Source: Aminivibrio pyruvatiphilus (GTDB taxonomy: Bacteria; Synergistota; Synergistia; Synergistales; Aminobacteriaceae). From it: a stretch of DNA of 64,000 bases. Under the pieces are notes generated by a model. That model saw only the letters and a program-made list of their open reading frames with translations, did not search any database and was not told where the DNA came from. Location of the stretch: assembly GCF_004366815.1 (NCBI RefSeq), contig NZ_SORI01000001.1:62001-126000 (forward strand), read 5' to 3'. Position 1 is the first letter of the stretch. The number at the start of each line of letters is the position of its first letter. The translations under genes and the position numbers were made by a program. This document shows positions 1 through 64,000 of the stretch, in pieces.

Positions 1-540
1 TACCGGGACAGGAAAGTCCGGGTGCTCAACGGGGTCCACACGGCTTCCGTCCCCGTGGCCCTTCTCGCCGGGGTGGAATACGTCAGGGACTTCGTGGAGG
101 ATGATCGTTTCGCTCCCAGGCTGAGGAGCCTGGTGCACGACGAAATTGTCCCCGCCTTTTCCGACGATGCCGAGGCGCACCAGTACGGCGAGGATGTTCT
201 CGAGCGGTTCAGGAATCCGGCCCTGGAGCACGCGTTCCGGTCCATCGCCCTCAACTCGGTGGCCAAGTCGAACACAAGGCTCCGGCCCACCCTTGAGGGG
301 TACTTCGAGAAATTCGGCGAGCTGCCCCCCGTCCTGACGGAATGCATCGCCGCCATGACGGAACTGTATGACTGTGACGGCGTGAAGGATCTTCCCGGAG
401 GTCCACTGGAGCTTTCCGACTTCCGCCAGCTTCGGGGCCGGAGCCTCGGGGAAATGACCGACAGCTTTTTCCCCGGCCTTGCCCCGTCCCTCAGAACAGC
501 TCTTATCGACAGGCTCGGCGAGCTGCGGGAACGCACATAG
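1..540 (+). CDS. uxaB: Tagaturonate reductase (altronate oxidoreductase), C-terminal part
   Basis: The 5' end lies outside the window; the reading frame is open from base 1 and 179 residues are visible. It begins with a KVRVLNGVHT segment, the active-site region of the polyol/mannitol dehydrogenase superfamily, followed by the RFRNP and IALNSVAKSNTR blocks seen in UxaB. The enzyme reduces D-tagaturonate to D-altronate with NADH in hexuronate breakdown, in the cytoplasm. The convergent neighbouring operon carries uxaC and a TRAP transporter, which supports UxaB over mannitol dehydrogenase. A fructuronate or mannonate reductase cannot be excluded without the N-terminus. Confidence 0.82.
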   Translation, partial: YRDRKVRVLNGVHTASVPVALLAGVEYVRDFVEDDRFAPRLRSLVHDEIVPAFSDDAEAHQYGEDVLERFRNPALEHAFRSIALNSVAKSNTRLRPTLEGYFEKFGELPPVLTECIAAMTELYDCDGVKDLPGGPLELSDFRQLRGRSLGEMTDSFFPGLAPSLRTALIDRLGELRERT

Positions 541-573
541 GATGTTCTTTTCCGAATCCGGAGACAAAAACGA

Positions 574-602
574 CCCGGCCTTTCCGCTGAAGAAAGGCCG
601 GG
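574..602. terminator. Bidirectional intrinsic terminator between convergent genes
   Basis: A perfect 11-bp stem (574-584 with 592-602, seven-base loop) separates uxaB from the convergent dctM. Pyrimidine-rich sequence follows on the + side (ctgttcttt) and T-rich sequence on the - side. It probably ends both transcripts. Confidence 0.75.
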
Positions 603-626
603 CTGTTCTTTCCGCCGGTGGGCTGC

Positions 627-1928
627 CTATTTCCCCATGACCAGTTCGGGAACGAAGAGGACCACCTGGGGGACGAAGGTAATGAGCAGCAGCACCGCCA
701 CCATGGCCGCATAGAAGGGCAGCATGGCCCGGGTCGCCTTCTCGAGGGAGATCTTTCCCACCGCGCAGCCCACGAAGAGGGCCGAGCCTACGGGCGGCGT
801 GCAGAGCCCGATGCCCAGGTTGAGCATCATCATGATGCCGAACTGGACGGGGTGCATGCCCAGGGTCCCCACCACCACGGGGAAGAGGATCGGGGTGGTG
901 ATGAGGATCAGGGGGGCCATGTCCATGATGCAGCCAAGGGCGAGGAGAAGCAGGTTGACGAGGAGCAGCAGGAGTACCGGGCTGTCGGTGACTGAAAGCA
1001 GGGCGCTTGTGGCCAGGGCGGGGATCTTCAGGTAGGAGAGCAGCCATCCGAAGGCCTTCGCCGCCGCGATGAGGCTCATCACCATGGCCAGGGTCTTGAG
1101 GGAGGAATAGAGGATCTTGTTCATCCGCGACAGGGGGATTTCCCTGTAGACGAAGAAGGTGACGAAGAAGGCGTAGACGCAGGCCACCGCCGCCGACTCC
1201 GTGGCGGTGAAAACGCCCGAGATGACGCCGCCGATGATGATGACGGCGGTGAAGATTCCGAGGACAGCCTCCCGGGAGATCCTCAGGGCTTCTCTCCAGG
1301 TACAGGGCTTTTCCTTGGGGTAGTCCCGCTTCACTGCGATGATGTAGCTGGTGATCATGAGAGCGATGCCGAGGATGACGCCCGGGACGAAGCCGCCGAG
1401 GAAGAGCCGCCCCACGGAAACGCCCCCCGCGGCGAGGGAATAGATGATCATGTTGTGGCTCGGCGGGATGATGATGCCCTGGCAGGCGCTTGTGACGGTG
1501 ACCGCCACGGAGTAGTCGGCGTCGTACCCTTCCTTCTTCATCATGGGGATGAGGATGGTGCCGATGGAGGATACGTCCGCCACGGCGGAGCCCGATATGC
1601 CGCCGAAGAACATGCTCGCCAGCACGTTCACCTGGGCAAGGCCTCCCCGGACCCTCCCCACGAGAAGGTTGGAGAAGGCGATGAGCCGCCGGGAGATCCC
1701 ACCCTCGCCCATCATCTCACCGGCGATGATGAAGAACGGGATGGCGAGGAGGGAAAAGGAATTCACCCCCTGGACCATCTGCTGCATGACGGCCATGAGA
1801 GGGATTTTCAGGTACATGGCGGTAATGATGGATGAAACCGCCAGGGAAAAAGTGATGGGCACCTTGAGGACCAGGAAGACTCCGAAAGAGCCGAGGAGCA
1901 GCCAGGAAGCGAAAGTCGTGTCAGGCAT
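627..1928 (-). CDS. dctM: TRAP transporter large permease subunit (DctM family), hexuronate operon
   Basis: A 433-residue, very hydrophobic protein of the DctM/IT superfamily with about 12 predicted membrane segments. Family-typical stretches are visible: AIPFFIIAGEMM, FGGISGSAVADVSSIG, IIIPPSHNMIIYS and GLCTPPVGSALFVG. It is the sodium-coupled transport subunit in the inner membrane. I chose the ATG at 1928 (MPDTTF), which overlaps the dctQ stop by eight bases in an ATGCCTGA arrangement; a longer in-frame extension upstream lies inside dctQ. Last gene of a uxaC-dctP-dctQ-dctM operon, so hexuronate (glucuronate/galacturonate) is the likely substrate. Confidence 0.93.
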   Translation of the reverse strand: MPDTTFASWLLLGSFGVFLVLKVPITFSLAVSSIITAMYLKIPLMAVMQQMVQGVNSFSLLAIPFFIIAGEMMGEGGISRRLIAFSNLLVGRVRGGLAQVNVLASMFFGGISGSAVADVSSIGTILIPMMKKEGYDADYSVAVTVTSACQGIIIPPSHNMIIYSLAAGGVSVGRLFLGGFVPGVILGIALMITSYIIAVKRDYPKEKPCTWREALRISREAVLGIFTAVIIIGGVISGVFTATESAAVACVYAFFVTFFVYREIPLSRMNKILYSSLKTLAMVMSLIAAAKAFGWLLSYLKIPALATSALLSVTDSPVLLLLLVNLLLLALGCIMDMAPLILITTPILFPVVVGTLGMHPVQFGIMMMLNLGIGLCTPPVGSALFVGCAVGKISLEKATRAMLPFYAAMVAVLLLITFVPQVVLFVPELVMGK

Positions 1929-2442
1929 CGGGAGCGCACCTCCCCCCGGAGAGCTTTTCGTCCATGCCGGCATCTCCCTTGTCCAGGCCGAACAGGTTCA
2001 TGAATCCCTCGTAGAACACCAGGATGCCCGAGAGGACCAGGGGAAAGTACATCACCGAGGCGGGCATTTCGGTGGCCGGGAGGATGGACCTGCTCGTGAA
2101 CTGAACGAGGATCCATCCATAGCGGACCATGATGAATCCGAGAAAGAGGGTGACAAGATCCGTGAGCTTCGCCAGGACAAAGTCCGTCCGGGGGGAAATC
2201 CGCTCCGGAAGAAGGCAGAGGCTGATATGAAGACGGTGTTTCACTCCCAGGGCAAGGGAGATGAAGGTGAACCAGACCACGATGACGATGGAAACTTCCT
2301 CGGACCACGGAATGCCCGAGTTCAGGACGTATCGCATGAAGACGTTGGCGAAGATGAGGACCACCATGGCCGGGAGAAGCAGTTTCGCGAAGGCCACGAG
2401 GGTGAGATGAATGAATCTGAAGACGGCAGTGAAAAATTTCAA
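1921..2442 (-). CDS. dctQ: TRAP transporter small permease subunit (DctQ family)
   Basis: A 173-residue membrane protein with four predicted helices and the DctQ pattern (VFMRYVLNSGIPWSEEVS, then a charged loop and VLSGILVFYEGFMNLFGL). It pairs with DctM to form the membrane part of the transporter. It starts 62 bases after dctP and overlaps dctM by eight bases, so DctQ and DctM are probably translationally coupled. The C-terminal tail of about 15 residues is poorly conserved in type. Confidence 0.9.
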   Translation of the reverse strand: MKFFTAVFRFIHLTLVAFAKLLLPAMVVLIFANVFMRYVLNSGIPWSEEVSIVIVVWFTFISLALGVKHRLHISLCLLPERISPRTDFVLAKLTDLVTLFLGFIMVRYGWILVQFTSRSILPATEMPASVMYFPLVLSGILVFYEGFMNLFGLDKGDAGMDEKLSGGRCAPDA

Positions 2443-2468
2443 AATTTTACCCCCCCGGAAAGGAAAAA

Positions 2469-2494
2469 GGGGAAAGCCTGTACAGGCTTTCCCC
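2469..2494 (-). terminator. Intercistronic hairpin after dctP (perfect 26-base palindrome)
   Basis: Between dctP and dctQ lies a perfect inverted repeat with arms ggggaaagcctg / caggctttcccc. On the - strand it is followed by a T-rich run (TTTTTCCTTT). It looks like a partial terminator or a 3' stability hairpin that lets the binding protein be made in excess over the membrane subunits. Equivalent hairpins follow the other three dctP genes in this window. Confidence 0.65.
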
Positions 2495-2504
2495 TGCGGG
2501 ACAG

Positions 2505-3485
2505 CTATTTCACTTCCTGAATCTTCCTGACCACTGCCTGCAGTTCAGGCTTCAGCTCCGAATACAGGGGCTCCATGGCCTTCTGGAACTCTGCCACGGC
2601 TTCAGGGGTGAGGTGGGTGATTATGGACCCGGCGGCGGTGACTTTTTCCTCGGACACCTTCTCGAACTCCTTCCAGAGCTTGATCTGGAAGGGCATGGAA
2701 TCCTTCGCAGACTTCCTGATGATCTCCTGGTCTTCCTTCGAGAGCCTGTCCATGGTGATCTTGCTGGCGATCAGGATCTCGGGAACCCTGGTATGGCCGT
2801 CGAGGGTGAAGTATTTCGCCACCTCGTAGTGGCTCGTGGAGAAGTAGCTGGGCCAGTTGTTCTCGGCCCCTTCGATGACGCCTGTCTGGAGGGCGCTGTA
2901 CACCTCGCCGAAGGGCATGGGGGTGGGAACGGCGCCGAGGGCGGAGACCAGCCCCATCATGAGCTTGCTTTCCTGGACGCGGATCTTCAGTCCCTTCAGG
3001 TCGGCCACGGACTTGATCTCTCTCTTGGAGTTGTAGAAATTCCGGGCGCCGGAGTCATACCATGCCAGTCCCACGAAGTTGGCGGGCTCGAGGCTGTTCA
3101 GGAATTCTTCGCCGATGGGACCGTTGAGGACCTTCCACATATGTTCCTCGTCCCGGTAGAGGTAGGGCATCTGAAGGGCGTCGAAGGCCGGGGCGAAGGC
3201 GGCGAGAGGAGAGATGCTCACCCTGGTGAAGTCCACGGCTCCGAACTGCACCTGCTCGATGACGGCCTTTTCCTCGCCGAGCTGCTTGCTGTGGTAGACC
3301 TCGATCTTGATCCTGCCGCCGGTGCGTTCCTCCACCAGCCGGGCGAACTCCATGTCGCCCTTGGTGGTGGGGTAATCCGCCACGTGGGTTTCCCCGAGGC
3401 GGAGCACCATCTCCGGAGCCGCCGCCGCCGGAAGGGCCGAAACCGCAACTGCGAGAACAGCGAGAACCAAAAGGAACCGTTTCAT
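2505..3485 (-). CDS. dctP: TRAP transporter periplasmic substrate-binding protein (DctP family)
   Basis: 326 residues with a clear Sec signal peptide (MKRFLLVLAVLAVAVSALPAAAA, cut after about residue 22). The mature part has DctP signatures: the early GETHVADYPTT, the VQESKLMMGLVSALGAVPTPMPFGEVYSALQTGVIEGAENN block (about 165-207, with the conserved arginine position that binds carboxylates), and the helical C-terminus. It captures an organic acid in the periplasm. Start ATG at 3485 follows an aggagg-type site. Its place after uxaC suggests a hexuronate ligand, which is inference. Confidence 0.93.
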   Translation of the reverse strand: MKRFLLVLAVLAVAVSALPAAAAPEMVLRLGETHVADYPTTKGDMEFARLVEERTGGRIKIEVYHSKQLGEEKAVIEQVQFGAVDFTRVSISPLAAFAPAFDALQMPYLYRDEEHMWKVLNGPIGEEFLNSLEPANFVGLAWYDSGARNFYNSKREIKSVADLKGLKIRVQESKLMMGLVSALGAVPTPMPFGEVYSALQTGVIEGAENNWPSYFSTSHYEVAKYFTLDGHTRVPEILIASKITMDRLSKEDQEIIRKSAKDSMPFQIKLWKEFEKVSEEKVTAAGSIITHLTPEAVAEFQKAMEPLYSELKPELQAVVRKIQEVK

Positions 3486-3525
3486 TCAATCTCCTCCTTT
3501 AAATTTTGAAATAGAAGCCTTGCTT

Positions 3526-3554
3526 ATTGTAGTCGGCCTATTCCGAAAACGCAA
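3526..3554 (-). promoter_or_regulatory. Candidate internal promoter for dctPQM
   Basis: On the - strand, TTGCGT (3549-3554) and TACAAT (3526-3531) are separated by exactly 17 bases, about 40 bases upstream of dctP and just after uxaC. It would allow transporter expression apart from uxaC. Confidence 0.45.
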
Positions 3555-3587
3555 TCAGAGGCCGGCTCTGTATGAAAATGCGTTTTG

Positions 3588-5000
3588 TCAGGCGGAATGG
3601 AGCCGGAAGTACTCCTTCGCGTTGTTCCAGCAGATGTCCCGGACCATGCCGCCCAGCAGGGCATAGTCCTCCGGAATCTCGCCCCTTTCCACGTCGCCGC
3701 CGATGATATTGCAGAGAATTCTCCGGAAGTACTCGTGTCTCGGGTAGGAGAGAAGGCTCCTGGAATCGGTGAGCATTCCCACGAATCCCGAGAGCACGCC
3801 CACGGAGGAGAGAGCCTCGATCTGCCTGGTCATGCCGTCCTTCGTGTCGGTGAACCACCAGGCGGAGCCCATCTGCATCTTTCCCGGCGCCGACCCGTCC
3901 TGGAAGCACCCAAGGATGGAGGGGATCATGTCGTTGTCCCTGGGGTTCAGGGAGTACACGATGGTCTTTGCCAGCTTTCCGGTCCTCTCCAGCCTGTCGA
4001 GGAGCCGCACGAGGGGGCGCCCCTGCTCGAAGTCGCCCATGGCGTCGTATCCCGTGTCGGGCCCGAGCTTTGTCAGCATCCGGGAGTTGTTGTTCCTCAG
4101 CGCTCCCAGGTGGAGCTGCTGGGTCCACCCCTGGGAGGCGTCCATGGACAGAAGTTCGTAGAGCACCGCCGAGCGGAACCTGAGGAGGGGTTCCCCGGAG
4201 AGGGCACGGCCGCTCCTGAGAATGGCGAAGGAGGTTTCCACCTCTTCCGATGTCCAGTCGGAGGCGTAGCAGGTTTCGATGCCGTAGTCGGAGAGGCGGC
4301 ATCCGTTGTCGTGGAAGAACTGGTGTCTCTTCCAGAGGCATTCGATGAACCGGCCGAAGGAGTCGATCTTCACCTCCGCCAGTTCCGCCAGCCGGTCAAG
4401 CCAGGGATTGAACTTCTCCGGGAGGTGTCCTTCCAGGGCCCTGTCGGGCCGGAAGGCTGGAGCGACAATGGTCTCGAAGCCGCTCTCCCGAATCTGTCTG
4501 TGCTCCTCGAGGGTGGAGGAGGGATCGTCGGTGGTGCAGAGGGCCTCCACCTTGAATTTCCTGATCAGGGATCTCGCGGAGTATTCCTTCTTCCCGAGGA
4601 GGGCGGTGCAGTGGCTGTAAATCTCGCCCGCGGTGTCGGGATTCAGGAGTTCGTTCACGCCGAAGACCCTCTGGAGTTCGAGATGGGTCCAGTGGTAGAG
4701 AGGGTTGCGGACGATCCGGGGTACCACCCCCGCCCAGGCGGCGAACTTGTCCTCGTCCGGGGCGTCGCCGGTGATGAACCGTTCGTCCACGCCGCAGGCC
4801 CTCATGGCCCTCCACTTGTAGTGGTCGCCTCCGAGCCAGATTTCCGTGAGGTTCTTGAACTGCCTGTCCGAGAGGATGTCCGAGGGGGGGATGTGGCAGT
4901 GGTAGTCGAAGATGGGCATGGGCGCCGCGTATTCATGGTAGAGTTTCTGGGCGGGCTTGGATTCGAGAAGGAAATCCTTGTCCAGGAATTTTTTCGCCAT
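3588..5000 (-). CDS. uxaC: Glucuronate (uronate) isomerase
   Basis: 470 residues, the usual UxaC length. The N-terminus contains IFDYHCHIPPSDI with the metal-ligand pair H34/H36 of the amidohydrolase fold, followed by LTEIWLGGDHYKWRAMRACGV and the later CTTDDPSSTLEEH and YASDWTSEEVET blocks typical of uronate isomerases. It converts D-glucuronate to D-fructuronate and D-galacturonate to D-tagaturonate. I chose the ATG at 5000 because GGAGGAG lies eight bases upstream; an in-frame extension of 31 codons has no site. It opens the operon with the TRAP transporter and supplies the substrate of UxaB at the window start. Confidence 0.95.
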   Translation of the reverse strand: MAKKFLDKDFLLESKPAQKLYHEYAAPMPIFDYHCHIPPSDILSDRQFKNLTEIWLGGDHYKWRAMRACGVDERFITGDAPDEDKFAAWAGVVPRIVRNPLYHWTHLELQRVFGVNELLNPDTAGEIYSHCTALLGKKEYSARSLIRKFKVEALCTTDDPSSTLEEHRQIRESGFETIVAPAFRPDRALEGHLPEKFNPWLDRLAELAEVKIDSFGRFIECLWKRHQFFHDNGCRLSDYGIETCYASDWTSEEVETSFAILRSGRALSGEPLLRFRSAVLYELLSMDASQGWTQQLHLGALRNNNSRMLTKLGPDTGYDAMGDFEQGRPLVRLLDRLERTGKLAKTIVYSLNPRDNDMIPSILGCFQDGSAPGKMQMGSAWWFTDTKDGMTRQIEALSSVGVLSGFVGMLTDSRSLLSYPRHEYFRRILCNIIGGDVERGEIPEDYALLGGMVRDICWNNAKEYFRLHSA

Positions 5001-5044
5001 AGCGTCTCCTCCTTGCTGGTGGTTTCGTACTTTGAAAATGTATT

Positions 5045-5058
5045 TTACTCTATGGTAA
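5045..5058. promoter_or_regulatory. Weak inverted repeat upstream of uxaC
   Basis: TTAC-N6-GTAA sits about 45 bases upstream of the uxaC start in AT-rich sequence that should hold its promoter (a TAAAAT-like -10 on the - strand overlaps it). Arms are only four bases, so this is a weak operator candidate. The rest of 5059-5347 shows no gene or clear signal. Confidence 0.25.
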
Positions 5059-5347
5059 GAATTTTTGCACTGGGAAATCGAAAAACTATACACGACGGAA
5101 GCTGTATCAGAATTTGAAGGAGTAGATATTGAGGTATCAGGAGAAAAAAGGTTTGGGAACCTTTCCGGAAGTGTCCAGGGTGGCCCGCCTCAGGGAACCG
5201 GTGATTGTTTCCGGACTTTTTCCCGTGAGCGGCGGGTAAAGGTGTTCCCCGGTATATCGATTTCCTGCGGAAAAATTTCACCTGCAATATCCATCTCTGC
5301 TTTGAGATGACTATATTCCTGTCCCTTTACACCCTGTGCAGGCGGGC

Positions 5348-5376
5348 TTGACAATCCCCCACTCAAAATATAAAAT
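5348..5376 (+). promoter_or_regulatory. Near-consensus sigma-70 promoter for the glucan synthase gene
   Basis: TTGACA (5348-5353), a 17-base spacer and TAAAAT (5371-5376), followed by a strikingly AT-rich stretch to about 5410. The start of the giant gene is about 80 bases further on, after an AAGGAG site. The AT-rich patch stands out in otherwise GC-rich DNA. Confidence 0.75.
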
Positions 5377-5462
5377 AATCAATAATATAAATAATATTCT
5401 ATTTTTTATAAACGTGATCTGAGCGCCTTCCTTCCTCAGGTTCCGCAGAAGGAGACATCACA

Positions 5463-8400
5463 ATGGACAGCAAATCCCTTTGGAAAAAAATCTTGTCCTT
5501 CATGAGTTTGCGAAGGTTGCGTTCCACATACATGAGCGGTGCAGAAGATTCTGCAGTGTATAATTCCCGCGGAAAACAGTTTTTCGGACGGGCTCAGGAA
5601 GTCTCCTTCGGAACAGAGCTGTTCAGTGCAGATCAGATGGAGCAGCATGGGAAAATTCTTGCGCGCAGGCATCGTGTGCAGTCCGGACATCCACGGGATT
5701 CTCTTCTGCCTCTGCTGGATGGAAACGAGAAGCTCCTGCGTGAAGCTTACGGCCAGATGGAGGATGACGCCGAGGCCGGGCGCAGGATAGTGCCGGCCGG
5801 AGAATGGCTGCTCGACAACTTTCATTTGATCGAAGAACAGATCAGGACGGCCAGGCGGCATTTGCCGAAGGGATACAGCCGGGAACTGCCGTATTTGACA
5901 GGCGATTCGGCGGAGGAGTTCCCGCGGGTGTACGACATAGCCAGGGAGACGATTTCGCATTGCGACGGGCGGGTGGATCCGGAAAACCTCGTCCGCTTCG
6001 TCAAGTCCTATCTGTCGGTGACGACGCTCAAGCTGGGGGAGCTCTGGGCTATCCCGATCATGCTGAGGCTGGCGCTGATAGAGAACCTCAGGCAGGTTGC
6101 GGATCGGCTGATTGCTGCGCGCGCGTATCGCAACCTTGCGGAATTCTGGGCCGACCGGATGATCCATGTGGCGTCGGAGGATCCAAAGAACCTGATTCTG
6201 CCGATCGCCGATATGGCTCGTTCAAATCCGCCCATGGACGCTTCCTTTGTCGCAGAGCTGACTCGCCGGCTACAGGGACAGGGGACCGCTCTGACTCTGC
6301 CTTTGACGTGGATGGAGCAGCAGCTGTCGGAGAACGGCCTGACGATCGAACAGTGCGTGCGCTCCGAAAATCAGAGGCAGACGGTGGATCAGGCTTCTAT
6401 ACGCAACAGCATAGGCAGCCTCCGTTTTCTGGGGGCGATGGACTGGCGCAAGTTCGTCGAGACGATGAGTATCGTGGAGCAAACCCTGGAAGAGGATCCC
6501 GCCGGGATCTACCGCAGGATGGATTTTACCACCCGCGACCGGTATCGCCATGTTGTGGCGCGGATCGCAAAGAACAGTCCGTGTTCCGAGATTGACGTTG
6601 CCCGCAAGGCGATTCAGCTTGCCCGCGAAGGAGCGGCCGAAAGAGGCGACGGCGACAGAACGGCACACGTGGGATTCTATTTGATCGACGAAGGAACGGC
6701 TCGTCTTGAACGCGAGTCGGGGGGCCGCTTTTCACTTGCGTTCGGAGCGGCCGGACTTTGCCGCCGCTGCCCATTGGCGCTCTATCTCGTGAGTATCCTG
6801 CTGCTGACCGCTGTTCTCTCGGGAGGGCTCGTCGCGAAAACCCTCCTCGACGGGACGGCGACAGGTGCGGCCATTCTGCTTGGACTGCTTTCCTTCCTCT
6901 GCGCCGGTCACCTGTCGATCGCACTTGCGAACTGGCTGGCGACGCTGATGGCTTCGCCGCGCCTGCTGCCGCGCATGGACCTCTCCGGGGGCATACCGGC
7001 GGAGCTGCTGACCCTGGCAGTTACCCCGACCATGTTCAGCAGCGTTTCCGGCGTTGAAGAGCTGGTCGCGGCAATGGAAGTCCGCTTCCTGGCCAATAGG
7101 GACGATCACCTCCTCTTTGGCCTGCTCACTGACTTTCCGGATGCCGCGGAAAAAACGCTGCCGGAAGATGCGTTCCTCCTGAAGACCGCCCGGGAAAGAA
7201 TCGAGGCGCTGAATGAAAAGTACCGGAGGGCGGAGAGAGATATTTTCTTCCTGTTCCATCGCCCCCGCCGCTGGAATCCACAGGAAGGCGTGTGGATGGG
7301 GTACGAGCGAAAAAGAGGCAAGCTCGCCGCTTTGAACGCGTTCCTTCGCGGCGGCGGCGAGGATGCTTTCGCCCTCGTCGTGGGAGAGATATCCGGACTG
7401 TCCGGGGTGAAGTATGTAATCACCCTGGACACAGATACACAGCTGCCCCGCGATTCAGCCCGGCAGTTTGTCGGCGTCATGGCGCATCCGCTCAATCGGG
7501 CGAGGTACGATGAAGAGCGCAGGCGGGTAACGGCCGGGTACGGCATTCTGCAGCCGCGCGTGGCGGTGAGCATTATCGGAACGAACCGGTCGAGGTATGC
7601 GCGCCTGTGGACGAGTGAACTCGGCATCGATCCGTATACAAGGGCCGTCTCCGACGTGTATCAGGACCTTTTCGGCGAAGGTTCCTTCATCGGCAAGGGG
7701 ATCTATGATATCGACGCGTTCGAGCTGGCTTTGAGAGGGCGCTTTCCCGAAAACCGCATTCTCAGCCACGATCTCCTGGAGGGGTGCTACGCCAGGGCCG
7801 GACTGTTGAGCGACGTACAGCTCTACGAAGAGTATCCGTCTCGCTACCAGGCTGATGTGAGCCGGCGTCACCGATGGATTCGCGGTGACTGGCAGATTGC
7901 GCAGTGGTGCTTGCCGCGGGTTCCGGAAGCGGACGGGAGGCTGCGGAAAAATCCGCTCTCCATGCTCTCCCGCTGGAAGATCTTCGACAATCTTCGGCGC
8001 AGCCTGATGGCACCGGCGCTGATGCTCCTGCTGGCGGCGGGCTGGTTTCTTTCTCCCTCGCCTCTATTCTGGACACTTGCGGCGGCGGGTGTCATCCTGA
8101 TCCCTTCTTTCATCTCCTCCGCCCTGAACCTCTTTTCAAAACCGAACGATGTCGCTCCCCGGCAGCACTTTGCCGCTGCTCTGGATTCGGCGGCGAGGGG
8201 CCTGGCCCGGGACGCGTTTACGTTCATCTGCCTGCCCTACGAGGCGTTCTTCAGCATGGACGCGATAATGCTGACGCTTGTCAGGATGGCGGTCACGAAA
8301 AAAACGATGCTCGAATGGAATCCGTCGGGAGGTCCGGAGCGTGCCGGGCACGCGGATCTCAGGGAGGCGTATCGGACTATGTGGAGTGCGCCGGTTACGG

Positions 8401-11400
8401 CCGTGATCGTATGCCTGGCGATCCCGTCGGCCGGGGTGGGGGCACTGTTTTTCGCGGCTGGCCCCGTACTCGCTCTCTGGTGCGTGTCGCCCGCGGTCGC
8501 ATGGTGGACAAGCCGGCCTCTGACTCGACGCCGAATGCTTCCGACGGAGGAGCAGCGGGTGTTTTTGCGCAGAATCGCCAGGAAGACATGGTCATTTTTC
8601 GAGACGTTCATCGGCCGGGAAGACAACTGGCTGCCTCCCGACAACTATCAGGAGCATCCTGTTGAGGTAATCGCACACCGCACGTCGCCCACCAATATGG
8701 GGGTCGCCCTGCTGGCGAATATGTCGGCCTTTGATTTCGGCTATATATCTGCGGGGCGGTTTCTCGAACTGACGGGGCGGACTCTGCGTACCATGGAGGG
8801 GCTGGAACGGTATCGAGGGCACTTTTACAACTGGTACGATACACGCACTCTGAAGCCGCTGACGCCTCTGTATGTTTCGACGGTGGACAGCGGAAACCTC
8901 GCAGGGTACCTGTTGACGCTCCAGAGGGGAGTGCTGGCGCTTGCAGATCACAGCATCTTCGACCCCCGTTTCTTCGAGGGGCTGAACGATACCCTCGGAA
9001 TCATAGCCGGGGCCCAGGCGCTCTTTTCGGGAAGCACCCAGCCTTCATGGCTCTCCCGTCTTCGCATGGACATGGAATCCGCTCTCTCCTCTGGGGCTGC
9101 GGCGCCCGAGGCTCTGCGGCTCGCACTGGAACGGCTGGAAGAATCAGCCTCAGCAGCCGCCGCTGCCGAGTCGAACGATAGGGATGCCGGGAATAATCTG
9201 AAGGGGTGGCTCCAAACCTTTGCAAGGCAATGCAGGGATGGGATTGACGAACTGACGTTTCTCGTTCCCTGGGCGGTGAATTCTTCCTCAGGGTATATCT
9301 TCGAAAACCTTCCCGATCCCGGTTCTTTTCCGACACTGCGTGAACTGGCCTTGCTGGAAAAAAAGATTCTTCCTTCGATCGAACTGCGTCGTGCCGCCTG
9401 CCCGCCTGAGGAGCGGGACGGACTCGATACGCTCGCCGGTCTTCTCGCTGAGTCGGGAAAACGCGCCCGCAAGAGGATTGAGGACACCGAAGAAATCGCG
9501 AATCTGTGCGACGAGCTTGCCCGGATGGAATACGGTTTCCTGTACGATGAAACACGCCATTTGCTGGCTATCGGCTACAATGTCGACGAGCGTCGTCCGG
9601 ACGCAGGCTACTATGACCTTCTTGCTTCCGAGGCGCGGTTCGCCACGTTCGTGGCCATTTCCCAGGGGAGACTGCCGCAGGAGAGCTGGTTCGCCCTGGG
9701 GCGACGGCTTACCGCCGCCGGAGGAATTCCGATGCTTCTCTCCTGGAGCGGGTCCATGTTCGAATACCTGATGCCGCTTCTGGTGATGCCGACCTATGAG
9801 CACACGCTGCTCGACGAGACGTACAATGCGGTTGTGGCCATGCAGATCAAGTACGGGGAGATGCGCACCGTCCCCTGGGGTATTTCGGAATCTGGGTACA
9901 ATGCATTCGATGTTCACCTCAACTATCAGTACAGAGCGTTCGGTGTGCCGGGACTGGGAATACAGCGGGGGCTTGCCGAGGATCTGGTGATCGCGCCCTA
10001 TGCTTCGATGCTGGCGCTCATGGTGGCCCCGGAAGAGGCGTGTTCGAATCTTGAGCGTCTCTCCGCGGAAGGCTTTGAAAGCTGGTTCGGCTTCTACGAA
10101 GCGATCGACTACACTCCGTCGCGCTTACATCGCAACCAGCCGCACGCGACGGTTCGTTCCTTCATGACCCATCATCAGGGAATGGGGCTGCTCTCCCTGG
10201 CGAATCTGCTTCTTGACCGTTCAATACAGCGGCGATTCGAGTCCAGCCCGCTGTTTCAGGCGACGCTCCTGCTGCTCCAGGAACAGATTCCAAAAGCGAC
10301 AGCGTTCTTTGTCGACGCCATTGAACACTTCGAGTCGCGGACTGTTTCGGGGGTTCCCGAGACGTCCATACGCATTTTCCGTACTCCGGATACGCCGAAC
10401 CCGGAAGTGCAGTTGCTGTCGAACGGAAGGTACCATGTGGCGGTAACGGCTTCAGGCGGCGGCTACAGCCGCTGGAAAGAGCTTGCGGTGACCCGCTGGC
10501 GGGAGGATCCAACCCGCGACAACTGGGGCGCTTTCTGTTACATTCGCGACACGGCAAGCGGCGACTTCTGGTCGAATACCTATCAGCCGACACTGAAAAG
10601 CCCCGAGCAGTACGAGGCCATCTTCTCGGAGGGGCGGGCGGAGTTCCGTGTCCGCGATCACGAATACGACATCTATACTGAGATCGCCGTCTCGACCGAG
10701 GATGATATCGAGCTGCGCCGCATCCGCATCACCAACCGCGCGAGGACGCGCCGTGAGGTCGAGGTAACCAGCTATGCGGAGGTCGTTCTGGCTCCGCCTG
10801 CCGCAGACGCTCTTCATCCCGCGTTCAGCAATCTTTTCGTACAGACCGAAATACTCCGCAGAGAACGGGCGATTCTCTGCACCCGCCGTCCGCGGGTCGA
10901 CGGAGAGGATCCTCCCTGGATGCTTCATATGATGACGGTGCGCGGGGCATCGGTGGGAGAAGCCTCCTACGAGACCGACCGGATGAAGTTCATCGGGTAC
11001 GGAAACAGCGTCGAAAATCCGCAGGCGCTGGAACGGAGCGGCGGCGCCGGTCCAGCGCCGCTCTCGGACAGCGAGGGCTCGGTGCTGGATCCCATAGTCT
11101 CCATCCGCTGCCGGATAACGCTGGCCCCCGAGGAATCGGTCACGGTGAATATCGTCTCGGGCATCGGCGAAACCCGAAAACAAGCGATGGATATGATAGG
11201 AAAATATCAGGACAGGCGTCTCGCAGACCGTGTCTTTGATCTTGCATGGACTCACGGACAGGTTCTCCTGCGGCAGATAAATGTGTCGGAGGCCGATGCT
11301 CAGCTCTATTCACGGATTGCCGGTTCGATTCTCTACGCCAATGCTGCGCTTCGGGCCGAACAGAATCTCCTCGTTAAAAACCGCCGTGGGCAATCGGGGC

Positions 11401-14324
11401 TCTGGGGGTACGCGATCTCCGGAGATCTCCCGATTGTGCTTCTGCGAATAACCGATCCGGCCAATATCGACCTGGTGCGTCAGCTTGTGCAGGCACATGC
11501 CTACTGGCGCCTCAAGGGGCTGGCTGTCGACCTCGTGATCTGGAACGAGGACCGGGCAGGCTACCGGCAGCTTCTTCACGACAGCATCGTGGGAATTGTC
11601 TCCTCGGTTGTCGAAGCACGTTTTACCGATCGGCCGGGCGGTATCTTCGTACGGATTGCTGAACAGATCGCGGAAGAGGACCGCATCCTTTTCCAGACGG
11701 TTGCACGGGTCATCGTCTCCGACACCCGGGGAACTCTGGAGGAGCAGACCGGCGGCCGCACCTCCGGGAATGTTTCGGTTCCTCTCTTTGTGCCCGTTCA
11801 CCCCCCTCTTCCCGAACAGCTTCCGTCGGCCCCGTCGCCGCGCAACGATCTCATGTTCTGCAACGGACTCGGCGGGTTCACTCCCGACGGGCGCGAGTAT
11901 GTCATCACGACCGCCCGCGGACTGCGGACACCGGCGCCGTGGGTGAACGTCCTGGCCAATCCGGATTTCGGAAGCGTTGTCACCGAGAACGGTTCGGCCT
12001 ATACGTGGAGCGAGAATGCCCACGAATTCCGCATTACTCCGTGGGGGAACGATCCTGTGAGCGCTTCGGGCGGCGAGGCGTTCTATCTTCGCGACGAGGA
12101 GCGCGGACACTACTGGTCGCCCGCTCCGTTCCCGTGCCGGGGAGCGACTCCGTACGTCGCCAGGCACGGGTTCGGCTACACCGTCTTCGAGCACACAGAG
12201 CGCGATATCCGTTCCGAATTGTGGATGTATGTGGCCCTGGACGCTCCGGTGAAATTCTTTGTGCTCAGGGTGCACAATCTCTCGGAACGTTCCCGCCGTC
12301 TTTCCGCCACAGGGTTTATCGAGTGGGTGCTCGGCGACCTGCGCCCGAAATCGAGTATGCACGTAATAACGGAGGTCGAGCCGAACAGCGGTGCGCTCTT
12401 CGCGCGCAATCCGTACAACACTGAGTTTCCCGGCCGAACTGCTTTCTTCGACGTGGACGAGCCGATGCGCAGCGTCTGCGGAAACCGGACGGAGTTCCTG
12501 GGACGGAACGGGACGGCGGGCGCACCCGCCGCAATGAAGCGCGCCGGTCTCTCAGGCAGAACCGGGGCGGCTCTTGACCCCTGCGCCGCGATTCAGGTCC
12601 GGTTCGATCTGGCCGCCGGGCAGGAGCACGAAATAGTCTTTCGGCTTGGCGCGTGCAAAGATGCGGACGAGGCGGCCAGACTCGTCGCCCTCTTCAAGGG
12701 ACCATCCGCTGCCCGCGAGGCTCTTGACGCCGTCTGGCAGCACTGGACGCACACCCTTGGCGCGATTAATGCGGAAACGCCCGACCGTTCTCTGGACGTT
12801 CTGGTCAATGGCTGGCTTCTGTACCAGACTCTGGCGTGCCGCATGTGGGCGCGAAGCGCGACATACCAGTCGGGAGGGGCGTTTGGCTTTCGTGATCAAC
12901 TGCAGGATTCCATGGCGCTTGTTCACGCGAAACCCGGTCTTGTTCGGGATCATCTGCTCCTGTGCGCATCCCGCCAGTTTCCCGAAGGGGATGTGCAGCA
13001 CTGGTGGCATCCGCCGACGGGGCGGGGGGTGCGGACGCGCTGTTCCGACGACTACCTCTGGCTGCCTCTCGCGGCGTCCCGCTACGTCGTCGTGACCGGG
13101 GATTTCGGAGTCCTGGACGAAGCCGTTCGGTTTCTTCAGGGCCGTCCCCTCAACAAGGAGGAGGAGTCCTATTACGACCTGCCGGGTTATTCTGAAGAGA
13201 CTGCGAGCCTGTACCGGCACTGTGTTCTGGCCATAGAGAAAGGACTTTCGTTCGGCGAGCGGGGACTGCCGCTCATGGGCTCCGGCGACTGGAACGACGG
13301 TATGGACAAGGTCGGGCTTCAGGGGATGGGGGAGAGCGTGTGGCTGGGTTTTTTCCTCTACGAAGTGCTTTCGCGTTTCGCAGGAGTCGCCCGCGCTTAT
13401 GGCGATGCATTGTTCGCCGAACGGTGCGAACAGGAGGCTTTTGTGCTGTGTCTCAATATTGAGAAAAGCGGATGGGACGGAGAATGGTATCGGCGTGCCT
13501 ACTTCGACGACGGCTCTCCTCTCGGTTCGGCGGAGAACAGCGAGTGCCGTATTGACTCAATCTCCCAGAGCTGGTCGGTTTTGTCCGGCGCAGGGGACCA
13601 TGACCGCACCGTTCAGGCGATGGAGTCGGTGGATACGCATCTGGTCAGCAGGGAAGACCGTCTTGTCAAACTGCTTGACCCGCCCTTCGATAGGTCAGAG
13701 CCGAATCCCGGGTATATCAGGGGGTACGTCCCCGGCGTACGGGAGAACGGCGGTCAGTACACCCATGCCGCCGTCTGGGCCTCCATGGCTTTTGCCCGGC
13801 TGGGGGATGCGCCCCGCGCGTGGGAAGTTTTTTCGATGATCAATCCGGTGAACCACGGGCGGACCCCTGAAGAGGTCGATATCTACAAAGTGGAACCGTA
13901 TGTCGTCGCGGCTGATGTGTACGTAGCTCCGCAGCATTTGGGCCGCGGCGGATGGACATGGTACACGGGATCGGCGGCATGGATGTACCGCCTGATCGTC
14001 GAGTCGCTTCTCGGACTCGTGGTCGAAGCGAATACGCTGCGTTTCATTCCGTGTCTTCCTCCCGAGTGGGAGGGGTGCACGATACACTACCGGTACATGG
14101 ATACGGTCTATAACATCAGGATGCTGCAAAACGCCGGCGCGCCACAGGGGACCGCTTCTTCTCCCTTAGGGACACCCCCCCCTGAAACCATGGGGATGAC
14201 GGTCGATGGCGCCGAACAGAGCGGCGGTATCGTGCCGCTCGTGAACGACCTGCGCGAACATGAGGTGGAAGTACGGTTTTCGGTTGCGCGCGGTTCGAAT
14301 GCCGCCGGGAGGGAGATTCAATAG
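5463..14324 (+). CDS. ndvB: Cyclic beta-1,2-glucan synthase-like protein (GT84 - glycoamylase-like - GH94)
   Basis: A single 2,953-residue protein, matching the usual 2,800-2,900 residues of NdvB/ChvB/Cgs. Visible parts in order: N-terminal region; membrane helices near 437-492; the glycosyltransferase 84 core with the TLDTDTQLPRDSA metal site (about 655-667) and RRHRWIRGDWQ (about 801-812, a Q/R-x-x-R-W-like acceptor motif); more helices near 850-885 and 970-1020; a glycoamylase-like domain (about 1070-1560, with SPTNMGVALLAN and FMTHHQGMGLLSL); beta-sandwich and GH94 phosphorylase-like domains (about 1650-2900) with GDWNDGMD near 2608-2615 carrying the catalytic Asp of GH94. The family initiates, elongates and cyclises beta-1,2-glucan for export to the periplasm. 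The gene stands alone with its own promoter. Codon use is richer in CGC/CGT and TCG than nearby genes, hinting at transfer. Whether the product is cyclic here is unproven. Confidence 0.9.
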   Translation: MDSKSLWKKILSFMSLRRLRSTYMSGAEDSAVYNSRGKQFFGRAQEVSFGTELFSADQMEQHGKILARRHRVQSGHPRDSLLPLLDGNEKLLREAYGQMEDDAEAGRRIVPAGEWLLDNFHLIEEQIRTARRHLPKGYSRELPYLTGDSAEEFPRVYDIARETISHCDGRVDPENLVRFVKSYLSVTTLKLGELWAIPIMLRLALIENLRQVADRLIAARAYRNLAEFWADRMIHVASEDPKNLILPIADMARSNPPMDASFVAELTRRLQGQGTALTLPLTWMEQQLSENGLTIEQCVRSENQRQTVDQASIRNSIGSLRFLGAMDWRKFVETMSIVEQTLEEDPAGIYRRMDFTTRDRYRHVVARIAKNSPCSEIDVARKAIQLAREGAAERGDGDRTAHVGFYLIDEGTARLERESGGRFSLAFGAAGLCRRCPLALYLVSILLLTAVLSGGLVAKTLLDGTATGAAILLGLLSFLCAGHLSIALANWLATLMASPRLLPRMDLSGGIPAELLTLAVTPTMFSSVSGVEELVAAMEVRFLANRDDHLLFGLLTDFPDAAEKTLPEDAFLLKTARERIEALNEKYRRAERDIFFLFHRPRRWNPQEGVWMGYERKRGKLAALNAFLRGGGEDAFALVVGEISGLSGVKYVITLDTDTQLPRDSARQFVGVMAHPLNRARYDEERRRVTAGYGILQPRVAVSIIGTNRSRYARLWTSELGIDPYTRAVSDVYQDLFGEGSFIGKGIYDIDAFELALRGRFPENRILSHDLLEGCYARAGLLSDVQLYEEYPSRYQADVSRRHRWIRGDWQIAQWCLPRVPEADGRLRKNPLSMLSRWKIFDNLRRSLMAPALMLLLAAGWFLSPSPLFWTLAAAGVILIPSFISSALNLFSKPNDVAPRQHFAAALDSAARGLARDAFTFICLPYEAFFSMDAIMLTLVRMAVTKKTMLEWNPSGGPERAGHADLREAYRTMWSAPVTAVIVCLAIPSAGVGALFFAAGPVLALWCVSPAVAWWTSRPLTRRRMLPTEEQRVFLRRIARKTWSFFETFIGREDNWLPPDNYQEHPVEVIAHRTSPTNMGVALLANMSAFDFGYISAGRFLELTGRTLRTMEGLERYRGHFYNWYDTRTLKPLTPLYVSTVDSGNLAGYLLTLQRGVLALADHSIFDPRFFEGLNDTLGIIAGAQALFSGSTQPSWLSRLRMDMESALSSGAAAPEALRLALERLEESASAAAAAESNDRDAGNNLKGWLQTFARQCRDGIDELTFLVPWAVNSSSGYIFENLPDPGSFPTLRELALLEKKILPSIELRRAACPPEERDGLDTLAGLLAESGKRARKRIEDTEEIANLCDELARMEYGFLYDETRHLLAIGYNVDERRPDAGYYDLLASEARFATFVAISQGRLPQESWFALGRRLTAAGGIPMLLSWSGSMFEYLMPLLVMPTYEHTLLDETYNAVVAMQIKYGEMRTVPWGISESGYNAFDVHLNYQYRAFGVPGLGIQRGLAEDLVIAPYASMLALMVAPEEACSNLERLSAEGFESWFGFYEAIDYTPSRLHRNQPHATVRSFMTHHQGMGLLSLANLLLDRSIQRRFESSPLFQATLLLLQEQIPKATAFFVDAIEHFESRTVSGVPETSIRIFRTPDTPNPEVQLLSNGRYHVAVTASGGGYSRWKELAVTRWREDPTRDNWGAFCYIRDTASGDFWSNTYQPTLKSPEQYEAIFSEGRAEFRVRDHEYDIYTEIAVSTEDDIELRRIRITNRARTRREVEVTSYAEVVLAPPAADALHPAFSNLFVQTEILRRERAILCTRRPRVDGEDPPWMLHMMTVRGASVGEASYETDRMKFIGYGNSVENPQALERSGGAGPAPLSDSEGSVLDPIVSIRCRITLAPEESVTVNIVSGIGETRKQAMDMIGKYQDRRLADRVFDLAWTHGQVLLRQINVSEADAQLYSRIAGSILYANAALRAEQNLLVKNRRGQSGLWGYAISGDLPIVLLRITDPANIDLVRQLVQAHAYWRLKGLAVDLVIWNEDRAGYRQLLHDSIVGIVSSVVEARFTDRPGGIFVRIAEQIAEEDRILFQTVARVIVSDTRGTLEEQTGGRTSGNVSVPLFVPVHPPLPEQLPSAPSPRNDLMFCNGLGGFTPDGREYVITTARGLRTPAPWVNVLANPDFGSVVTENGSAYTWSENAHEFRITPWGNDPVSASGGEAFYLRDEERGHYWSPAPFPCRGATPYVARHGFGYTVFEHTERDIRSELWMYVALDAPVKFFVLRVHNLSERSRRLSATGFIEWVLGDLRPKSSMHVITEVEPNSGALFARNPYNTEFPGRTAFFDVDEPMRSVCGNRTEFLGRNGTAGAPAAMKRAGLSGRTGAALDPCAAIQVRFDLAAGQEHEIVFRLGACKDADEAARLVALFKGPSAAREALDAVWQHWTHTLGAINAETPDRSLDVLVNGWLLYQTLACRMWARSATYQSGGAFGFRDQLQDSMALVHAKPGLVRDHLLLCASRQFPEGDVQHWWHPPTGRGVRTRCSDDYLWLPLAASRYVVVTGDFGVLDEAVRFLQGRPLNKEEESYYDLPGYSEETASLYRHCVLAIEKGLSFGERGLPLMGSGDWNDGMDKVGLQGMGESVWLGFFLYEVLSRFAGVARAYGDALFAERCEQEAFVLCLNIEKSGWDGEWYRRAYFDDGSPLGSAENSECRIDSISQSWSVLSGAGDHDRTVQAMESVDTHLVSREDRLVKLLDPPFDRSEPNPGYIRGYVPGVRENGGQYTHAAVWASMAFARLGDAPRAWEVFSMINPVNHGRTPEEVDIYKVEPYVVAADVYVAPQHLGRGGWTWYTGSAAWMYRLIVESLLGLVVEANTLRFIPCLPPEWEGCTIHYRYMDTVYNIRMLQNAGAPQGTASSPLGTPPPETMGMTVDGAEQSGGIVPLVNDLREHEVEVRFSVARGSNAAGREIQ

Positions 14325-14398
14325 AGAGACCGCTCCGCAACTGCGCTTTCTCCGGCAGACTCCTGATTTTTGCCGGTGCGCATGGTGGGCGAATCCAT

Positions 14399-15142
14399 TC
14401 ACTCGGCAGGAGGCTCTTTTTCCGGAAGGTATTTCCAGTACTTTTTCGGCATGAACTGCCGCTGCAATTCCGCATTTTTCCTGGTCTGCACCGCCGTGGA
14501 GGAGAAATATCGCTTCCAGAGGTCCCTGATCTCCCGTTCCCTTCCGGAGAGAGGCAGGGGCCCGCCGGTCCGGAAAGCCGATACACGCCAGATTCCATTT
14601 TCATACACCGCCGCCCTGTTTCTGCCCGTGTCGTGGATGATCCACCGCTCACCTCCGAGCCTCCGGGCGAAATGGCCGGCCACAAGGGGAAGGATGTCTC
14701 CTTCCGGTTCAAAGGGAGCGTAGAGCACCCCGCCCAGTTCCGAAAACCGGAGAAGGCCGAGAAATCTGTGCCGCTCCCTCGACACGGCCCGCCCCGCCTC
14801 GTGTACGGTTCTCACCCTATCGTCCGCCAGGAGTCCCGCCGCCCGGGGTCCCATGGTCCATGCAAGGGCGAAATAGCGGTAGACAGCCATTTCCCTCTCA
14901 GGCATGGCGCTGAGAAAGGCGTAGTATCCGGCGGCGAGGATCCTTCGAGAAAATCTGGCGGCGAGGGCGGTGCGCACGGAAGCCGCCAGCCGTTCATCGG
15001 TGGCCGTGTGTACGGTTTCGAAGAGGAGGGGCTGGGTCTCGCCTGCCCTGAGGATTCCCTCGGGCCGTTCTTTTTTGAGTGCCGATTCATGGATCAGGCA
15101 GAGAAATCCGTTGAAGGTTCCGTCGAAGGTCCAGACGGCCAT
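14399..15142 (-). CDS. DUF4130-type putative DNA metabolism protein (TIGR03915-like)
   Basis: 247 residues. It resembles the TIGR03915/DUF4130 family: an early FDGTFNGFLCLIHESAL segment, FRFSELGGVLYAPFEPEGDILPLVAGHFARR in the middle, WIIHDTGRNRAAVYENG, and a C-terminal FFSSTAVQTRKNAELQRQFMPKKYWKYLPE tail. The family is nearly always encoded next to a radical SAM/helix-hairpin-helix protein and has been proposed to act in DNA repair or modification, with a uracil-DNA-glycosylase-like flavour; the reaction is unknown. Here the partner is immediately upstream, two bases away, on the same strand. Family recognition is from sequence pattern only. Confidence 0.8.
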   Translation of the reverse strand: MAVWTFDGTFNGFLCLIHESALKKERPEGILRAGETQPLLFETVHTATDERLAASVRTALAARFSRRILAAGYYAFLSAMPEREMAVYRYFALAWTMGPRAAGLLADDRVRTVHEAGRAVSRERHRFLGLLRFSELGGVLYAPFEPEGDILPLVAGHFARRLGGERWIIHDTGRNRAAVYENGIWRVSAFRTGGPLPLSGREREIRDLWKRYFSSTAVQTRKNAELQRQFMPKKYWKYLPEKEPPAE

Positions 15143-15144
15143 GA

Positions 15145-16380
15145 TCAGAACTCCAGGCGGAGCTGGCGGAGATTGTCCTTCCCCGGGGGAGGGGAGGCGA
15201 GCAGCCTCCTGAGGTCCCCGCCGGCGGGAAAAGCGGGAAATGCCGCACTTTTGCAGGAGATGAAGAACCGGGCCCTTTTCATCACCACGCCCAGTTTTGT
15301 CAGGTCGTCGCCGTCGAGGAGGTGCCCCCTCCTGGCGGAAAGAATTCTCCTTGCGGACCTGACGCCGATTCCGGGAACGCGGAGGATTTCCTCGCAGGAC
15401 GCCCTGTTCACGTCCACCGGAAAGAAGTCCGGGTGGGCCAGGGCCCAGCCCGTCTTGGGGTCCAGGGCTTCGTCGAGGTTGGGCTGCTGGGGGCTCAGGA
15501 CTTCTTCGGCCTTGAAGCCGTAGAACCGGAGGAGCCAGTCCGCCTGGTAGAGGCGGTGTTCCCTGAGCATGGGCGGCTTCGTGGCGGGGGCGGGAAGGAG
15601 AGGGTTTTCCGCCACCGGGATGTAGGCGGAATAGTAGACCCGTTTGAGCCCGAAGCTCCGGTAGAGTCCTTCGGACAGGCGCAGGATGGTGAAGTCGTTC
15701 TCAGGGGAGGCGCCCACCATGAGCTGGGTGCTCTGCCCGGCGGGAACGAAGGCCGGCCCTGACCGGCCGGATTTCCGCCATTTCCTCCGCTCTTCGATGG
15801 TACCGCCGATGAAGGCCATGGGCCGGAGGATGGAGTCCCGGCTCTTCTGGGGGGCCAGGGCCCGAAGGCTTGTCTCGGAGGGCAGCTCGATGTTCACGCT
15901 CATCCTGTCGGCGAGGAGCCCGAGGGTGCCGAGAAGGGAGGGGGAGGCGCCTGGGATGGCCTTGGCGTGGATATACCCTCCGAAACGGTGCTCCTCCCGG
16001 AGGATTTTCGCCGTCCGGACGAGCTGCACCATGGTGTCGTCCGGGGAGCCGACGACGGCCGAACTGAGGAAGAGTCCCTCGATGTAGTTCCGGCGGTACA
16101 TCTGGATGGTCAGATCGGCGAGCTCCCGGGGAGTGAAGGTCGCCCGCGGGATGTCGGCGCTCCGCCGATTCACGCAGTAGGCGCAGTCGAAAACGCAGTC
16201 GTTGGAGAAAAGGACCTTGAGCAGGGAGATGCACCGGCCGTCGTCGGACCAGCTGTGGCAGATGCCGCCGAGGGAGGTGCTGCCCACGGCGCCCCGTCGT
16301 CCGGCGCTTCCGCTGGACGAGCAGGATACGTCGTATTTCGCTCCTTCCGCGAGGACCGCGAGCTTTCCCAGGGTCTCCAT
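15145..16380 (-). CDS. Radical SAM protein with C-terminal helix-hairpin-helix (putative DNA modification/repair, TIGR03916-like)
   Basis: 411 residues. The radical SAM cluster motif is NDCVFDCAYCVNR (C-x3-C-x2-C, about residues 61-68), preceded by CHSWSDDGRCISLLK, and followed by SAVVGSP and HAKAIPGAS stretches. Near 320-350 DVNRASCEEILRVPGIGVRSARRIL is a helix-hairpin-helix DNA-binding motif. The family is annotated as a putative DNA modification or repair radical SAM protein and pairs with the DUF4130 gene just downstream. The start ATG at 16380 follows GGAGG. Divergent from the GGDEF gene; the intergenic region carries a perfect palindrome that may regulate it. Confidence 0.87.
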   Translation of the reverse strand: METLGKLAVLAEGAKYDVSCSSSGSAGRRGAVGSTSLGGICHSWSDDGRCISLLKVLFSNDCVFDCAYCVNRRSADIPRATFTPRELADLTIQMYRRNYIEGLFLSSAVVGSPDDTMVQLVRTAKILREEHRFGGYIHAKAIPGASPSLLGTLGLLADRMSVNIELPSETSLRALAPQKSRDSILRPMAFIGGTIEERRKWRKSGRSGPAFVPAGQSTQLMVGASPENDFTILRLSEGLYRSFGLKRVYYSAYIPVAENPLLPAPATKPPMLREHRLYQADWLLRFYGFKAEEVLSPQQPNLDEALDPKTGWALAHPDFFPVDVNRASCEEILRVPGIGVRSARRILSARRGHLLDGDDLTKLGVVMKRARFFISCKSAAFPAFPAGGDLRRLLASPPPGKDNLRQLRLEF

Positions 16381-16406
16381 GGCAACCTCCGCAGCATATA
16401 TGATAA

Positions 16407-16424
16407 CAAAATGTTAGCATTTTG
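16407..16424. promoter_or_regulatory. Perfect palindrome CAAAATG-TTAG-CATTTTG, candidate operator
   Basis: Seven-base arms with a four-base centre, 27-44 bases upstream of the radical SAM gene start in the divergent intergenic region. Placement suits an operator over the promoter of the putative DNA-repair pair. The binding protein is unknown. Confidence 0.5.
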
Positions 16425-16482
16425 CGGACGAAAAGAAAAGAGGGGGAGGAAAGGGGAAAAAAAGGAATGGAGATCCATTTTT

Positions 16483-16491
16483 TGGTATAAT
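16483..16491 (+). promoter_or_regulatory. Extended -10 promoter (TGGTATAAT) for the diguanylate cyclase gene
   Basis: A perfect TATAAT (16486-16491) preceded by TG and one base, typical of extended -10 promoters; the -35 region is poor. The TTG start codon lies about 43 bases downstream. Confidence 0.65.
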
Positions 16492-16533
16492 GTACTAAAT
16501 GCATCTATCCGAAAGAATCAGGAGAACAGGGCC

Positions 16534-19407
16534 TTGAGGCGAACACGCAGCCGATTCTCGCTTCCCCGGAGGAAAGGGCGTTTTGATCCGTTCAGGCGCG
16601 CCCTCTTCCTTGTGATCCTTGCCGCTGCAGGTGCCGTGGCCGTGCTGTATCACCTTGACGCACGGGCGGTTGCCCGGCAGGAAGAAGCCCTCAACGACCA
16701 GCAGTTCCTCTCCGCGACCCTCGCCCGACTTGCCGCCGAGGACCGTTTTTCCTCTGTGGACGCTGCTGCCCGATTCCTTCTGAACAATGTGTTTCCCGGT
16801 ACCCTCAACGGAATCTTGACCCCCGCGGAAGCCCAGAACTATCTCCAGCCCATGGTGTATAACATGCCGGAGATACTCGGTTTTTACTTCCTTCCAGCCC
16901 CGGGTGAAAAAGGGCCCCCGGTCTCGGCCTTCCGCTCCACACCGGCAGGAAATGACGGCAGGACCTTTGCCTTGGAGAGTGCCGCCCGCCTCGGTGACCA
17001 CCATCTTTCTCCCGAGGAGACCGCGGCATTGTCAGGAGCCGTGAAAGTGTCTTCCCAGCGGCAGATGGCCCTTTTTGCCGACGGGCTCATGGCCGGAGGC
17101 ACCCTTCGGGGGGTGCTCCTCACCGTGATTGATCTCTCGCCCCTCCTTGCCCGGTATGTCATCCCCATGGCCCGGGGAAAGAAGGGCATCTCCCTGGTGC
17201 TTTCCGAGGACGGTTCCCTTGTGTGGCTCAGCGGCCCGTCCGCGCGCTGGTCCGAAGGGAGCTTCGTGGAGGGGACCCCTGAACTGGAGAGCATCCGTTG
17301 TCTCGTTTCCGGGGCCGTGTCGGGAAAGAGCAGCCTGGAGCTGCCCGGCGGGGAAGCCGGCAGGAGATTCCTTGTGGCCTGGAATGCCCTCCGGATGGGA
17401 GGAAAACGCCTCTCCGTCATCATGGCCTCTCCCGGAGACGAGGTGGATGCTGCCCTCAGGGGTCTGCGAACCCAGAGAAACCTGCTTGTGGGGACCCTTA
17501 TCCTCCTCGTTGTTCTGGGAAGCGTCTTTTTCACCGGAAAGCAGCGGCAGGAGGAGATCCGGAGAAGAGAAGCCGGTTTCAGGGCCGTCTTCAACAATGC
17601 CTCCTCTGGTATCGCCATCCTCGACGGAGAGGGCAGGTTCCTTTCCTGCAACGCCACCTGGGAAGCCATGACGGGCCTGTCGCAGGAACGGCTGCGGCAG
17701 AAGACCGTTTTTGACCTTGCCGCTGCCGGCCCGGGTCAGGGACGGGACGAGCTCCGGCAGGCCCTCCTGGAGATGAACGGAACCCGCAGGGCCGATGTGC
17801 GGTTTCTGAGGGCGGATGGTCTTGCCTTCTGGGGGGATGTCTCCCTCACTCTTCTGGATAGGGATCCTTCCATGCCCTCCGGGTCCCTTCTGGCGCTCAT
17901 CACCGATATTTCCGGCATGAAGCGGGCAGAAGACCTCCTGAGACAGAACGCCGCCGCCCTGGAAGCCCAGAAGGCCGAACTGGAAAAACTCGCCTCCGAC
18001 CAGGGAATGCTGCTGGACCTGTTCGCCCTCTTCGCCGAGGCGGATACCCCTGAGGAGATTCACAGGGCCCTGTTTTCATCCCTTCCGGCCATCGTTTCCT
18101 TCAGGAATCTCTTCCTGTGCATTCGGGGCGGCCGGGAGGCCCGCTACACCACCCTGGACGCCATGGGGGAGATTGAACGGACCGGCCAGGCCGGTTTCGG
18201 CACGGAAGGGAAAGGCATCGTGGGATATGTTCTCAGGACGGGCAAGCCCTACATTGCCGGCGACCTGGCCATGGACCCCTGGTATGTTCCCCATTCCGAC
18301 GAGGCCCGGTCCATTGTGGCCGTCCCTATCTCCTACAAGGGCAGGGACTGGGGGGTGCTCTGCCTGGACAGTGCCGACAAGTTCGCCTTCGGGGTACGGG
18401 AAAGAGATCTCCTCGGACTCGTGGGGTTTTATGTGGCCCTTCACCTCGAGGAACTGGAAGCCCGGAGAGAGCTCGACAGGAAAGCCAGCCAGCTCGGCTT
18501 TCTCCACAGGGTGGTCCAGCATCTGGCGGCGGAACGGACGAACGAGGACCTCTCGGGGAAGATTGTCGGAATTCTTGGTACTGAGCTCGGGTTTCCCACC
18601 GTGGGGATTCTGGTTCCCGGCGAGGAGGAGGGGAACTCCAGACTTCTGGCCGGGTATTCCGGAGGGGCGGAGGAAAAGGACGTGCTGCCCTGCATTTCCG
18701 GGGCAGCGGACGAAGCCCTCCGGACGGGGAAGCCCGTCGGACTCGAAGGGGACGAAGGGCCGGCCACCCTCGCGGTGCCCATGTCCTTCAACGGCCATGT
18801 GTTCGCCGTCCTCGCCGCATGCAACGAGAAAGGATTTTCCCCCTCGGAAAAGGAGCTTCTGGAAATCACGGCGGAGCACGGCGCCACCTTCTGGATCCTG
18901 AACAACCTGCTTGCGGAGAGACGCCAGGAAGCCCTCATCGACCCTCTCACCCAGGTGTGGAACCGAAGGTATATTATGGGCCGCCTGGAGGAGGAAAGCT
19001 CGAGGATCGCCCGGAGCGGCGGCAGGGGATCGGTGGTGCTGGTGGACCTCGGAGACTTCAAGAGCATCAACGACCGTTTTGGCCATGTGGCGGGAGACGA
19101 GGTGCTTCGGGAAACAGCCTCCCTCATGAGCTCAAACCTGAGAACCTGCGATATGATAGGACGGTACGGAGGGGATGAATTCCTTCTCTATCTGCCGGAC
19201 GTCACCGTGGACCAGGCTGCTTCCGCCATGCGGCGTATGGAGGAGCGGGCTGAAACATTGAAGATTCCGGGTGTGGATGCGGCAGTGGTGCTGGATTACG
19301 GCATTGCTTCCTGTCCCGGGGACGGCAACAACCTCGTGGAGGTCATTGGTGTCGCCGATGCCAGGATGTACGAGAACAAGACGAGACGAAAGGCGGAAAC
19401 GGCATGA
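16534..19407 (+). CDS. Membrane diguanylate cyclase: periplasmic sensor - PAS - GAF - GAF - GGDEF
   Basis: 957 residues from a TTG start at 16534, chosen because AGGAG lies nine bases upstream and a membrane helix follows at about 23-41; upstream in-frame sequence overlaps the divergent gene. An extracytoplasmic sensor (about 42-317) ends at a second helix (about 318-335). A PAS domain (about 348-465), a short coiled coil, two GAF-like domains (about 490-790, the first with GKGIVGYVLRTGKPYIAGDL) and a GGDEF domain (from DPLTQVWNRRY, about 802) follow. The catalytic GGDEF is intact at 879-883 and an RTCD inhibitory I-site lies exactly five residues before it, so product inhibition is expected. 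It makes c-di-GMP. It overlaps the next gene by four bases (ATGA). Confidence 0.9.
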   Translation: MRRTRSRFSLPRRKGRFDPFRRALFLVILAAAGAVAVLYHLDARAVARQEEALNDQQFLSATLARLAAEDRFSSVDAAARFLLNNVFPGTLNGILTPAEAQNYLQPMVYNMPEILGFYFLPAPGEKGPPVSAFRSTPAGNDGRTFALESAARLGDHHLSPEETAALSGAVKVSSQRQMALFADGLMAGGTLRGVLLTVIDLSPLLARYVIPMARGKKGISLVLSEDGSLVWLSGPSARWSEGSFVEGTPELESIRCLVSGAVSGKSSLELPGGEAGRRFLVAWNALRMGGKRLSVIMASPGDEVDAALRGLRTQRNLLVGTLILLVVLGSVFFTGKQRQEEIRRREAGFRAVFNNASSGIAILDGEGRFLSCNATWEAMTGLSQERLRQKTVFDLAAAGPGQGRDELRQALLEMNGTRRADVRFLRADGLAFWGDVSLTLLDRDPSMPSGSLLALITDISGMKRAEDLLRQNAAALEAQKAELEKLASDQGMLLDLFALFAEADTPEEIHRALFSSLPAIVSFRNLFLCIRGGREARYTTLDAMGEIERTGQAGFGTEGKGIVGYVLRTGKPYIAGDLAMDPWYVPHSDEARSIVAVPISYKGRDWGVLCLDSADKFAFGVRERDLLGLVGFYVALHLEELEARRELDRKASQLGFLHRVVQHLAAERTNEDLSGKIVGILGTELGFPTVGILVPGEEEGNSRLLAGYSGGAEEKDVLPCISGAADEALRTGKPVGLEGDEGPATLAVPMSFNGHVFAVLAACNEKGFSPSEKELLEITAEHGATFWILNNLLAERRQEALIDPLTQVWNRRYIMGRLEEESSRIARSGGRGSVVLVDLGDFKSINDRFGHVAGDEVLRETASLMSSNLRTCDMIGRYGGDEFLLYLPDVTVDQAASAMRRMEERAETLKIPGVDAAVVLDYGIASCPGDGNNLVEVIGVADARMYENKTRRKAETA

Positions 19408-19847
19408 TCCTGTCGCTGCATCATCCGAGTTTTACCGTGGAGAATCTTGAAAGGTCCGTGGCGTTCTACAGGGATGTCCTCGGCCTCACGCTCGAAGGAA
19501 TATGGGAGCGGGACCCGGTCTATTCCGAGGGAGTTACCGGCATTCCCGGGGCTCATCTGAAGGTGGCCTATTTCTCCCTGCCCAACGCTTCCTTCGAGCT
19601 CGTGGAGTACATGGGCGGAAAGGGAGTCAGGATCGACACGTCCACGAACAACACGGGCAGCGCCCACGTATGTTTCATCACGGATGATTTCGACGCCCTG
19701 GCCGACCGCCTCCGCAAGGCGGGAGCGGTCTTCGCCGGCGGTGTCAACGTGATTCCCGGCGGAGCCAACAGGGGAAAGAAGATCGTCTACGTGGAGGACC
19801 CTGACGGCAACACCCTGGAGCTCATCTCCTCCACGGTTTCCGGCTAG
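19404..19847 (+). CDS. VOC-superfamily (glyoxalase/dioxygenase fold) protein
   Basis: 147 residues with two beta-alpha-beta-beta-beta modules: LHHPSFTVENLERSVAFYRDVLGL at the start, FELVEYMGG (about 56-64), GSAHVCFITDDF (about 86-97) and YVEDPDGNTLELI near the end. The usual metal ligands (early His, Glu of FELVEY, His of SAHVCF, Glu of TLELI) appear present. Members include lactoylglutathione lyases, methylmalonyl-CoA epimerases and lyases of other kinds; the substrate cannot be told. Start codon overlaps the stop of the cyclase gene (ATGA), so it is cotranscribed and probably coupled to it. Confidence 0.8.
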   Translation: MILSLHHPSFTVENLERSVAFYRDVLGLTLEGIWERDPVYSEGVTGIPGAHLKVAYFSLPNASFELVEYMGGKGVRIDTSTNNTGSAHVCFITDDFDALADRLRKAGAVFAGGVNVIPGGANRGKKIVYVEDPDGNTLELISSTVSG

Positions 19848-19931
19848 GGCAAGCAGAGACGGGAGGGCTGTTCCCCGCGGCCCCCCAGGAGTGCGGCAGC
19901 ACCGGAATGACATGAACAAGGAGGGAAGAAC

Positions 19932-20126
19932 ATGCTCGGACAATACTACATGGCCACCGGCATCGGCGCTTTTTCGCTCGTGGCCGGGGCGGTGATCACA
20001 GGATTGTTCGGACGGCAGCTCAGAAAGGTGCTGCCCCCGGCGAAGGTGCTCCTGGCCCACAAGGTTTCCGCCCTCGGGGGGGCGTTCCTGGCCCTGCTCC
20101 ACGTTCTGGGTGTTCACGGATTCTGA
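19932..20126 (+). CDS. Small membrane protein, unrecognised
   Basis: 64 residues with two predicted membrane helices (about 8-26 and 43-60) joined by a basic loop (GRQLRKVLPPAK). Two histidines flank the second helix (AHK, LHVLGVHG), which could hint at haem or metal binding but proves nothing. A good GGAGG site precedes the ATG. It sits 84 bases after the VOC gene and 50 bases before the HD-GYP gene, all on one strand. No function assigned. Confidence 0.65.
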   Translation: MLGQYYMATGIGAFSLVAGAVITGLFGRQLRKVLPPAKVLLAHKVSALGGAFLALLHVLGVHGF

Positions 20127-20176
20127 AAGGACCATCCGGCCGCAGATTCTGCGGTGAAAAGAAAGGGGGGACCCCC

Positions 20177-21187
20177 GTGCTGCCGCCGCGCCAGAAAATA
20201 CTCGTCGCCGAGGATTCCCTTTCCCAGAGGGTCATGATCTCCAGGCACCTGCGAAAATGGGATTACGACGTCCTGGAGGCCTCGGACGGCCTTGAGGCCC
20301 TGTCGCTCTTCCGGCGGGAAAGTCCGTCCATCGTGGTCACCGACCTGGACATGCCGGGGATTGACGGGTTCAGGCTGATAGAAGCCATACGGAAAAGCGA
20401 GATCTTCAGAACCTTCATCATCGTCCTGAGCGCTTCGGACGACAAGTCAAGCGTCGTTTCCGCGCTGGCCATGGGCGCTGACGATTACCTGGTGAAGCCC
20501 TACCATCCGGACGAGCTTGAAGTGCGCCTTTCGGGCGCCGACAGGGTTCTCATGCTCCAGAACCAGGAGCTGCTTATCTTCGCCATGGCCCAGATGGTGG
20601 ACACGAGGAGCAGGGAAACAGGAGCCCATCTCGACAGGGTGCAGTTTTTCTGCCGGAAGCTTGCCGAAGGACTGGCTGTCATGGGAGAGGAGGTCGTGAC
20701 CCCGTCCTGGACGAACCAGCTCTTCTCCCTGGCTCCCCTTCACGACGTGGGAAAGATCGGCATCCCGGACGCCATTTTGAACAAGCCGGGCAGGCTGAGC
20801 CCGGAAGAATTCGAAGTTATGAAGGAACACGTGACCATCGGCGCCGACATGTTCGCACGGATCCACGAAAAAACCGGATATGCCCCCTTCGCCTTCGCCA
20901 GGGATATCATCCGGTACCATCACGAAAAATTCAACGGCTCGGGGTACCCGGAGGGGCTGTCAGGGGAATCCATCCCCCTGGCGGCGAGGATCGTGGCTCT
21001 GGCTGACGTCTACGACGCCATCAGCAGCAAACGGGTATACAAGCCGGCCTTTCCCCGGGAAGTCTGCTGGGATATCATCAACGAGGGGAGGGGAACCCAT
21101 TTCGACCCCCGAATGGTGGACATCTTCAATGAAGAAGAATCCTTCTTCTGGAGTATCGTGGAGGAGTACCGTGACTTTGACCTGTGA
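20177..21187 (+). CDS. Response regulator with HD-GYP c-di-GMP phosphodiesterase output
   Basis: 336 residues from a GTG start with AAAGGGGGG upstream. Residues 1-125 form a receiver: acidic pair at 12-13, phosphoacceptor D56 in VTDLDMPG, conserved Ser/Lys positions LSAS and LVKPY. Residues about 140-330 are an HD-GYP domain with HDVGKIGIPDAILNKPG (H189, D190) and HHEKFNGSGYPEGL (H248-H249-E250, GYP near 256), then ARIVALADVYDAISS. The catalytic residues look intact, so it should degrade c-di-GMP when phosphorylated. Next to a GGDEF gene and an Hpt gene, suggesting a local phosphorelay. The cognate kinase is not in the window. Confidence 0.9.
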   Translation: MLPPRQKILVAEDSLSQRVMISRHLRKWDYDVLEASDGLEALSLFRRESPSIVVTDLDMPGIDGFRLIEAIRKSEIFRTFIIVLSASDDKSSVVSALAMGADDYLVKPYHPDELEVRLSGADRVLMLQNQELLIFAMAQMVDTRSRETGAHLDRVQFFCRKLAEGLAVMGEEVVTPSWTNQLFSLAPLHDVGKIGIPDAILNKPGRLSPEEFEVMKEHVTIGADMFARIHEKTGYAPFAFARDIIRYHHEKFNGSGYPEGLSGESIPLAARIVALADVYDAISSKRVYKPAFPREVCWDIINEGRGTHFDPRMVDIFNEEESFFWSIVEEYRDFDL

Positions 21188-21623
21188 CCCTGCCGTTAAG
21201 GAAGGTAAGGGAATACACCTGAACAACTCTCCTTCGTCGCAGTCCGGGAACGCCGAAGAGCAGGCGAAACGGGAGAGATGGGAAGAAGAACTTTCCAGGG
21301 TTCTCGACGAACTTTGCGGGGACGAAGAAGGCCTTGAGGAAATGATCGCCGCCTTTCTTTCCGAGCTGCCCTGCATCCGGCACCGTTCGGCCCTCCTTCT
21401 GGCGGAGGGAAAGACCGCGGAGGCGGCCAGGGAGTTCCATAAACTGAAAGGAACCCTCTCCTACCTTGCCGGAACGGAGGAAAGAGAGCTTGCCCGGCGG
21501 GCGGAAGCGGAGGCACGGCAGGGGGTACTTTCCCCCCGGGGCGAGACGGTCAGGGAACTGGATCGCTTCCTCGATGCCTTCGACCGTTTTCTTAGGGAGC
21601 GGGGAAAGAAATCCGCCGGCTGA
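21171..21623 (+). CDS. Histidine phosphotransfer (Hpt) domain protein
   Basis: About 150 residues from a GTG at 21171, which has GGAGGAG just upstream and overlaps the HD-GYP gene by 17 bases. The second half carries AREFHKLKGTLSYLAG, the Hpt signature, with the likely phosphorylated His at residue 90; helices around it fit a four-helix bundle. The first 30 residues are polar and low in structure. It would shuttle phosphate between a hybrid kinase elsewhere and the receiver of the adjacent HD-GYP protein. Confidence 0.72.
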   Translation: MTLTCDPAVKEGKGIHLNNSPSSQSGNAEEQAKRERWEEELSRVLDELCGDEEGLEEMIAAFLSELPCIRHRSALLLAEGKTAEAAREFHKLKGTLSYLAGTEERELARRAEAEARQGVLSPRGETVRELDRFLDAFDRFLRERGKKSAG

Positions 21624-21678
21624 GACACTGATTTTTCTTCTTCAAAAGAAACGGCTTTCCCCCCTTGGGGCTGGAGAG

Positions 21679-21684
21679 TATAAT
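21679..21684 (+). promoter_or_regulatory. TATAAT -10 element before the aminotransferase gene
   Basis: A perfect TATAAT sits 32 bases upstream of the ATG at 21716; no good -35 hexamer at the proper spacing is seen. Confidence 0.4.
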
Positions 21685-21715
21685 GCCCCGTAACCCAACG
21701 ACAGGAGGCTACATC

Positions 21716-22900
21716 ATGAACCCGAAATTTGCCCGGCGGATGATTCGTTTCCAGGAGTCCGACCTCACCCCCATTCTTCGCCTCGCGGCCAATCCCGAAG
21801 TGATTTCCTTCGCCGGCGGCCTGCCGGCGCCGGAACTCTTCCCCGTCGAAGCCATGAAAAAAATCGCCGTCCGCGTGCTGGACGAGCATGGAAAGAGGGC
21901 GCTCCAGTACTCCTCCACCGAGGGGCACCTCCCCCTCCGGGAAAAAATCGCCGCGAGGACCAACAGAAATCTGAAAACGTCCCTCAAGGCTGAAAACATC
22001 GTGGTCACCACGGGATCCCAGCAGTCCCTGGACATCCTCGCCAAGATGTATATCGATGACGGCGACTGCATCCTCTGCGAAAGCCCCACGTACCTCGGGG
22101 CGCTTTCGGCCTTCAACGCCTGCCAGCCGTCCTACCGGGAAGTGGACACCGACGGCGAGGGAATGGTGATCGCCGACCTGGAGAAGGCCCTGGCGGAAGA
22201 GAAGAGGGCAAAACTCATCTACGTGATCCCCGATTTCCAGAACCCCTCCGGGAAAACCTGGTCCCTCGAACGGCGGAAGGCCTTCATGGAGACCGTTTCA
22301 AAGCACGACATCCTCGTGGTGGAGGACAACCCCTACGGCGAACTCCGGTTCGAGGGAACCACGCCCCCCTCCCTGAAGTCCATGGACACAAAGGGCCAGG
22401 TGGTGGTCCTCGGCACCTTCTCCAAAATCTTCTGCCCCGGTCTCCGGGTGGCCTGGGTCTGCGGAGAGCCCGCCTTCCTCGAGAGCTTCTGCAACCTGAA
22501 GCAGGCGGCGGACCTCCACACCTCCACCCTCAGCCAGTACGAGATCGACGCCTTCCTTTCGGAGCACGACATCGAGGACCATGTCCGCACCCTCGTCTCC
22601 GTCTACCGGGAGCGGCGGGACATCATGATCCGCACCATGGACGAGGCCTTCCCCTCCGAAGTGACGTTCACCAGGCCCGAGGGCGGCCTCTTCACCTGGG
22701 CTGAGATGCCCGAAAAAGTCAGCGGCAGGGATCTCTTCATGAAGGCCCTGGAGAAGAAGGTGGCCTTCGTCCCCGGCGGGGCCTTCTACCCCAACGGCGG
22801 CCATGAGAACACCATGCGCCTCAACTACTCCAACATGCCCCCCGAGAAGATCGTGGAGGGCATCCGGCGCCTCGGGGAAGCTCTCCGGGAAGCTCTGTAG
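21716..22900 (+). CDS. PLP-dependent aminotransferase, class I/II (2-aminoadipate/aromatic aminotransferase-like)
   Basis: 394 residues, fold type I. Landmarks: FAGGLPAPELFP near the start, GSQQSLDILAKMYIDDGDCILCESPTYLG, VIPDFQNPSGKTWS (the Asn and Pro of the PLP-binding cleft), VVEDNPYGELRF, and the PLP-binding lysine K237 in LGTFSKIFCPGLRVAW; a conserved Arg near the C-terminus (NTMRLNYS) would bind the carboxylate. This layout fits the LysN/MocR-like aminotransferase group acting on branched, aromatic or aminoadipate substrates. The ATG at 21716 is chosen for AGGAGG seven bases upstream. Monocistronic, closed by a strong terminator. The exact substrate cannot be read from sequence; amino-acid fermentation is a sensible role. 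Confidence 0.88.
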   Translation: MNPKFARRMIRFQESDLTPILRLAANPEVISFAGGLPAPELFPVEAMKKIAVRVLDEHGKRALQYSSTEGHLPLREKIAARTNRNLKTSLKAENIVVTTGSQQSLDILAKMYIDDGDCILCESPTYLGALSAFNACQPSYREVDTDGEGMVIADLEKALAEEKRAKLIYVIPDFQNPSGKTWSLERRKAFMETVSKHDILVVEDNPYGELRFEGTTPPSLKSMDTKGQVVVLGTFSKIFCPGLRVAWVCGEPAFLESFCNLKQAADLHTSTLSQYEIDAFLSEHDIEDHVRTLVSVYRERRDIMIRTMDEAFPSEVTFTRPEGGLFTWAEMPEKVSGRDLFMKALEKKVAFVPGGAFYPNGGHENTMRLNYSNMPPEKIVEGIRRLGEALREAL

Positions 22901-22916
22901 AAAAAGACCTGTCCAG

Positions 22917-22943
22917 GAAGCCCTCTTCGGAGGGCTTCTTTTT
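22917..22943 (+). terminator. Intrinsic terminator with TTCG tetraloop
   Basis: Nine-base-pair stem gaagccctc / gagggcttc closed by a ttcg loop and followed by TTTTT, 16 bases after the aminotransferase stop codon. Confidence 0.92.
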
Positions 22944-22994
22944 CTCTCCGGAAGCCCCTTTTCGCTTTCACCCTTCAGGTTGTACAAAATTCAA

Positions 22995-23003
22995 TGTTAT
23001 AAT
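22995..23003 (+). promoter_or_regulatory. Extended -10 promoter (TGTTATAAT) for the hut operon
   Basis: A perfect TATAAT (22998-23003) preceded by TG plus one base; the -35 region is weak. The ftcD start follows about 46 bases later with an AGGAGG site. Confidence 0.6.
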
Positions 23004-23048
23004 GTGACCGGAAAGAAAATAACTCTCCGAAGCAGGAGGTCCAATATC

Positions 23049-23966
23049 ATGGCAGGAAAACTTATCGAGTGCGTGCCGAATTTCAGCGAGGGACGTCGGC
23101 AGGACGTCATCGAGTCCATCGCCGCCAATTTTCGTGGAGTGAAGGGGTGCTCCCTTCTCGATTACCGGGCGGACGCCGACCACAACCGCCTCGTGGTGAG
23201 CCTTGCAGGCGAACCGGAGGCCGTGGCCGACGCCCTCATCGGGGCGGCCAGGACGGCCATGGCCGCCATCGACATGAACGCCCACCAGGGCGCCCACCCG
23301 AGGATCGGGGCGGTGGACGTGATCCCCTTCACGCCCATCCGCGGCATTTCCATGGAAGAGTGCGTCGCCCTCTCCCGCGCCTTCGGTGAGCGCTACTTCG
23401 CCGAGCTGGGCATTCCCGTCTATTTCTACGAGGAGTCGGCGAAGCGCCCCGAGCGGAAGCGCCTCGAGGTGATCCGCAAGGGGCAGTACGAGGTTCTGAA
23501 AGTGGAATCCGTCACTCCCGAACGGCAGCCCGACGTGGGCGGCCCGGCCCTCCACCCCACGGCGGGGGCCACGGTGGTCGGGGCGCGGCAGTTCCTCGTG
23601 GCCTTCAACGTGAACCTGAACACCGCCGACGAGGAGATCGCGAAAAAGATCGGCACCTTCGTCCGGGCGTCGAGCGGCGGCTTCTGCCACGTGAAGGGTA
23701 TGGGCGTGGCCCTCTCCGAGCGGGGCATGACCCAGGTGAGCATGAACATCGTGGATTACCAGAAGAACGCCCTCTACAGGGTGCTGGAGCTGATCCGCAT
23801 GGAGGCCCGGCGCTGGGGCGTGGAGGTGGTGGAGACTGAAATTTACGGCATGATTCCCGCCCAGGCCCTTCTGGACAGCGCGGCCTACTATCTGCAGGTG
23901 AAGGATTTCGACCCCGACCAGGTGCTGGAGCTGAAGCTCCTCGGAATGGGGGATGGGGCGGAATGA
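23049..23966 (+). CDS. ftcD: Glutamate formimidoyltransferase
   Basis: 305 residues, the length of the stand-alone formiminotransferase domain; no cyclodeaminase domain is attached. It starts IECVPNFSEGR, the family signature, with LDYRADADHNRLVVSL, NAHQGAHPRIGAVDVIPFTPI and later VKGMGVALSERGMTQVSMNIVDY. It moves the formimino group of N-formimino-L-glutamate to tetrahydrofolate, the last step of histidine degradation. The ATG at 23049 has gcaggaggt upstream; a long in-frame extension reaches into the previous gene and is rejected. First gene of ftcD-hutI-hutH, overlapping hutI by four bases (ATGA). Confidence 0.95.
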   Translation: MAGKLIECVPNFSEGRRQDVIESIAANFRGVKGCSLLDYRADADHNRLVVSLAGEPEAVADALIGAARTAMAAIDMNAHQGAHPRIGAVDVIPFTPIRGISMEECVALSRAFGERYFAELGIPVYFYEESAKRPERKRLEVIRKGQYEVLKVESVTPERQPDVGGPALHPTAGATVVGARQFLVAFNVNLNTADEEIAKKIGTFVRASSGGFCHVKGMGVALSERGMTQVSMNIVDYQKNALYRVLELIRMEARRWGVEVVETEIYGMIPAQALLDSAAYYLQVKDFDPDQVLELKLLGMGDGAE

Positions 23967-25204
23967 TCGCGAAACTTGTGAGGAACGCCGGGATCTATAC
24001 CCCGGAAGGGGCCTCCCCTTCGGCGGGGAAGGACCAGGGAGCGGTCCGTTTTCTTCCCCGGGGGGCCATGGTGATCCGGGACGGCCTGATCGAGGCCGTG
24101 GGGCCGGAGGAGAAGATTCTTTCGTCCCTGTCCGGCAGGGAGTTCGACGAGGAGATCGACTGCGGGGGGCGGTGCGTCATTCCCGGTTTCGTGGACCCCC
24201 ATACCCACATGTGTTTCGCCCGGAGGCGGGAAGAGGAATTCTCCCTCCGCCTCGCCGGCACGCCGTACCTTGAGATACTCAGGAAGGGAGGGGGGATCCT
24301 CTCCTCGGTGCGGAGCGTCAGGGAGGCGACCGACGGCGACCTGTTCGAGAACACCCTGGTCCTCGCCCTCTCGGCCCTGTCCATGGGCACCACCACGGTG
24401 GAGATGAAGAGCGGCTACGGACTGGACACGGAGACGGAGCTGCGCATGCTCTCGGTGATCCGGAGGGTGGGGCGGGAGACTCCCCTGGATGTGGTGCCCA
24501 CCTTCATGGGGGCCCATGCTGTCCCCGAGCTGTACCGGGGCAACGGTGACGGATACGTGGACCTGATCGTGGAGGAGATGCTCCCTGCGGTGGAAGAGCA
24601 GGGAATCGCCCGGTTCTGCGACGTGTTCTGCGAGGAGGGGGTCTTCTCCGTTTCCCAGACGGAGCGGATCCTCGCCGAAGCGTCCCGGAGGGGCCTCGGC
24701 CTGAAGGTCCACGCAGACGAGGTGCACGACACAGGCGGCGCGGCATTGGCCGCCCGCATGGGCGCAGTCTCGGCGGAGCACCTTCTCGCCGCGGGCGACG
24801 AGGGAATTTCGGCCCTGGCGAAGAGCGGCACCACGGCCATTCTCCTTCCCGCCACGGCCTACAGCCTGAGAAAGCCCTACGCCCGTGCCCGGGACATGAT
24901 CGAGCGGGGAGTTCCGGTGGCTCTGGCCACGGACTGCAACCCCGGGTCGTCCTTCACCGAGTCCATGCCCTTTGTCTTCGGGCTGGCGGTGATGGCCATG
25001 GGGCTCACTCCAGAGGAGGCTCTCACGGCCGCCACGAAGAACAGCGCCTGCGCAGTGGGCATGGGGGCGGTCTGCGGAACCCTCGAGCCCGGCAAGCAGG
25101 CGGATTTCCTTCTCCTCGACGGGGAGACCCCGGCCATACTCGCTTATCATGCGGGCGTTCCGGCCGTGGAAGGTGTCTACAAGAAAGGGGAGCAGGTGCG
25201 GTGA
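23963..25204 (+). CDS. hutI: Imidazolonepropionase
   Basis: 413 residues of the amidohydrolase superfamily. The metal site begins at PGFVDPHTHMCFARRRE (H80, H82), followed by GTPYLEILRKGGGILSSV, KSGYGLDTETELRML, VPTFMGAHAVP, LKVHADEVHDTGGAALA and ATDCNPGSS (the late Asp). This order is diagnostic for HutI, which hydrolyses 4-imidazolone-5-propanoate to N-formimino-L-glutamate. Start overlaps ftcD by four bases and its stop overlaps hutH by four bases (GTGA), so the three genes form one tight operon. Confidence 0.96.
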   Translation: MIAKLVRNAGIYTPEGASPSAGKDQGAVRFLPRGAMVIRDGLIEAVGPEEKILSSLSGREFDEEIDCGGRCVIPGFVDPHTHMCFARRREEEFSLRLAGTPYLEILRKGGGILSSVRSVREATDGDLFENTLVLALSALSMGTTTVEMKSGYGLDTETELRMLSVIRRVGRETPLDVVPTFMGAHAVPELYRGNGDGYVDLIVEEMLPAVEEQGIARFCDVFCEEGVFSVSQTERILAEASRRGLGLKVHADEVHDTGGAALAARMGAVSAEHLLAAGDEGISALAKSGTTAILLPATAYSLRKPYARARDMIERGVPVALATDCNPGSSFTESMPFVFGLAVMAMGLTPEEALTAATKNSACAVGMGAVCGTLEPGKQADFLLLDGETPAILAYHAGVPAVEGVYKKGEQVR

Positions 25205-26745
25205 AGACGGCGGACAGGAGCAGGAAGGTACGCCTTGACGGCATGTCCCTCACCCTGGAGGACGTGGCGAACGTGGCCCGCAGGGGATGGGCCGTGGAGC
25301 TGGACGAGGAGACTATCCGTAGGGTGGAGGCCTCGTCGGCGGCGGTCAGGGCCTGGGAGAACTCCGACGACGTGGTCTACGGCATCACCACGGGCTTCGG
25401 TGACCTCGCGTCGGTGAACATCTCCCGGAAGGACCGGCGGCTGCTGCAGGAGAACCTGCTGAAGAGCCACGCCTGCGGCGTGGGGGCCCCCTTCCCCGAG
25501 GACATCACCAGGGCCATGATGCTGCTGCGGATCAACAGCCTGGTCAGGGGGCACTCGGGCATCAGCCTCGCCGTTCTGAACCAGTTCGTCGCCCTGCTGA
25601 ACCTGGGAATCCACCCCGTGGTCCCCTGCCAGGGATCGGTGGGCGCCAGCGGCGACCTCTGCCCGCTGTCTCACCTGGCCCTCCCGCTCATCGGTCACGG
25701 CTCGGTGCGGTACAGGGGACGGACCATGGCGGCGGCGAAGGCGCTCCAGATGGTGGGGCTCGCTCCCGTGCAGCTGGGCGCCAAGGAGGGGCTGGCCCTG
25801 AACAACGGCACGGCCTCCATGGGGGCCATGGCGGTGCTTGCCCTGCTGGACGCCGAATGCCTGGCCAAGACCGCCGACATCGCGGCGGCCCTTTCCGTCG
25901 AAGCCCTCCACGGGGTTCCCTTCGCCTTTGACGAGCGGACCCACGCCCTTCGGCCCCACGACGGGCAGGGGCGTGTCGCCGGGAACATCCGCAGGCTCAT
26001 CGAGGGAAGCGAGATACTGGAAAAATACAGGTCCGGAAAGGTCCAGGACGCCTACTCCCTCCGGTGTGTCCCCCAGGTCCACGGAGCCAGCCGGGACGCC
26101 CTCGGCTACGTCCGGAGGACCCTGGAGGTGGAAATCAACTCCGTCACCGACAACCCCATTATCTTCCCCGACGACGGGGTGGCCATCAGCGGCGGGAACT
26201 TTCACGGGCAGCCCCTCGCCCTGGCCATGGACTTCTTCGGGATCGCCGTGGCGGAACTGGCGAGCATTTCCGAACGGCGCCAGGCACGGCTGGTGGACAC
26301 GAGCCTGTCGGGCCTTCCTCCCTTCCTCGTGGAGAACAGCGGACTGAACAGCGGTTTCATGATCGCCCAGTACACCTCGGCGGCCCTGGTCTCGGAGAAC
26401 AAGGTGCTGGCCCACCCATCGTCGGTGGACTCCATTCCCACGTCGGCGAACCAGGAGGATCATGTCTCCATGGGGGCCTATTCCGCCCGCAAGGGACTTT
26501 CCATTCTCGACAACGCCCGGAAGGTGGTTGCCATAGAACTGCTGGCGGGTTCCCAGGCCCTGGACTTCAGCCGCCTGCTGAAGCCCGGAGCGGGGACCAC
26601 GGCGGCCCACGACTGCGTTCGGGGCGCCGTTCCCTACCTGAAGCACGATGAGTTCCTCCAGCCCCTCATAGAGAGGGTGGAGGCCCTGGTCAGCCGGGGA
26701 GCGGTGGTGAAGGCGGTGGAGGAAGCCATAGGCCCCCTGGACTGA
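25201..26745 (+). CDS. hutH: Histidine ammonia-lyase
   Basis: 514 residues, GTG start overlapping the hutI stop. It has the MIO-forming Ala149-Ser150-Gly151 in QGSVGASGDLCPLSHLAL, the YGITTGFGDLASV loop near the N-terminus with the catalytic Tyr, and NNGTASMGAMAVLALLDAE. It deaminates L-histidine to urocanate. The next enzyme, urocanate hydratase (HutU), is not encoded in this operon or window. The order ftcD-hutI-hutH puts the first pathway enzyme last. Confidence 0.96.
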   Translation: MKTADRSRKVRLDGMSLTLEDVANVARRGWAVELDEETIRRVEASSAAVRAWENSDDVVYGITTGFGDLASVNISRKDRRLLQENLLKSHACGVGAPFPEDITRAMMLLRINSLVRGHSGISLAVLNQFVALLNLGIHPVVPCQGSVGASGDLCPLSHLALPLIGHGSVRYRGRTMAAAKALQMVGLAPVQLGAKEGLALNNGTASMGAMAVLALLDAECLAKTADIAAALSVEALHGVPFAFDERTHALRPHDGQGRVAGNIRRLIEGSEILEKYRSGKVQDAYSLRCVPQVHGASRDALGYVRRTLEVEINSVTDNPIIFPDDGVAISGGNFHGQPLALAMDFFGIAVAELASISERRQARLVDTSLSGLPPFLVENSGLNSGFMIAQYTSAALVSENKVLAHPSSVDSIPTSANQEDHVSMGAYSARKGLSILDNARKVVAIELLAGSQALDFSRLLKPGAGTTAAHDCVRGAVPYLKHDEFLQPLIERVEALVSRGAVVKAVEEAIGPLD

Positions 26746-26752
26746 GAAAATG

Positions 26753-26786
26753 AAAAAGAGGAAGCCCCCGCGGGCTTCCTCTTTTT
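26753..26786. terminator. Bidirectional intrinsic terminator after hutH
   Basis: A 15-bp stem (26753-26767 with 26772-26786, loop ccgc) with A-run and T-run on opposite sides serves hutH and the convergent M20 gene. Confidence 0.92.
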
Positions 26787-26809
26787 ATGCCTGCTTTCTT
26801 CGGCGCGGA

Positions 26810-28006
26810 TCAGGCGTTCTTGGAGAGCCAGGTCCAGGCGAAGCCCGCCAGGGAGGCCACGCCGGCGGGGAGGGCGTCGTCGTCCACGTTGAACTTGGGG
26901 TGGTGGTGGGCGTTGTCCGTTCCCTTTCCGGGGTTCCCCGTTCCGAGGAGGTAGTAGGTGCCGGGGACCTTCTGCTGGAAGTAGCTGAAGTCCTCGGAGC
27001 CCATGATGAGGGGCGTTTCCTTCACGTTTTCCGGCCCGAACACTCCGTCGAAAACTTCCTTTGCCACTGCCGTGACCGCCGGTTCGTTGATGGTGGCGGG
27101 GATGAAGCGCTTGTAGTCGAGGGTGAATTCGCACCGGCCGATCTGGCAGGCCCCGGCGATGACCCTGCGGATGGCGGATTCAACGTGGTCCTGAACGGCG
27201 GGGTTGAAGGAGCGGACCGTGCCGTTCATCTCCACCGAGTCGGGAATGATGTTGAAGACGGAGAGCCCTGCCTTCACCGTCCCGGTGCTCACCACCACCG
27301 TCTCCTTGGCGCTCACTTCCCTGCCCACGATGGCCTGGAGGTTGAGCACGATGTTCGCCGCCGTGATGGTGGGGTCGATGCAGAGCTCTGGAGTGGAGCC
27401 GTGGCCGCCCTTGCCCTTCAGGGTGAGGTACCAGCCGTCGGCGGCCGCCATGATGGGGCCGGAGCGGTACAGCACCGTTCCCGTGGGGGCCGCGGACCAG
27501 CAGTGGATGCCTGCCACGGCGTCCACTCCTTCGAGGGCCCCTTCTTCCACCATGGCTTTGGCTCCCGCTTTCAGGCCGCTTTCCTCGGCGGGCTGGAACA
27601 GGAAGCGCACCGTGCCCGGAATTTCATCCCTGATTTCGGACAACACCTTCGCCGCCCCGAGGAGCATTGCCGTGTGGGCATCGTGGCCGCAGGCGTGCAT
27701 GACTCCGTCCTTCTGCGACCTGTAGGGGAGGTCGTTGTCCTCGTTCATGGGAAGGGCGTCCATGTCGCCTCTCAGGGCGACGCACTTTCCGGGCTTTCCT
27801 CCCCGGAGGTCGGCCACCACGCCGCACTCAGTGCCGCCGAAGCCGATCCTGACGATGTCGCACCCCATGGCTTTCAGGGCTTCCACCACGGTTTTGGTGG
27901 TTTCCACCTCCTGCCAGGCGATTTCGGGGTGGGTGTGGAAATGGTGCCGGTGGGCCATGATTTCGGTTTTTGATGATGCCGCAAGCTCCTTGATCTTTTC
28001 GAGCAT
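26810..28006 (-). CDS. M20-family amidohydrolase/aminoacylase (M20D, hippurate hydrolase-like)
   Basis: 398 residues. Metal-site motifs are ALRGDMDALPMNE, HACGHDAHTAMLLGAA, LFQPAEESGLKAGAKAMVEEG, AGIHCW and the C-terminal MGSEDFSYFQQKVPG; GGHGSTPELCIDPTITAA marks the dimerisation domain. Such enzymes hydrolyse N-acyl amino acids or small peptides in the cytoplasm. I prefer the ATG at 28006, with GAGGTGA eight bases upstream, over a GTG seven codons earlier. It stands alone, between the hut terminator and a repeat element, divergent from a TRAP operon that could import its substrate; this link is speculative. Confidence 0.88.
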   Translation of the reverse strand: MLEKIKELAASSKTEIMAHRHHFHTHPEIAWQEVETTKTVVEALKAMGCDIVRIGFGGTECGVVADLRGGKPGKCVALRGDMDALPMNEDNDLPYRSQKDGVMHACGHDAHTAMLLGAAKVLSEIRDEIPGTVRFLFQPAEESGLKAGAKAMVEEGALEGVDAVAGIHCWSAAPTGTVLYRSGPIMAAADGWYLTLKGKGGHGSTPELCIDPTITAANIVLNLQAIVGREVSAKETVVVSTGTVKAGLSVFNIIPDSVEMNGTVRSFNPAVQDHVESAIRRVIAGACQIGRCEFTLDYKRFIPATINEPAVTAVAKEVFDGVFGPENVKETPLIMGSEDFSYFQQKVPGTYYLLGTGNPGKGTDNAHHHPKFNVDDDALPAGVASLAGFAWTWLSKNA

Positions 28007-28102
28007 TGAAAAGGTCACCTCGTTCACTCAAAGTTGGTCTGCCGAAAATGCAAAATACACACTATCATCCTTTCGGATGGAAATCAAGAACGTATAACGG
28101 GC

Positions 28103-28356
28103 CCTAAATCCGCAGCTTTTCCTGGCAGAGGGAGTGTCGCCGGGCATAAGGTGAATTCGCCCCCCAGGGGCGAAGAGATGATCCCCTGGGGGACAGCGCC
28201 CGGGCCGAGAAACCGACATGGATGTCGGTTTCACAGGCAGGCAACCGGCGAACGCAGGGAGCCGAGTTGATCGCCTGGGCAGTTGTCAAGGATGACAATC
28301 TGCACCGACGGCCCAAGCGAGCACCGGTGACGCTCCCCGCTGCCTGCGGATTTAGG
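28103..28356 (+). repeat. Structured repeat element, copy 1 (254 bp, 13-bp terminal inverted repeats)
   Basis: The ends CCTAAATCCGCAG (28103-28115) and CTGCGGATTTAGG (28344-28356) are perfect inverted repeats. Inside are several hairpins: cctggca/cgccggg, TTCGCCCC/GGGGCGAA, one at 28209-28232 with a TGGA loop, and one at 28279-28303 with an AGGA loop. A second copy lies at 50516-50727, nearly identical apart from about 42 extra bases here. It has no coding potential I would trust. It could be a MITE-like mobile repeat, a structured RNA, or both. It fills most of the 28028-28465 gap. Confidence 0.85.
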
Positions 28357-28465
28357 ACGGGGGCTTTCCGGTCGAGCTTTCCGGTCGATTGAAGGAAAAC
28401 AGGGCGGAGCTGCCCATCCGGGACCATTTCTTCCAGTTTCTTCAAATAAGTATTCCCGGGGGGTA

Positions 28466-28494
28466 TTGACAAAACATTTCACTTTTATGAAAAT
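28466..28494 (+). promoter_or_regulatory. Candidate promoter for the second TRAP operon
   Basis: A perfect TTGACA (28466-28471) with GAAAAT 17 bases on, in AT-rich DNA about 135 bases before the dctP start. Confidence 0.5.
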
Positions 28495-28627
28495 TAAGTG
28501 GTCTTTATTGAAATAATGTTTCGCAGGATGGAACGCTGCTTCCGGGGCGGGAATTCCCGCAGGTGTGCCGAAAAGGGCTTTTCCGCGGCCGCAGGCCGCG
28601 ATATGTCACCTTAAGGAGGGGTTTTAC

Positions 28628-29617
28628 TTGAAACAGAGATGTGCTGTTCTTGCGGTGTTTCTTCTGCTGGGACTTCTGTTTCTTCCGGCGGCGTGGGGAG
28701 CGGTGGAGCTGAAGCTCGGCCATTTCGGCCCGGAAAATCATCCCGCCACCGTCGCCGCGGCGCGGTTCGCCGAAAACGTGGAGAAGAGGACGAACGGCGA
28801 GGTCAGGATCGTCGTCTATCCCAACAACGCCCTCGGCAGTCCCCCCGAAGTGCTGGAGCAGGTCATCATGGGCGTCATCGACATGAGCCTTTCGGGCCAG
28901 GACCAGATCGCGAAGCATGTGAAGCTCTTCGACTCGGTGGCCATTCCCTTCTCCATGCAGGGGTACGACCACGCCGACAGGATCCTCGACGGTCCCTTCA
29001 AGGAATGGGCCGCCCCGGAGCTCGAAAAGATCGGCCTCGTGTACATCAACAGCTGGGAATGGGGATTCCGGCAGATCACCAATTCCAAGCGCCCCATCCT
29101 GAGCCCTGACGACGTGAAGGGCCTGAAGATCCGCACCCCGCCGGCCATGGCCTACCAGGCGGCTATCGAGGCCCTGGGAGGCAATGTGCAGACCATCGCC
29201 TTCGGCGAGCTTGTCATGGCCATGCGCCAGGGCGTGGTGGACGGCCAGGAGAACCCCATCGGCGTCATCTACGACCTGAAGCTCTACGAATCCCAGAAAT
29301 ACATCACCATCGTGAACTACCTCTACAGCTCCATGACCCACGTGGTGAACAAGAAGGTTTTCGACACCCTCACGGAGGAGCAGCGGAAGATCATCATCGA
29401 GGAATCCGACAAGTCCCGGCTGCTCATGAGGGAACTTGTCCGGAAGCAGGAGCAGGACCAGATAGCGGACATGAGGGCGAAGGGAATCCGGATCGACACT
29501 CCGGACCTGGCTCCCTTCCAGGCGAAGATGGGCCCCGCCTACGATAAGATAAAGAAGAACATCGGCGAGGAAAACTTCAACAAGTGGATGGAGATGGCCA
29601 AGGCCACGGCGAAATAA
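28628..29617 (+). CDS. dctP: TRAP transporter periplasmic substrate-binding protein (second system)
   Basis: 329 residues from a TTG at 28628 preceded by AAGGAGGGG; the signal peptide (KQRCAVLAVFLLLGLLFLPAAWGA) then starts at residue 2. An ATG further upstream would spoil the signal peptide. The mature part has the DctP elements KLGHFGPENHPATVAA, YINSWEWGFRQITNSKRPI, GLKIRTPPAMAYQAAIEALGGN and AFGELVMAMRQGVVDGQENP. The ligand is unknown; the RTPP position differs from the RV/RM-type motif of C4-dicarboxylate binders. First gene of a P-M-Q operon, an order unlike the other three systems here. Confidence 0.92.
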   Translation: MKQRCAVLAVFLLLGLLFLPAAWGAVELKLGHFGPENHPATVAAARFAENVEKRTNGEVRIVVYPNNALGSPPEVLEQVIMGVIDMSLSGQDQIAKHVKLFDSVAIPFSMQGYDHADRILDGPFKEWAAPELEKIGLVYINSWEWGFRQITNSKRPILSPDDVKGLKIRTPPAMAYQAAIEALGGNVQTIAFGELVMAMRQGVVDGQENPIGVIYDLKLYESQKYITIVNYLYSSMTHVVNKKVFDTLTEEQRKIIIEESDKSRLLMRELVRKQEQDQIADMRAKGIRIDTPDLAPFQAKMGPAYDKIKKNIGEENFNKWMEMAKATAK

Positions 29618-29633
29618 CGGAGCGTCCCGCAGC

Positions 29634-29663
29634 GGACCGGGCGTCCGGTGAGGCGCCCGGTCC
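29634..29663 (+). terminator. Intercistronic hairpin after dctP (second system)
   Basis: Ten-base-pair stem ggaccgggcg / cgcccggtcc starting 16 bases after the dctP stop, followed by ttcc. Lies at the same place as the hairpins behind the other dctP genes. Confidence 0.6.
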
Positions 29664-29702
29664 TTCCGCCTGTGCCGGACAGCCCTGACTGGAGGATTTT
29701 TC

Positions 29703-30992
29703 ATGCTGACCTTTTCAATTTTTGCCGTCCTTATCGGCCTGTTGGCCATCAACGTACCGGTGGTCGCAGCGATCGGCCTCACCTCAGTGATTTTCTTCGC
29801 CCTTCTCGGCCAGGGCAGTTTTCTGGCAATGCTGCCCCACAGGATGTACTTCGGCACCACGGGCTTCACCCTCCTGGCCATTCCCTTCTTCATCCTCGCC
29901 GGCAACCTCATGAATACCGGCGGCATCACCAGGCGTATCTTCCGGTTCGCCGGCGCCATGGTGGGGCACATCCCCGGGGGGCTGGGCCAGGTGAACATCG
30001 TGGCGAGCGTCATCTTTTCGGGAATGTCGGGCTCGGCGGTGGCGGACGCCGCGGGGCTCGGGCAGATCGAGCACAAGGCCATGGTGGACGACGGGTACGA
30101 CCCCGTGGTCTCCGCCTCCCTCGTGGCCGCTTCCTCGGTGATCGGCCCTGTGATCCCGCCGAGCATTCCCTTCGTCCTCTACGGGGCCATCACGGGAGTT
30201 TCCGTGGCCCGGCTCTTCATGGCGGGGTTTCTTCCAGGCATCATCATGAGCCTCGGCATGATGGCGGCCCTTGCCGTTCTGGCCAAGAGGAGGAACTACC
30301 CCTGCTCAGCCTGCAGAACTCCCGCCAGGGAAGCCTGGGCGAGCTTCCGGGGCGCCTTCTGGGCTCTCATGGCTCCGGTGATCATCATCGGCGGCATCAT
30401 GACCGGCTTCTTCACCCCTACCGAAGCCTCGGTGGCTGTGTGCATCTATGCCGCCATCCTCGGCTTCGCCTACAGGGACCTGAAGCTCCGGGACCTCCCG
30501 GGTATCCTGTTCGCGTCGCTCCACCAGTCGGTGAGCCTTCTGTTCATCATCGCGGCCGCCAATTTCTTCGGATGGCTCATCATCCACCAGAAGATCCCCG
30601 ACAAAATCATCGCCGGGCTGGTGGCCCTCGGGGCGAGCCAGGCCCACGTCCTCCTCATCATGATGGCGGTGGTTCTGCTTCTGGGCTGCTTCATCGAGGG
30701 AAACGCCATTTTCCTCATCACCCTGCCCATCTTCATGCCCGTGGCGAAAATATTCGGCATCGACCTCATCAATTTCGGCGTGGTGATGACGCTGCTCATC
30801 ATGATCGGCAACCTGACGCCGCCCGTGGGGATGTGCCTCTTCGCCGTGGACAGCTATGCCAAAGTGGGGATCCTTCCGCTCTCCCGGGAGGTGCTGCCCT
30901 ACCTGGCGGTGATTTTCGCCGTCACCCTGCTCATAGCCTTCGTGCCGGGCATTGCCCTTTTCCTGCCCCGGCTCGTGATGGGGGGAATGTGA
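29703..30992 (+). CDS. dctM: TRAP transporter large permease subunit (second system)
   Basis: 429 residues, about 12 membrane segments, DctM landmarks AIPFFILAGNLMNTGGITRRI, FSGMSGSAVADAAGLGQIE, SSVIGPVIPPSIPFVLYG and LTPPVGMCLFAVDSYAKV. It lies 85 bases after dctP, beyond a hairpin, and one base before dctQ. Substrate unknown; the M20 amidohydrolase across the divergent gap and the downstream Etf-dehydrogenase are possible metabolic partners. Confidence 0.93.
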   Translation: MLTFSIFAVLIGLLAINVPVVAAIGLTSVIFFALLGQGSFLAMLPHRMYFGTTGFTLLAIPFFILAGNLMNTGGITRRIFRFAGAMVGHIPGGLGQVNIVASVIFSGMSGSAVADAAGLGQIEHKAMVDDGYDPVVSASLVAASSVIGPVIPPSIPFVLYGAITGVSVARLFMAGFLPGIIMSLGMMAALAVLAKRRNYPCSACRTPAREAWASFRGAFWALMAPVIIIGGIMTGFFTPTEASVAVCIYAAILGFAYRDLKLRDLPGILFASLHQSVSLLFIIAAANFFGWLIIHQKIPDKIIAGLVALGASQAHVLLIMMAVVLLLGCFIEGNAIFLITLPIFMPVAKIFGIDLINFGVVMTLLIMIGNLTPPVGMCLFAVDSYAKVGILPLSREVLPYLAVIFAVTLLIAFVPGIALFLPRLVMGGM

Positions 30993-30993
30993 A

Positions 30994-31572
30994 ATGACGG
31001 GCATTTTCCGGTCCGCCGATATTCTGACGCAGCGGGTGCTCCGCATCCTCACCGTCCTGCTGTTCTTCGTGCTTGCCCTTCTCCTGGCGACGAACGTGGC
31101 CCTGAGGCTCACCAACGACCTCGCCACGGTCCTCACCGAAAGAGGGTTCTCCTCGGCCGCGGAGATCGTCCGGGGGATCATCCCCATCGGTTCCATGCAC
31201 TGGTTCGACGAGATAGTGGAGATGTGCTTCGCCGCCCTGATCTTTTACGGCTCAGCGTCCCTGTGGGCGGTGAAGGGGCACTTCTGCGTGGGGGACTGGA
31301 TCTCCCCCAGGATAAGGAACTTCAGGGCCGGGAGCGCCTATCGCCTGCTGACGGCCCTTCTGGGGGCCGCCTTCATGGCCGTGTTCTTCCGGTATTCCCT
31401 GAGGCTGACCCTCCACTCCACGGAACTGACCACGGTGTTCCAGATTCCCAAGTCATTCCTGTACTCCTGCATGCCCGTCTCGTCCTTCATCATGCTCGTC
31501 TATTCTCTCGCAGACTGCCTGCGGGAGGGGAAGGCCCTCCTGCGGGGGCAAGGCGGCGGCACTCCGTCATAA
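30994..31572 (+). CDS. dctQ: TRAP transporter small permease subunit (second system)
   Basis: 192 residues with four predicted helices; WFDEIVEMCFAALIFYGSASLWAVKGHFCVGDWI is the DctQ core. It is longer than the usual 160-170 because an extra loop (NDLATVLTERGFSSAAEIVRGIIPIGSMH, about 35-64) follows helix 1. Placed after dctM instead of before it. Ends at a strong terminator. Confidence 0.85.
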   Translation: MTGIFRSADILTQRVLRILTVLLFFVLALLLATNVALRLTNDLATVLTERGFSSAAEIVRGIIPIGSMHWFDEIVEMCFAALIFYGSASLWAVKGHFCVGDWISPRIRNFRAGSAYRLLTALLGAAFMAVFFRYSLRLTLHSTELTTVFQIPKSFLYSCMPVSSFIMLVYSLADCLREGKALLRGQGGGTPS

Positions 31573-31579
31573 CAACGGC

Positions 31580-31625
31580 CCGGCCCTCCGGATCAGTTCC
31601 CGGCCGATCCGGAGGGCCGGTTTTC
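31580..31625 (+). terminator. Intrinsic terminator after the second TRAP operon
   Basis: Fifteen-base-pair stem (31580-31594 with 31606-31620) followed by TTTTCTTCC. Confidence 0.92.
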
Positions 31626-31672
31626 TTCCTGTTTTCTCCCGAAAATACTCCAATGCGGGGTTTTCTTCCCTG

Positions 31673-31681
31673 TGATATAGT
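31673..31681 (+). promoter_or_regulatory. Extended -10 promoter (TGATATAGT)
   Basis: TATAGT (31676-31681) preceded by TG plus one base, 90 bases before the small exported protein gene. It may drive the whole etf-dehydrogenase operon. Confidence 0.45.
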
Positions 31682-31770
31682 TTCGGCATGACGGGGCTCA
31701 ACGGGGCCCTGCCCGGGATCGTCCCGCCTGTTCGGGGATGTTTCCGGAGAAGGAAAAAGGAGGAAACGCG

Positions 31771-32160
31771 ATGAAACGAACGGTATGGGCGCTGGTCATG
31801 GTCCTCGTTTTTGCGGGAGCCTGCTCCGGACTTTCTTTCGCGGACGGGCAGCGGCAGCTCGGTGAGGCCGTCCTCGGAAGTCTGACGGTGAAGGACGGCG
31901 CCGTGGTGGTGAATGTGGCGTCGGGAGGCTGCACGGACACGAATTCCTTCAAGGTGCATGTTGTCAGGTCCGAGGGGACGGAGGGAGGCATTCCCCACTA
32001 CGTCCTCACCTTCGAGCGGGTCGCCGCCGACGACTGCAAGGCCCTCCTGCTGAACGGCGTGGATCTCGTCTTCGACCTCGAGAAGGATCTGGGGCTCTCG
32101 GGGCAGTATACCCTCTCGGTGGCCAACAGGGTCCGCCCCGGGAAAAAACCGCAGCAGTAA
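31771..32160 (+). CDS. Exported protein of unknown function
   Basis: 129 residues with a signal peptide (MKRTVWALVMVLVFAGACSG, cut near residue 24); the Cys at about 17 sits in AGAC, a poor lipobox. The mature part is a short beta-rich domain with VVVNVASGGCTDTNSFKVHVV and ADDCKALLLNGVDLVFDLEKDLGL, two cysteines that could pair. ATG at 31771 has AAGGAGG upstream. It precedes etfB by 77 bases on the same strand, but a link to electron transfer is not evident. I do not recognise the family. Confidence 0.7.
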   Translation: MKRTVWALVMVLVFAGACSGLSFADGQRQLGEAVLGSLTVKDGAVVVNVASGGCTDTNSFKVHVVRSEGTEGGIPHYVLTFERVAADDCKALLLNGVDLVFDLEKDLGLSGQYTLSVANRVRPGKKPQQ

Positions 32161-32237
32161 GCCTGCGGCAGGTGCGGACGGAACGCCGCCGGCCCCATTC
32201 TTTCCGGCGGATGTATTTTGACAGGAGGTTTTAGTAC

Positions 32238-33023
32238 GTGAAAATAGCAGTGCTGATCAAGCAGGTTCCCGATTCCGACGACGTGCGCATGGACCCCGAG
32301 ACGGGGACCATGGTGCGGGAAGGGATGGGGGCCATCGTCAACCCTCTCGACCTGAACGCCCTCCAGGCCGCCCTCGATCTCCGGTCGGCGGCGGGCGGGG
32401 AGGTCACGGTGATCACCATGGGACCTCCCCGGGCCCATGAAGCCCTCCGGGAGTGCCTCTCCATGGGGGCGGACAAAGGAGTGCTCCTCACCGACCGGGC
32501 CTTCGCGGGCAGCGATACCTGGGCCACCGCCAAGGTGCTGGCCGCGGCGGTGAAGAAGGCCGGCCCCTTCGATCTCGTCCTCGCGGGCGAGAAGGCCACC
32601 GACGGCGAAACGGGCCAGGTGGGCCCCGAGACGGCGGCGCTGCTGGGCATGCCCTTCAGTACCTACGTGAGCGCCCTCTCCCTTGCCGGCGGAGGAGTTG
32701 AGGTCGCCCGGACGGTGGAGGAGGGCATCCAGAGGCAGTACCTGCCCTTTCCCTGCCTGCTGACGGTCCTTCATGCCCTGAACGAGCCTTCCATGCCCAC
32801 CCTCGCGGGAAAGAAGCGGGCCCGGCGGACGGAGATCCCCCTGGAGGGGATAGCCTCCATCGGCCTTTCGCCGGAGGAGACGGGCCTCGGGGGATCAGCC
32901 ACCCGGGTGGTGAAGATCTCCTACCCGACCATATCGAGAACGACGGAAATGTTCGACGAGAAGCGGATCGACGAGGGCATCGAACGCCTCGTGGCCGTCC
33001 TCCGGGACATGGCGGTCATTTAG
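32238..33023 (+). CDS. etfB: Electron transfer flavoprotein, beta subunit
   Basis: 261 residues from a GTG with AGGAGGT upstream. Family marks: KIAVLIKQVPDSDDVRMD, VNPLDLNALQAALDLR and the DGETGQVGPETAALLGMP segment of the nucleotide/flavin site. It forms a heterodimer with EtfA that carries electrons to or from the dehydrogenase encoded next. Twelve bases separate it from etfA. Together with a GlcD-like partner it resembles the LctB part of the electron-confurcating lactate dehydrogenase described in Acetobacterium. Confidence 0.93.
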   Translation: MKIAVLIKQVPDSDDVRMDPETGTMVREGMGAIVNPLDLNALQAALDLRSAAGGEVTVITMGPPRAHEALRECLSMGADKGVLLTDRAFAGSDTWATAKVLAAAVKKAGPFDLVLAGEKATDGETGQVGPETAALLGMPFSTYVSALSLAGGGVEVARTVEEGIQRQYLPFPCLLTVLHALNEPSMPTLAGKKRARRTEIPLEGIASIGLSPEETGLGGSATRVVKISYPTISRTTEMFDEKRIDEGIERLVAVLRDMAVI

Positions 33024-33035
33024 GGGGGACGGACG

Positions 33036-34040
33036 ATGACGGGCAAACAATTTTTCGTTCTCGGAGAGGTCCGGGAGGGGCATATCCATTCGGTCACCTT
33101 CGAGCTGACGGGAAAGGCCAGGGAGCTGGCGGATTCCTGCGGCGGCACGGTGACCACGATACTTCTCTCCGGCGGTCTGGCAGACGACCCGGAGGTTCTT
33201 CTCCGGAGCGGGGCGGACCGGGTGATGACGGTGGAACACCCGGTCCTGTCCATGTACAACCAGGAGGCGGAAGTGAAGGTCCTGGCCCATCTCCTGCGGC
33301 AGGAGGGGCCGGACGTGGTCCTCGCGCCCGCCACCACGTCGGGGCGGACCACCCTGCCCGCCCTGGCGGCGGAGCTGGAGACGGGGCTCACCGCCGACTG
33401 CACCGGGCTGGAGATGGACCGGGAGACGGGACTGCTGCTCCAGACCCGGCCCGCCATCGGGGGCAACGTCATGGCCACCATCAAGACCCCCGTGTGCCGC
33501 CCCCAGATGGCCACCGTCCGGCCCCGGACCTTCCGGGCCCCGGACCGTTCGGATGCCCTTTCCGGGGGTAAGGTGGTCCGGCCGGAGATCCCGCCCGAGC
33601 TGTTCGGGTCCAGGGTGGTCAACCTGGGCTTTGAACGGGGGGAGGACGGCGGCTCCAATATCCAGGACCTGGACGTGGTGGTCTCCGGGGGCAAGGGGCT
33701 GAAGCGCCCCGAGAGCTTCCGGATGCTGGAGGAGCTGGCGGCCCTCCTCGGCGGAGGGGTGGGGGCCAGCAGGCCCGCCGTGGAGGCCAAGTGGATGGGC
33801 TACCCCCACCAGGTGGGCCTCTCGGGCAAGGTGGTGGCCCCGAAGGTCTACATCGCCGCAGGCATCTCGGGAGCGGTGCAGCATCTGGCGGGAATGCAGA
33901 CCGCAGGCTACGTGGTGGCGGTGAACAGGGACCCTGACGCCTCCATCTTCCGGGTGGCCGACCTGGGGCTCTGCGGCGACCTGTTCGATATTCTCCCCCG
34001 GCTTACGGAGCGGATCAGGAAAGAGGTGGGCGCGGAATGA
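33036..34040 (+). CDS. etfA: Electron transfer flavoprotein, alpha subunit
   Basis: 334 residues. The C-terminal FAD domain is clear: GVGASRPAVEAKWMGYPHQVGLSG, VAPKVYIAAGISGAVQHLAGM and VAVNRDPDASIFRVADLGLCGDLFDILP. There is no N-terminal ferredoxin-like extension, unlike some bifurcating EtfA/LctC proteins. It overlaps the next gene by four bases (ATGA), so the complex is produced together. Confidence 0.94.
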   Translation: MTGKQFFVLGEVREGHIHSVTFELTGKARELADSCGGTVTTILLSGGLADDPEVLLRSGADRVMTVEHPVLSMYNQEAEVKVLAHLLRQEGPDVVLAPATTSGRTTLPALAAELETGLTADCTGLEMDRETGLLLQTRPAIGGNVMATIKTPVCRPQMATVRPRTFRAPDRSDALSGGKVVRPEIPPELFGSRVVNLGFERGEDGGSNIQDLDVVVSGGKGLKRPESFRMLEELAALLGGGVGASRPAVEAKWMGYPHQVGLSGKVVAPKVYIAAGISGAVQHLAGMQTAGYVVAVNRDPDASIFRVADLGLCGDLFDILPRLTERIRKEVGAE

Positions 34041-35476
34041 CCCCGGCGAAGTATTCTCCCGTGACGGAGCGGACCGTTCTGGATCTGGCGGCCCTGGTGG
34101 GGAAATCCAACGTGGCGGTGGACATGGAGAAGCGCATCGCCTACTCCTACGACGAAGTGCCCCGGTTCTCCTGGGACCGGGAGTACATCGCCGAGGCGGT
34201 GGTCTTTCCCGAGACCACGGAGCACGTGTCGGCGGTGCTTGAGTACGCGAACAGGAACCGCATCCCCGTGACGCCCAGGGGGGCGGGCACGGGGCTTTCC
34301 GGCGGGGCCGTGCCCTTCGCCGGGGGGATCGTCCTTTCCTTCGAGAAGATGCGGCGGATCCTCGAGCTGGACAAGAAGAACCTCACCATCACCGTGGAAC
34401 CGGGGGTTGTGACCGCGGAGATCACGAAAACCGCCCGGCAGGAGGGTCTGCTCTACGCGGGGGACCCCTGCAGCGGCGACGCTTCCTTCGTGGGCGGCAA
34501 CGTGGCGGAGAACGCCGGGGGCAACAAGGTGGTGAAGTACGGCACCACAGGCAATTCCGTGCTGGCCCTGGAGGCCGTGCTGCCCGACGGCACCGTCACC
34601 TGGTTCGGAGGGAAGCGCAGGAAGGACGCCACGGGATACGACTTCGCCCATCTCATCGTGGGGTCCGAGGGGACCCTGGCGGTGGTGACGAAGATCATCC
34701 TGAAGCTCCTTCCCCTGCCCGGCAAGGTGGTGGATCTCCTGGTCCCCTTCCCGGACGTGGCATCGGCCATCGACTTCGCCCCCCGGATCCAGAGCGAGGG
34801 GAAGGTCATCCCGTCCTCCATCGAGTTCATGGACGGCAAGTCCATCCGGCTGGCGGAGCGGTTCCTCAACACGGTCCTCCCCTATGACGACGCCGGTGCC
34901 CACCTCGTCATCCAGCTCGAGGGCAACGACCCGAACGTGCTGGCGGACGACATGGAGCGCATCGGCGACCTGTGCCTTGCCTCCGGGGCGCTGGAGGTCT
35001 TCGTGGCGGACAACAAGACCACCAGCGACAAGCTCTGGAAGGCCCGGAAGTGCCTTGCGGAGGCCATCATGGCCTTTTATCCCAAGTACAGCCTGGAAGA
35101 CCTGGTTGTGCCCACCAGCGAAATCCCGAAGCTCATGGCGGAGACCACCAGGCTCTGCGGAAAATACGGTATCGAGGAGGCCAACTTCGGTCACGTCGGC
35201 GACGGGAACATGCACGTGAACCTTCTCTTCCCCGAGGAGCGGCCGGACTGGCACGACATCATCGACGCCCTTCTCGACGAGCTTTACGACTTCACCGCCT
35301 CCATCGGCGGGACGCTGAGCGGCGAGCACGGCATCGGCCTCAAGCGGCAGAAGTACATGTGCCGGGTTATGGACGGCGCCCAGATGGAGCTCATCCGGAG
35401 GGTGAAGCTCGCCTTCGACCCCAACGAAATCCTGAACCCGGGCAAGATGATTTCCTGTCCCGGACGAGGGGAATAA
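34037..35476 (+). CDS. FAD-linked 2-hydroxyacid dehydrogenase (GlcD/LctD type)
   Basis: 479 residues. An FAD-binding PCMH domain near the N-terminus holds TPRGAGTGLSGGAVPFAGGIVLSF and GDPCSGDASFVGGNVAENAGGNKVVKYGTT; the C-terminal cap holds NFGHVGDGNMHVNLLF (metal and substrate histidines) and GTLSGEHGIGLKRQKYM. It oxidises a 2-hydroxyacid such as D-lactate, L-lactate or glycolate and passes electrons to the EtfAB pair encoded just upstream. With EtfAB it matches the etfB-etfA-lctD arrangement of confurcating lactate dehydrogenases; a lactate permease or racemase is not nearby. Ends in a strong terminator. Confidence 0.9.
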   Translation: MTPAKYSPVTERTVLDLAALVGKSNVAVDMEKRIAYSYDEVPRFSWDREYIAEAVVFPETTEHVSAVLEYANRNRIPVTPRGAGTGLSGGAVPFAGGIVLSFEKMRRILELDKKNLTITVEPGVVTAEITKTARQEGLLYAGDPCSGDASFVGGNVAENAGGNKVVKYGTTGNSVLALEAVLPDGTVTWFGGKRRKDATGYDFAHLIVGSEGTLAVVTKIILKLLPLPGKVVDLLVPFPDVASAIDFAPRIQSEGKVIPSSIEFMDGKSIRLAERFLNTVLPYDDAGAHLVIQLEGNDPNVLADDMERIGDLCLASGALEVFVADNKTTSDKLWKARKCLAEAIMAFYPKYSLEDLVVPTSEIPKLMAETTRLCGKYGIEEANFGHVGDGNMHVNLLFPEERPDWHDIIDALLDELYDFTASIGGTLSGEHGIGLKRQKYMCRVMDGAQMELIRRVKLAFDPNEILNPGKMISCPGRGE

Positions 35477-35482
35477 GCAAAA

Positions 35483-35510
35483 GAAGGCGCCCCGGAAGCG
35501 GGGCGCCTTC
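35483..35510. terminator. Bidirectional intrinsic terminator
   Basis: Eleven-base-pair stem gaaggcgcccc / ggggcgccttc with a six-base loop; T-rich on the + side (TTCTTCT) and AAAAG-type on the other. Serves the convergent dehydrogenase and SNF2 genes; it nearly abuts the SNF2 stop. Confidence 0.88.
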
Positions 35511-35512
35511 TT

Positions 35513-38500
35513 CTACTCTTCTCCCGTCCGGTCGTCCCGGATGAGGGCCGCCATCTCCTCCAGGGAGATGCGGGCGGCACCTTCGGCCCCCTCCAGGAGG
35601 CTTTCCGCGAGTTCTCTCTTGATCCCGTGAAGGTCCACGATCTTTTCCTCCACCGTGTCCTTCGCCACGATCCTGTACACGGTGACGGGGCGCTCCTGGC
35701 CGATGCGGTGGGCCCGGTCCGAGGCCTGGTCCTCCACGGCGGGGTTCCACCAGGGGTCCATGTGGATCACGTAATCGGCGGCGGTGAGGTTCAGTCCGGT
35801 CCCTCCCGCCCGGAGGCTGATGAGGAAGCATTCCTTTTCTCCCCCCTGGAAGGAGGCGATCTGCCGCTCCCGCTCCCGGGACGGAGTGGAGCCGTCCAGG
35901 TAGGCGTAGGACACTCCGAGCCCGTCGAGGTATTCGCGGATAATGGAGAGATGGTCCACGAACTGGCTGAAGACGAGGCAGCGGTGCCCCCCAGCCCGGA
36001 GTTCTTCCAGGATCTCGCCGAAGGCCTCGAGCCTGGAGGAGGGGAGTCCCGCCTTTTCCGGAAGGACGAGAGAGGGGCTGCAGCAGGCCCTCCGGAGCCT
36101 CATGAGCTCTGCAAGGACCACGAAACGCTTGTCCCGCCCGTCTCCGCCGGACTCGATCTTGCCCGTCGCCTCCCTGCGGACGGCCTCGTAGACCGCCCGC
36201 TCCTCCCGGGTCATCTCCACCCTCAGGACGATCTCCGTCTTGGGAGGAAGCTCGCTGAGCACCTGGTCCTTGGTCCGCCGGAGGAGGAAGGGCCGGACGA
36301 GCTTTTTCAGCCGCGCCGCCGCCCCCTTGTTTCCGTACTTTTCGATGGGCACGGCGAAGCGCCTGGTGAAGCCGTCCAGGGAGCCGAGCAGGCCGGGGTT
36401 GAGAAAGCGGAAGAGGTTCCACAGCTCGCCGAGGTTGTTTTCCACCGGCGTTCCCGTGGTGATGACCCGGAAGTCGCCCCGGAGCTTCATGGCGGCGGCG
36501 GACCGTTTCGTGCCGCTGTTCTTGATGGCCTGGGCCTCGTCCAGGACCACGGTATGCCACCCCACCGACTCGAGGAGGACACCGTCGTGCTGCAGGAGGC
36601 CGTAGCTGGCCGTCACCACGTCGAAGGGGCCCAGCTCCTCCAGGAGCTTCTTCCTGTCGCCGTTCCGGTACTCCTTCACCGACAGGGAGGGAGCGAACCG
36701 GGCCGCCTCGGCCGCCCAGTTCGGACAGACCGACACGGGGGCCACCACCAGGGCGGGGCCGCCGGGAGCGCGGGCAAGGAGGGCGGCGAGGACCTGGACG
36801 GTCTTGCCGAGGCCCATGTCGTCCGCAAGACAGGCCCCGGCGCCCCAGGCGGCGAGCCGGAGCAGCCACCGGTAGCCGTCGGCCTGGTAGTCCCGGAGCT
36901 CTCCCCGGAAGGCGGCGGGAAGGTCCGGATTCAGCCGTTCCGCCTCCGCGGCGAGGGCCAGCCTCCTGTGCCATTCGCCGTCGCCTGAGAAATCCTCCGC
37001 CCCGGATGTGAGCCGTTCCACCAGGGGGGCGGAGAGGGGAGAGAACCGGAGGTCGGTTCCCTTCCAGTCACCGGCGGCGGCAAGATCCCAGAGCCCTCTG
37101 CGGAGTTCCTCGGTGAGGGCAAGAAATTCACCGTTCCCGAGGGGCAGGAAGCGGCTTCCTCCCTCCGAGATCATGCGGCAGGCCTCCCGGAGGGAGACCA
37201 CCGTCTCCTCGTCCACCCGGATTTCCCCGGTCAGGGCGAACCAGTCCTTCACCGACCGGACCGAAGCTCTGACGGACGAGGCGCCGGCCTTTCCCCGGAT
37301 CGACAGCCTGTCTCCCCGGGGCCATTCGATCACGGCCCGGTCACCGAGCTCTCCGGCCTGGAGGAGGAAGTCGAGGCAGAGCTCGGGGGAGTCGAGGATC
37401 CACCGGTAGTCGTCCGTCTGCTCCCCTTCCCCCAGGGCGGGGCAGAGCAGACGGACCTCGTCGGCCCTCCGGATCTCCTCGTCGAGGGAACGGAGCGCTT
37501 TCATCCTCTTTCCCCCGGAAAGGCCGAACACCGCTTTCCCTCCCGTTCCCGGCCTGCCGGCCGGAGTCCCCGGTCCGAGGGGCCGGACGGAAAAGGCGGC
37601 GGTGAAGCCCTCCCCGCCGGGGGCGAGCTGGATGTAGATCCGCTCGTCCGCAGGAACGCCGGGAAGGTTCCCCGGGCCGTCCAGGCCGGAACTCACGGGA
37701 ACGAGAGGCGCCAGGGCCTCGAGGGCCCGGAGGGCCTCCCCTTTCCCTTCGGGGGGAACGGGGATTCCTTTCTCGCCGAGTATCCGGGCTATCTCCAGGT
37801 GCTTTTCCTCGAATACGACGGCACGGATGCGCTCCGGCCCTTCCTCGACCGCCACAAGACCCTGGAAGGGACCCTTGGACGGGTGGGGCGCCATGCGGAG
37901 AAGCACTCCTGAGGGGAGGGTTTCGGTCTCCACCAGGGGAGGCTCGGCCACGATCTCCACCGGCCGGCCGTCGTCAGCCCGGACGACGGCCGGGTGTCCG
38001 GCGAGGGCCTTCAGGATCTTGGCCTGGTCGAACTCGAACCATCGCCTGTAATACCATCCCTCGTATCCGCTCGTCTCCCTGACCGCCCCGGCGGCGGCCG
38101 TGTCCTGGCGGGTTATCCAGTCCTCCCGGACGAGGTCGTTCCGAAGGCGCTTCAGGGCCACGGGCCGTCCCTTGCTCCAGTTGCCCGAGGGCTGCAGGAC
38201 CTGCTCCAGGGGAGTGAAGGAGACGGACCGGATGATTCCGTCGTCATCGCACTCCCAGTCGGCTTCCCAGAGAATTCTCCTGGCCCGCTTTTCCTCCCCG
38301 CCCCCGGTCTCTCCGAGGGCCGACAGTGCGGAGAGGGCCAGCATCCAGTTTTCCCTGCGGGGAAGAATTCCGTGGAGGGGGAGATTCCTGGCGACAGGGT
38401 TTTCCACCGGGAGTCCAAGAATTTCTCCGAGCTCCGTGGCCAGGAGGTGCGTTTTGCCCTTTTCGCGAAGGCCGTCCAGGGCCTTTTCGAAAAGAGGCCG

Positions 38501-39025
38501 GTACTCGTCCAGCCTTTCGGGGGCACTCCAGGTGACGCAGAGGGCCGCGAAAAAAAGAAAGGAGGGAGAATACCCCTGCTTTTCCAGCACCTTGGGGGAA
38601 TAGACGGAGAAGAAGGAGCCGCTCCCCTTTCCCCTGTAGTCGGCGAGAAAACGGAAGAGGGCGTACAGAGAGGAGTAGGGGCTCTTCTCCATTCCTGCCG
38701 AAAGATAGGCCGAGGCCTTTTTGAACTCCCCTCCGGCAAGGAGAAGCAGGGGGTGGAAGACTCCTGAAAAGGTCTCATAGCAGACTTTCCGGGAACGCTG
38801 CTCCTTCCGGAGACGCTTCAGCCCCGTCTCAAAGAGGTCCAGGGCTTCGGCCCGCCTCCCGTCCAGGAAGGCGAGAATTCCCCGGACGCTGAAAACCTCC
38901 GGGGAGAGGATATCCCCGGAGGCCATCTCCGCCGCCGCATCCAGCTTTCCGCCCAGGTACGCCTCCTCTGCAGCCCGGATGCGCAGGTCGTCTCCGGAAA
39001 GGACACTGCCGTTCTGTTCGGTCAC
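35513..39025 (-). CDS. SNF2-family DNA/RNA-dependent ATPase (helicase superfamily 2)
   Basis: 1,170 residues from a GTG at 39025, nine bases after AAGGAG; a GTG two codons earlier sits too close to it, and farther upstream the frame only shadows pdxA. The C-terminal half is a complete SNF2 motor: RDYQADGYRWLLRL, DDMGLGKTVQVLAAL with Walker lysine about 741, DEAQAIKN near 827, FSQFVDHLSIIREYL, SLRAGGTGLNLTAADYVIHMDPWWNPAVEDQASDRAHRIGQ. The first 700 residues lack a recognised domain, though 20-130 looks helical and TPR-like. No SWIM zinc motif was seen. Bacterial members remodel RNA polymerase or nucleoprotein complexes; no phage-defence or restriction neighbours are present here. Confidence 0.9.
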   Translation of the reverse strand: MTEQNGSVLSGDDLRIRAAEEAYLGGKLDAAAEMASGDILSPEVFSVRGILAFLDGRRAEALDLFETGLKRLRKEQRSRKVCYETFSGVFHPLLLLAGGEFKKASAYLSAGMEKSPYSSLYALFRFLADYRGKGSGSFFSVYSPKVLEKQGYSPSFLFFAALCVTWSAPERLDEYRPLFEKALDGLREKGKTHLLATELGEILGLPVENPVARNLPLHGILPRRENWMLALSALSALGETGGGEEKRARRILWEADWECDDDGIIRSVSFTPLEQVLQPSGNWSKGRPVALKRLRNDLVREDWITRQDTAAAGAVRETSGYEGWYYRRWFEFDQAKILKALAGHPAVVRADDGRPVEIVAEPPLVETETLPSGVLLRMAPHPSKGPFQGLVAVEEGPERIRAVVFEEKHLEIARILGEKGIPVPPEGKGEALRALEALAPLVPVSSGLDGPGNLPGVPADERIYIQLAPGGEGFTAAFSVRPLGPGTPAGRPGTGGKAVFGLSGGKRMKALRSLDEEIRRADEVRLLCPALGEGEQTDDYRWILDSPELCLDFLLQAGELGDRAVIEWPRGDRLSIRGKAGASSVRASVRSVKDWFALTGEIRVDEETVVSLREACRMISEGGSRFLPLGNGEFLALTEELRRGLWDLAAAGDWKGTDLRFSPLSAPLVERLTSGAEDFSGDGEWHRRLALAAEAERLNPDLPAAFRGELRDYQADGYRWLLRLAAWGAGACLADDMGLGKTVQVLAALLARAPGGPALVVAPVSVCPNWAAEAARFAPSLSVKEYRNGDRKKLLEELGPFDVVTASYGLLQHDGVLLESVGWHTVVLDEAQAIKNSGTKRSAAAMKLRGDFRVITTGTPVENNLGELWNLFRFLNPGLLGSLDGFTRRFAVPIEKYGNKGAAARLKKLVRPFLLRRTKDQVLSELPPKTEIVLRVEMTREERAVYEAVRREATGKIESGGDGRDKRFVVLAELMRLRRACCSPSLVLPEKAGLPSSRLEAFGEILEELRAGGHRCLVFSQFVDHLSIIREYLDGLGVSYAYLDGSTPSRERERQIASFQGGEKECFLISLRAGGTGLNLTAADYVIHMDPWWNPAVEDQASDRAHRIGQERPVTVYRIVAKDTVEEKIVDLHGIKRELAESLLEGAEGAARISLEEMAALIRDDRTGEE

Positions 39026-39039
39026 CGGCACGGTCTCCT

Positions 39040-40044
39040 TTAAAACGGCCTGTAGAGGGGGGCGATGCGGAAGCAGGCGAGCATGGCTTCCTTCATGCTC
39101 ACCGGGTTGGCTATGCCCTTCCAGGCGATGTCGAAGGCGGTGCCGTGGTCCACGGAGGTCCGGATGAAGGGGAGCCCGAAGGTGACGCTCACCGTCCGGT
39201 AGAAATCGTAGGTCTTGGAGGCGATGTGCCCCTGGTCGTGGTAGAGGGAGACCACTACGTCGTACTTCCCCTGGAGGCCGAAGTAGAATACGCTGTCCGC
39301 CGGGACCGGGCCCACCACGTTGATGCCGCGCTTCCGGGCTTCCTCCACTGCGGGGGCGAGAAAGCGGGCCTCCTCGTCGCCGAAGAGCCCGCCGTCGGAA
39401 GCGTGGGGGTTCAGGGCGGCCAGGGCGATGGTGCCGGCGGGAAGGCCGATGGAGGTCAGGCATTTCGCCGCCGTTTCAATGGAATGGACCACGTCGTCCG
39501 TGGTGAGCCGTTCGATGGCCTGCTTCAGGGAGAGGTGGCGGCTGTGGAAGAGGATGCGGAGCTTGTCCACCAGGAACATGGTGTAGCTCTTCGTCGCGCC
39601 GGACATTTCGGCGAGCATCTCGGTGTGGCCGATGTAGGGCTCCTTCGCCGCCTTGAGGGCTTCCTTGTTGATGGGGGTGGTGGCCACTCCGGCGGCTGCG
39701 CCGGACATGCAGAGCTCCACGGCTTTCCGGATATAGGCCACCGACGCCTTTCCGGCCAGGGCGGACACATGCCCTACCGGGAGGGCTGCCAGGTCCGGGA
39801 CCATGCCGAGATCTATCACGGGAAGGTCGTCCGGGGATCCTGAAATGCCGGAAGGGTCATTCACCCTGCGGAGTTTCGCCGGAAGGCCGAGCTTTCGGCT
39901 CACCGCCTGCAGGACGGAGAGGTCGCCGATGAGGAGGGGAACGCCCTCTTTCCAGACGTCCGGGTCGGCTATGGCCCGGAGGGCGATTTCCGGGCCCACC
40001 CCGGCGGGGTCGCCCATGGGTACTGCGATCACTATAGGTTTCAT
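39040..40044 (-). CDS. pdxA2: 4-phospho-D-threonate/D-erythronate 3-dehydrogenase (PdxA2)
   Basis: 334 residues of the PdxA family: VPMGDPAGVGPEIALRA at the start, TTPINKEALKAAKEPYIGHTEMLAEMSG, ALNPHASDGGLFGDEE, and the metal ligands in GHTE, the TTDDVVHSIE region and SLYHDQGHI, then FGLPFIRTSVDHGTAFDIAWKG. Its neighbour is a DUF1537 kinase in the same operon, five bases upstream, plus a TRAP transporter; that context marks PdxA2, which oxidises and decarboxylates 4-phosphotetronates to dihydroxyacetone phosphate, rather than the vitamin B6 enzyme. A B6 role cannot be ruled out by sequence alone. Confidence 0.88.
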   Translation of the reverse strand: MKPIVIAVPMGDPAGVGPEIALRAIADPDVWKEGVPLLIGDLSVLQAVSRKLGLPAKLRRVNDPSGISGSPDDLPVIDLGMVPDLAALPVGHVSALAGKASVAYIRKAVELCMSGAAAGVATTPINKEALKAAKEPYIGHTEMLAEMSGATKSYTMFLVDKLRILFHSRHLSLKQAIERLTTDDVVHSIETAAKCLTSIGLPAGTIALAALNPHASDGGLFGDEEARFLAPAVEEARKRGINVVGPVPADSVFYFGLQGKYDVVVSLYHDQGHIASKTYDFYRTVSVTFGLPFIRTSVDHGTAFDIAWKGIANPVSMKEAMLACFRIAPLYRPF

Positions 40045-40049
40045 TGCAA

Positions 40050-41258
40050 TCAAGTCCTTTCCTTTCTCAGCCACTGGACGGCCCTGTAGATGCCGTCCTC
40101 CTCGCCGATGAGGCCGCCCTTGGTCACCGCCGCGATTCCGGCGAACTCCCCGTCGAGAATCCGCCCGCCCATCATCAGGGGCTGGATCTCCTCTCCGGGG
40201 GCCAGGGAGGCGGCGCCGGAACCTTCGAAGAACATGGCGGCGGTATCGCCGCCGGAAAGAAGTATACCGCAAATTTTCTTTCCCAGGATACGGAGGGTCT
40301 CCCGCCCGAGATCCGCCAGCACCGCCGCGGTGGCGTTTTCCGAGCCCCGGACGATCTCCGGGGAGGGACGGATCAGCAGGAAATCCGCATGTTCCTGGAG
40401 GTCCGCGAGAAAGGCCCGAAGCCTCGGCAGGGCATTTTCGGTCTGCTCGCCGGGCAGGAGGGTGAACCGGGCACATCGCAGTTTTCCTTCCGTCCAGGCG
40501 ATTTGCCGGGCCGTCTTTTCCGAGGTGCTCCCGATGACTGCGAGGGCGGTTCCGGCCTTTCGCCCGGGGAGCTTGCGGCCCAGGAAGGCGGCGGTGAAGG
40601 GGCCGGGGTCCACGGGGATGATCTCTGCCGCCAGGGAGGCGGCGCCTTCGGCCAGGATCTCGATGTCCTCTCCGGTCATGGCGTCGGCCACCACGACCCT
40701 GGTCCCGTTCGAAACAAGAGCGGAGAGCGCTTCGGTGACGGCTGCGGGACCCAGTTTCACCGTTTCCATGGCGACGAGCCCGCATGAAAACTTCCCGGAG
40801 AAATAGCCGGGAACGTAGCTTGACGACACTGGCCACAGGGGGTCCCGGGCAACTTCGGTCCGCTCGAGGAGGGAGCCGCCGAGGAGATGATATCCTCCCA
40901 CGGTGGTCCGCCCTGAGGCGGGGTAGGCGGGAACCACCAGGGCGAGGGCTCCCGGCCGGGCGGAGAGAAGCTCCGCCGTCTCGTCGCAGAGGTGCCCCCT
41001 CAGGGTGGTGTCGATGCGCTTCCCGATTCCCGCCGAGGGAGGAAGAAGGGAGGCGAACCGGCGGAAAACCTCTTTCGCCTCCCCGGGGGAGCGCCTGCGG
41101 GTGTCGCAGTTGATGACGAGCACGTCCCCGTCCCCGGGGACGGGGACTTCCCCGCCGGGACGGATGATCTGCCGGACGGAAAGCCCCCTGTCCTTCAGAA
41201 GGATGGACTGGACAGACGATCCCGTAAGGTCGTCGCAGAGGGCGGCAAAAGATCTCAT
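40050..41258 (-). CDS. dtnK: Four-carbon acid sugar kinase (DUF1537 family)
   Basis: 402 residues with the two-domain DUF1537 layout: N-terminal CDDLTGSSVQSILL, INCDTRRRSPGEA and KRIDTTLRGHLCDE; C-terminal nucleotide-binding LLSGGDTAAMFF and a final GGLIGEEDGIYRAVQWLR (usually KTGGFG-like). The family phosphorylates D-threonate, L-threonate, D-erythronate or 3-oxo-tetronates at C4. Adjacency to pdxA2 suggests D-threonate or D-erythronate. The symbol is provisional since the substrate is inferred from context. Operon with the TRAP genes, four bases after dctM. Confidence 0.87.
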   Translation of the reverse strand: MRSFAALCDDLTGSSVQSILLKDRGLSVRQIIRPGGEVPVPGDGDVLVINCDTRRRSPGEAKEVFRRFASLLPPSAGIGKRIDTTLRGHLCDETAELLSARPGALALVVPAYPASGRTTVGGYHLLGGSLLERTEVARDPLWPVSSSYVPGYFSGKFSCGLVAMETVKLGPAAVTEALSALVSNGTRVVVADAMTGEDIEILAEGAASLAAEIIPVDPGPFTAAFLGRKLPGRKAGTALAVIGSTSEKTARQIAWTEGKLRCARFTLLPGEQTENALPRLRAFLADLQEHADFLLIRPSPEIVRGSENATAAVLADLGRETLRILGKKICGILLSGGDTAAMFFEGSGAASLAPGEEIQPLMMGGRILDGEFAGIAAVTKGGLIGEEDGIYRAVQWLRKERT

Positions 41259-41262
41259 AATC

Positions 41263-42549
41263 CTATTTCACCAGCCGGATGATCCCCAGGGAAAAGGCCG
41301 GGAAGTTGCTGATGAACATGACGGCGATGATCTCCGCCACAAGGAAGGCGAAAATCTTCCGGGTGATGTCCTCGAGGCGCACGTTGTGGTCCTTCACCAG
41401 GGACACGGCAACGAAGAGGTTCACCGCCATGGGCGGTGTGATCATGCCAACGGAGGTGTTCACCACCATGATGATGCCCAGCATCAGCGGGTTCATGCCG
41501 ATGGACGCCGTGATGGGAAGGAGCAGGGGCGCCATGAGGAGAATGATGGCCTGGGTCTCCAGAAAGATGCCCAGGAAGAGAAGGATCAGGTTGATCAGGG
41601 TGATCAGGACGAAGGGGTTGGAGGAGACGGAGACGATCCAGGCGGCGATCTCCGCCGACACCCTGCTGACGGTGATGAGCCAGGACATGGACTGGGACGT
41701 GGCGATGACGAAAAAGACCACAGACGTGCTGATCCCGGCCTTGATGATCACCGTCCGGATGGTCTTCAGGTCCAGTTCCCTGTAGATGAAAGCGCTGATC
41801 AGAAGGCTGTAGATAACGGCCACGGCGCCGGCCTCGGTGGGGGTGAAGACCCCGCCGTAAATGCCGCCGAGGATGATGAGGGGCATGATGATGGCAAGGA
41901 TTGAATCCTTCACGGCGGCGAAAAGCTGGCCACGGGTGCGGGGTTCCTCCCTGGGGATGTCGAGCCGGGCGGACTGAACGACCACCACCAGGCTGAGCAC
42001 CACCGCCAGGAGGATGCCCGGACCGAAGCCCGCGAGGAAGAGGTCTCCGATGGAGACTCCGGCCACCACGCCGAAGGTGATCATGGGAATGGAGGGCGGA
42101 ATGACCACGCCCAGGGTACCTCCGGCCGCTGCGATTGATGCGGCGAAGGCGGGCGGATAGCCTTTTTTGATCATGGAGGGGACCATGATGCCCCCGATAG
42201 CCGCCACCGTGGCGGGATTCGACCCGCTGATGGCGCCGAAGAAGGCGCTCGCGAGGATGGTGATGAGCCCGAGTCCACCCCTGTAGCCCCCCACCATGGC
42301 CGAAGCAAGCCTGACCAGCCTGCGGGAAATGCCCCCGTGCTCCATGAGCCCTCCGGCGAGCATGAAGAAGGGGATGGCCATGAAGGGAAAGGAATCTGCG
42401 GAGGTGAACATGCGCTGGGCCACCACCGCCGGATTGAGGGGAAGGTTCCCGAAGGTTATTCCGGCGATGGAGGCGAGGCCGATGCTCACCGCCACAGGGA
42501 TGTTCAGAAAGATGAGGATTATGAGGACGGAAAACATGATTGCCGCCAT
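41263..42549 (-). CDS. dctM: TRAP transporter large permease subunit (tetronate operon)
   Basis: 428 residues, about 12 membrane segments. Landmarks: AIPFFMLAGGLMEHGGISRRL, FGAISGSNPATVAAIGGIM, GTLGVVIPPSIPMITFG and MITPPMAVNLFVAVSLV. It shares an operon with dctP, dctQ, the DUF1537 kinase and pdxA2, so it probably imports a tetronate (threonate or erythronate). One base separates it from dctQ. Confidence 0.93.
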   Translation of the reverse strand: MAAIMFSVLIILIFLNIPVAVSIGLASIAGITFGNLPLNPAVVAQRMFTSADSFPFMAIPFFMLAGGLMEHGGISRRLVRLASAMVGGYRGGLGLITILASAFFGAISGSNPATVAAIGGIMVPSMIKKGYPPAFAASIAAAGGTLGVVIPPSIPMITFGVVAGVSIGDLFLAGFGPGILLAVVLSLVVVVQSARLDIPREEPRTRGQLFAAVKDSILAIIMPLIILGGIYGGVFTPTEAGAVAVIYSLLISAFIYRELDLKTIRTVIIKAGISTSVVFFVIATSQSMSWLITVSRVSAEIAAWIVSVSSNPFVLITLINLILLFLGIFLETQAIILLMAPLLLPITASIGMNPLMLGIIMVVNTSVGMITPPMAVNLFVAVSLVKDHNVRLEDITRKIFAFLVAEIIAVMFISNFPAFSLGIIRLVK

Positions 42550-42550
42550 G

Positions 42551-43045
42551 CTATTTCACCTCCGGAGTCCCGGCGGAAGCCCGTATGGCGTCCGCCGTTT
42601 CCCGAAAGGCCTGGAAAGCCCGGAGGGCCACCAGGAACATACCGAGGGGGACGGCGGAATAGGGAATCCACATGGGGATATACAGGGCTGGAGTGGTCTG
42701 CCCCATGAAAATCTGGTGGGCGATGATGTTCCTGTAGTAGTACATGATCATCCCGCAGAAGAAGACAATGATTCCGAGACGGAATCCTTCAAGAAAGAGG
42801 CGGATTTTCACGCTCCGGAACCGGTCGGTGAAAAAGCTGACCCCCACGTGGGCCCCTCTCTTCATGCCGAGTCCGGCCCCGATATAGGCCATGAAGACCA
42901 TGATGTACCGGGCCACCTCCTCTCCCCAGAACATGGGGAAGAGGTTCAGGTACCGGGCGAGGGTGGCGGTGAAGACCACCGCCACCATGAGGGGAAAGAG
43001 CAGAAGAAGAGCGTACTCCTCAAAATTGTCGGCAATTTTTCGCAT
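42551..43045 (-). CDS. dctQ: TRAP transporter small permease subunit (tetronate operon)
   Basis: 164 residues, four helices, with LARYLNLFPMFWGEEVARYIMVFMAYIGAGLGMKRGAHVGVSFF as DctQ core. I chose the ATG at 43045 (MRKIADN) after AGGGGG; an ATG 14 codons upstream lies closer to the hairpin and lacks a site. Coupled to dctM. Confidence 0.9.
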   Translation of the reverse strand: MRKIADNFEEYALLLLFPLMVAVVFTATLARYLNLFPMFWGEEVARYIMVFMAYIGAGLGMKRGAHVGVSFFTDRFRSVKIRLFLEGFRLGIIVFFCGMIMYYYRNIIAHQIFMGQTTPALYIPMWIPYSAVPLGMFLVALRAFQAFRETADAIRASAGTPEVK

Positions 43046-43100
43046 AGCGGACCCCCTGTCAAATAACCTCTCTGGTGCGGGACGCACGAGAGGCCGAAAA

Positions 43101-43131
43101 GCGCGGGGCGTCCCGGAGGAACGCCCCGCGC
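43101..43131 (-). terminator. Intercistronic hairpin after dctP (tetronate operon)
   Basis: Perfect 11-bp stem gcgcggggcgt / acgccccgcgc with a nine-base loop, starting 16 bases downstream of the dctP stop on the - strand. There is no T-run, so it is more likely a stability or partial attenuation hairpin. Confidence 0.6.
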
Positions 43132-43147
43132 AATGCCGCAGGAACGA

Positions 43148-44128
43148 TTACTTCTGGGCGTCGACGAGCTTCTGGATGGCCTCTTTGCCCACCTTCTCCT
43201 CGAATTCCTTGTAGACGGGCTGCACTGCCTCGAAGAACTTCGCCTTGTCGGGCTCGGTGATTTCCATGCCCTGGGCCTTGAGGTCGCCCACAAGCTGCTT
43301 CTCGATTTCGATGCAGAACTCCCGCTCCCAGTGGCGGGCCTTCAGCTCGGCCTCGGTGAAGATCTTCCGCTGTTCTTCCGTGAGGGTTTTCTCCCAGAAG
43401 TCCTTGTTGATGAGCAGGATGGCCGGGGCGTAGAAATGTCCCGTCAGGGAGAGGTATTTCTGCACCTCGGCGAACTTGGAGGTGGAGATGATGATCAGCG
43501 GGTTTTCCTGGCCGTCCACGGTGCTCTGCTGCAGGGCGGTGAAGAGCTCCCCGAAGGGCATGGGAACCGGATACGCGCCGAGGGTCTTGAATGTGCCCAC
43601 GTGGATGGGGTTCTCCATGAGGCGGATCTTGAGTCCCTTGAGATCATCGGGAACGGCCACGGGCCTCTTGGAGTTGGTGAGCATCCTGAAGCCGTTTTCC
43701 CAGATTCCGAGGCCGACCATGCCCTTGGAAAGGACGGAGTCGAGGATTTTTCTTCCCTCGGGGCCGTCCATCCAGGCGTAGGCTTTCTGGCGGTCCTGGA
43801 TGATGAAGGGAAGGTCGAAGACGAGGAAGGCATTCGTGAAGTTCGCAAGGGGAGCGGAGGAGACCAGGGTCATCTCCAGGGTTCCCATGGAGACTCCTTC
43901 GATGGCGTCCCGCTCCGATCCGAGCTGGGACGAATGGAAAATCTGGAGTTCGATCTGTCCGTTCGTGGCCTCGCCGAGGAGCTTTCCGAGGTGTTCGAGA
44001 CCCTTGTTGTAATGGGAGTCGGGGGCGATGGTATGGGCTACCCGGACGACGATTTTATCGGCGGCAAGGGCGGTTCCCGCGGCGAAAAGGACTAGGCACA
44101 CGGCGACAAGACACAGCAGCTTCTTCAT
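43148..44128 (-). CDS. dctP: TRAP transporter periplasmic substrate-binding protein (tetronate operon)
   Basis: 326 residues with a signal peptide (MKKLLCLVAVCLVLFAAGTALA). DctP marks: VRVAHTIAPDSHYNKGLEHLG, WENGFRMLTNSKRPVAVPDDLKGLKIRLMENPIHVGTFKTLGAYPVPMPFGELFTALQQSTVDGQENP. ATG at 44128 has AGGAGG nine bases before. Genes downstream encode tetronate kinase and dehydrogenase, so the ligand is probably threonate or erythronate, in line with published DctP ligands for DUF1537 clusters. Confidence 0.93.
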   Translation of the reverse strand: MKKLLCLVAVCLVLFAAGTALAADKIVVRVAHTIAPDSHYNKGLEHLGKLLGEATNGQIELQIFHSSQLGSERDAIEGVSMGTLEMTLVSSAPLANFTNAFLVFDLPFIIQDRQKAYAWMDGPEGRKILDSVLSKGMVGLGIWENGFRMLTNSKRPVAVPDDLKGLKIRLMENPIHVGTFKTLGAYPVPMPFGELFTALQQSTVDGQENPLIIISTSKFAEVQKYLSLTGHFYAPAILLINKDFWEKTLTEEQRKIFTEAELKARHWEREFCIEIEKQLVGDLKAQGMEITEPDKAKFFEAVQPVYKEFEEKVGKEAIQKLVDAQK

Positions 44129-46148
<2,020 letters not shown>

Positions 46149-47453
46149 ATGATACTGCTGAGGAATGCCAAAATTTTCGACGGCGAAAACCTCGGGAAGG
46201 CATGCGAGGATCTTCTCCTGAAGGACGGCGTGGTCGCCCGCAGGGGCACGGACCTCTCCGCGGAGGGAGCCGAGGTGTTCGACCTCGGGGGGAAGCTGGC
46301 ATGCCCCGGATTCATTGATCTTCACGTTCATTTCCGGGATCCAGGCTATGAATGGCGGGAGAATACGGAAAGCGGAGCCCGGGCGGCCGCTGGAGGCGGC
46401 TACACCACGGTGGTGACCATGCCCAATACCGATCCCGCGGTGGACAATCCCGTGACCGTGGAATACCTGGTAGCCCGGGGAAAGAAGGCCGGGGCTTCGA
46501 GAGTGCTTCCGGCGGGGTGCGTCAGCAGGGGGCGCCAGGGAAAGCAGCTCGCGGAACTTGCCTCCATGGCCGAGTCCGGGGCGGCGTTTTTCACTGACGA
46601 CGGCGCCCCGGTATCGGACGCGAAACTGCTGAGGACAGCCCTTCTCTACACGAGAGACCTTGACGTGAGAATCATGGAGCACCCGGAGGAGCCGTCCCTG
46701 AGCGCGAAGTCCCAGGTGAACGAGGGAGCGGTCTCCGCGGCGAGCGGCATGAAAGGATGCCCCGCCTCCGCCGAGGTCATCGACATCCAGCGGGGGATTA
46801 TCCTGAGCCGGGAGACGGACAGCCCGATCCATTTCACCCACGTCAGCACGGAGCTGGGAATAGAGGCCATCCGGCAGGCAAAGAAAGAAGGGCTTCCCGT
46901 TACCTGTGACGTGACTCCCCACCACCTTTCCCTCGACGAGACATACGTCCTTGTCAGCCGGTATTCCTCGGCCTACAAGGTGAATCCGCCCCTCAGAACG
47001 CGAAAGGACGTCAAGGCGCTGTGGGACGCCGTCGCCGACGGCACGGTGAACGCCATAGTCACCGACCACGCACCCTACCACCTGGACGACAAGGATGTCC
47101 CCTTCCAGGAGGCCCTGAGCGGCATCGCCTCCCTGGAGTGTGCTGTCGCTGTGGTTCTGGACACCTGGGCCAAGACAGGAAAGCCCGTTCCTCTTGAGCG
47201 TCTTCTCGGGCTCTTCACCTCCGGCCCCGCCGCCCTGCTTTCCCGTCAGTGGCGCTCCCTGGGGGCGCTGAAGGAAGGATCCCCTGCCGACGTCACGGTG
47301 CTCGACCTTGAAGCGATTCACAGGGTGGACGTGAACCAGTGGAAGAGCAAGGCGCGCGTCTGCCCCTGGGACGGCGAAATGCTCCAGGGGTGGCCCGTCA
47401 TGGCGATGGTGGACGGTAAGGTCGTCATGAACAGGCTGAAGGATAAGGAATGA
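46149..47453 (+). CDS. pyrC: Dihydroorotase, class I
   Basis: 434 residues, beginning right at the base after the pyrB stop. GFIDLHVHFRDPGYEWRE supplies the H59/H61 metal pair; FFTDDGAPVSD, RIMEHPEEPSLS, HFTHVSTELGIEAI, CDVTPHHLSLDE and AIVTDHAPYHLDDKD complete the site. It cyclises N-carbamoyl-aspartate to dihydroorotate. The sequence between His61 and the TDDG site matches class I enzymes, not the shorter E. coli class II. Overlaps pyrK by four bases. Confidence 0.95.
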   Translation: MILLRNAKIFDGENLGKACEDLLLKDGVVARRGTDLSAEGAEVFDLGGKLACPGFIDLHVHFRDPGYEWRENTESGARAAAGGGYTTVVTMPNTDPAVDNPVTVEYLVARGKKAGASRVLPAGCVSRGRQGKQLAELASMAESGAAFFTDDGAPVSDAKLLRTALLYTRDLDVRIMEHPEEPSLSAKSQVNEGAVSAASGMKGCPASAEVIDIQRGIILSRETDSPIHFTHVSTELGIEAIRQAKKEGLPVTCDVTPHHLSLDETYVLVSRYSSAYKVNPPLRTRKDVKALWDAVADGTVNAIVTDHAPYHLDDKDVPFQEALSGIASLECAVAVVLDTWAKTGKPVPLERLLGLFTSGPAALLSRQWRSLGALKEGSPADVTVLDLEAIHRVDVNQWKSKARVCPWDGEMLQGWPVMAMVDGKVVMNRLKDKE

Positions 47454-48256
47454 ACTGCGGCGGCGGTTCCCCGCGGGATTATGCGGCGGCGGTCCTCGGG
47501 CATCGCCCCCTCGGCGACGGCTCCGGGCTGCTTGCGGTCAGGTGCGGGGAGATAGCATCGTCCGCGGAGCCGGGCCAGTTCGTTCTGATACGGCCGGGAA
47601 CGGGGAACGATCCCTTCCTGGGGCGCCCTCTCGCGGTGGTGGACGCCGCAGGCGATGTGTTCAAGATGATTTACAGGGTTGTCGGGAGGGGGACCGCCCT
47701 CCTGGCTGCAAAACGTCAGGGGGACCCCGTCACGGTGCGGGGCCCCATAGGAAGGGGCTTCTTTTCCGCCAGGGGAGAAAAGCCCCTTCCCCGGAAGGTG
47801 ATCCTTGCCGGCGGCTCCGTGGGGGCGGCTCCCCTGCTGTTCGCCGCCCGCAGACTGGGCATGTCCCGGATTGAAAGGACCGTCATGGGGGTGGCCGGAA
47901 AAGGCTGGGAAGGTTTCGCCGAGTGGCTGAAGGAGGCCTTCCCGGGCGTGGATCTGTACTCCGACGACGGCACCGCCGGGACAAAGGGAACGGTGCTTTC
48001 CGGCCTTCCCGATACGCTGCCCGGAGACACGGAACTCTGGGCCTGCGGTCCCCAGGGCATGCTCAGGGCCATAGCTGCGAAGTATCCCCGGGACGGGGGC
48101 CGGATACTGGCAGCCCTGGAATCGAGGATGGCCTGCGGCATGGGCGGATGCCTGGGGTGCGTCATCCCCACGGTATCGGGAAACCGGAGGGTGTGCGTGG
48201 ACGGGCCCGTCTTTACGGCCGAGGAGGTGAAGTGGAATGAACTCTCTTCGTGCTGA
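47450..48256 (+). CDS. pyrK: Dihydroorotate dehydrogenase electron transfer subunit
   Basis: 268 residues: an FAD domain (GQFVLIRPG, DPFLGRPLAVVDA), an NAD domain (LAGGSVGAAPLLFAARRLG, WACGPQGMLRAIA) and a C-terminal [2Fe-2S] ligand set C-x4-C-x2-C-x11-C in ACGMGGCLGCVIP...RRVC. With PyrD it makes the NAD-linked class 1B enzyme. It overlaps pyrD by 20 bases. Confidence 0.93.
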   Translation: MNCGGGSPRDYAAAVLGHRPLGDGSGLLAVRCGEIASSAEPGQFVLIRPGTGNDPFLGRPLAVVDAAGDVFKMIYRVVGRGTALLAAKRQGDPVTVRGPIGRGFFSARGEKPLPRKVILAGGSVGAAPLLFAARRLGMSRIERTVMGVAGKGWEGFAEWLKEAFPGVDLYSDDGTAGTKGTVLSGLPDTLPGDTELWACGPQGMLRAIAAKYPRDGGRILAALESRMACGMGGCLGCVIPTVSGNRRVCVDGPVFTAEEVKWNELSSC

Positions 48257-49163
48257 TCTTTCAATCGCCGTGGGCGGACTGAACCTTGAAACTCCGCTGG
48301 TGATCGCCTCGGGGGTGTGGCCCTACGATCCCGCCCTCTGGTCTCCGGAGCGGCTGGAGGGAGTGGGCGCCCTCTGCACCAAGGCCGTGAGCCTTCAGCC
48401 CCGGGAGGGGAACCGGGGAGTGCGGGTCTGGGAAACCCCCTGCGGCATGCTGAACAGCATCGGCCTTCAAAACTCCGGCGTCCGCGGATTTCTGAAGAAC
48501 GCCCTCGCCGTGGTGCGGAACTCGGGCCGTCCCTTCCTCGTGAACATCGTCATGGAATCGGCACAGGAAGTCCGGGAAAACCTCGCCCTTCTCCGGGATG
48601 CCCCTGAAGGCATAGAGGCGGTGGAACTAAACATCTCCTGCCCCAACGCCGACTGCGACGGCATGGCCTGGGGCATTTCACCGGAGAGCGCCGCCCGGGC
48701 GGTGGCCATTGCCAGGAGCGAGTGGAAGGGGCCCCTGTGGGTCAAGCTCACCCCCCAGGCTCCTGACCTTCCCGCCGTGGCGAAAGCCGCGGAGTCGGAA
48801 GGAGCGGACGCCCTGGTGTGCGGCAACACCTGGCTCGGCATGGCCATGGACCTGAAAGGGAAGCGGCCGGCTTTTCAGCGGGTGACGGCAGGCCTTTCGG
48901 GGCCGGCGGTGTTCCCCCTGGCGCTCCGGACAGTGTGGCAGGTCTGCGGGGCCGTGTCCATTCCCGTGGTGGGGTGCGGCGGCGTGTCCCGGTGGGAGGA
49001 CGCGGCGGCCATGATCCTCGCCGGGGCCTCCGCGGTGGAGGTCGGAAGCGCGCTGTTCACCGACTTCGACCTTCCCCGGAAAATTACGGAGGGCCTCGCC
49101 GGCTATCTGGCGGAAGAAGGACTGGCGGACCTTGCGGGTCTCGTGGGTCTCGGACGGAAATAA
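48237..49163 (+). CDS. pyrD: Dihydroorotate dehydrogenase, class 1B catalytic subunit
   Basis: 308 residues, FMN TIM barrel. Catalytic Cys in VELNISCPNADCDG, TPLVIASGVWPYD at the start, CTKAVSLQPREGN, ETPCGMLNSIGLQNSGV, LWVKLTPQ and VGCGGVSRWEDAAAMILAGASAVEVGSALF. Oxidises dihydroorotate to orotate using NAD through PyrK, in the cytoplasm, fitting an anaerobe. The ATG lies inside the pyrK end and is preceded by gaggaggtgaag. Confidence 0.95.
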   Translation: MNSLRADLSIAVGGLNLETPLVIASGVWPYDPALWSPERLEGVGALCTKAVSLQPREGNRGVRVWETPCGMLNSIGLQNSGVRGFLKNALAVVRNSGRPFLVNIVMESAQEVRENLALLRDAPEGIEAVELNISCPNADCDGMAWGISPESAARAVAIARSEWKGPLWVKLTPQAPDLPAVAKAAESEGADALVCGNTWLGMAMDLKGKRPAFQRVTAGLSGPAVFPLALRTVWQVCGAVSIPVVGCGGVSRWEDAAAMILAGASAVEVGSALFTDFDLPRKITEGLAGYLAEEGLADLAGLVGLGRK

Positions 49164-49185
49164 AGGGAAAGACGGGAGGAAGAAG

Positions 49186-49917
49186 ATGGGCAAAGGACTG
49201 AATCATCTCATTCTCGCCCTGGACGTGGAACGGGTGGAGGAAGGCAGGGAACTGCTCTCCGCCCTCAGGGGAGAACTGAAATACGTGAAAATCGGCCACC
49301 AGCTCTACGCCCGGGGAGGAATTTCCTTCCTGAAGGAGATCATGGCCATGGACTATGCCGTTTTCCTGGACATCAAGGTCCACGATATCCCCAACACCGT
49401 TTTCATGGCGGTGGACGCCCTGGCGTCGGAGGGATTGTGGGCCCTGACCCTCCACTGCGGGGGAGGACGGAAGATGCTCGAGGAGGCCAGAAGGGCGAAG
49501 GAAAAGGCGGGCTCGGGAACGAACCTGCTGGGAGTGACCGTACTCACCAGCTTTGACGAGGCCTCATGGGAGGAAGTGGCTCCGGGGTGCTCCCTCCCGC
49601 TGGCCCTGGAGAAGCGGGCCTCCCTGTGCAGGGAGACGGGCATGGACGGCATCGTCTGCTCTCCCCTGGATCTCCCCGTGGTCACCGCCGCCGGAAAGGG
49701 GCTGTTCACCGTGGTGCCCGGCGTCCGTCCGGCGTCCGTGAACGACGACCAGGCCCGAACGGCAACCCCGCAGAGAACCATCGGCAGCGGAGCAGATTAT
49801 ATCGTGGTGGGGCGCCCCATAATGAACGCTCCCGACAGGATCGCCGCGGTGAGAAGCATCGCCGCCGCCGTGGAGGAGGGATTGTCCTGGAGGAGCGGGA
49901 AATGCTCGAACAGCTGA
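49186..49917 (+). CDS. pyrF: Orotidine 5'-phosphate decarboxylase
   Basis: 243 residues. The active-site block FLDIKVHDIPNTV contains the D-x-K-x-x-D triad; LILALDV at the N-terminus and TVVPGVRP near the C-terminus bind phosphate. It converts OMP to UMP. The ATG at 49186 follows gggagga; an in-frame start 18 codons earlier overlaps pyrD. Its end overlaps pyrE by 16 bases. Confidence 0.95.
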   Translation: MGKGLNHLILALDVERVEEGRELLSALRGELKYVKIGHQLYARGGISFLKEIMAMDYAVFLDIKVHDIPNTVFMAVDALASEGLWALTLHCGGGRKMLEEARRAKEKAGSGTNLLGVTVLTSFDEASWEEVAPGCSLPLALEKRASLCRETGMDGIVCSPLDLPVVTAAGKGLFTVVPGVRPASVNDDQARTATPQRTIGSGADYIVVGRPIMNAPDRIAAVRSIAAAVEEGLSWRSGKCSNS

Positions 49918-50474
49918 AAGAAATGATGAAGGAAAGCGGCGCTCACCTCGAGGGCCATTTCCTGCTCACATCGGGAAACCACAGCAGCGACTACATGCAG
50001 TGCGCCCTGCTGCTCCGCTTCCCCCGGTACGCCGCCTTCGCGGGGGAAGCCCTGGCGGAAAAGATTGCGAAATACTCGCCCGATATCATCGCCTCACCGG
50101 CCCTCGGCGGGCTTATCATCGGCCATGAAACAGCCAAAGCCCTGGACGTCCCCTTCATCTTCTGCGAACGGCAGGACGGCGCCATGACCCTCCGGCGTTT
50201 CCCCTTCCCGGAGGGCAAAAGGGTGGTGGTCATCGAGGACGTGGTGACCACAGGCGTCTCCAGCGGCGAAGTGGGCGCCGTGCTCGCCGCCGGCGGGGCT
50301 GAATGGGTGGGGACAGGAGCGGTCATCGACCGGAGCGGGGGAAAATCCTCCCTGCCCTCGGCGCCGGAGTCCCTGTGGAAGGTGGACTTCCCCCTCTGGA
50401 AGCCCGGGGAGTGCCCTCTCTGCGCAAGGGGAATCCCCCTGGTGAAGCCCGGCAGCAGGCCGAAAATAAGCTGA
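49902..50474 (+). CDS. pyrE: Orotate phosphoribosyltransferase
   Basis: 190 residues from ATG 49902 (MLEQLKEMM) with an AGGAG site inside the end of pyrF. It has FLLTSGNHSSDYMQCALLLRFP, ASPALGGLIIGHETAKAL and the PRPP motif VVVIEDVVTTGVSSGE. It attaches ribose 5-phosphate to orotate. The C-terminal ECPLCARGIPLVKPGSR extension with a Cys pair is typical of the anaerobe/archaea-like PyrE group. Last gene of the pyr operon; a repeat element follows 41 bases later. Confidence 0.95.
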   Translation: MLEQLKEMMKESGAHLEGHFLLTSGNHSSDYMQCALLLRFPRYAAFAGEALAEKIAKYSPDIIASPALGGLIIGHETAKALDVPFIFCERQDGAMTLRRFPFPEGKRVVVIEDVVTTGVSSGEVGAVLAAGGAEWVGTGAVIDRSGGKSSLPSAPESLWKVDFPLWKPGECPLCARGIPLVKPGSRPKIS

Positions 50475-50503
50475 AACGCCTCTTTTCCCTTCGCTGAAAA
50501 CCG

Positions 50504-50740
50504 AGCCCCCTTTCGCCTAAATCCGCAGCTCTTCCCGGCAGAGGGAGTGTTGCCGGGCATAAGGTGAATTCGCCCCGCCAGGGGCGAAGAGATGACCCCC
50601 TGGGGGGCAGCGCCCGGGCCGAGAAACCGACAAGGATGTCGGTTTCAGGTGCAGTTGTCAAGGACGACAATCTGCACCGGCGGCCCAAGCGAGCACCGGT
50701 GACGCTCCCCGCTGCCTGCGGATTTGGATTTCGGGGGCTT
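50504..50740 (+). terminator. Possible pyr terminator split by the repeat element
   Basis: The sequence agccccc lies just before repeat copy 2 and gggggcttttttt just after it. Without the repeat the two would form a short GC stem followed by T7. The repeat may have inserted in the loop of the pyrE terminator, or its own closing stem extends into these arms. The outer stem plus T-run could still terminate. Confidence 0.45.
50516..50727 (+). repeat. Structured repeat element, copy 2 (212 bp)
   Basis: Starts CCTAAATCCGCAG and ends CTGCGGATTTGG. Hairpins are all conserved: cccggca/tgccggg (perfect here, mismatched in copy 1), TTCGCCCC/GGGGCGAA, 50623-50646 with AGGA loop, 50649-50677 with AAGGAC loop. 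It lacks about 42 bases present in copy 1 between the last two hairpins. Located between pyrE and a hypothetical gene; same orientation as copy 1. Confidence 0.87.
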
Positions 50741-50763
50741 TTTTTCTTTCCTTCCCTCTGCGG

Positions 50764-50772
50764 TGATACAAT
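50764..50772 (+). promoter_or_regulatory. Extended -10 promoter (TGATACAAT)
   Basis: TACAAT (50767-50772) with TG plus one base before it, 25 bases upstream of the hypothetical gene start. Confidence 0.45.
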
Positions 50773-50796
50773 GGACATTTGAAAGGAGCGGAACGG

Positions 50797-51189
50797 ATGA
50801 AAAAGAGAGCGGCAGTTTTCTTTCTCGCTGCGGCGGCGGTTGGGGTGCTCCTCGTCCTGGCCCTTGGAGGCCGAAACGGCGGAGACGGGCAGACAGGCGG
50901 AAACCACGGGGCGGCACGGGCACTGAGGGCTGCGGCCATCGCCGGGGAACTCGTTTCCGTGGCCAGGTCCCAGCTGGGCTCCCTCTCCGGGGATGCCCGG
51001 AAGGACGTGGAGACGATCGTCCGGGAGCTGGAGGACGGGGCGGAACGGGTCCGGCAGCTTCTTGCGGACTCCGCACCGGGAGAAACCATCGATGCGGCCG
51101 CTGAAACCCTCGAAAAACTGCTCTCCGAAATCATCACCGATTACCGCCCCGAACCTCCACAACAAAGGGAAGGGAGCGCATCGCCGTGA
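50797..51189 (+). CDS. Membrane-anchored hypothetical protein
   Basis: 130 residues. A basic N-terminus (MKKRA) and one membrane helix (about 5-27) are followed by a glycine-rich linker and a helical domain (about 45-115) with many Ala, Leu and Glu, likely coiled coil. ATG 50797 has AAGGAG eight bases upstream. The stop overlaps the next start (GTGA). I do not recognise it; a periplasmic helical domain anchored in the inner membrane is all that can be said. Confidence 0.65.
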   Translation: MKKRAAVFFLAAAAVGVLLVLALGGRNGGDGQTGGNHGAARALRAAAIAGELVSVARSQLGSLSGDARKDVETIVRELEDGAERVRQLLADSAPGETIDAAAETLEKLLSEIITDYRPEPPQQREGSASP

Positions 51190-51671
51190 CGACGAACGAG
51201 GAAACGGTCCGGATCGCCCAAAGGGTGAACGGAATGGTGAAAGCCTACATGGCAGTTCAGGATGACCTGTTCCGGCCGTCCCTCCGGAAGATTCTCAGGA
51301 TTCCCGGAATCTACCAGCCGGTGGATTACGAAAAAAACGGGGAGATCCTCGAGGGACTCCTGGAGGATCTCGCCGGGGTCAAGTCGGCCATACGGCACGA
51401 TGTTCCTGACTCATCCCTGCAGGAAACCCGCTTTCTCGGGGCCCTCAGAGGGTACGTTTCCCTTATGGGCAGTGCGGTCGGGAAGCTGCGGTTCATCTGC
51501 GGCAGGCTCGGGGAGCGGAGCAGGGGGGCTGCCTACGGGAAAGAGGAGTACAGGAGCGACATGACGGAGCTGAGGGTCATCCAGAAGAAGCACCTCGAAG
51601 CGGGACTGAAGCTCAACGGCATGATGAAGGAGCTGGCGGACGGCGGACAGGAAGAAGGATCGGGAGCCTGA
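51186..51671 (+). CDS. Hypothetical helical protein
   Basis: 161 residues, GTG start overlapping the previous stop. Predicted all-helical and soluble, with NGMVKAYMAVQDDLFRPSLRKILRIPGIY near the start and VIQKKHLEAGLKLNGMMKEL near the end; charged ends suggest coiled coils. No domain recognised. Size and pairing recall FlgN-like or chaperone-type helical proteins, but this is only an impression. Its last codons and its terminator are repeated 5.5 kb downstream (57128-57224). Confidence 0.65.
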   Translation: MTTNEETVRIAQRVNGMVKAYMAVQDDLFRPSLRKILRIPGIYQPVDYEKNGEILEGLLEDLAGVKSAIRHDVPDSSLQETRFLGALRGYVSLMGSAVGKLRFICGRLGERSRGAAYGKEEYRSDMTELRVIQKKHLEAGLKLNGMMKELADGGQEEGSGA

Positions 51672-51740
51672 GGTTTCTGCTTCGCATTGAATAAAAAAAG
51701 CGTCCCTTTCCGGGAGTATCCGGAAAGGGACGCTTTTTTT
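51641..51740 (+). repeat. Direct repeat A (gene end plus terminator), left flank of the acoABXC block
   Basis: Covers the last ten codons of the hypothetical gene and its terminator. Matches 57128-57224: a 19-base identical run cggcggacaggaagaagga, then cgggagcct, gtttctgc and the stem gtccctttccgg with its partner. The two copies flank a 5.4-kb block in direct orientation. Confidence 0.8.
51693..51740 (+). terminator. Strong intrinsic terminator, near-perfect 21-bp stem
   Basis: Left arm 51693-51713, six-base loop, right arm 51720-51740 ending in T7. A-run and T-run on either side make it able to act on both strands. Confidence 0.95.
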
Positions 51741-52011
51741 AATCCGCAGCCTAAAAACTCCTTTGGACTGATAGCAGAACAGTGATCAGGAACTGCCTGA
51801 GAAGAAACAAACCTTCCCGGTGCGGAGCATTGATCAGGAGCAGAAACGCGGGAAAATCCACATCGAAATTCGAAAAAGAACCAGCAGGGCATGGGAATTC
51901 AGGGCGGATTCCCGATCTTGACAGTTTTCAATATATCAGATAATTTCTTCTAGAAAAAATTTACTGTCAGATTTGGTAATTTAGTTTTATCCGCAAGGAG
52001 GGAAAACGGGT
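51741..52011 (+). promoter_or_regulatory. Upstream region and promoter of the acoABXC-like operon
   Basis: No gene seen. It starts with aatccgcagcct, a 12-base match to the left end of the structured repeat. A perfect TTGACA is at 51918-51923; GATAAT (51939-51944, spacer 15) or TAATTT (51941-51946, spacer 17) could be the -10. Downstream, AAATTTAC and GTAATTT (about 51957-51983) form an imperfect inverted repeat that could bind a regulator. The sequence is markedly AT-rich. Confidence 0.5.
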
Positions 52012-52974
52012 ATGGAGATCAGTAGGGAAACGCTACTCGGGATGTACCGGAAGATGCTGACCATCAGGAGATTCGAAGAGAGGGCCGCGGAGCTTTATGC
52101 GGCGGGGAGGATGCCGGGATTCGTTCACCTCTATGTGGGCGAAGAAGCTGTGGCGACGGGAGTCTGCGCCTCTTTGACGGACAGGGATTTCATCACGAGC
52201 ACGCATCGGGGGCACGGGCACGTGATCGCCAAGGGCGGAAAAACCGAGCTGATGATGGCGGAACTGTACGGGAAGGCAACGGGATACTGCAAGGGAAAGG
52301 GCGGCTCGATGCACATCGCCGACGTCGACCTCGGCATCCTCGGGGCCAACGGAATTGTCGGGGCCGGGCAGCCGATCTCCGTCGGGGCGGCGTTCGCCTG
52401 CAAGTACAGGAAAACGGACGCCGTTGCGGTCTGCTTCTTCGGAGACGGCGCCTCCAACCGCGGCACTTTCCACGAAGCGATGAACATGGCTTCTTCTTTC
52501 AAGCTGCCGGTCGTCTTCGTCTGCGAGAACAATATGTACGGCATCTCCAACTACCAGAAGCACCATATGAATATCAGCGACATCGCCGACCGCGCAGGGG
52601 CGTACGGTGTGCCGGGGGTCAGCGTGGACGGGAACGATGTGATCGCCGTCTACGAGGCGGCCTCGGAAGCGGTGGCGCGCGCCCGCCGAGGCGACGGGCC
52701 GAGCATCGTCGAGTGCAAGACGTGGCGCCAGCGCGGTCATTTCGAGGGTGACCCTGCGAAGTACAAGGATCCGGAGGAGCAGAAAGCGTGGCTCGCAAAG
52801 GATCCTATCCCGCGCATCGAGGCCAAGCTGATCGAACTGGGCATGGCGACGCAGGCCGATCTCGACCGGATGAGGGCGAAGGTCAACGAGGAGATCGAGG
52901 CGGCAGTGAAGTTCGCCGAGGACAGCCCCGAACCGGGGGACGACGAACTTCTCACCGACGTGTGGGCCGGCTGA
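52012..52974 (+). CDS. acoA: Acetoin/pyruvate-type dehydrogenase E1 component, alpha subunit (first cluster)
   Basis: 320 residues. GFVHLYVGEEAVATGV, STHRGHGHVIAKGG, KGKGGSMHIAD and the thiamine diphosphate motif GDGASNRGTFHEAMNMASSFKLPVVFVCENN (about 145-175) define E1alpha. With AcoB it decarboxylates the 2-oxoacid or cleaves acetoin and loads the E2 lipoyl group. ATG 52012 after AAGGAGG. The nearby AcoX-like gene favours acetoin over pyruvate. About two thirds identical by eye to the second-cluster E1alpha at 58187, but with more CGC/GCG codons. Confidence 0.88.
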   Translation: MEISRETLLGMYRKMLTIRRFEERAAELYAAGRMPGFVHLYVGEEAVATGVCASLTDRDFITSTHRGHGHVIAKGGKTELMMAELYGKATGYCKGKGGSMHIADVDLGILGANGIVGAGQPISVGAAFACKYRKTDAVAVCFFGDGASNRGTFHEAMNMASSFKLPVVFVCENNMYGISNYQKHHMNISDIADRAGAYGVPGVSVDGNDVIAVYEAASEAVARARRGDGPSIVECKTWRQRGHFEGDPAKYKDPEEQKAWLAKDPIPRIEAKLIELGMATQADLDRMRAKVNEEIEAAVKFAEDSPEPGDDELLTDVWAG

Positions 52975-53006
52975 CCGGCGCGGATGATTGAAGGAGAGTG
53001 GCGAAA

Positions 53007-53978
53007 ATGGCACAAATGACCTATATGGAAGCGCTCAGGGACGGAATGCGGATGGAGATGCGCCGGGACAGGAACGTCTTTCTCGCCGGAGAGGACGTGG
53101 GGTTCTTCGGCGGGTGTTTCGGCCAGACGGCGGGCCTCTTCGACGAGTTCGGCAAGGAGCGGGTAGTGGATACCCCGATCACGGAGACCGCGATCCTGGG
53201 ACTCGGCGTCGGTTCTGCCGCAGCAGGGCTCCGTCCGATCGTCGAGCTGATGTTCATGGACTTCATGGGTGTCTGCATGGACGAGATCAACAACCAGGCC
53301 GCCAAGATGCGCTACATGTTCGGCGGAAAGGCCAAGCTCCCGATGGTGGTCCGCACCACGTGCGGCGCGGGAATGTCCGCAGCCGGGCAGCATTCGCAGT
53401 CGCTGGAGGCCTGGCTTGCCCATATTCCCGGGGTCAAGGTGGTCATGCCCGCGACTCCGGCCGACGCCAAGGGGCTGATGGAAGGTGCCGTCCGTGACGA
53501 CAATCCCGTCTTCTTCATCGAGCACAAGGGGCTCTTCGGGCTCTCGGGCGAGGTGCCCGAAGGGGAGTACGTCGTGCCTCCGGGGAAGGCGGCCGTGCTC
53601 CGAGAGGGGAAGGATGTCTCCCTGATAGCGTGGTCGGCGATGGTCCACAGGGCGCTCGCCGCCGCGGACATTCTGGAGAAGGAAGGGATCTCCGCCGAGG
53701 TGGTCGATCTGCGGAGCATCGTGCCGCTGGACAAGAAAGCGGTTCTCGACTCCGTCTGCAAGACGGGGCGGGCCGTCGTCATCCACGAGGCCTGCCGTAC
53801 CGGCGGCTTCGGCGGCGAGATCGCAGCCATAATCGCCGACGAGGCCTTCGACAGCCTCAACGCGCCGGTGAAGCGGGTCACCGCGCCCGACACGCCGGTT
53901 CCGTTCAACGCGCGGCTGGAGAAGCTCTACATACCGAGCGCGGAAAAAGTCGTCCTTACCGTCAAGGAACTCTTTTAA
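53007..53978 (+). CDS. acoB: Acetoin/pyruvate-type dehydrogenase E1 component, beta subunit (first cluster)
   Basis: 323 residues from ATG 53007 (MAQMTYMEAL), ten bases after AAGGAG; a GTG three codons earlier is too near the site. Typical E1beta: FLAGEDVGFFGGCFGQTAGL, VVDTPITETAILGLGVGSAAAGLRPIVELMFMDF, AGQHSQSLEAWLAHIPGVKVVMPATPADAKGL and VVDLRSIVPLD. It forms the alpha2beta2 E1 with acoA just upstream. Confidence 0.88.
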   Translation: MAQMTYMEALRDGMRMEMRRDRNVFLAGEDVGFFGGCFGQTAGLFDEFGKERVVDTPITETAILGLGVGSAAAGLRPIVELMFMDFMGVCMDEINNQAAKMRYMFGGKAKLPMVVRTTCGAGMSAAGQHSQSLEAWLAHIPGVKVVMPATPADAKGLMEGAVRDDNPVFFIEHKGLFGLSGEVPEGEYVVPPGKAAVLREGKDVSLIAWSAMVHRALAAADILEKEGISAEVVDLRSIVPLDKKAVLDSVCKTGRAVVIHEACRTGGFGGEIAAIIADEAFDSLNAPVKRVTAPDTPVPFNARLEKLYIPSAEKVVLTVKELF

Positions 53979-54016
53979 TTCCCCTCAGGCGGCCGGGAAA
54001 GGGGAGACGCTTCATC

Positions 54017-55045
54017 ATGGGAAAAGACGCTTCTGTAGGAATCATCGCCAACCCCGCGTCGGGAAAGGATATCCGGCGCCTGGTCGCCTACGGCACGGTC
54101 TTCGACAATCAGGAGAAGGTGAACATTGTCCGGCGGATCCTGCTGGCCCTCGACGCCCTCGGCGTGGGATGCGTGCTTGCGATGCCGGACTACTACGGAA
54201 TCGTCCGCAGGGCGGCGGAAGGGGTGCGCTCCGACCGCCCCCTGCGCCTCGACGTCGAGATGCTCGACATGCCTCTCACCGGCACGCAGATCGACTCGCA
54301 GCGCGCGGCGGAACTCCTCTGCACGGAGGGGTGCGGCTGCATCGTCACGCTGGGAGGGGACGGAACGAACCGGATGGTCGCGAAGGGGTGCAGAGATGTC
54401 CCCCTGATGCCCGTCTCCACGGGGACGAACAATGTTTTCCCCCTGCTCATCGAGGGGACGACGGCGGGGCTCGCCGCCGGAGTGGCGGCGCTTGGCTGCG
54501 GCGAGGGCTGTACGGTCCGCAGGAGCAAGAAGCTCACTATCTTCAAGAACGGGGAAGCCTCGGACATCGCCCTCATAGACGCGGTTGTGCTGCAGAGCCG
54601 CTTCATCGGCAGCCGTGCGATGTGGGAGGTGGAAAACATGCGCTGCTGTGCGGTAACGAGGGGAGAGCCGCACAACATAGGTGTCGCCTCCGTCGTGGGA
54701 AACCTCTCCCCGATCACGCCGGAGGATCCGCACGGCGGTTTTCTGCAGTTCGATCCGCAGCGCGCGGATGTCTTTGCCCCTATCGCGCCGGGGCTCTTTC
54801 TGCCCGCGGGGGTGGCGTCGTTCAGGACCTTCCGGTCCGGCGAGGAGATTGAGGTAGCTCCGGTCCCCAGCATCATAGCTCTCGACGGCGAGCGGGAAGT
54901 GGATCTGCACGCCGGAGACTCTGCCTCCATCCGGCTCGACAGGGACGGTCCCCGCGTGGTGGACGTGCCCGCCGCACTGCGCTGGGCGGCGGAGAGCGGT
55001 TTTTTCCGCGACGCGGTGCGTCTGCGGCGGCTTGCGCCCCTTTGA
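54017..55045 (+). CDS. acoX: AcoX-like ATP-NAD kinase family protein
   Basis: 342 residues, NAD kinase/diacylglycerol kinase fold: GIIANPASGKDIRRLV at the start (the NPxSG motif), VTLGGDGTNRMVAKG (GGDGT, about 113-118), then MPVSTGTNNVFP. Such proteins lie between E1 and E2 genes in several aco clusters; their role is unknown. Metabolite phosphorylation is possible. ATG 54017 follows ggggagacgc. A long in-frame extension upstream overlaps acoB and is rejected. Confidence 0.8.
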   Translation: MGKDASVGIIANPASGKDIRRLVAYGTVFDNQEKVNIVRRILLALDALGVGCVLAMPDYYGIVRRAAEGVRSDRPLRLDVEMLDMPLTGTQIDSQRAAELLCTEGCGCIVTLGGDGTNRMVAKGCRDVPLMPVSTGTNNVFPLLIEGTTAGLAAGVAALGCGEGCTVRRSKKLTIFKNGEASDIALIDAVVLQSRFIGSRAMWEVENMRCCAVTRGEPHNIGVASVVGNLSPITPEDPHGGFLQFDPQRADVFAPIAPGLFLPAGVASFRTFRSGEEIEVAPVPSIIALDGEREVDLHAGDSASIRLDRDGPRVVDVPAALRWAAESGFFRDAVRLRRLAPL

Positions 55046-55072
55046 CGCTGCGCACACACTCTGCCCGGGGTC

Positions 55073-55100
55073 TCCTCTTGATTATTGAGCGGCCCCGGGC
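55073..55100 (+). terminator. Intercistronic hairpin before acoC
   Basis: Eight-base-pair stem gcccgggg / ccccgggc with a 12-base loop, followed by attt. It could attenuate acoC expression or stabilise the upstream mRNA. Confidence 0.4.
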
Positions 55101-55158
55101 ATTTGGCGGCGGCGGGAGATGCCTCCGTCCGCCGGCGGACTGAAAGAGAGGCAAGAAG

Positions 55159-56412
55159 ATGGCTGTTGAACTTGTGATGCCCAAAATGGGGCTGACGATG
55201 ACCGTGGGTTCCGTCGGAAAGTGGCTGAAAAAGGAGGGCGAAGCTGTCGCGAAAGGGGAGCGCGTCGCGGAAGTGCTCACCGAAAAGATCACCAATCTCG
55301 TCGAATCTCCGGCGGACGGCGTGCTGCTGCGCATCGTCGCTCCGGAGGGGACCTCGCTCCCCATCGGCGGAGTGATGGGGTATGTCGGTGCGGCAGGCGA
55401 GAAGGTTCCCGGCCTGCCGTCCGTCGCCGCCGTTCCGAAGGAGGAGCCCGCCGCCGGGCCGGTTCCGCAGGGCGCATCGGGAGGTTTGGCCGGGGAGCGG
55501 CCGTCCCCCGTCAGAATATCCCCTGTGGCGAGGAAAATGGCTCTGGAGCACAACATCGAATATGCGTACCTGAGGGGAACCGGACCCGGCGGGAGAATTA
55601 CGAAGGAGGATATCGAGGCGGTGCTGGCATCTCCGGATGCCGCTCCGCAGGCTTTTCTTCCCGCAGCCGGATTCGACGGGGCGCCGATCCCCGGAGCGAC
55701 TTCCCCGGATGAGCCCCTTACGGGCTTCGTCGACGAGCGTCCGTACTCCGGGGTCCGGCGGATCATCGGCGATCGCATGCTCTCGAGCTGGAGCGTTGCG
55801 CCCAAGGTGACCCATCACGCACGGGCGGACGCGAAGGCCCTTCTGGAGTTGCGAGCCTCCATCAATGAAATGCTGGAGAAGGAGCAGCGCTTCACCGTGA
55901 CCGACATGCTGGTGAAGATCACAGCCATGGCGCTCCGGCAGAAGCTCTTCATGAATGTCTCGCTGCGCGGCGAGCGCATCGTCACGTTCCGCGAGGTGCA
56001 CCTGGGCGTCGCCGTGGCGCTCGAAGGGGCGCTGATCGTGCCGGTGATCCGGAACGCCGACGAAAAGAGCCTGACCCGCATCAGCCGCGAGCTGAAGGAC
56101 CTTTCCAGAAGAGCGAGGGAGAACGCGCTCGCTCCGGAGGAGATCTCCGGAGGCACTTTTACGCTGACCAACCTGGGTGGATACCGTTCCACGGAGTTCT
56201 TCACGCCCATCATCAACCAGCCGGAATCGGCCATTCTGGGTATAGGCAGGACGAACGACATGCCCGCCGCAGTGGACGGAGAGGTCGTGGTGCGGCCGAT
56301 GATGGCGCTCTCGCTGGCCCACGACCACAGGGTCATAGACGGCGCCCCGGCGGCGGAGTTTCTCGCCCTGCTGATTGAGCTGATCGAAAAGCCGCTTCAG
56401 GTCTTACTCTGA
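55159..56412 (+). CDS. acoC: Dihydrolipoamide acyltransferase E2 component (first cluster)
   Basis: 417 residues. One lipoyl domain (1-80) with the likely lipoylated K43 in VLTEKITNLVES; an Ala/Pro linker; an E3-binding domain at about 115-155 (ISPVARKMALEHNIE...GTGPGGRITKEDIEAVL); a catalytic domain to the end with GTFTLTNLGGYRSTEFFTPIINQPESAILGIG and HDHRVIDGAPAAEFLALL (catalytic His/Asp). It takes the acyl group from E1 to CoA. The E3 gene is not in the window. Confidence 0.9.
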   Translation: MAVELVMPKMGLTMTVGSVGKWLKKEGEAVAKGERVAEVLTEKITNLVESPADGVLLRIVAPEGTSLPIGGVMGYVGAAGEKVPGLPSVAAVPKEEPAAGPVPQGASGGLAGERPSPVRISPVARKMALEHNIEYAYLRGTGPGGRITKEDIEAVLASPDAAPQAFLPAAGFDGAPIPGATSPDEPLTGFVDERPYSGVRRIIGDRMLSSWSVAPKVTHHARADAKALLELRASINEMLEKEQRFTVTDMLVKITAMALRQKLFMNVSLRGERIVTFREVHLGVAVALEGALIVPVIRNADEKSLTRISRELKDLSRRARENALAPEEISGGTFTLTNLGGYRSTEFFTPIINQPESAILGIGRTNDMPAAVDGEVVVRPMMALSLAHDHRVIDGAPAAEFLALLIELIEKPLQVLL

Positions 56413-56470
56413 GGCGTAGAACAGCGAAAAGCGCCGGCGACGCCGGGAGTACATGGAAAGAGGGTGCGGA

Positions 56471-56981
56471 ATGGATTCGTGGAAGGGGTGCGCGTATACC
56501 ACGCTGATCGTCTTCGGATACCTGGTGCGGGAGAACAAGGTCCTGATCGTCCGCAGGGCGAACGACCCCTACAAGGGGCAGCGCTCCGTCCCCGGGGGGC
56601 GGAAGCAGCGTGGGGAGACCCTGTGCGAGGCGCTGGTGCGCGAAATGGAGGAGGAGACAGGATGCAGGGTGCGAAGCATGGAGTACGCAGGGATGCTCCA
56701 TGCGCTCGTCGAAGGGCGGGATATGGAGTACCTCTCAGTCTACTTCATCTCGCGCGACTTCGAGGGGGGAGCCCCGCGGCAGCGAGGAGGGGACCGTCGA
56801 GTGGATGGATATCGACGAGAGCCTTTCGATGAAGGACATGCACCCGACCTACCTTCGCCTCGTACCGTACATCCTGAAGGGGAACTGCCCGGTGGAGGGA
56901 TCTGTGCGGATTTCGGCAGACGGCAAGTCGGAGTACAGGCTCTTCGGACCGGGGGAACGCTCCGCTCCGGAAGGGCTGTAG
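56471..56981 (+). pseudogene. Nudix hydrolase gene with a frameshift in a G6 run
   Basis: The first frame codes MDSWKGCAYTTLIVFGYLV and a perfect Nudix box GRKQRGETLCEALVREMEEETGC. At 56764-56769 a run of six G breaks the frame; with five G the reading continues as EPRGSEEGTVEWMDIDESL and ends at 56981 with a normal Nudix C-terminus. The gene is thus split by one extra base: a recent mutation, a sequencing error in a homopolymer, or slippage. Uninterrupted size would be about 170 residues, as usual for Nudix enzymes that hydrolyse nucleoside diphosphate derivatives. Read in the first frame alone, the product would run to 57079 with an unrelated tail. Confidence 0.7.
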
Positions 56982-57024
56982 AGACGGGGCGACGAGAAAA
57001 TGTGGACCGTACCGGGGTGAAGAA

Positions 57025-57056
57025 CAGGGGAAGCTCCTGCGAAGGAGCTTCCCCTG
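57025..57056 (+). terminator. Hairpin at the end of the first aco block
   Basis: Perfect 14-bp stem caggggaagctcct / aggagcttcccctg with loop gcga, followed by aattattt. Probably ends the acoABXC-Nudix transcript. Confidence 0.7.
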
Positions 57057-57127
57057 AATTATTTCATCCCCTGGGCTAAGAGACGTTGTCTCCGCCGGGA
57101 TTTTGATTTCTCCGCAAACCAAGCCGG

Positions 57128-57224
57128 CGGCGGACAGGAAGAAGGAGCGGGAGCCTATAGTTTCTGCCCCGCAGCAGCAGAAGAATAAAAGTCCCTTTCC
57201 GGGAACTCCCGGAAAGGGACTTTT
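57128..57224 (+). repeat. Direct repeat B, right flank of the acoABXC block
   Basis: Degenerate copy of 51641-51740: the same 19-base run, then gcgggagcct, gtttctgc and the gtccctttccgg stem. The coding frame of the gene end is not preserved upstream, so this is a duplicated tail without its gene. Confidence 0.8.
57187..57224 (+). terminator. Intrinsic terminator within direct repeat B
   Basis: Left arm 57187-57203 and right arm 57208-57224 (17 bp, loop aact), ending in TTTTT. Confidence 0.93.
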
Positions 57225-57245
57225 TGTTCATTTTTCTTTTTCAGC

Positions 57246-57275
57246 TTGACATTTATGTTCTTATGAGGGTATCCT
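57246..57275 (+). promoter_or_regulatory. Promoter candidate for gntR
   Basis: TTGACA (57246-57251) with TATCCT at 57270-57275, spacer 18. AT-rich surroundings. Confidence 0.45.
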
Positions 57276-57291
57276 ATCAAATGTATATAGG

Positions 57292-57312
57292 TTGTATTTT
57301 CCTTGCATACAA
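57292..57312. promoter_or_regulatory. Inverted repeat TTGTAT-N9-ATACAA, candidate GntR operator
   Basis: Perfect six-base arms, 39-59 bases upstream of the gntR start and just after its promoter, placed where an autoregulator would bind. Confidence 0.45.
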
Positions 57313-57350
57313 GAAAGAGCGGTCCACCATCCGCGAGAGGGGCGTTCCGA

Positions 57351-58004
57351 GTGCGCAAAAAAAAGAAAGACCAGGCGTATGAAGAAATCCGGAAACTGGT
57401 CCTCCAGAGACGGTCCACCGACCGGTTCTCTTTTTCCGAGAATTCCCTGGCGGCGGAAATGCGCATGAGCCGCACTCCCATCCGGGAAGCCCTGCAGCGC
57501 CTTCAGATGGAAGGCTTTATCGAGATTCACCCGAACCGGGGCGTGGTTATTCCCGAGGTTTCGGTGGTCGAGGTGAACGAGACGTTTGCCCTCCGTATGG
57601 CCGTCGAAGAGTTCGTCATCCGGGAGATGACGCCGCAGATGACCCCGGAAAACATCGGCGAGATGGACCTGTACCTTTCCCGCCAGAAGGAAGCCATGGA
57701 ACGGAACGATGTCCTGGAATACCTCAGGCACGACAAGGATTTTCATGACCTCTTCTTCCGTTTATACGCCAATTCCCTGATTTTCAACACCATACAGCGT
57801 GTCCTCGACCGGTTTTACTCCATGGGAACCAACGTGCTGAGGCGGCCGGGGAGCGTCCAGCGCTCCTTCGCGGAACACTGTGCCGTCGCCGATGCCGTTC
57901 GGAACGGCGACGGTGAAAAGGCTGCCTCGGCCATGCATGCCCACCTGATCACGGGAAAAAACAATGTTCTTTCCATTCCGGGAAATATCGAGAGCGTCGT
58001 GTGA
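57351..58004 (+). CDS. GntR-family transcriptional regulator, FadR (FCD) subfamily
   Basis: 217 residues from a GTG at 57351 with GAGAGGGG upstream; an earlier in-frame TTG lies within the operator and is less likely. The winged helix (about 5-70) has FSENSLAAEMRMSRTPIREALQRLQMEGFIEIHPNRGVVI. The C-terminal FCD helices hold likely metal ligands in HDKDFHDLFFR and SFAEHCAVADAVRNGD ... AMHAHL. These regulators sense organic acids. It probably controls the dehydrogenase-TRAP operon that follows, and perhaps itself. Effector unknown. Confidence 0.9.
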   Translation: MRKKKKDQAYEEIRKLVLQRRSTDRFSFSENSLAAEMRMSRTPIREALQRLQMEGFIEIHPNRGVVIPEVSVVEVNETFALRMAVEEFVIREMTPQMTPENIGEMDLYLSRQKEAMERNDVLEYLRHDKDFHDLFFRLYANSLIFNTIQRVLDRFYSMGTNVLRRPGSVQRSFAEHCAVADAVRNGDGEKAASAMHAHLITGKNNVLSIPGNIESVV

Positions 58005-58186
58005 CGGTCCCGTTGTTTAAACGCTGTGGCATCGAGTTTTCTACTGATAGCATTTCAATTCCGGGTTCAGCTTCAGAAAGGGGGGTGCTTTTCGCCGCTC
58101 CGTACTCCTGCGGTGAGCGGCGCGCGGCGGAGCCTGTCCGCCGGGGGCAGAGGAACCAAGACCAGAATTCTGACGAGGTGATCTTC

Positions 58187-59191
58187 ATGTGTGCAATGCC
58201 GGTACGGAAAGAGGCGACTCTTCCTCTTGCACGGTACGATAAAGAAACGCTGAAGTTTTTCTATGAGACCATGGTGAAGATCCGCAATTTCGAACTCACC
58301 GTGGAGAAATTTTTCTTTGACGGAGAGATCCCCGGGTTCGTCCACCTGTACATCGGCGAGGAAGCCACTGCCACGGGCGTCATGGCGAACCTGAGAAAGA
58401 CCGACTATATCCAGAGCACCCACAGGGGGCACGGCCACACCATCGCCAAGGGCGCCGACCTGAAGCACATGATGGCCGAGCTGTTCGGAAAGAGCACGGG
58501 AAGCTGCAAAGGCAAGGGCGGCTCCATGCACATCGCCGACTTCAGCGTGGGCATGCTGGGCGCCAACGGCATCGTGGGCGGCGGTTTCACCATGGCCACC
58601 GGCGCGGCGCTCGCCCAGAAGATGCAGAAGACCGACGGCGTCGCCGTGGCCTTTTTCGGCGACGGCGCCTCCAACAGGGGAACCTTCCACGAGGCCGCCA
58701 ACATGGCCGCGGCATGGAAACTTCCCGTGATCTTCCTCTGCGAGAACAACCAGTGGGCCTCCACCACCCCCTACCGGACCACCACCTCGGTGGACGACAT
58801 CGCCGACCGGGCCCAGGGCTACGGCATGCCAGGCGTGATCGTGGACGGCAACGACGTGTTCGCCGTGTACGAGGCCGCGAAGGAGCTCATCGAGCGGGCC
58901 CGCAGGGGAGAAGGGCCTGCGATCCTCGAGTGCAAGACCTATCGGATCAAGGGCCATTTCGTTGGCGACCCCGAGATGTACCGCACCAAGGAAGAGGTCC
59001 AGAAGGTCCTCGAAGAGACGGACCCCATCCCCCGGTTCGAGGCCAGGGTTCTCAAGGCCAAGGCCATGACGAAAAAAGAGCTTGAGACCATCAGGACCAG
59101 GGTGGAGAAGGAGCTTGCCGAGGCGCTGGAGTTCGCCCGTACCTCTCCGGAACCCGAAGTGTCTGCCCTGTATGAAGGGCTCTATGTGTAA
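58187..59191 (+). CDS. Acetoin/2-oxoacid dehydrogenase E1 component, alpha subunit (second cluster)
   Basis: 334 residues from ATG 58187 (MCAMPVRKE), six bases after GAGGTG; about 60 upstream in-frame codons have no site and look non-coding. It has GFVHLYIGEEATATGVMANL, STHRGHGHTIAKGA, the TPP motif GDGASNRGTFHEAANMAAAWKLPVIFLCENN and RIKGHFVGDP. Closely related to acoA at 52012. Opens an operon with E1beta, a PCC protein, TRAP genes and E2; gntR precedes it. The 182-base gap after gntR shows no clear promoter. Confidence 0.9.
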   Translation: MCAMPVRKEATLPLARYDKETLKFFYETMVKIRNFELTVEKFFFDGEIPGFVHLYIGEEATATGVMANLRKTDYIQSTHRGHGHTIAKGADLKHMMAELFGKSTGSCKGKGGSMHIADFSVGMLGANGIVGGGFTMATGAALAQKMQKTDGVAVAFFGDGASNRGTFHEAANMAAAWKLPVIFLCENNQWASTTPYRTTTSVDDIADRAQGYGMPGVIVDGNDVFAVYEAAKELIERARRGEGPAILECKTYRIKGHFVGDPEMYRTKEEVQKVLEETDPIPRFEARVLKAKAMTKKELETIRTRVEKELAEALEFARTSPEPEVSALYEGLYV

Positions 59192-59204
59192 GGCGGTGGA
59201 CAGA

Positions 59205-60176
59205 ATGAAGACAATCACTTTTTCCCAGGCAACCCTTGAAGCCATGCAGGAGGAGATGGCCCGGGACGAACGGGTGTTCGTCATGGGCGAGGACATCGCC
59301 CGCCAGGGCGGAATTTTCGGCCAGTTCAAGGGCCTTCCCGCCCAGTTCGGAACCGGACGGGTCATGGACACCCCCATCAGCGAGACGGCCATCGTCGGTG
59401 CCTGCATCGGCGCCGCTCTCGCGGGAATGCGTCCCGTGGCGGACATGCACTTCGCCGACTTTGCCGGGGTCTGCTTCGACGAGATTTACAACCAGATGGC
59501 CAAGATATACTACATGTTCGGCGGTCAGAAGCCCGTCTCCATGGTGCTCCGGGCCCCGGACGGCCTCGTGAACCAGGCCGCTGCCCAGCACTCCCAGTCC
59601 CTCGAGGCCTTTTTCTGCCACATTCCCGGCCTGAAAGTGGTCATCCCCTCCAACCCGGCGGATGCCAAGGGCCTCCTGAAGGCAGCCATCAGGGACGACA
59701 ACCCCGTCATCTACTTCGAGCACAAGGCTCTCTTCTCCATGAAGGGGGAGGTTCCCGAGGAGGAGTATGTCACTCCCATCGGCAAGGCGAAGGTGGTCCG
59801 GGAAGGAAAAGATGTCACCCTCGTGTCCTATTCCATGACCATGAATCTTGCGGTCAAGGCAGCCGACATGCTTGAAAAAGAGGGGATCAGCGTGGAGCTC
59901 ATCGACCTGAGGACCATTTCTCCCATCGATAAAGAGACGATCCTCAATTCTGTGGCAAAGACGTCCCGGCTCGCCATCGCCCACGAAGCGGTGAAGCAGG
60001 GCGGCGTGGGCGCCGAAATATCGGCCATTGTCGCCGAAGAGGCCATCGACTGCCTCGACGCCCCCATCGTCCGGGTGGGCGCTCCCTTCACCCCGGTGCC
60101 CTTTGCCCGGCCGCTGGAGCAGGCCTACCGCATCACCCCCGACAAGATCGCCGCGGCGGTCCGGGGAATGATGTAA
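59205..60176 (+). CDS. Acetoin/2-oxoacid dehydrogenase E1 component, beta subunit (second cluster)
   Basis: 323 residues from ATG 59205 (MKTITFSQA), preceded by aaggcggtgg. E1beta hallmarks: VFVMGEDIARQGGIFGQFKGL, VMDTPISETAIVGACIGAALAGMRPVADMHFADF, AAQHSQSLEAFFCHIPGLKVVIPSNPADAKGL, ELIDLRTISPIDKETIL. It pairs with the E1alpha 13 bases upstream. Substrate unknown; the TRAP transporter in this operon suggests an imported oxoacid or a related carboxylate. Confidence 0.9.
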   Translation: MKTITFSQATLEAMQEEMARDERVFVMGEDIARQGGIFGQFKGLPAQFGTGRVMDTPISETAIVGACIGAALAGMRPVADMHFADFAGVCFDEIYNQMAKIYYMFGGQKPVSMVLRAPDGLVNQAAAQHSQSLEAFFCHIPGLKVVIPSNPADAKGLLKAAIRDDNPVIYFEHKALFSMKGEVPEEEYVTPIGKAKVVREGKDVTLVSYSMTMNLAVKAADMLEKEGISVELIDLRTISPIDKETILNSVAKTSRLAIAHEAVKQGGVGAEISAIVAEEAIDCLDAPIVRVGAPFTPVPFARPLEQAYRITPDKIAAAVRGMM

Positions 60177-60191
60177 GAGGGGGAAACGAAC

Positions 60192-60683
60192 GTGTCAGCG
60201 GAGAGAGTCTCCTCGGCCCCGGGCACCATCTCGGCGACGGTTCTCGGGAGAATCGCCCCGGGTGAGGACCTTTTTGCCGCCGTCAGGGAAATCTGCACCC
60301 GCCACGGTATCCGGTCGGGGCATATCGCCACCATGATCGGCAGCCTCCGGTCGGCGGACGTGGTCTGCGTGACCCCGGACCCCGAAACCCCGGGGAGGGC
60401 GGTCTACCTCGAACCGCTCCGCATGGAGGGCTGCATCGAACTGATCACCGTCGCGGGCATTATCGGTGAGGATGACAGGGGAGAACTCTCCGTCCACCTG
60501 CACGGCGTTCTCGCGGGAAGCGACATGAAACCCGTGGCGGGACATCTCGCCGACAGGGGAGAAAACCGGGTGCTCGCCACCGCGGAAGTTGTGATCAATG
60601 GTTTTTCCGGAGCGGAATTCGTCCGCTCTTTCGACGAAGAAACAGGGTTCGTGCTGTTCAAGGTCCGCCCCGCCGGTCCCTGA
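60192..60683 (+). CDS. PCC/PPC (DUF296, PF03479-like) domain protein
   Basis: 163 residues from GTG 60192. It shows the PPC pattern: an early LGRIAPGEDLFAAVREICTRHGIRSGHIATMIGSLRSADVVCV, a central ELITVAGIIG, then HLHGVLAGSDMKPVAGHLADRGENRVLATAEVVI, which resembles the conserved H-x-H-ligand region of bacterial members. Bacterial single-domain PCC proteins form trimers that bind metal or small ligands; their roles are mostly unknown. Placed between E1beta and the TRAP binding protein, it may act on or sense the pathway substrate. Confidence 0.75.
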   Translation: MSAERVSSAPGTISATVLGRIAPGEDLFAAVREICTRHGIRSGHIATMIGSLRSADVVCVTPDPETPGRAVYLEPLRMEGCIELITVAGIIGEDDRGELSVHLHGVLAGSDMKPVAGHLADRGENRVLATAEVVINGFSGAEFVRSFDEETGFVLFKVRPAGP

Positions 60684-60805
60684 TCGGGCCGGGCGGGGGT
60701 CATCCTGTTGCGGCGGGAGGTGATCGGTCCCGTAGGGCGAACAGGCACCACAACGCGCTGTAGTCAAGAGAAGGTTTCATACCACATACTCAGGAGGTTG
60801 AGGGA

Positions 60806-61882
60806 ATGAAAAAGATCGTAGCACTGCTTATCGCTGTTGCAGTCCTGTGTTCGGTGTCCGTGCCGGCGTTTGCCGCCTACAAGGACGAGTACAAGCTCGA
60901 CATCGTGCCGAGCCTGACCACCGCATGGGGAATGGGCGCCCAGTACTTCGCCGATCTCGTGAAAGAGAGAAGCGGCGGCAAGATCAACATCAAGGTCTAT
61001 CCCGGATCCCAGCTCACCACCGGAAAGCAGACCAACGCTTTCCTCCTCGTCCGGAACGGCACCATCGACTTCGCCGTCCAGTCTTCCATCAACTATTCGC
61101 CCCAGCTTGTCGAGCTGAACCTCTTCGCCCTTCCCTTCTTCATCGCCAACCAGCCCGACCGGTATGCCGCCCTTGACGCCGTCAAGGCTGGAAAAGCCGG
61201 CGAAATGGTCATCAAGGCCATCGAAGACAAAGGCGTGAAGTTCCTTGCCTTCGGCGAGAACGGATTCCGTGAGCTCACCAATTCCAAGAAGGCAATCAGG
61301 ACCCCCGACGACCTCACCGGCATGAAGATCCGGGTTGTGGGCAGCCCCCTGTTCCTCGATACCTTCAGGGCTCTCGGCGCCAACCCCGTGAACATGAACT
61401 GGAGCGATACCATGGCGGCCATCCAGCAGGGCGTCGTTGACGGCCAGGAGAACCCCATCAGCACCTTCTATCCCGTGAAGATGCACGACTACCACAAGTT
61501 CATGACCGACTGGCACTACGTGGTCGATCCCACCCTCTACGTGGTCAACCCCGCAGTGTGGGCCTCCTTCTCCGCCGAGGACCAGAAGATGATCCAGGAA
61601 GCCGCCGTGGAAGCGGGCAAGTACATGATCGCCCTCGCCCGCATCGGCCTCGACGACGGCACTGCCCAGAAGTACCTCGAGAGCATCGGCAAGGTTCCCG
61701 AGATCACCGACTGGTACGGCACCCTGAAGAGCGTGGGCATGGATGTGGCCATCCTTACCCCCGAAGAGATGAAGGCCTTCGCCGACAAGACCGCTCCCGT
61801 GCTTGAAGCATGGAAGTCCAAGGTGGGCGATGAACTCGTCAAAGCCGCCGAGGCAGATATGGCCTCCGTGGTCAAGAAGTAA
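60806..61882 (+). CDS. dctP: TRAP transporter periplasmic substrate-binding protein (2-oxoacid operon)
   Basis: 358 residues, longer than the others by a C-terminal helical extension (about 280-350). Signal peptide MKKIVALLIAVAVLCSVSVPAFA. DctP marks: FGENGFRELTNSKKAIRTPDDLTGMKIRVVGSPLFLDTFRALGANPVNMNWSDTMAAIQQGVVDGQENP, with the ligand Arg in KIRVV. ATG 60806 after AGGAGGTTGAGGG. Encoded between dehydrogenase E1 and E2 genes, so the ligand is probably the substrate or precursor of that complex. Confidence 0.93.
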   Translation: MKKIVALLIAVAVLCSVSVPAFAAYKDEYKLDIVPSLTTAWGMGAQYFADLVKERSGGKINIKVYPGSQLTTGKQTNAFLLVRNGTIDFAVQSSINYSPQLVELNLFALPFFIANQPDRYAALDAVKAGKAGEMVIKAIEDKGVKFLAFGENGFRELTNSKKAIRTPDDLTGMKIRVVGSPLFLDTFRALGANPVNMNWSDTMAAIQQGVVDGQENPISTFYPVKMHDYHKFMTDWHYVVDPTLYVVNPAVWASFSAEDQKMIQEAAVEAGKYMIALARIGLDDGTAQKYLESIGKVPEITDWYGTLKSVGMDVAILTPEEMKAFADKTAPVLEAWKSKVGDELVKAAEADMASVVKK

Positions 61883-61901
61883 GCGGAAGCAGATGAGACT
61901 T

Positions 61902-61926
61902 CCGGGGGGAGGTTTCCTCCCCCCGG
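61902..61926 (+). terminator. Intercistronic hairpin after dctP (2-oxoacid operon)
   Basis: Perfect 11-bp stem ccggggggagg / cctccccccgg with a three-base loop, 20 bases after the dctP stop. A second GC-rich hairpin potential follows (ccccgcgggggc). Probably sets a high binding-protein to permease ratio. Confidence 0.7.
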
Positions 61927-62007
61927 GTCCCCGCGGGGGCTTTCTCTTCTCCTTTCAGGAGAAATGGGGAATTCTCCTTGTCTTTTCTTCAGAAGGGATT
62001 GTCCGAT

Positions 62008-62478
62008 ATGGCCAAGAAAATTTTCGATCATTTTGAAGAGATTCTCGGATCGCTGATCCTCATGGTGATGGCGGTGATCACCTTCGCCAACGTCATCACC
62101 AGGTACTTTATCTTCCAGGCGCTGGCGTTCACCGAGGAGGTCACCATCAACCTCTTCGTCTGGCTCGTCATGCTGGGCACGGCCATCGCCTTCAAAAAGG
62201 GAACGAACCTCAGCATGACCTTCATCTACGACCTTCTTCCCCGAAAAGGGAAAAAAGCCTGCTTCTTCATCGGCACGATCATGTCCCTGGTGTTTTTCGC
62301 CCTTCTTGCCTATCTCGGGTATCTCGAGGTCGTTGATGAAATCGACCTCGGCGTGACCACCGAATCCCTGGCGATTCCCGTGTATTACTACACCATTGCC
62401 CTGCCGGTCTTTTCCGTCCTTATTTTTGTGCGCATCGTGCAGGCGGCTCTTGCGACCATCCGCAGGAACGAATTTTAG
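62008..62478 (+). CDS. dctQ: TRAP transporter small permease subunit (2-oxoacid operon)
   Basis: 156 residues, four helices: ITFANVITRYFIFQALAFTEEVTINLFVWLVMLGTAIAFKKGTNLSMTFIYDLLP is the DctQ core. ATG 62008 (MAKKIFDHFEE) is preferred over an ATG ten codons earlier; agaaggg precedes it. Twelve bases before dctM. Confidence 0.92.
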   Translation: MAKKIFDHFEEILGSLILMVMAVITFANVITRYFIFQALAFTEEVTINLFVWLVMLGTAIAFKKGTNLSMTFIYDLLPRKGKKACFFIGTIMSLVFFALLAYLGYLEVVDEIDLGVTTESLAIPVYYYTIALPVFSVLIFVRIVQAALATIRRNEF

Positions 62479-62490
62479 GAGGGACGAGAG

Positions 62491-63789
62491 ATGGAGTCTT
62501 TGATCCGCGAACCCGCATTCTGGACGATCGTCCTTTTCATCCTGCCGCTCCTGCTCAGGGTTCCCATCGCGGTGGCCCTCGGCATGGGAACCATTTTCGT
62601 TGTCTGGAACTGGAACATGGGGTACCAGATGCTGTCCTACAGCTTTTTCGCCGGCATCGCGAAATTTCCCCTCCTGGCGATACCCTTCTTCATCCTCGCC
62701 GGGGTCATCATGGAAAAAGTCGGCATCGCCGAACGGATCATCAACCTCATCAAGCAGCTCGTGGGTGACATGACCGGCGGCCTTGCCGTGGCAACAGTCA
62801 TAGTGGCTGCCTTCTGGGGCGCCGTGAGCGGCTCGGGTCCCGCGACGGTGGCGGCTCTCGGCCTCATCCTTATTCCCGGCATGGCCGAGGCGGGATACGA
62901 CAAGGCCTTCGCTGCCGCCACGGTCTCTGTGGCTTCGGGGCTGGCCATCATCATTCCCCCGAGCATTTCCTTCATCGTCTACGGCGACATCATGCAGCAG
63001 TCGGTAGGAACCCTCTTCGCGGCGGGCGTCATTCCGGGCATCGTGGTGGCGTGCTGTCTCTGCGTGGCGGTCTACCTTGTCAGCAGGAAGCGGGGCTACC
63101 GGGGCGAGCCCAGAGGAAGCGCATCCGTGGTACTGAAGTCTCTCAGGGACGCCTTCTGGGGCCTGTTTACACCCGTCATCATTCTCGGCGGCATCTACGG
63201 CGGCGTCTTCACTCCCACCGAGGCCGCGGCTGTGGCGGTCTTTTACGGCCTCTTCGTCGGCGTGTTCATATACCGGACGCTCACCTTCCGGGTGCTCTAC
63301 GAGATCCTTGCCGAGACCGTGGCGGGAACCTCGGTGGTCATGATCGTGGTCACCTGCGCAGGCCTCTATTCATGGCTCGGCGCCACGGTGGGACTCATCG
63401 ACAAGGTGGCGGCCGTACTGCTCGGCATCTCGGAGAATCCCGCGGTCATCCTCCTGATGATCAACATCATCCTTCTTTTCGCCGGCATGCTCCTCGACGC
63501 CATTTCCATCGCCTATGTCTTCCTGCCCATCCTGGCCCCCATCATTGTGATCTTCGGGTGGGATCCCATCTGGTTCGGCGTCATGATGACCATCAACATG
63601 GCCATCGGGCAGGTGACGCCCCCCGTGGCGGTCAACCTCTTCGTGGGTGCCCGGATCAGCGGCCTGACCATGGAGCAGATCAGCAGGCCCGCGGTTCCCA
63701 TGCTCATCGCGACTGTAATCGCACTCGTCATCATCACCGCGTTCCCGGGGATCACGCTCTTCCTTCCCAGGCTCATGGGGATGATGTAG
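62491..63789 (+). CDS. dctM: TRAP transporter large permease subunit (2-oxoacid operon)
   Basis: 432 residues, about 12 membrane segments: AIPFFILAGVIMEKVGIAERI, FWGAVSGSGPATVAALGLILI, GLAIIIPPSISFIVYGDIM, VTPPVAVNLFVGARISGL. Good site AGGAGGG before the ATG. Followed 69 bases later by an E2 gene on the same strand. Confidence 0.94.
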   Translation: MESLIREPAFWTIVLFILPLLLRVPIAVALGMGTIFVVWNWNMGYQMLSYSFFAGIAKFPLLAIPFFILAGVIMEKVGIAERIINLIKQLVGDMTGGLAVATVIVAAFWGAVSGSGPATVAALGLILIPGMAEAGYDKAFAAATVSVASGLAIIIPPSISFIVYGDIMQQSVGTLFAAGVIPGIVVACCLCVAVYLVSRKRGYRGEPRGSASVVLKSLRDAFWGLFTPVIILGGIYGGVFTPTEAAAVAVFYGLFVGVFIYRTLTFRVLYEILAETVAGTSVVMIVVTCAGLYSWLGATVGLIDKVAAVLLGISENPAVILLMINIILLFAGMLLDAISIAYVFLPILAPIIVIFGWDPIWFGVMMTINMAIGQVTPPVAVNLFVGARISGLTMEQISRPAVPMLIATVIALVIITAFPGITLFLPRLMGMM

Positions 63790-63858
63790 GCAGTATGTTC
63801 GTACACAGCGTTCCGATCTGTGCGCTTTAGCGCCGTTCTCCAGAAGGAGGGTTCAACA

Positions 63859-64000
63859 ATGGCAACACCGGTAACCATGCCCAAGCTCGGGCTGACCATG
63901 AACACGGGGGTGATCTCCCGGTGGAACAAAAAGGAGGGGGAATCCGTCGCGAAGGGCGAGATCCTTATGGTGGTCGCCACGGACAAGCTGACTTTCGATG
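63859..64000 (+). CDS. Dihydrolipoamide acyltransferase E2 component, N-terminus (second cluster, truncated by window end)
   Basis: Only 47 codons are visible: a lipoyl domain beginning MATPVTMPKLGLTMNTGVIS with the lipoylated Lys at 43 in ATDKLTFD. Same layout as acoC at 55159 (both K43). ATG 63859 follows AGGAGGG. It completes the E1alpha-E1beta-PCC-TRAP-E2 operon; E3 may follow beyond the window. Confidence 0.88.
   Translation, partial: MATPVTMPKLGLTMNTGVISRWNKKEGESVAKGEILMVVATDKLTFD

Follow-up and report, generated by a model that had tools for sequence, protein, structure and literature searches.

We describe a repetitive element in the genome of Aminivibrio pyruvatiphilus and its relatives that is a mobile and modular MITE of the IS1380 type, with an interior that has a conserved RNA fold, strand-specific loops of the CsrA type and a relation to the TwoAYGGAY RNA. 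We consider it probable that the repeat is a non-autonomous element whose payload is a TwoAYGGAY-class RNA that would be transcribed and bound by CsrA. An earlier sequence-only reading had proposed either a MITE or a mobile structured RNA; both proposals are supported and refer to the same object, the former by terminal inverted repeats (TIRs), 5-bp target-site duplications (TSDs) and a partner insertion sequence (IS), and the latter by a fold with compensatory changes.

The element in the window and its ends

The window, i.e., the complete stretch of 64,000 nucleotides that was analysed, contains two copies of one and the same element, both with the GGA-bearing strand on the + strand: copy 1 at 28103-28356, a long form with the two optional modules A and B, and copy 2 at 50516-50728, with module A only. 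Both copies end in TIRs of 13 bp, in keeping with the 12-13 bp claimed at first sight, which follow the pattern CCTAAATCCGCAG...CTGCGGATTT(A/G)G(G/A) and are located at 28103-28115 (CCTAAATCCGCAG) and 28344-28356 (CTGCGGATTTAGG) in copy 1 and at 50516-50528 and 50716-50728 in copy 2. The right end of copy 2 reads CTGCGGATTTGGA, which puts its true end at 50728 and not at 50727 as originally proposed; the proposed start at 50516 stands. The description of the two copies as nearly identical applies to the shared blocks (94.7-97.3% identity) but not to the copies as wholes, copy 1 having an extra 46-bp module at 28234-28279 that is not in copy 2, and the fragment reported as a third piece was not found in the window, where the next best match, of 18 bases, is due to chance. 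A separate observation in the same window is a single open frame of 2953 codons (5463-14324, +), which predicts an unusually large protein.

Copy 2 is flanked on both sides by the TSD TTTCG (50511-50515 and 50729-50733) and copy 1 by ACGGG (28097-28101 and 28357-28361, read from the sequence), with one extra C at 28102. Exact 5-bp TSDs are present at 38 of the ~47 intact copies of the window's family, and TSD lengths of 6-10 bp occur at none of these ~47. The ends of an IS, CCTAAATCCGCA.../...TGCGGATTTAGG, which match the termini of the element, are found at many contig breaks of the host genome (G000), and G002, a genome of the same genus, has a complete IS (locus L115, 372-2283) that shares these ends and is flanked by the TSD CGGTC. 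This IS codes for a 533-aa transposase that matches the NCBIfam model transpos_IS1380 with E 3.6e-51 and 174.1 bits, just under the curated cutoff of 180, and Pfam PF13701 (DDE_Tnp_1_4) with 67.8 bits, above the cutoff of 34.7. A PF13701 profile search of G000 gave no match because only the IS ends are assembled there, at contig breaks. The IS sequence is also found in G003 and G004, which are without the small element.

Since a same-ended IS1380-like IS occurs in the genus, the element is identified by its TIRs, its 5-bp TSDs and this partner IS as a non-autonomous IS1380-type MITE. Judging from the ends and duplications, an IS1380-like transposase would bind the shared ends CCTAAATCCGCAG/CTGCGGATTTAGG and insert the element with a 5-bp target duplication. 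The possibility that the interior is a shortened form of the IS was rejected, as matches to the IS body apart from the ends are at chance level, and a comparison of the element DNA with plasmid and phage collections gave no match. We also observe that in the leader of the IS1380-like transposase gene (L115, 372-490) the ribosome-binding region is covered by a long stem and there is a CUGUUC-GGA-GAACAG hairpin, a possible CsrA site or anti-read-through device.

Modular organization

The common short form of the element is 165 bp long, with a core of 132 nt. Module A is a 49-bp segment whose hairpins are inserted near the top of the outer rod in both window copies (28146-28194 in copy 1 and 50559-50608 in copy 2); it is missing from the short-form copies, and at one place in G000 (L011, 1502-1948, corresponding to about 179372-179817 of contig C1) it forms ~7 near-identical tandem units. 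The multiplication of module A at L011 resembles that of boxB in BOX repeats. Module B, ~45 bp long and matched over 46 bp in copy 1, takes the place of GGTG at the base of hairpin 4. The differences between orthologous copies involve whole modules: one orthologous site is occupied by the short form in G000 (L018) and by the long form in G001 (L101), and the diagnostic bases are otherwise common to both. Modules would thus come and go by slippage and gene conversion between copies, as the orthologues suggest, and such gain or loss would leave both CsrA-type hairpins intact.

RNA fold and CsrA-type loops

Copies 1 and 2 fold much better than their dinucleotide shuffles (z = -9.5 and -7.9), and the fold of the aligned short copies consists of an outer rod, an inner stem and a pair of terminal hairpins. 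The rod of copy 1 is formed by 28124-28143 (5' strand) and 28324-28344 (3' strand), and its terminal hairpins, both with ANGGAX hexaloops, are hairpin 3 at 28209-28232 (GAAACCGAC-ATGGAT-GTCGGTTTC) and hairpin 4 at 28280-28306 (CAGTTGTC-AAGGAT-GACAATCTGCACC); the corresponding hairpins of copy 2 are found at 50623-50646 (GAAACCGAC-AAGGAT-GTCGGTTTC) and 50648-50678 (GGTGCAGTTGTC-AAGGAC-GACAATCTGCACC), all on the + strand. A covariation test of the aligned short copies, a check suggested by the sequence-only reading, gave double-sided changes at 6 pairs and a score that is reached by no shuffle. The payload is an RNA-like fold with compensatory changes.

In this family, and in the second family described below, most of the hairpins have an ANGGAX or AGGAX loop that is closed by a C-G pair. 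Among 50 distinct members of the window's family the consensus [AU]CANGGANG[UA] has 94 matches on the + strand and 0 on the - strand, against an expectation of 0.64, and two A(N)GGA apical loops are present in 48 of the 50 elements compared to 0 of 50 on the opposite strand. The - strand serves as a natural control because the stems are near-palindromic, such that it has a similar fold from which the loops are missing. The base that precedes GGA can be any base, not only Y. Among 35 short copies, variability is 0.5% in the six GGA columns and reaches 60, 43 and 31% in the N and X columns, the highest values of the whole element, the exception being the X of hairpin 3, which is almost always U. 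The claim that loops vary while stems stay calls for a correction, as in the two terminal hairpins GGA is kept and only N and X vary. An ANGGAX loop placed directly on a stem is a high-affinity CsrA/RsmE site in which N and X are looped out (PMC4005645), and an invariant GGA combined with variable N and X is the pattern expected for CsrA/RsmE recognition.

The mechanism that we propose begins with + strand RNA, which would be supplied by the transcript of a neighbouring gene and would fold as a rod with two ANGGAX hairpins. The two hexaloops, ~28 nt apart, match high-affinity sites for the CsrA homodimer. Each transcribed copy would then capture CsrA and act as a decoy that lowers the amount of free CsrA or, alternatively, would provide a docking site through which CsrA controls the linked mRNA.

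Relation to the TwoAYGGAY RNA

The layout of TwoAYGGAY (Rfam RF01731, clan CL00106), namely two hairpins with AYGGAY-type loops on a common outer stem, is found in the element. Five copies of the window's family score at or above the Rfam threshold of 43 bits (L022 with 45.2, L090 with 45.0, L016 with 43.5, L030 with 43.4 and L019 with 43.1), and L027, L018, L012 and L013 score just below it. The core of copy 2 (50623-50680, which includes hairpin 3) reaches 40.9 bits, copy 1 has no hit to the model, and a scan of the whole window with Rfam at gathering thresholds found nothing; the similarity is seen only in E-value searches of small stretches and of module-free copies. The window copies probably miss the threshold because the inserted modules break the model. 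The initial impression that the repeat is not a described family is accordingly correct for the mobile element, of which we found no description, and incorrect for the RNA core, several copies of which reach the RF01731 threshold. TwoAYGGAY was predicted to be a CsrA-binding RNA by motif matching (Gardner and Eldai, PMC4333381), and was originally identified by Weinberg et al. 2010 in data from the human gut, gamma-Proteobacteria and Clostridiales (PMC2864571).

A lone TwoAYGGAY with 64.9 bits and without recognizable transposon ends is located in G169 (L199, 1493-1635, -). It adjoins a strong hairpin and is a candidate for a non-mobile ancestor. Another locus (L112, 1282-1391 and 1453-1581, both -) has a TwoAYGGAY-like element that is followed, 62 nt downstream and on the same strand, by a TPP riboswitch (72.6 bits), so that the two are probably part of one leader.

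Distribution and history of the copies

Further copies, which the sequence-only reading had suggested looking for in this genome and its relatives, were found in three genomes of the same Synergistaceae genus (G000, G001 and G002), each of which has dozens, from ~20 to 90 per genome. A search of all of G000 (3.35 Mb, 62 contigs) gave 69 BLAST pieces in ~30 places. A strict 16-base hairpin pattern has 21 matches in G000, 18 in G001 and 91 in G002, and 0 in G003 and G004 of the same genus. The 91 matches in G002 and 40 in G163, compared to only ~20 each in G000 and G001, reflect a recent burst of copies. The named public records that bear the element sequence are Synergistaceae MAGs. Outside the genus, a covariance-model search of 188 Synergistota genomes detected a single copy in G074 and two copies, both diverged, in G167, which belongs to another Synergistota family (f4). 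A single hairpin match in G143 was set aside as a probable chance match, the surrounding fold being missing.

The two window copies differ in age. The site of copy 1 is empty in G001, G002 and G003, which suggests that copy 1 was inserted recently. At the site of copy 2, G001 has a shorter element of an older type, the ends of which are decayed, and G002 has a remnant, from which it follows that this insertion is old; in one lineage its interior would have been exchanged, for which gene conversion is the simplest explanation. The G001 orthologue of copy 2, with its old-type core and decayed TIRs, also speaks against a separate lineage of copies without recognizable TIRs, which are better regarded as old copies.

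A second family with the same interior layout

Follow-up of the copies outside the genus brought to light a second family, likewise in many copies, in ten f4 genomes. Its ends, TATGACTATCA...TGATAGTCATA, are unlike those of the window's family, exact duplications of 8 bp are found in 12 of 37 cases, and there is little similarity in primary sequence between the two families; the interior layout is the same. Double-sided changes occur at 24 of 49 pairs, above all 500 shuffles. A loose form of the loop motif has 102 matches on one strand and 0 on the other in 62 elements, and one GGA is lost in some of the copies (ACACGATGT).

One member of the second family (L255, G155:C37:3000-5200) is located at the exact 3' end of csrA (1027-1284, -) in sense orientation, such that the left end of the element contains the csrA stop codon. 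A fliW-like gene adjoins this csrA/element pair, and the arrangement is a possible feedback circuit.

Transcription context and host csrA

Where the flanking genes are co-directional, the GGA strand coincides with the sense strand at 19 of 26 sites of the window's family and at 20 of 25 sites of the second family; the combined count of 39 of 51 (39:12) has p = 2e-4, with the qualification that the genes were called crudely by a simple ORF method and that a few sites may share descent. Copy 2 splits the loop of a hairpin resembling an intrinsic terminator, GAGCCCCC-TTTCG-GGGGCT-T7 (50503-50745), such that the loop is at the same time the TSD and the terminator stem encloses the whole element. 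The split hairpin is downstream of a gene for a phosphoribosyltransferase-domain protein, and for that reason copy 2 would be part of the 3' UTR of this gene. As a general rule, insertion into terminator loops was discarded, as it holds for only ~2 of 45 sites. Copy 1 is located between the divergent M20-peptidase and dctP genes, and because it is upstream of a promoter-like site at 28466 it may be outside the dctP leader, which makes its transcription uncertain.

The host genome has a single csrA of 85 aa beside a fliW-like gene; its product matches RsmE and CsrA structures, and from their positions we take Leu4 and Arg44 to be its RNA-binding residues. The gene (PF02599) is present in G000, G001, G002 and G167, and also in G074 and most f4 carriers. 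It was not found in G003 and G004, both without the element, nor in G156 and G165, both of which are incomplete genomes. Across the phylum, csrA is found in 12 of 14 element-bearing genomes and in 107 of 174 others, a difference that is not significant (p = 0.06), and its co-occurrence with the element is only suggestive.

Alternative explanations and implications

The element could be a plain MITE in which the hairpins are by-products of palindromic ends and the loops are conserved merely as a result of recent copying. Copies within the genus are indeed ~95% identical and G002 with its 91 hairpin matches has undergone a recent burst; however, the most variable positions of the element share their loops with the invariant GGA, ANGGA-type loops are retained in the diverged second family, the stems of which covary, and five copies from the window's family have TwoAYGGAY scores at or above the threshold, all of which makes this explanation unlikely. 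We give somewhat less credence still to a structural cis-regulator comparable to BOX, i.e., a leader, terminator or mRNA stabiliser in which CsrA is not involved. The modular design, in which the middle module can be repeated as it is in the pneumococcal BOX, the bias of insertions to sense orientation and 5' regions, and the position of copy 2 in a terminator-like loop are in agreement with such a role, which nevertheless leaves the strand-specific invariant GGA with free N and X unexplained. The strong near-palindromic folds could also mean that the hairpins work as single-stranded DNA in transposition or recombination, similar to IS200/IS605 or attC, but the 5-bp TSDs, the matched TIRs and the same-ended DDE transposase fit ordinary DDE transposition, and the second family has different ends and 8-bp TSDs yet the same interior layout; we regard this role as highly improbable.

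If the reading as a MITE with a CsrA-binding RNA payload is true, a mobile RNA that occurs in many copies, each with two ideal CsrA sites, would represent a new route by which transposable elements act on a global regulator. CsrA sponge RNAs are usually viewed as tightly regulated host genes and have so far been identified in Gammaproteobacteria. The element may distribute decoys for CsrA, or switches controlled by it, over the chromosome, it would give the orphan TwoAYGGAY RNA a context, and the genomes with 0 to ~90 copies form a natural series for testing the idea. A broader proposal, which we put forward tentatively and rate at slightly under an even chance, is that CsrA-binding RNA is a transposable payload of at least two Synergistota MITE families with different ends and TSDs of 5 and 8 bp, whose copy number and insertion sites, as those of selfish elements, would set the CsrA decoy pool and change the wiring of the Csr regulon; one genome even has such an insertion at the 3' end of csrA.

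Comparison with known systems

MITEs and Csr-type RNAs are both of known kinds, and their combination is new as far as we have searched: no paper that links TwoAYGGAY or CsrA with MITEs was found in the open-access literature, and the Rfam 12 paper treats CsrA and miniature inverted-repeat elements separately. The element resembles MITEs and the IS1380 family in that it is short, has no ORF, and has a 5-bp TSD and the 13-bp TIRs of the resident IS1380-like element; it differs in that its interior is not a deletion product of the IS and has a conserved RNA fold with strand-specific loops. The BOX elements of Streptococcus pneumoniae are likewise modular and MITE-like, bounded by TIRs and TSDs and containing internal modules in varying number (PMC3049150), but their sequence and ends are different and the accessible part of that description mentions no CsrA-type loops, so the likeness is one of layout only. 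Mobile DNA that affects post-transcriptional regulation of the host is also exemplified by the IS200 5'tnpA small RNA and by plasmid RsmQ (PMC12594629, PMC9928087); the former derives from the transposase transcript and the latter is a CsrA-like protein, and neither is a transposable RNA with CsrA sites.

The element shares with TwoAYGGAY the two adjacent A(N)GGA-loop hairpins atop a longer stem, and several of its copies pass the cutoff. The difference is that the RNA is found here between transposon ends, in dozens of copies and with extra modules, the window copies being below the cutoff, whereas the accessible part of the literature on RF01731 includes no report of mobility. With CsrB, CsrC, RsmX, RsmY and RsmZ it has in common hairpins with ANGGA or AGGA loops that would titrate the CsrA dimer. 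Those RNAs are single-locus regulated genes known from Gammaproteobacteria (PMC4333381); in contrast, the present element has just two sites per copy, many dispersed mobile copies, and hosts with fliW and csrA.

Follow-up and report, generated by a model that had tools for sequence, protein, structure and literature searches.

The question raised by this locus is why two neighbouring hairpins that present GGA in their loops should recur within one stretch of bacterial DNA, and whether they are what the initial annotation proposed, a repeat whose transcripts may bind or titrate CsrA. The window, as the term is used here, is the whole 64,000-nucleotide stretch of Aminivibrio pyruvatiphilus that was analysed, and positions given without a locus number refer to it. 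The genome to which it belongs is denoted G000, and G025, G026, G027 and G028 are genus mates.

Twin GGA hairpins at the centre of a MITE

In copy 2 of the repeat, hairpin 1 lies at 50623..50646 on the plus strand (GAAACCGACA-AGGA-TGTCGGTTTC, an AGGA loop with its GGA at 50634-50636) and hairpin 2 at 50648..50678, also plus (GGTGCAG.TTGTC-AAGGAC-GACAA.CTGCACC, GGA at 50662-50664). Their plus-strand counterparts in copy 1 occupy 28209..28232 (GGA 28220-28222) and 28277..28307, the latter with approximate edges (GGA 28290-28292), so that the two GGAs lie 28 apart in copy 2 and 70 apart in copy 1. Coordinates, sequences and folds all agree with the hairpin pair originally described for each copy, and the claimed consensus fit also holds, since all four loops match CANGGANG. 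This motif occurs 89 times on the two strands of the window, and 9 of these occurrences fall inside a hairpin of at least 6 pairs under a permissive rule (4 of the 9 being the loops of the window copies), whereas 60 shuffles averaged 2.0 and never exceeded 6. As the motif is not rare by itself, the proof that the GGA hairpins are real is their conservation.

Both window copies fold as a branched palindrome much larger than the hairpins themselves (z -7.85 and -8.22), and the fold of the minus strand is just as strong (z -8.33), with TCC in its loops. The strand is therefore not fixed by fold stability alone; the assertion that GGA loops on the plus strand set an RNA orientation is correct as to the loops, and any orientation would come from the GGA and not from the fold.

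Overlooked in the initial annotation was the mobile nature of the repeat. The hairpins form the centre of a transposon, which spans about 213 bases in copy 2 (50516..50728, GGA strand plus, delimited by its terminal inverted repeats (TIRs) and sequence; locus L001 1517-1729) and 254 bases in copy 1 (28103..28356, plus; locus L006 1501-1754). Copy 2 begins with the left terminal inverted repeat CCTAAATCCGCAG (50516..50528, plus) and is bracketed by the 5-base target duplication TTTCG at 50511..50515 on the left and 50729..50733 on the right, and the direct repeat of copy 1, ACGGG, is one base off at its left end. The element ends are the 13-base terminal inverted repeats CCTAAATCCGCAG/CTGCGGATTTAGG, and G000 contains 35 exact occurrences of the 13-mer and G028 contains 135, with a count of 0 for the reversed control. 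Of 65 end pairs drawn from three genomes within the genus, where some few elements enter with more than one partner end, 47 have perfect 5-base target duplications; 2000 partner shuffles averaged 0.9 and reached 5 at most.

Insertion sequences (IS) with the same ends are present in G000, G025, G028 and G027, and G000 holds 8 close copies and one divergent match, most of which reach a contig end. The transposase, as seen in the G028 copy, belongs to the IS1380 family (NF033539, 3.3e-51; PF13701, 1.1e-17), with an NF033539 score of 174.2 bits that is just below the NCBIfam cut-off of 180 and an open reading frame that is cut at the end of the stretch; the N-terminus of the transposase alone gave no Pfam match, and a longer copy led to IS1380. 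Since the repeat has no transposase of its own, it is a MITE, as is shown by its ends, its target duplications and the matching IS in the same genome. One IS copy in G027 (L200 1501-2313) carries an internal deletion and measures 813 bases; this genome has neither csrA nor the GGA MITE. At the left end of the IS1380-type IS (L018 1656-1767), a perfect CTGTTC-GGA-GAACAG hairpin is located in the transposase leader, upstream of the start codon, and could possibly, if speculatively, be a CsrA-type site on the transposase mRNA.

The 3.35 Mb genome contains 50 pieces that match copy 2 by blastn, corresponding to 28 elements when read by eye; 22 of these have both GGA hairpins, with the GGA intact in all 44 loops, and 6 are without the hairpin module. 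Modules have been gained and lost among the copies, namely the twin GGA module, a 48-base hairpin (TAAGGTGAATTCGCCCC..., at 50560..50607 in copy 2, plus), which comparison of the copies shows to be missing from the compact ones, and a stretch of some 43 bases separating the GGA hairpins, recognised in the same manner in copy 1 (28233..28276, plus, edges approximate). Five own-genome copies that lack the hairpins have both ends readable; perfect target duplications flank four of them (L018, L022, L024 and L027), and that of L026 matches in 4 of 5 bases. A requirement of the hairpins for transposition is ruled out by these duplications.

Several other features were observed alongside the elements. 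Outside the window, one MITE copy (L024 1501-1946, G000:C1:179372-179817) contains the 48-base TAAGGTG hairpin module about seven times in tandem. A minimal copy (L027 1466-1554) has only 89 bases, with a 56-base core that approximates one perfect hairpin, and a perfect target duplication. A SAM riboswitch (L008 1790-1890, 90.6 bits) lies about 130 bases beyond another copy, and the window includes an open frame of 2953 codons (5463-14324, plus). Pfam returned no match for the open reading frame downstream of copy 2 or for the minus-strand frame beside copy 1.

Conservation of the GGA loops and the TwoAYGGAY match

Conservation was assessed in 74 de-duplicated elements (23 in G000, 15 in G025 and 36 in G028), which had been collected by blastn with the whole element and not with the loops; some loci were lost on de-duplication, among them L006 (copy 1 of the window), whose loops are intact. 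The twin-hairpin module is present in 70 of the 74, and the GGA is kept in 70/70 loops of hairpin 1 and 70/70 of hairpin 2, so that the drift which had been named as a possible refutation is not seen in other copies. Among 25 distinct cores, the GGA columns are invariant (6/6), compared with 10/28 of the other unpaired columns (Fisher 0.006), and the base directly before the GGA is distributed as A6 C6 T6 G7 in hairpin 1 and A11 T7 C4 G3 in hairpin 2. A chance motif is ruled out by this combination of a constant GGA and a freely varying preceding base. Stem pairs changed on both sides number 6, versus 2.8 in shuffles, but such covariation is weak evidence for RNA because templated correction can maintain pairing in DNA palindromes too.

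Variation is unevenly distributed along the elements. In the 33 compact copies of G028, deviations from the consensus amount to 7/1848 positions in the core (0.0038) and 260/3597 outside it (0.072), and in 40 copies found by blastn in G111 they amount to 18/1920 (0.0094) and 643/8000 (0.080), the 16-base ends being the most variable part (180/1280). The motif CAGGACG occurs twice in 36 of these 40 copies, and the remainder differ in or beside the loop. In these two unrelated MITE families the core is thus 9-19 times less variable than the remaining sequence. A constant core with variable ends is the reverse of what would be expected of passive MITE cargo, and the conservation profile, together with the hairpin-less copies that have moved, supports the view that selection on something other than transposition maintains the module. 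In G000 and G025, copies that lack recognisable TIRs (11 of 15 listed) retain about 90% identity in the core and about half in the end regions, and in the orthologous pair L017/L132 the core is nearly identical while the flanks are more diverged. Both observations would fit with selection on the core, for which an origin of the TIR-less copies from TIR-less ancestors is the alternative.

In genus g27, which belongs to another family of the same order, the module is carried by elements with unrelated ends (about GGGNACCTCTAAAAAC) that have perfect 4-base duplications in 49 of 96 cases, compared with a shuffle mean of 5.7 and maximum of 16. The GGA is kept in 67/67 and 66/67 loops, with 1 of 68 loci giving no match to each hairpin pattern, in counts that mix loci found by blastn with loci found by Rfam, the latter being biased towards GGA. 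The hairpin stems are wholly different between the genera and the GGA loop is the same. As both the ends and the target duplications differ, the two MITE families are probably moved by different transposases.

The module resembles a known RNA motif. A permissive Rfam scan aligned 50623-50680 of copy 2 with RF01731 (TwoAYGGAY) at 40.9 bits and E 1.7e-5, the gathering score being 43, and the window gave no match in a scan at the gathering threshold. Across the own genome, 18 places match RF01731 at E <=0.1, and 4 of them exceed the gathering score, with others falling slightly short of it. The RF01731 alignment has the same plan, an outer stem that encloses two GGA hairpins, and sequence, predicted structure and Rfam score indicate that the twin-hairpin module is of TwoAYGGAY type. 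Matches per genome number at least 89 in G109, at least 36 in G111, at least 30 in G028, at least 24 in G110 and at least 14 in G025, at most 101 candidates having been scored in each genome, with only 1-2 in G017, G018 and G160. An exact hairpin scan of 84,980 species genomes, which may leave out the own genome, identified a single assembly, the metagenome-assembled Synergistaceae bacterium LM3-B4.3 (15 stretches), and viral contigs had no exact match to either hairpin.

Compared with the TwoAYGGAY occurrences listed in the excerpted text of Weinberg 2010 (PMC2864571), from the human gut, gammaproteobacteria and Clostridiales, the present repeat likewise has a pair of neighbouring hairpins whose GGA-type loops are enclosed by a long outer stem, but differs in being the payload of transposons, in belonging to another phylum and in reaching at least 89 matches per genome. 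A role of TwoAYGGAY as a CsrA-sequestering RNA has been proposed as a testable hypothesis (Gardner and Eldai, PMC4333381, in the portion available), and the available portions of papers naming TwoAYGGAY contain no test of its function.

CsrA, FliW and the flagellin leaders

A csrA gene is present in the genome (PF02599, E 6.8e-24 and 2.3e-24 in two scans) and directly follows fliW; the lack of a csrA homologue, the other refutation named at the outset, thus does not apply. The N-terminal 51 residues of the protein align with RsmE (2jpp), with an arginine at the place of R44. Strict filters detected RF01731 in 11 of 185 genomes from the phylum, and the number rises to 12 with G110, which came from a looser search of 14 genomes. 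All 12 module-bearing genomes have csrA, versus 116/185 overall (hypergeometric 0.003, uncorrected for relatedness and involving only 4 genera); csrA itself is found in 36 of 62 genera and the module in only 4, and the co-occurrence is not independent of descent. Within the genus, G000, G025 and G028 have both csrA and the module, while G026 and G027, both fragmented assemblies, have neither of them and no full flagellin, the IS being present in G027.

The hairpin loops match both the E. coli CsrA SELEX consensus, RUACARGGAUGU (excerpt of PMC7652899), and the RsmE consensus, (A/U)CANGGANG(U/A), and match the Campylobacter consensus mAwGGAs in part (both given in an excerpt of PMC6692469). With 10-12 pairs, their stems exceed those of most SELEX ligands in length, and long stems may disfavour CsrA binding according to the same excerpted review (PMC7652899). 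The CsrA-type reading put forward originally is partly supported, by the presence of csrA, the constancy of the GGA, the consensus match and the match to an Rfam family already proposed to sequester CsrA; its choice of a strand would come from the GGA and not from the fold.

The flagellin genes offer a point of comparison. The leader of the main flagellin in G000 contains a hairpin whose AGGA loop is closed by A-U, which is the predicted geometry of hairpin 1; it has a ACAAGGAGG Shine-Dalgarno sequence and has the loop sequence AAGGAT in common with the repeat. Of the main flagellin leaders of 13 genomes, 11 have a GGA-loop hairpin 18-70 bases upstream of the start, compared with 1209/20000 random windows of the same flagellin loci (6%), although a p value for this comparison is overstated because the genomes are related. 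The two leaders without one are those of G160 and G030, and the hairpin picked in G033, which is among the 11, is weak. If the hag leader in the excerpt of PMC7652899 is taken as a guide, these hairpins suggest what CsrA may recognise in these bacteria. The hag leader, a target of CsrA and FliW, likewise presents GGA from a hairpin loop, and its Shine-Dalgarno sequence carries A(N)GGA; it is, however, a single mRNA leader, whereas the repeat is untranslated and dispersed.

Competing explanations and biological meaning

The explanation we consider probable, with some reserve, is that of a non-autonomous transposon with a TwoAYGGAY module whose GGA loops, once transcribed, would serve as a decoy or binding module for CsrA. 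The repeat is mobilised in trans by the IS1380-family transposase of the genome, and its GGA strand would be copied into RNA through read-through or from promoters that happen to lie upstream; CsrA would then bind the two GGA loops, probably as one dimer per element, and the copies together would act as a CsrA decoy or would place neighbouring transcripts under CsrA, with FliW as the other antagonist of the same CsrA.

In simple sigma-70 scans, copy 2 had no promoter-like sequence or terminator in or beside it, and copy 1 had no promoter for the plus strand, its single match lying downstream. A strand bias relative to genes (27 v 13 in genus g1, p 0.04, from a set not clustered by orthology and with genes taken from a codon-usage caller and not from annotation; 20 v 9 in the first g27 set) was not replicated in fresh G109 sites (12 v 12; 31 v 21 for g27 overall), and was dropped as unproven. 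Certain intergenic spots are occupied by oppositely oriented elements in sister species, as in the pairs L025/L146, L032/L142 and L021/L173, where elements with different ends occupy the same spot in both species; it is as if spots were reused or the element flipped. Because of the null promoter scans, the failed strand bias, these orientation swaps, the minus-strand fold and the long stems, transcription, CsrA binding and CsrA titration by the repeat are steps that we infer from its sequence.

The null promoter scans and the lack of a robust strand bias also fit a plain selfish MITE, in which the hairpins are passive cargo or an aid to the folding of single-stranded DNA and the GGA is a frozen relic of recent amplification. 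That account draws further strength from the pronounced TIR and target-duplication signal, from the large palindromes usual in MITEs and from the near identity of many copies. We nevertheless regard it as unlikely, as hairpin-less copies also bear perfect duplications, as conservation of the core far exceeds that of the TIRs in two MITE families whose ends differ, as the base before the GGA is saturated while the GGA is fixed, and as the stems have been replaced between genera and the GGA loop has not. The conservation evidence does not name the ligand, and TwoAYGGAY has no experimental function in the available text of papers naming it; the hairpins might accordingly be a structural RNA or have a partner other than CsrA, such as another RNA-binding protein or a nuclease. 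The match of the loops to the published CsrA/RsmA consensuses (as excerpted), the same type of hairpin in flagellin leaders of the phylum and the presence of csrA in every genome in which the module was found speak against this, and we give it the lowest weight of the readings considered. Within the CsrA decoy or binding explanation, a sub-case is that each insertion acts in cis, putting its neighbouring transcript under CsrA, rather than by titration. Elements of g1 lie mostly near the 5' sides of genes (24 divergent versus 3 convergent gaps), as this would require, but g27 has no such skew (20 divergent, 24 convergent), and some elements, such as L010, are located upstream of promoter-like sequence (by eye). 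A purely cis role seems improbable on this balance, if slightly less so than a different ligand.

Taking the CsrA decoy or binding explanation further, one may tentatively envisage transposable CsrA decoys, in which at least two unrelated MITE families of this phylum have the TwoAYGGAY module with its GGA under selection, and copy number would set the CsrA-buffering capacity of the cell beside FliW; we hold this broader proposal to be possible but doubtful. The element might profit if CsrA represses its transposase.

Three known systems resemble the repeat in part. Like the CsrB/CsrC and RsmX/Y/Z small RNAs (sRNAs), it has repeated GGA hairpins that fit the CsrA/RsmA consensus, but unlike CsrB/RsmZ-type sRNAs it has two sites per unit in many dispersed copies, and no promoter or terminator of its own was found by the simple sigma-70/terminator scan of the two window copies. 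A 2020 review (PMC7652899, excerpt) describes fliW as anticorrelated with BarA-UvrY, and the genome of the repeat has fliW. With IS1380-derived MITEs it has in common a TIR matching that of an IS1380-family IS in the same genome and 5-base target duplications; it differs from them in that the centre, and not the ends, is most conserved and in that hairpin modules are gained and lost. The Coxiella burnetii sRNAs CbsR3/13, from QMITE1, are a further case of a bacterial MITE that supplies small RNAs (PMC5896051, excerpt). RNA-seq detected them, and an excerpted MITE review, which cites Coxiella and regards sRNAs from MITEs as conceivable, calls their role unknown. The excerpts report no CsrA sites, whereas the repeat is recognised from DNA sequence alone and has a defined protein-site signature. 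In the open-licence PMC literature, no paper was found that links CsrA with MITEs, sponges or GGA repeats, or that joins Synergistetes, CsrA and FliW.

The excerpt of PMC7652899 describes it as an open question whether any species combines FliW with sRNAs in acting on CsrA, and the repeat, if the proposed explanation is true, would provide a concrete case of such joint action. CsrA and the 55-base twin hairpin constitute a defined, directly testable pair. If the explanation holds, TwoAYGGAY would gain both a ligand and a mode of spread, and a mobile element would serve as a tunable sponge for a global post-transcriptional regulator.
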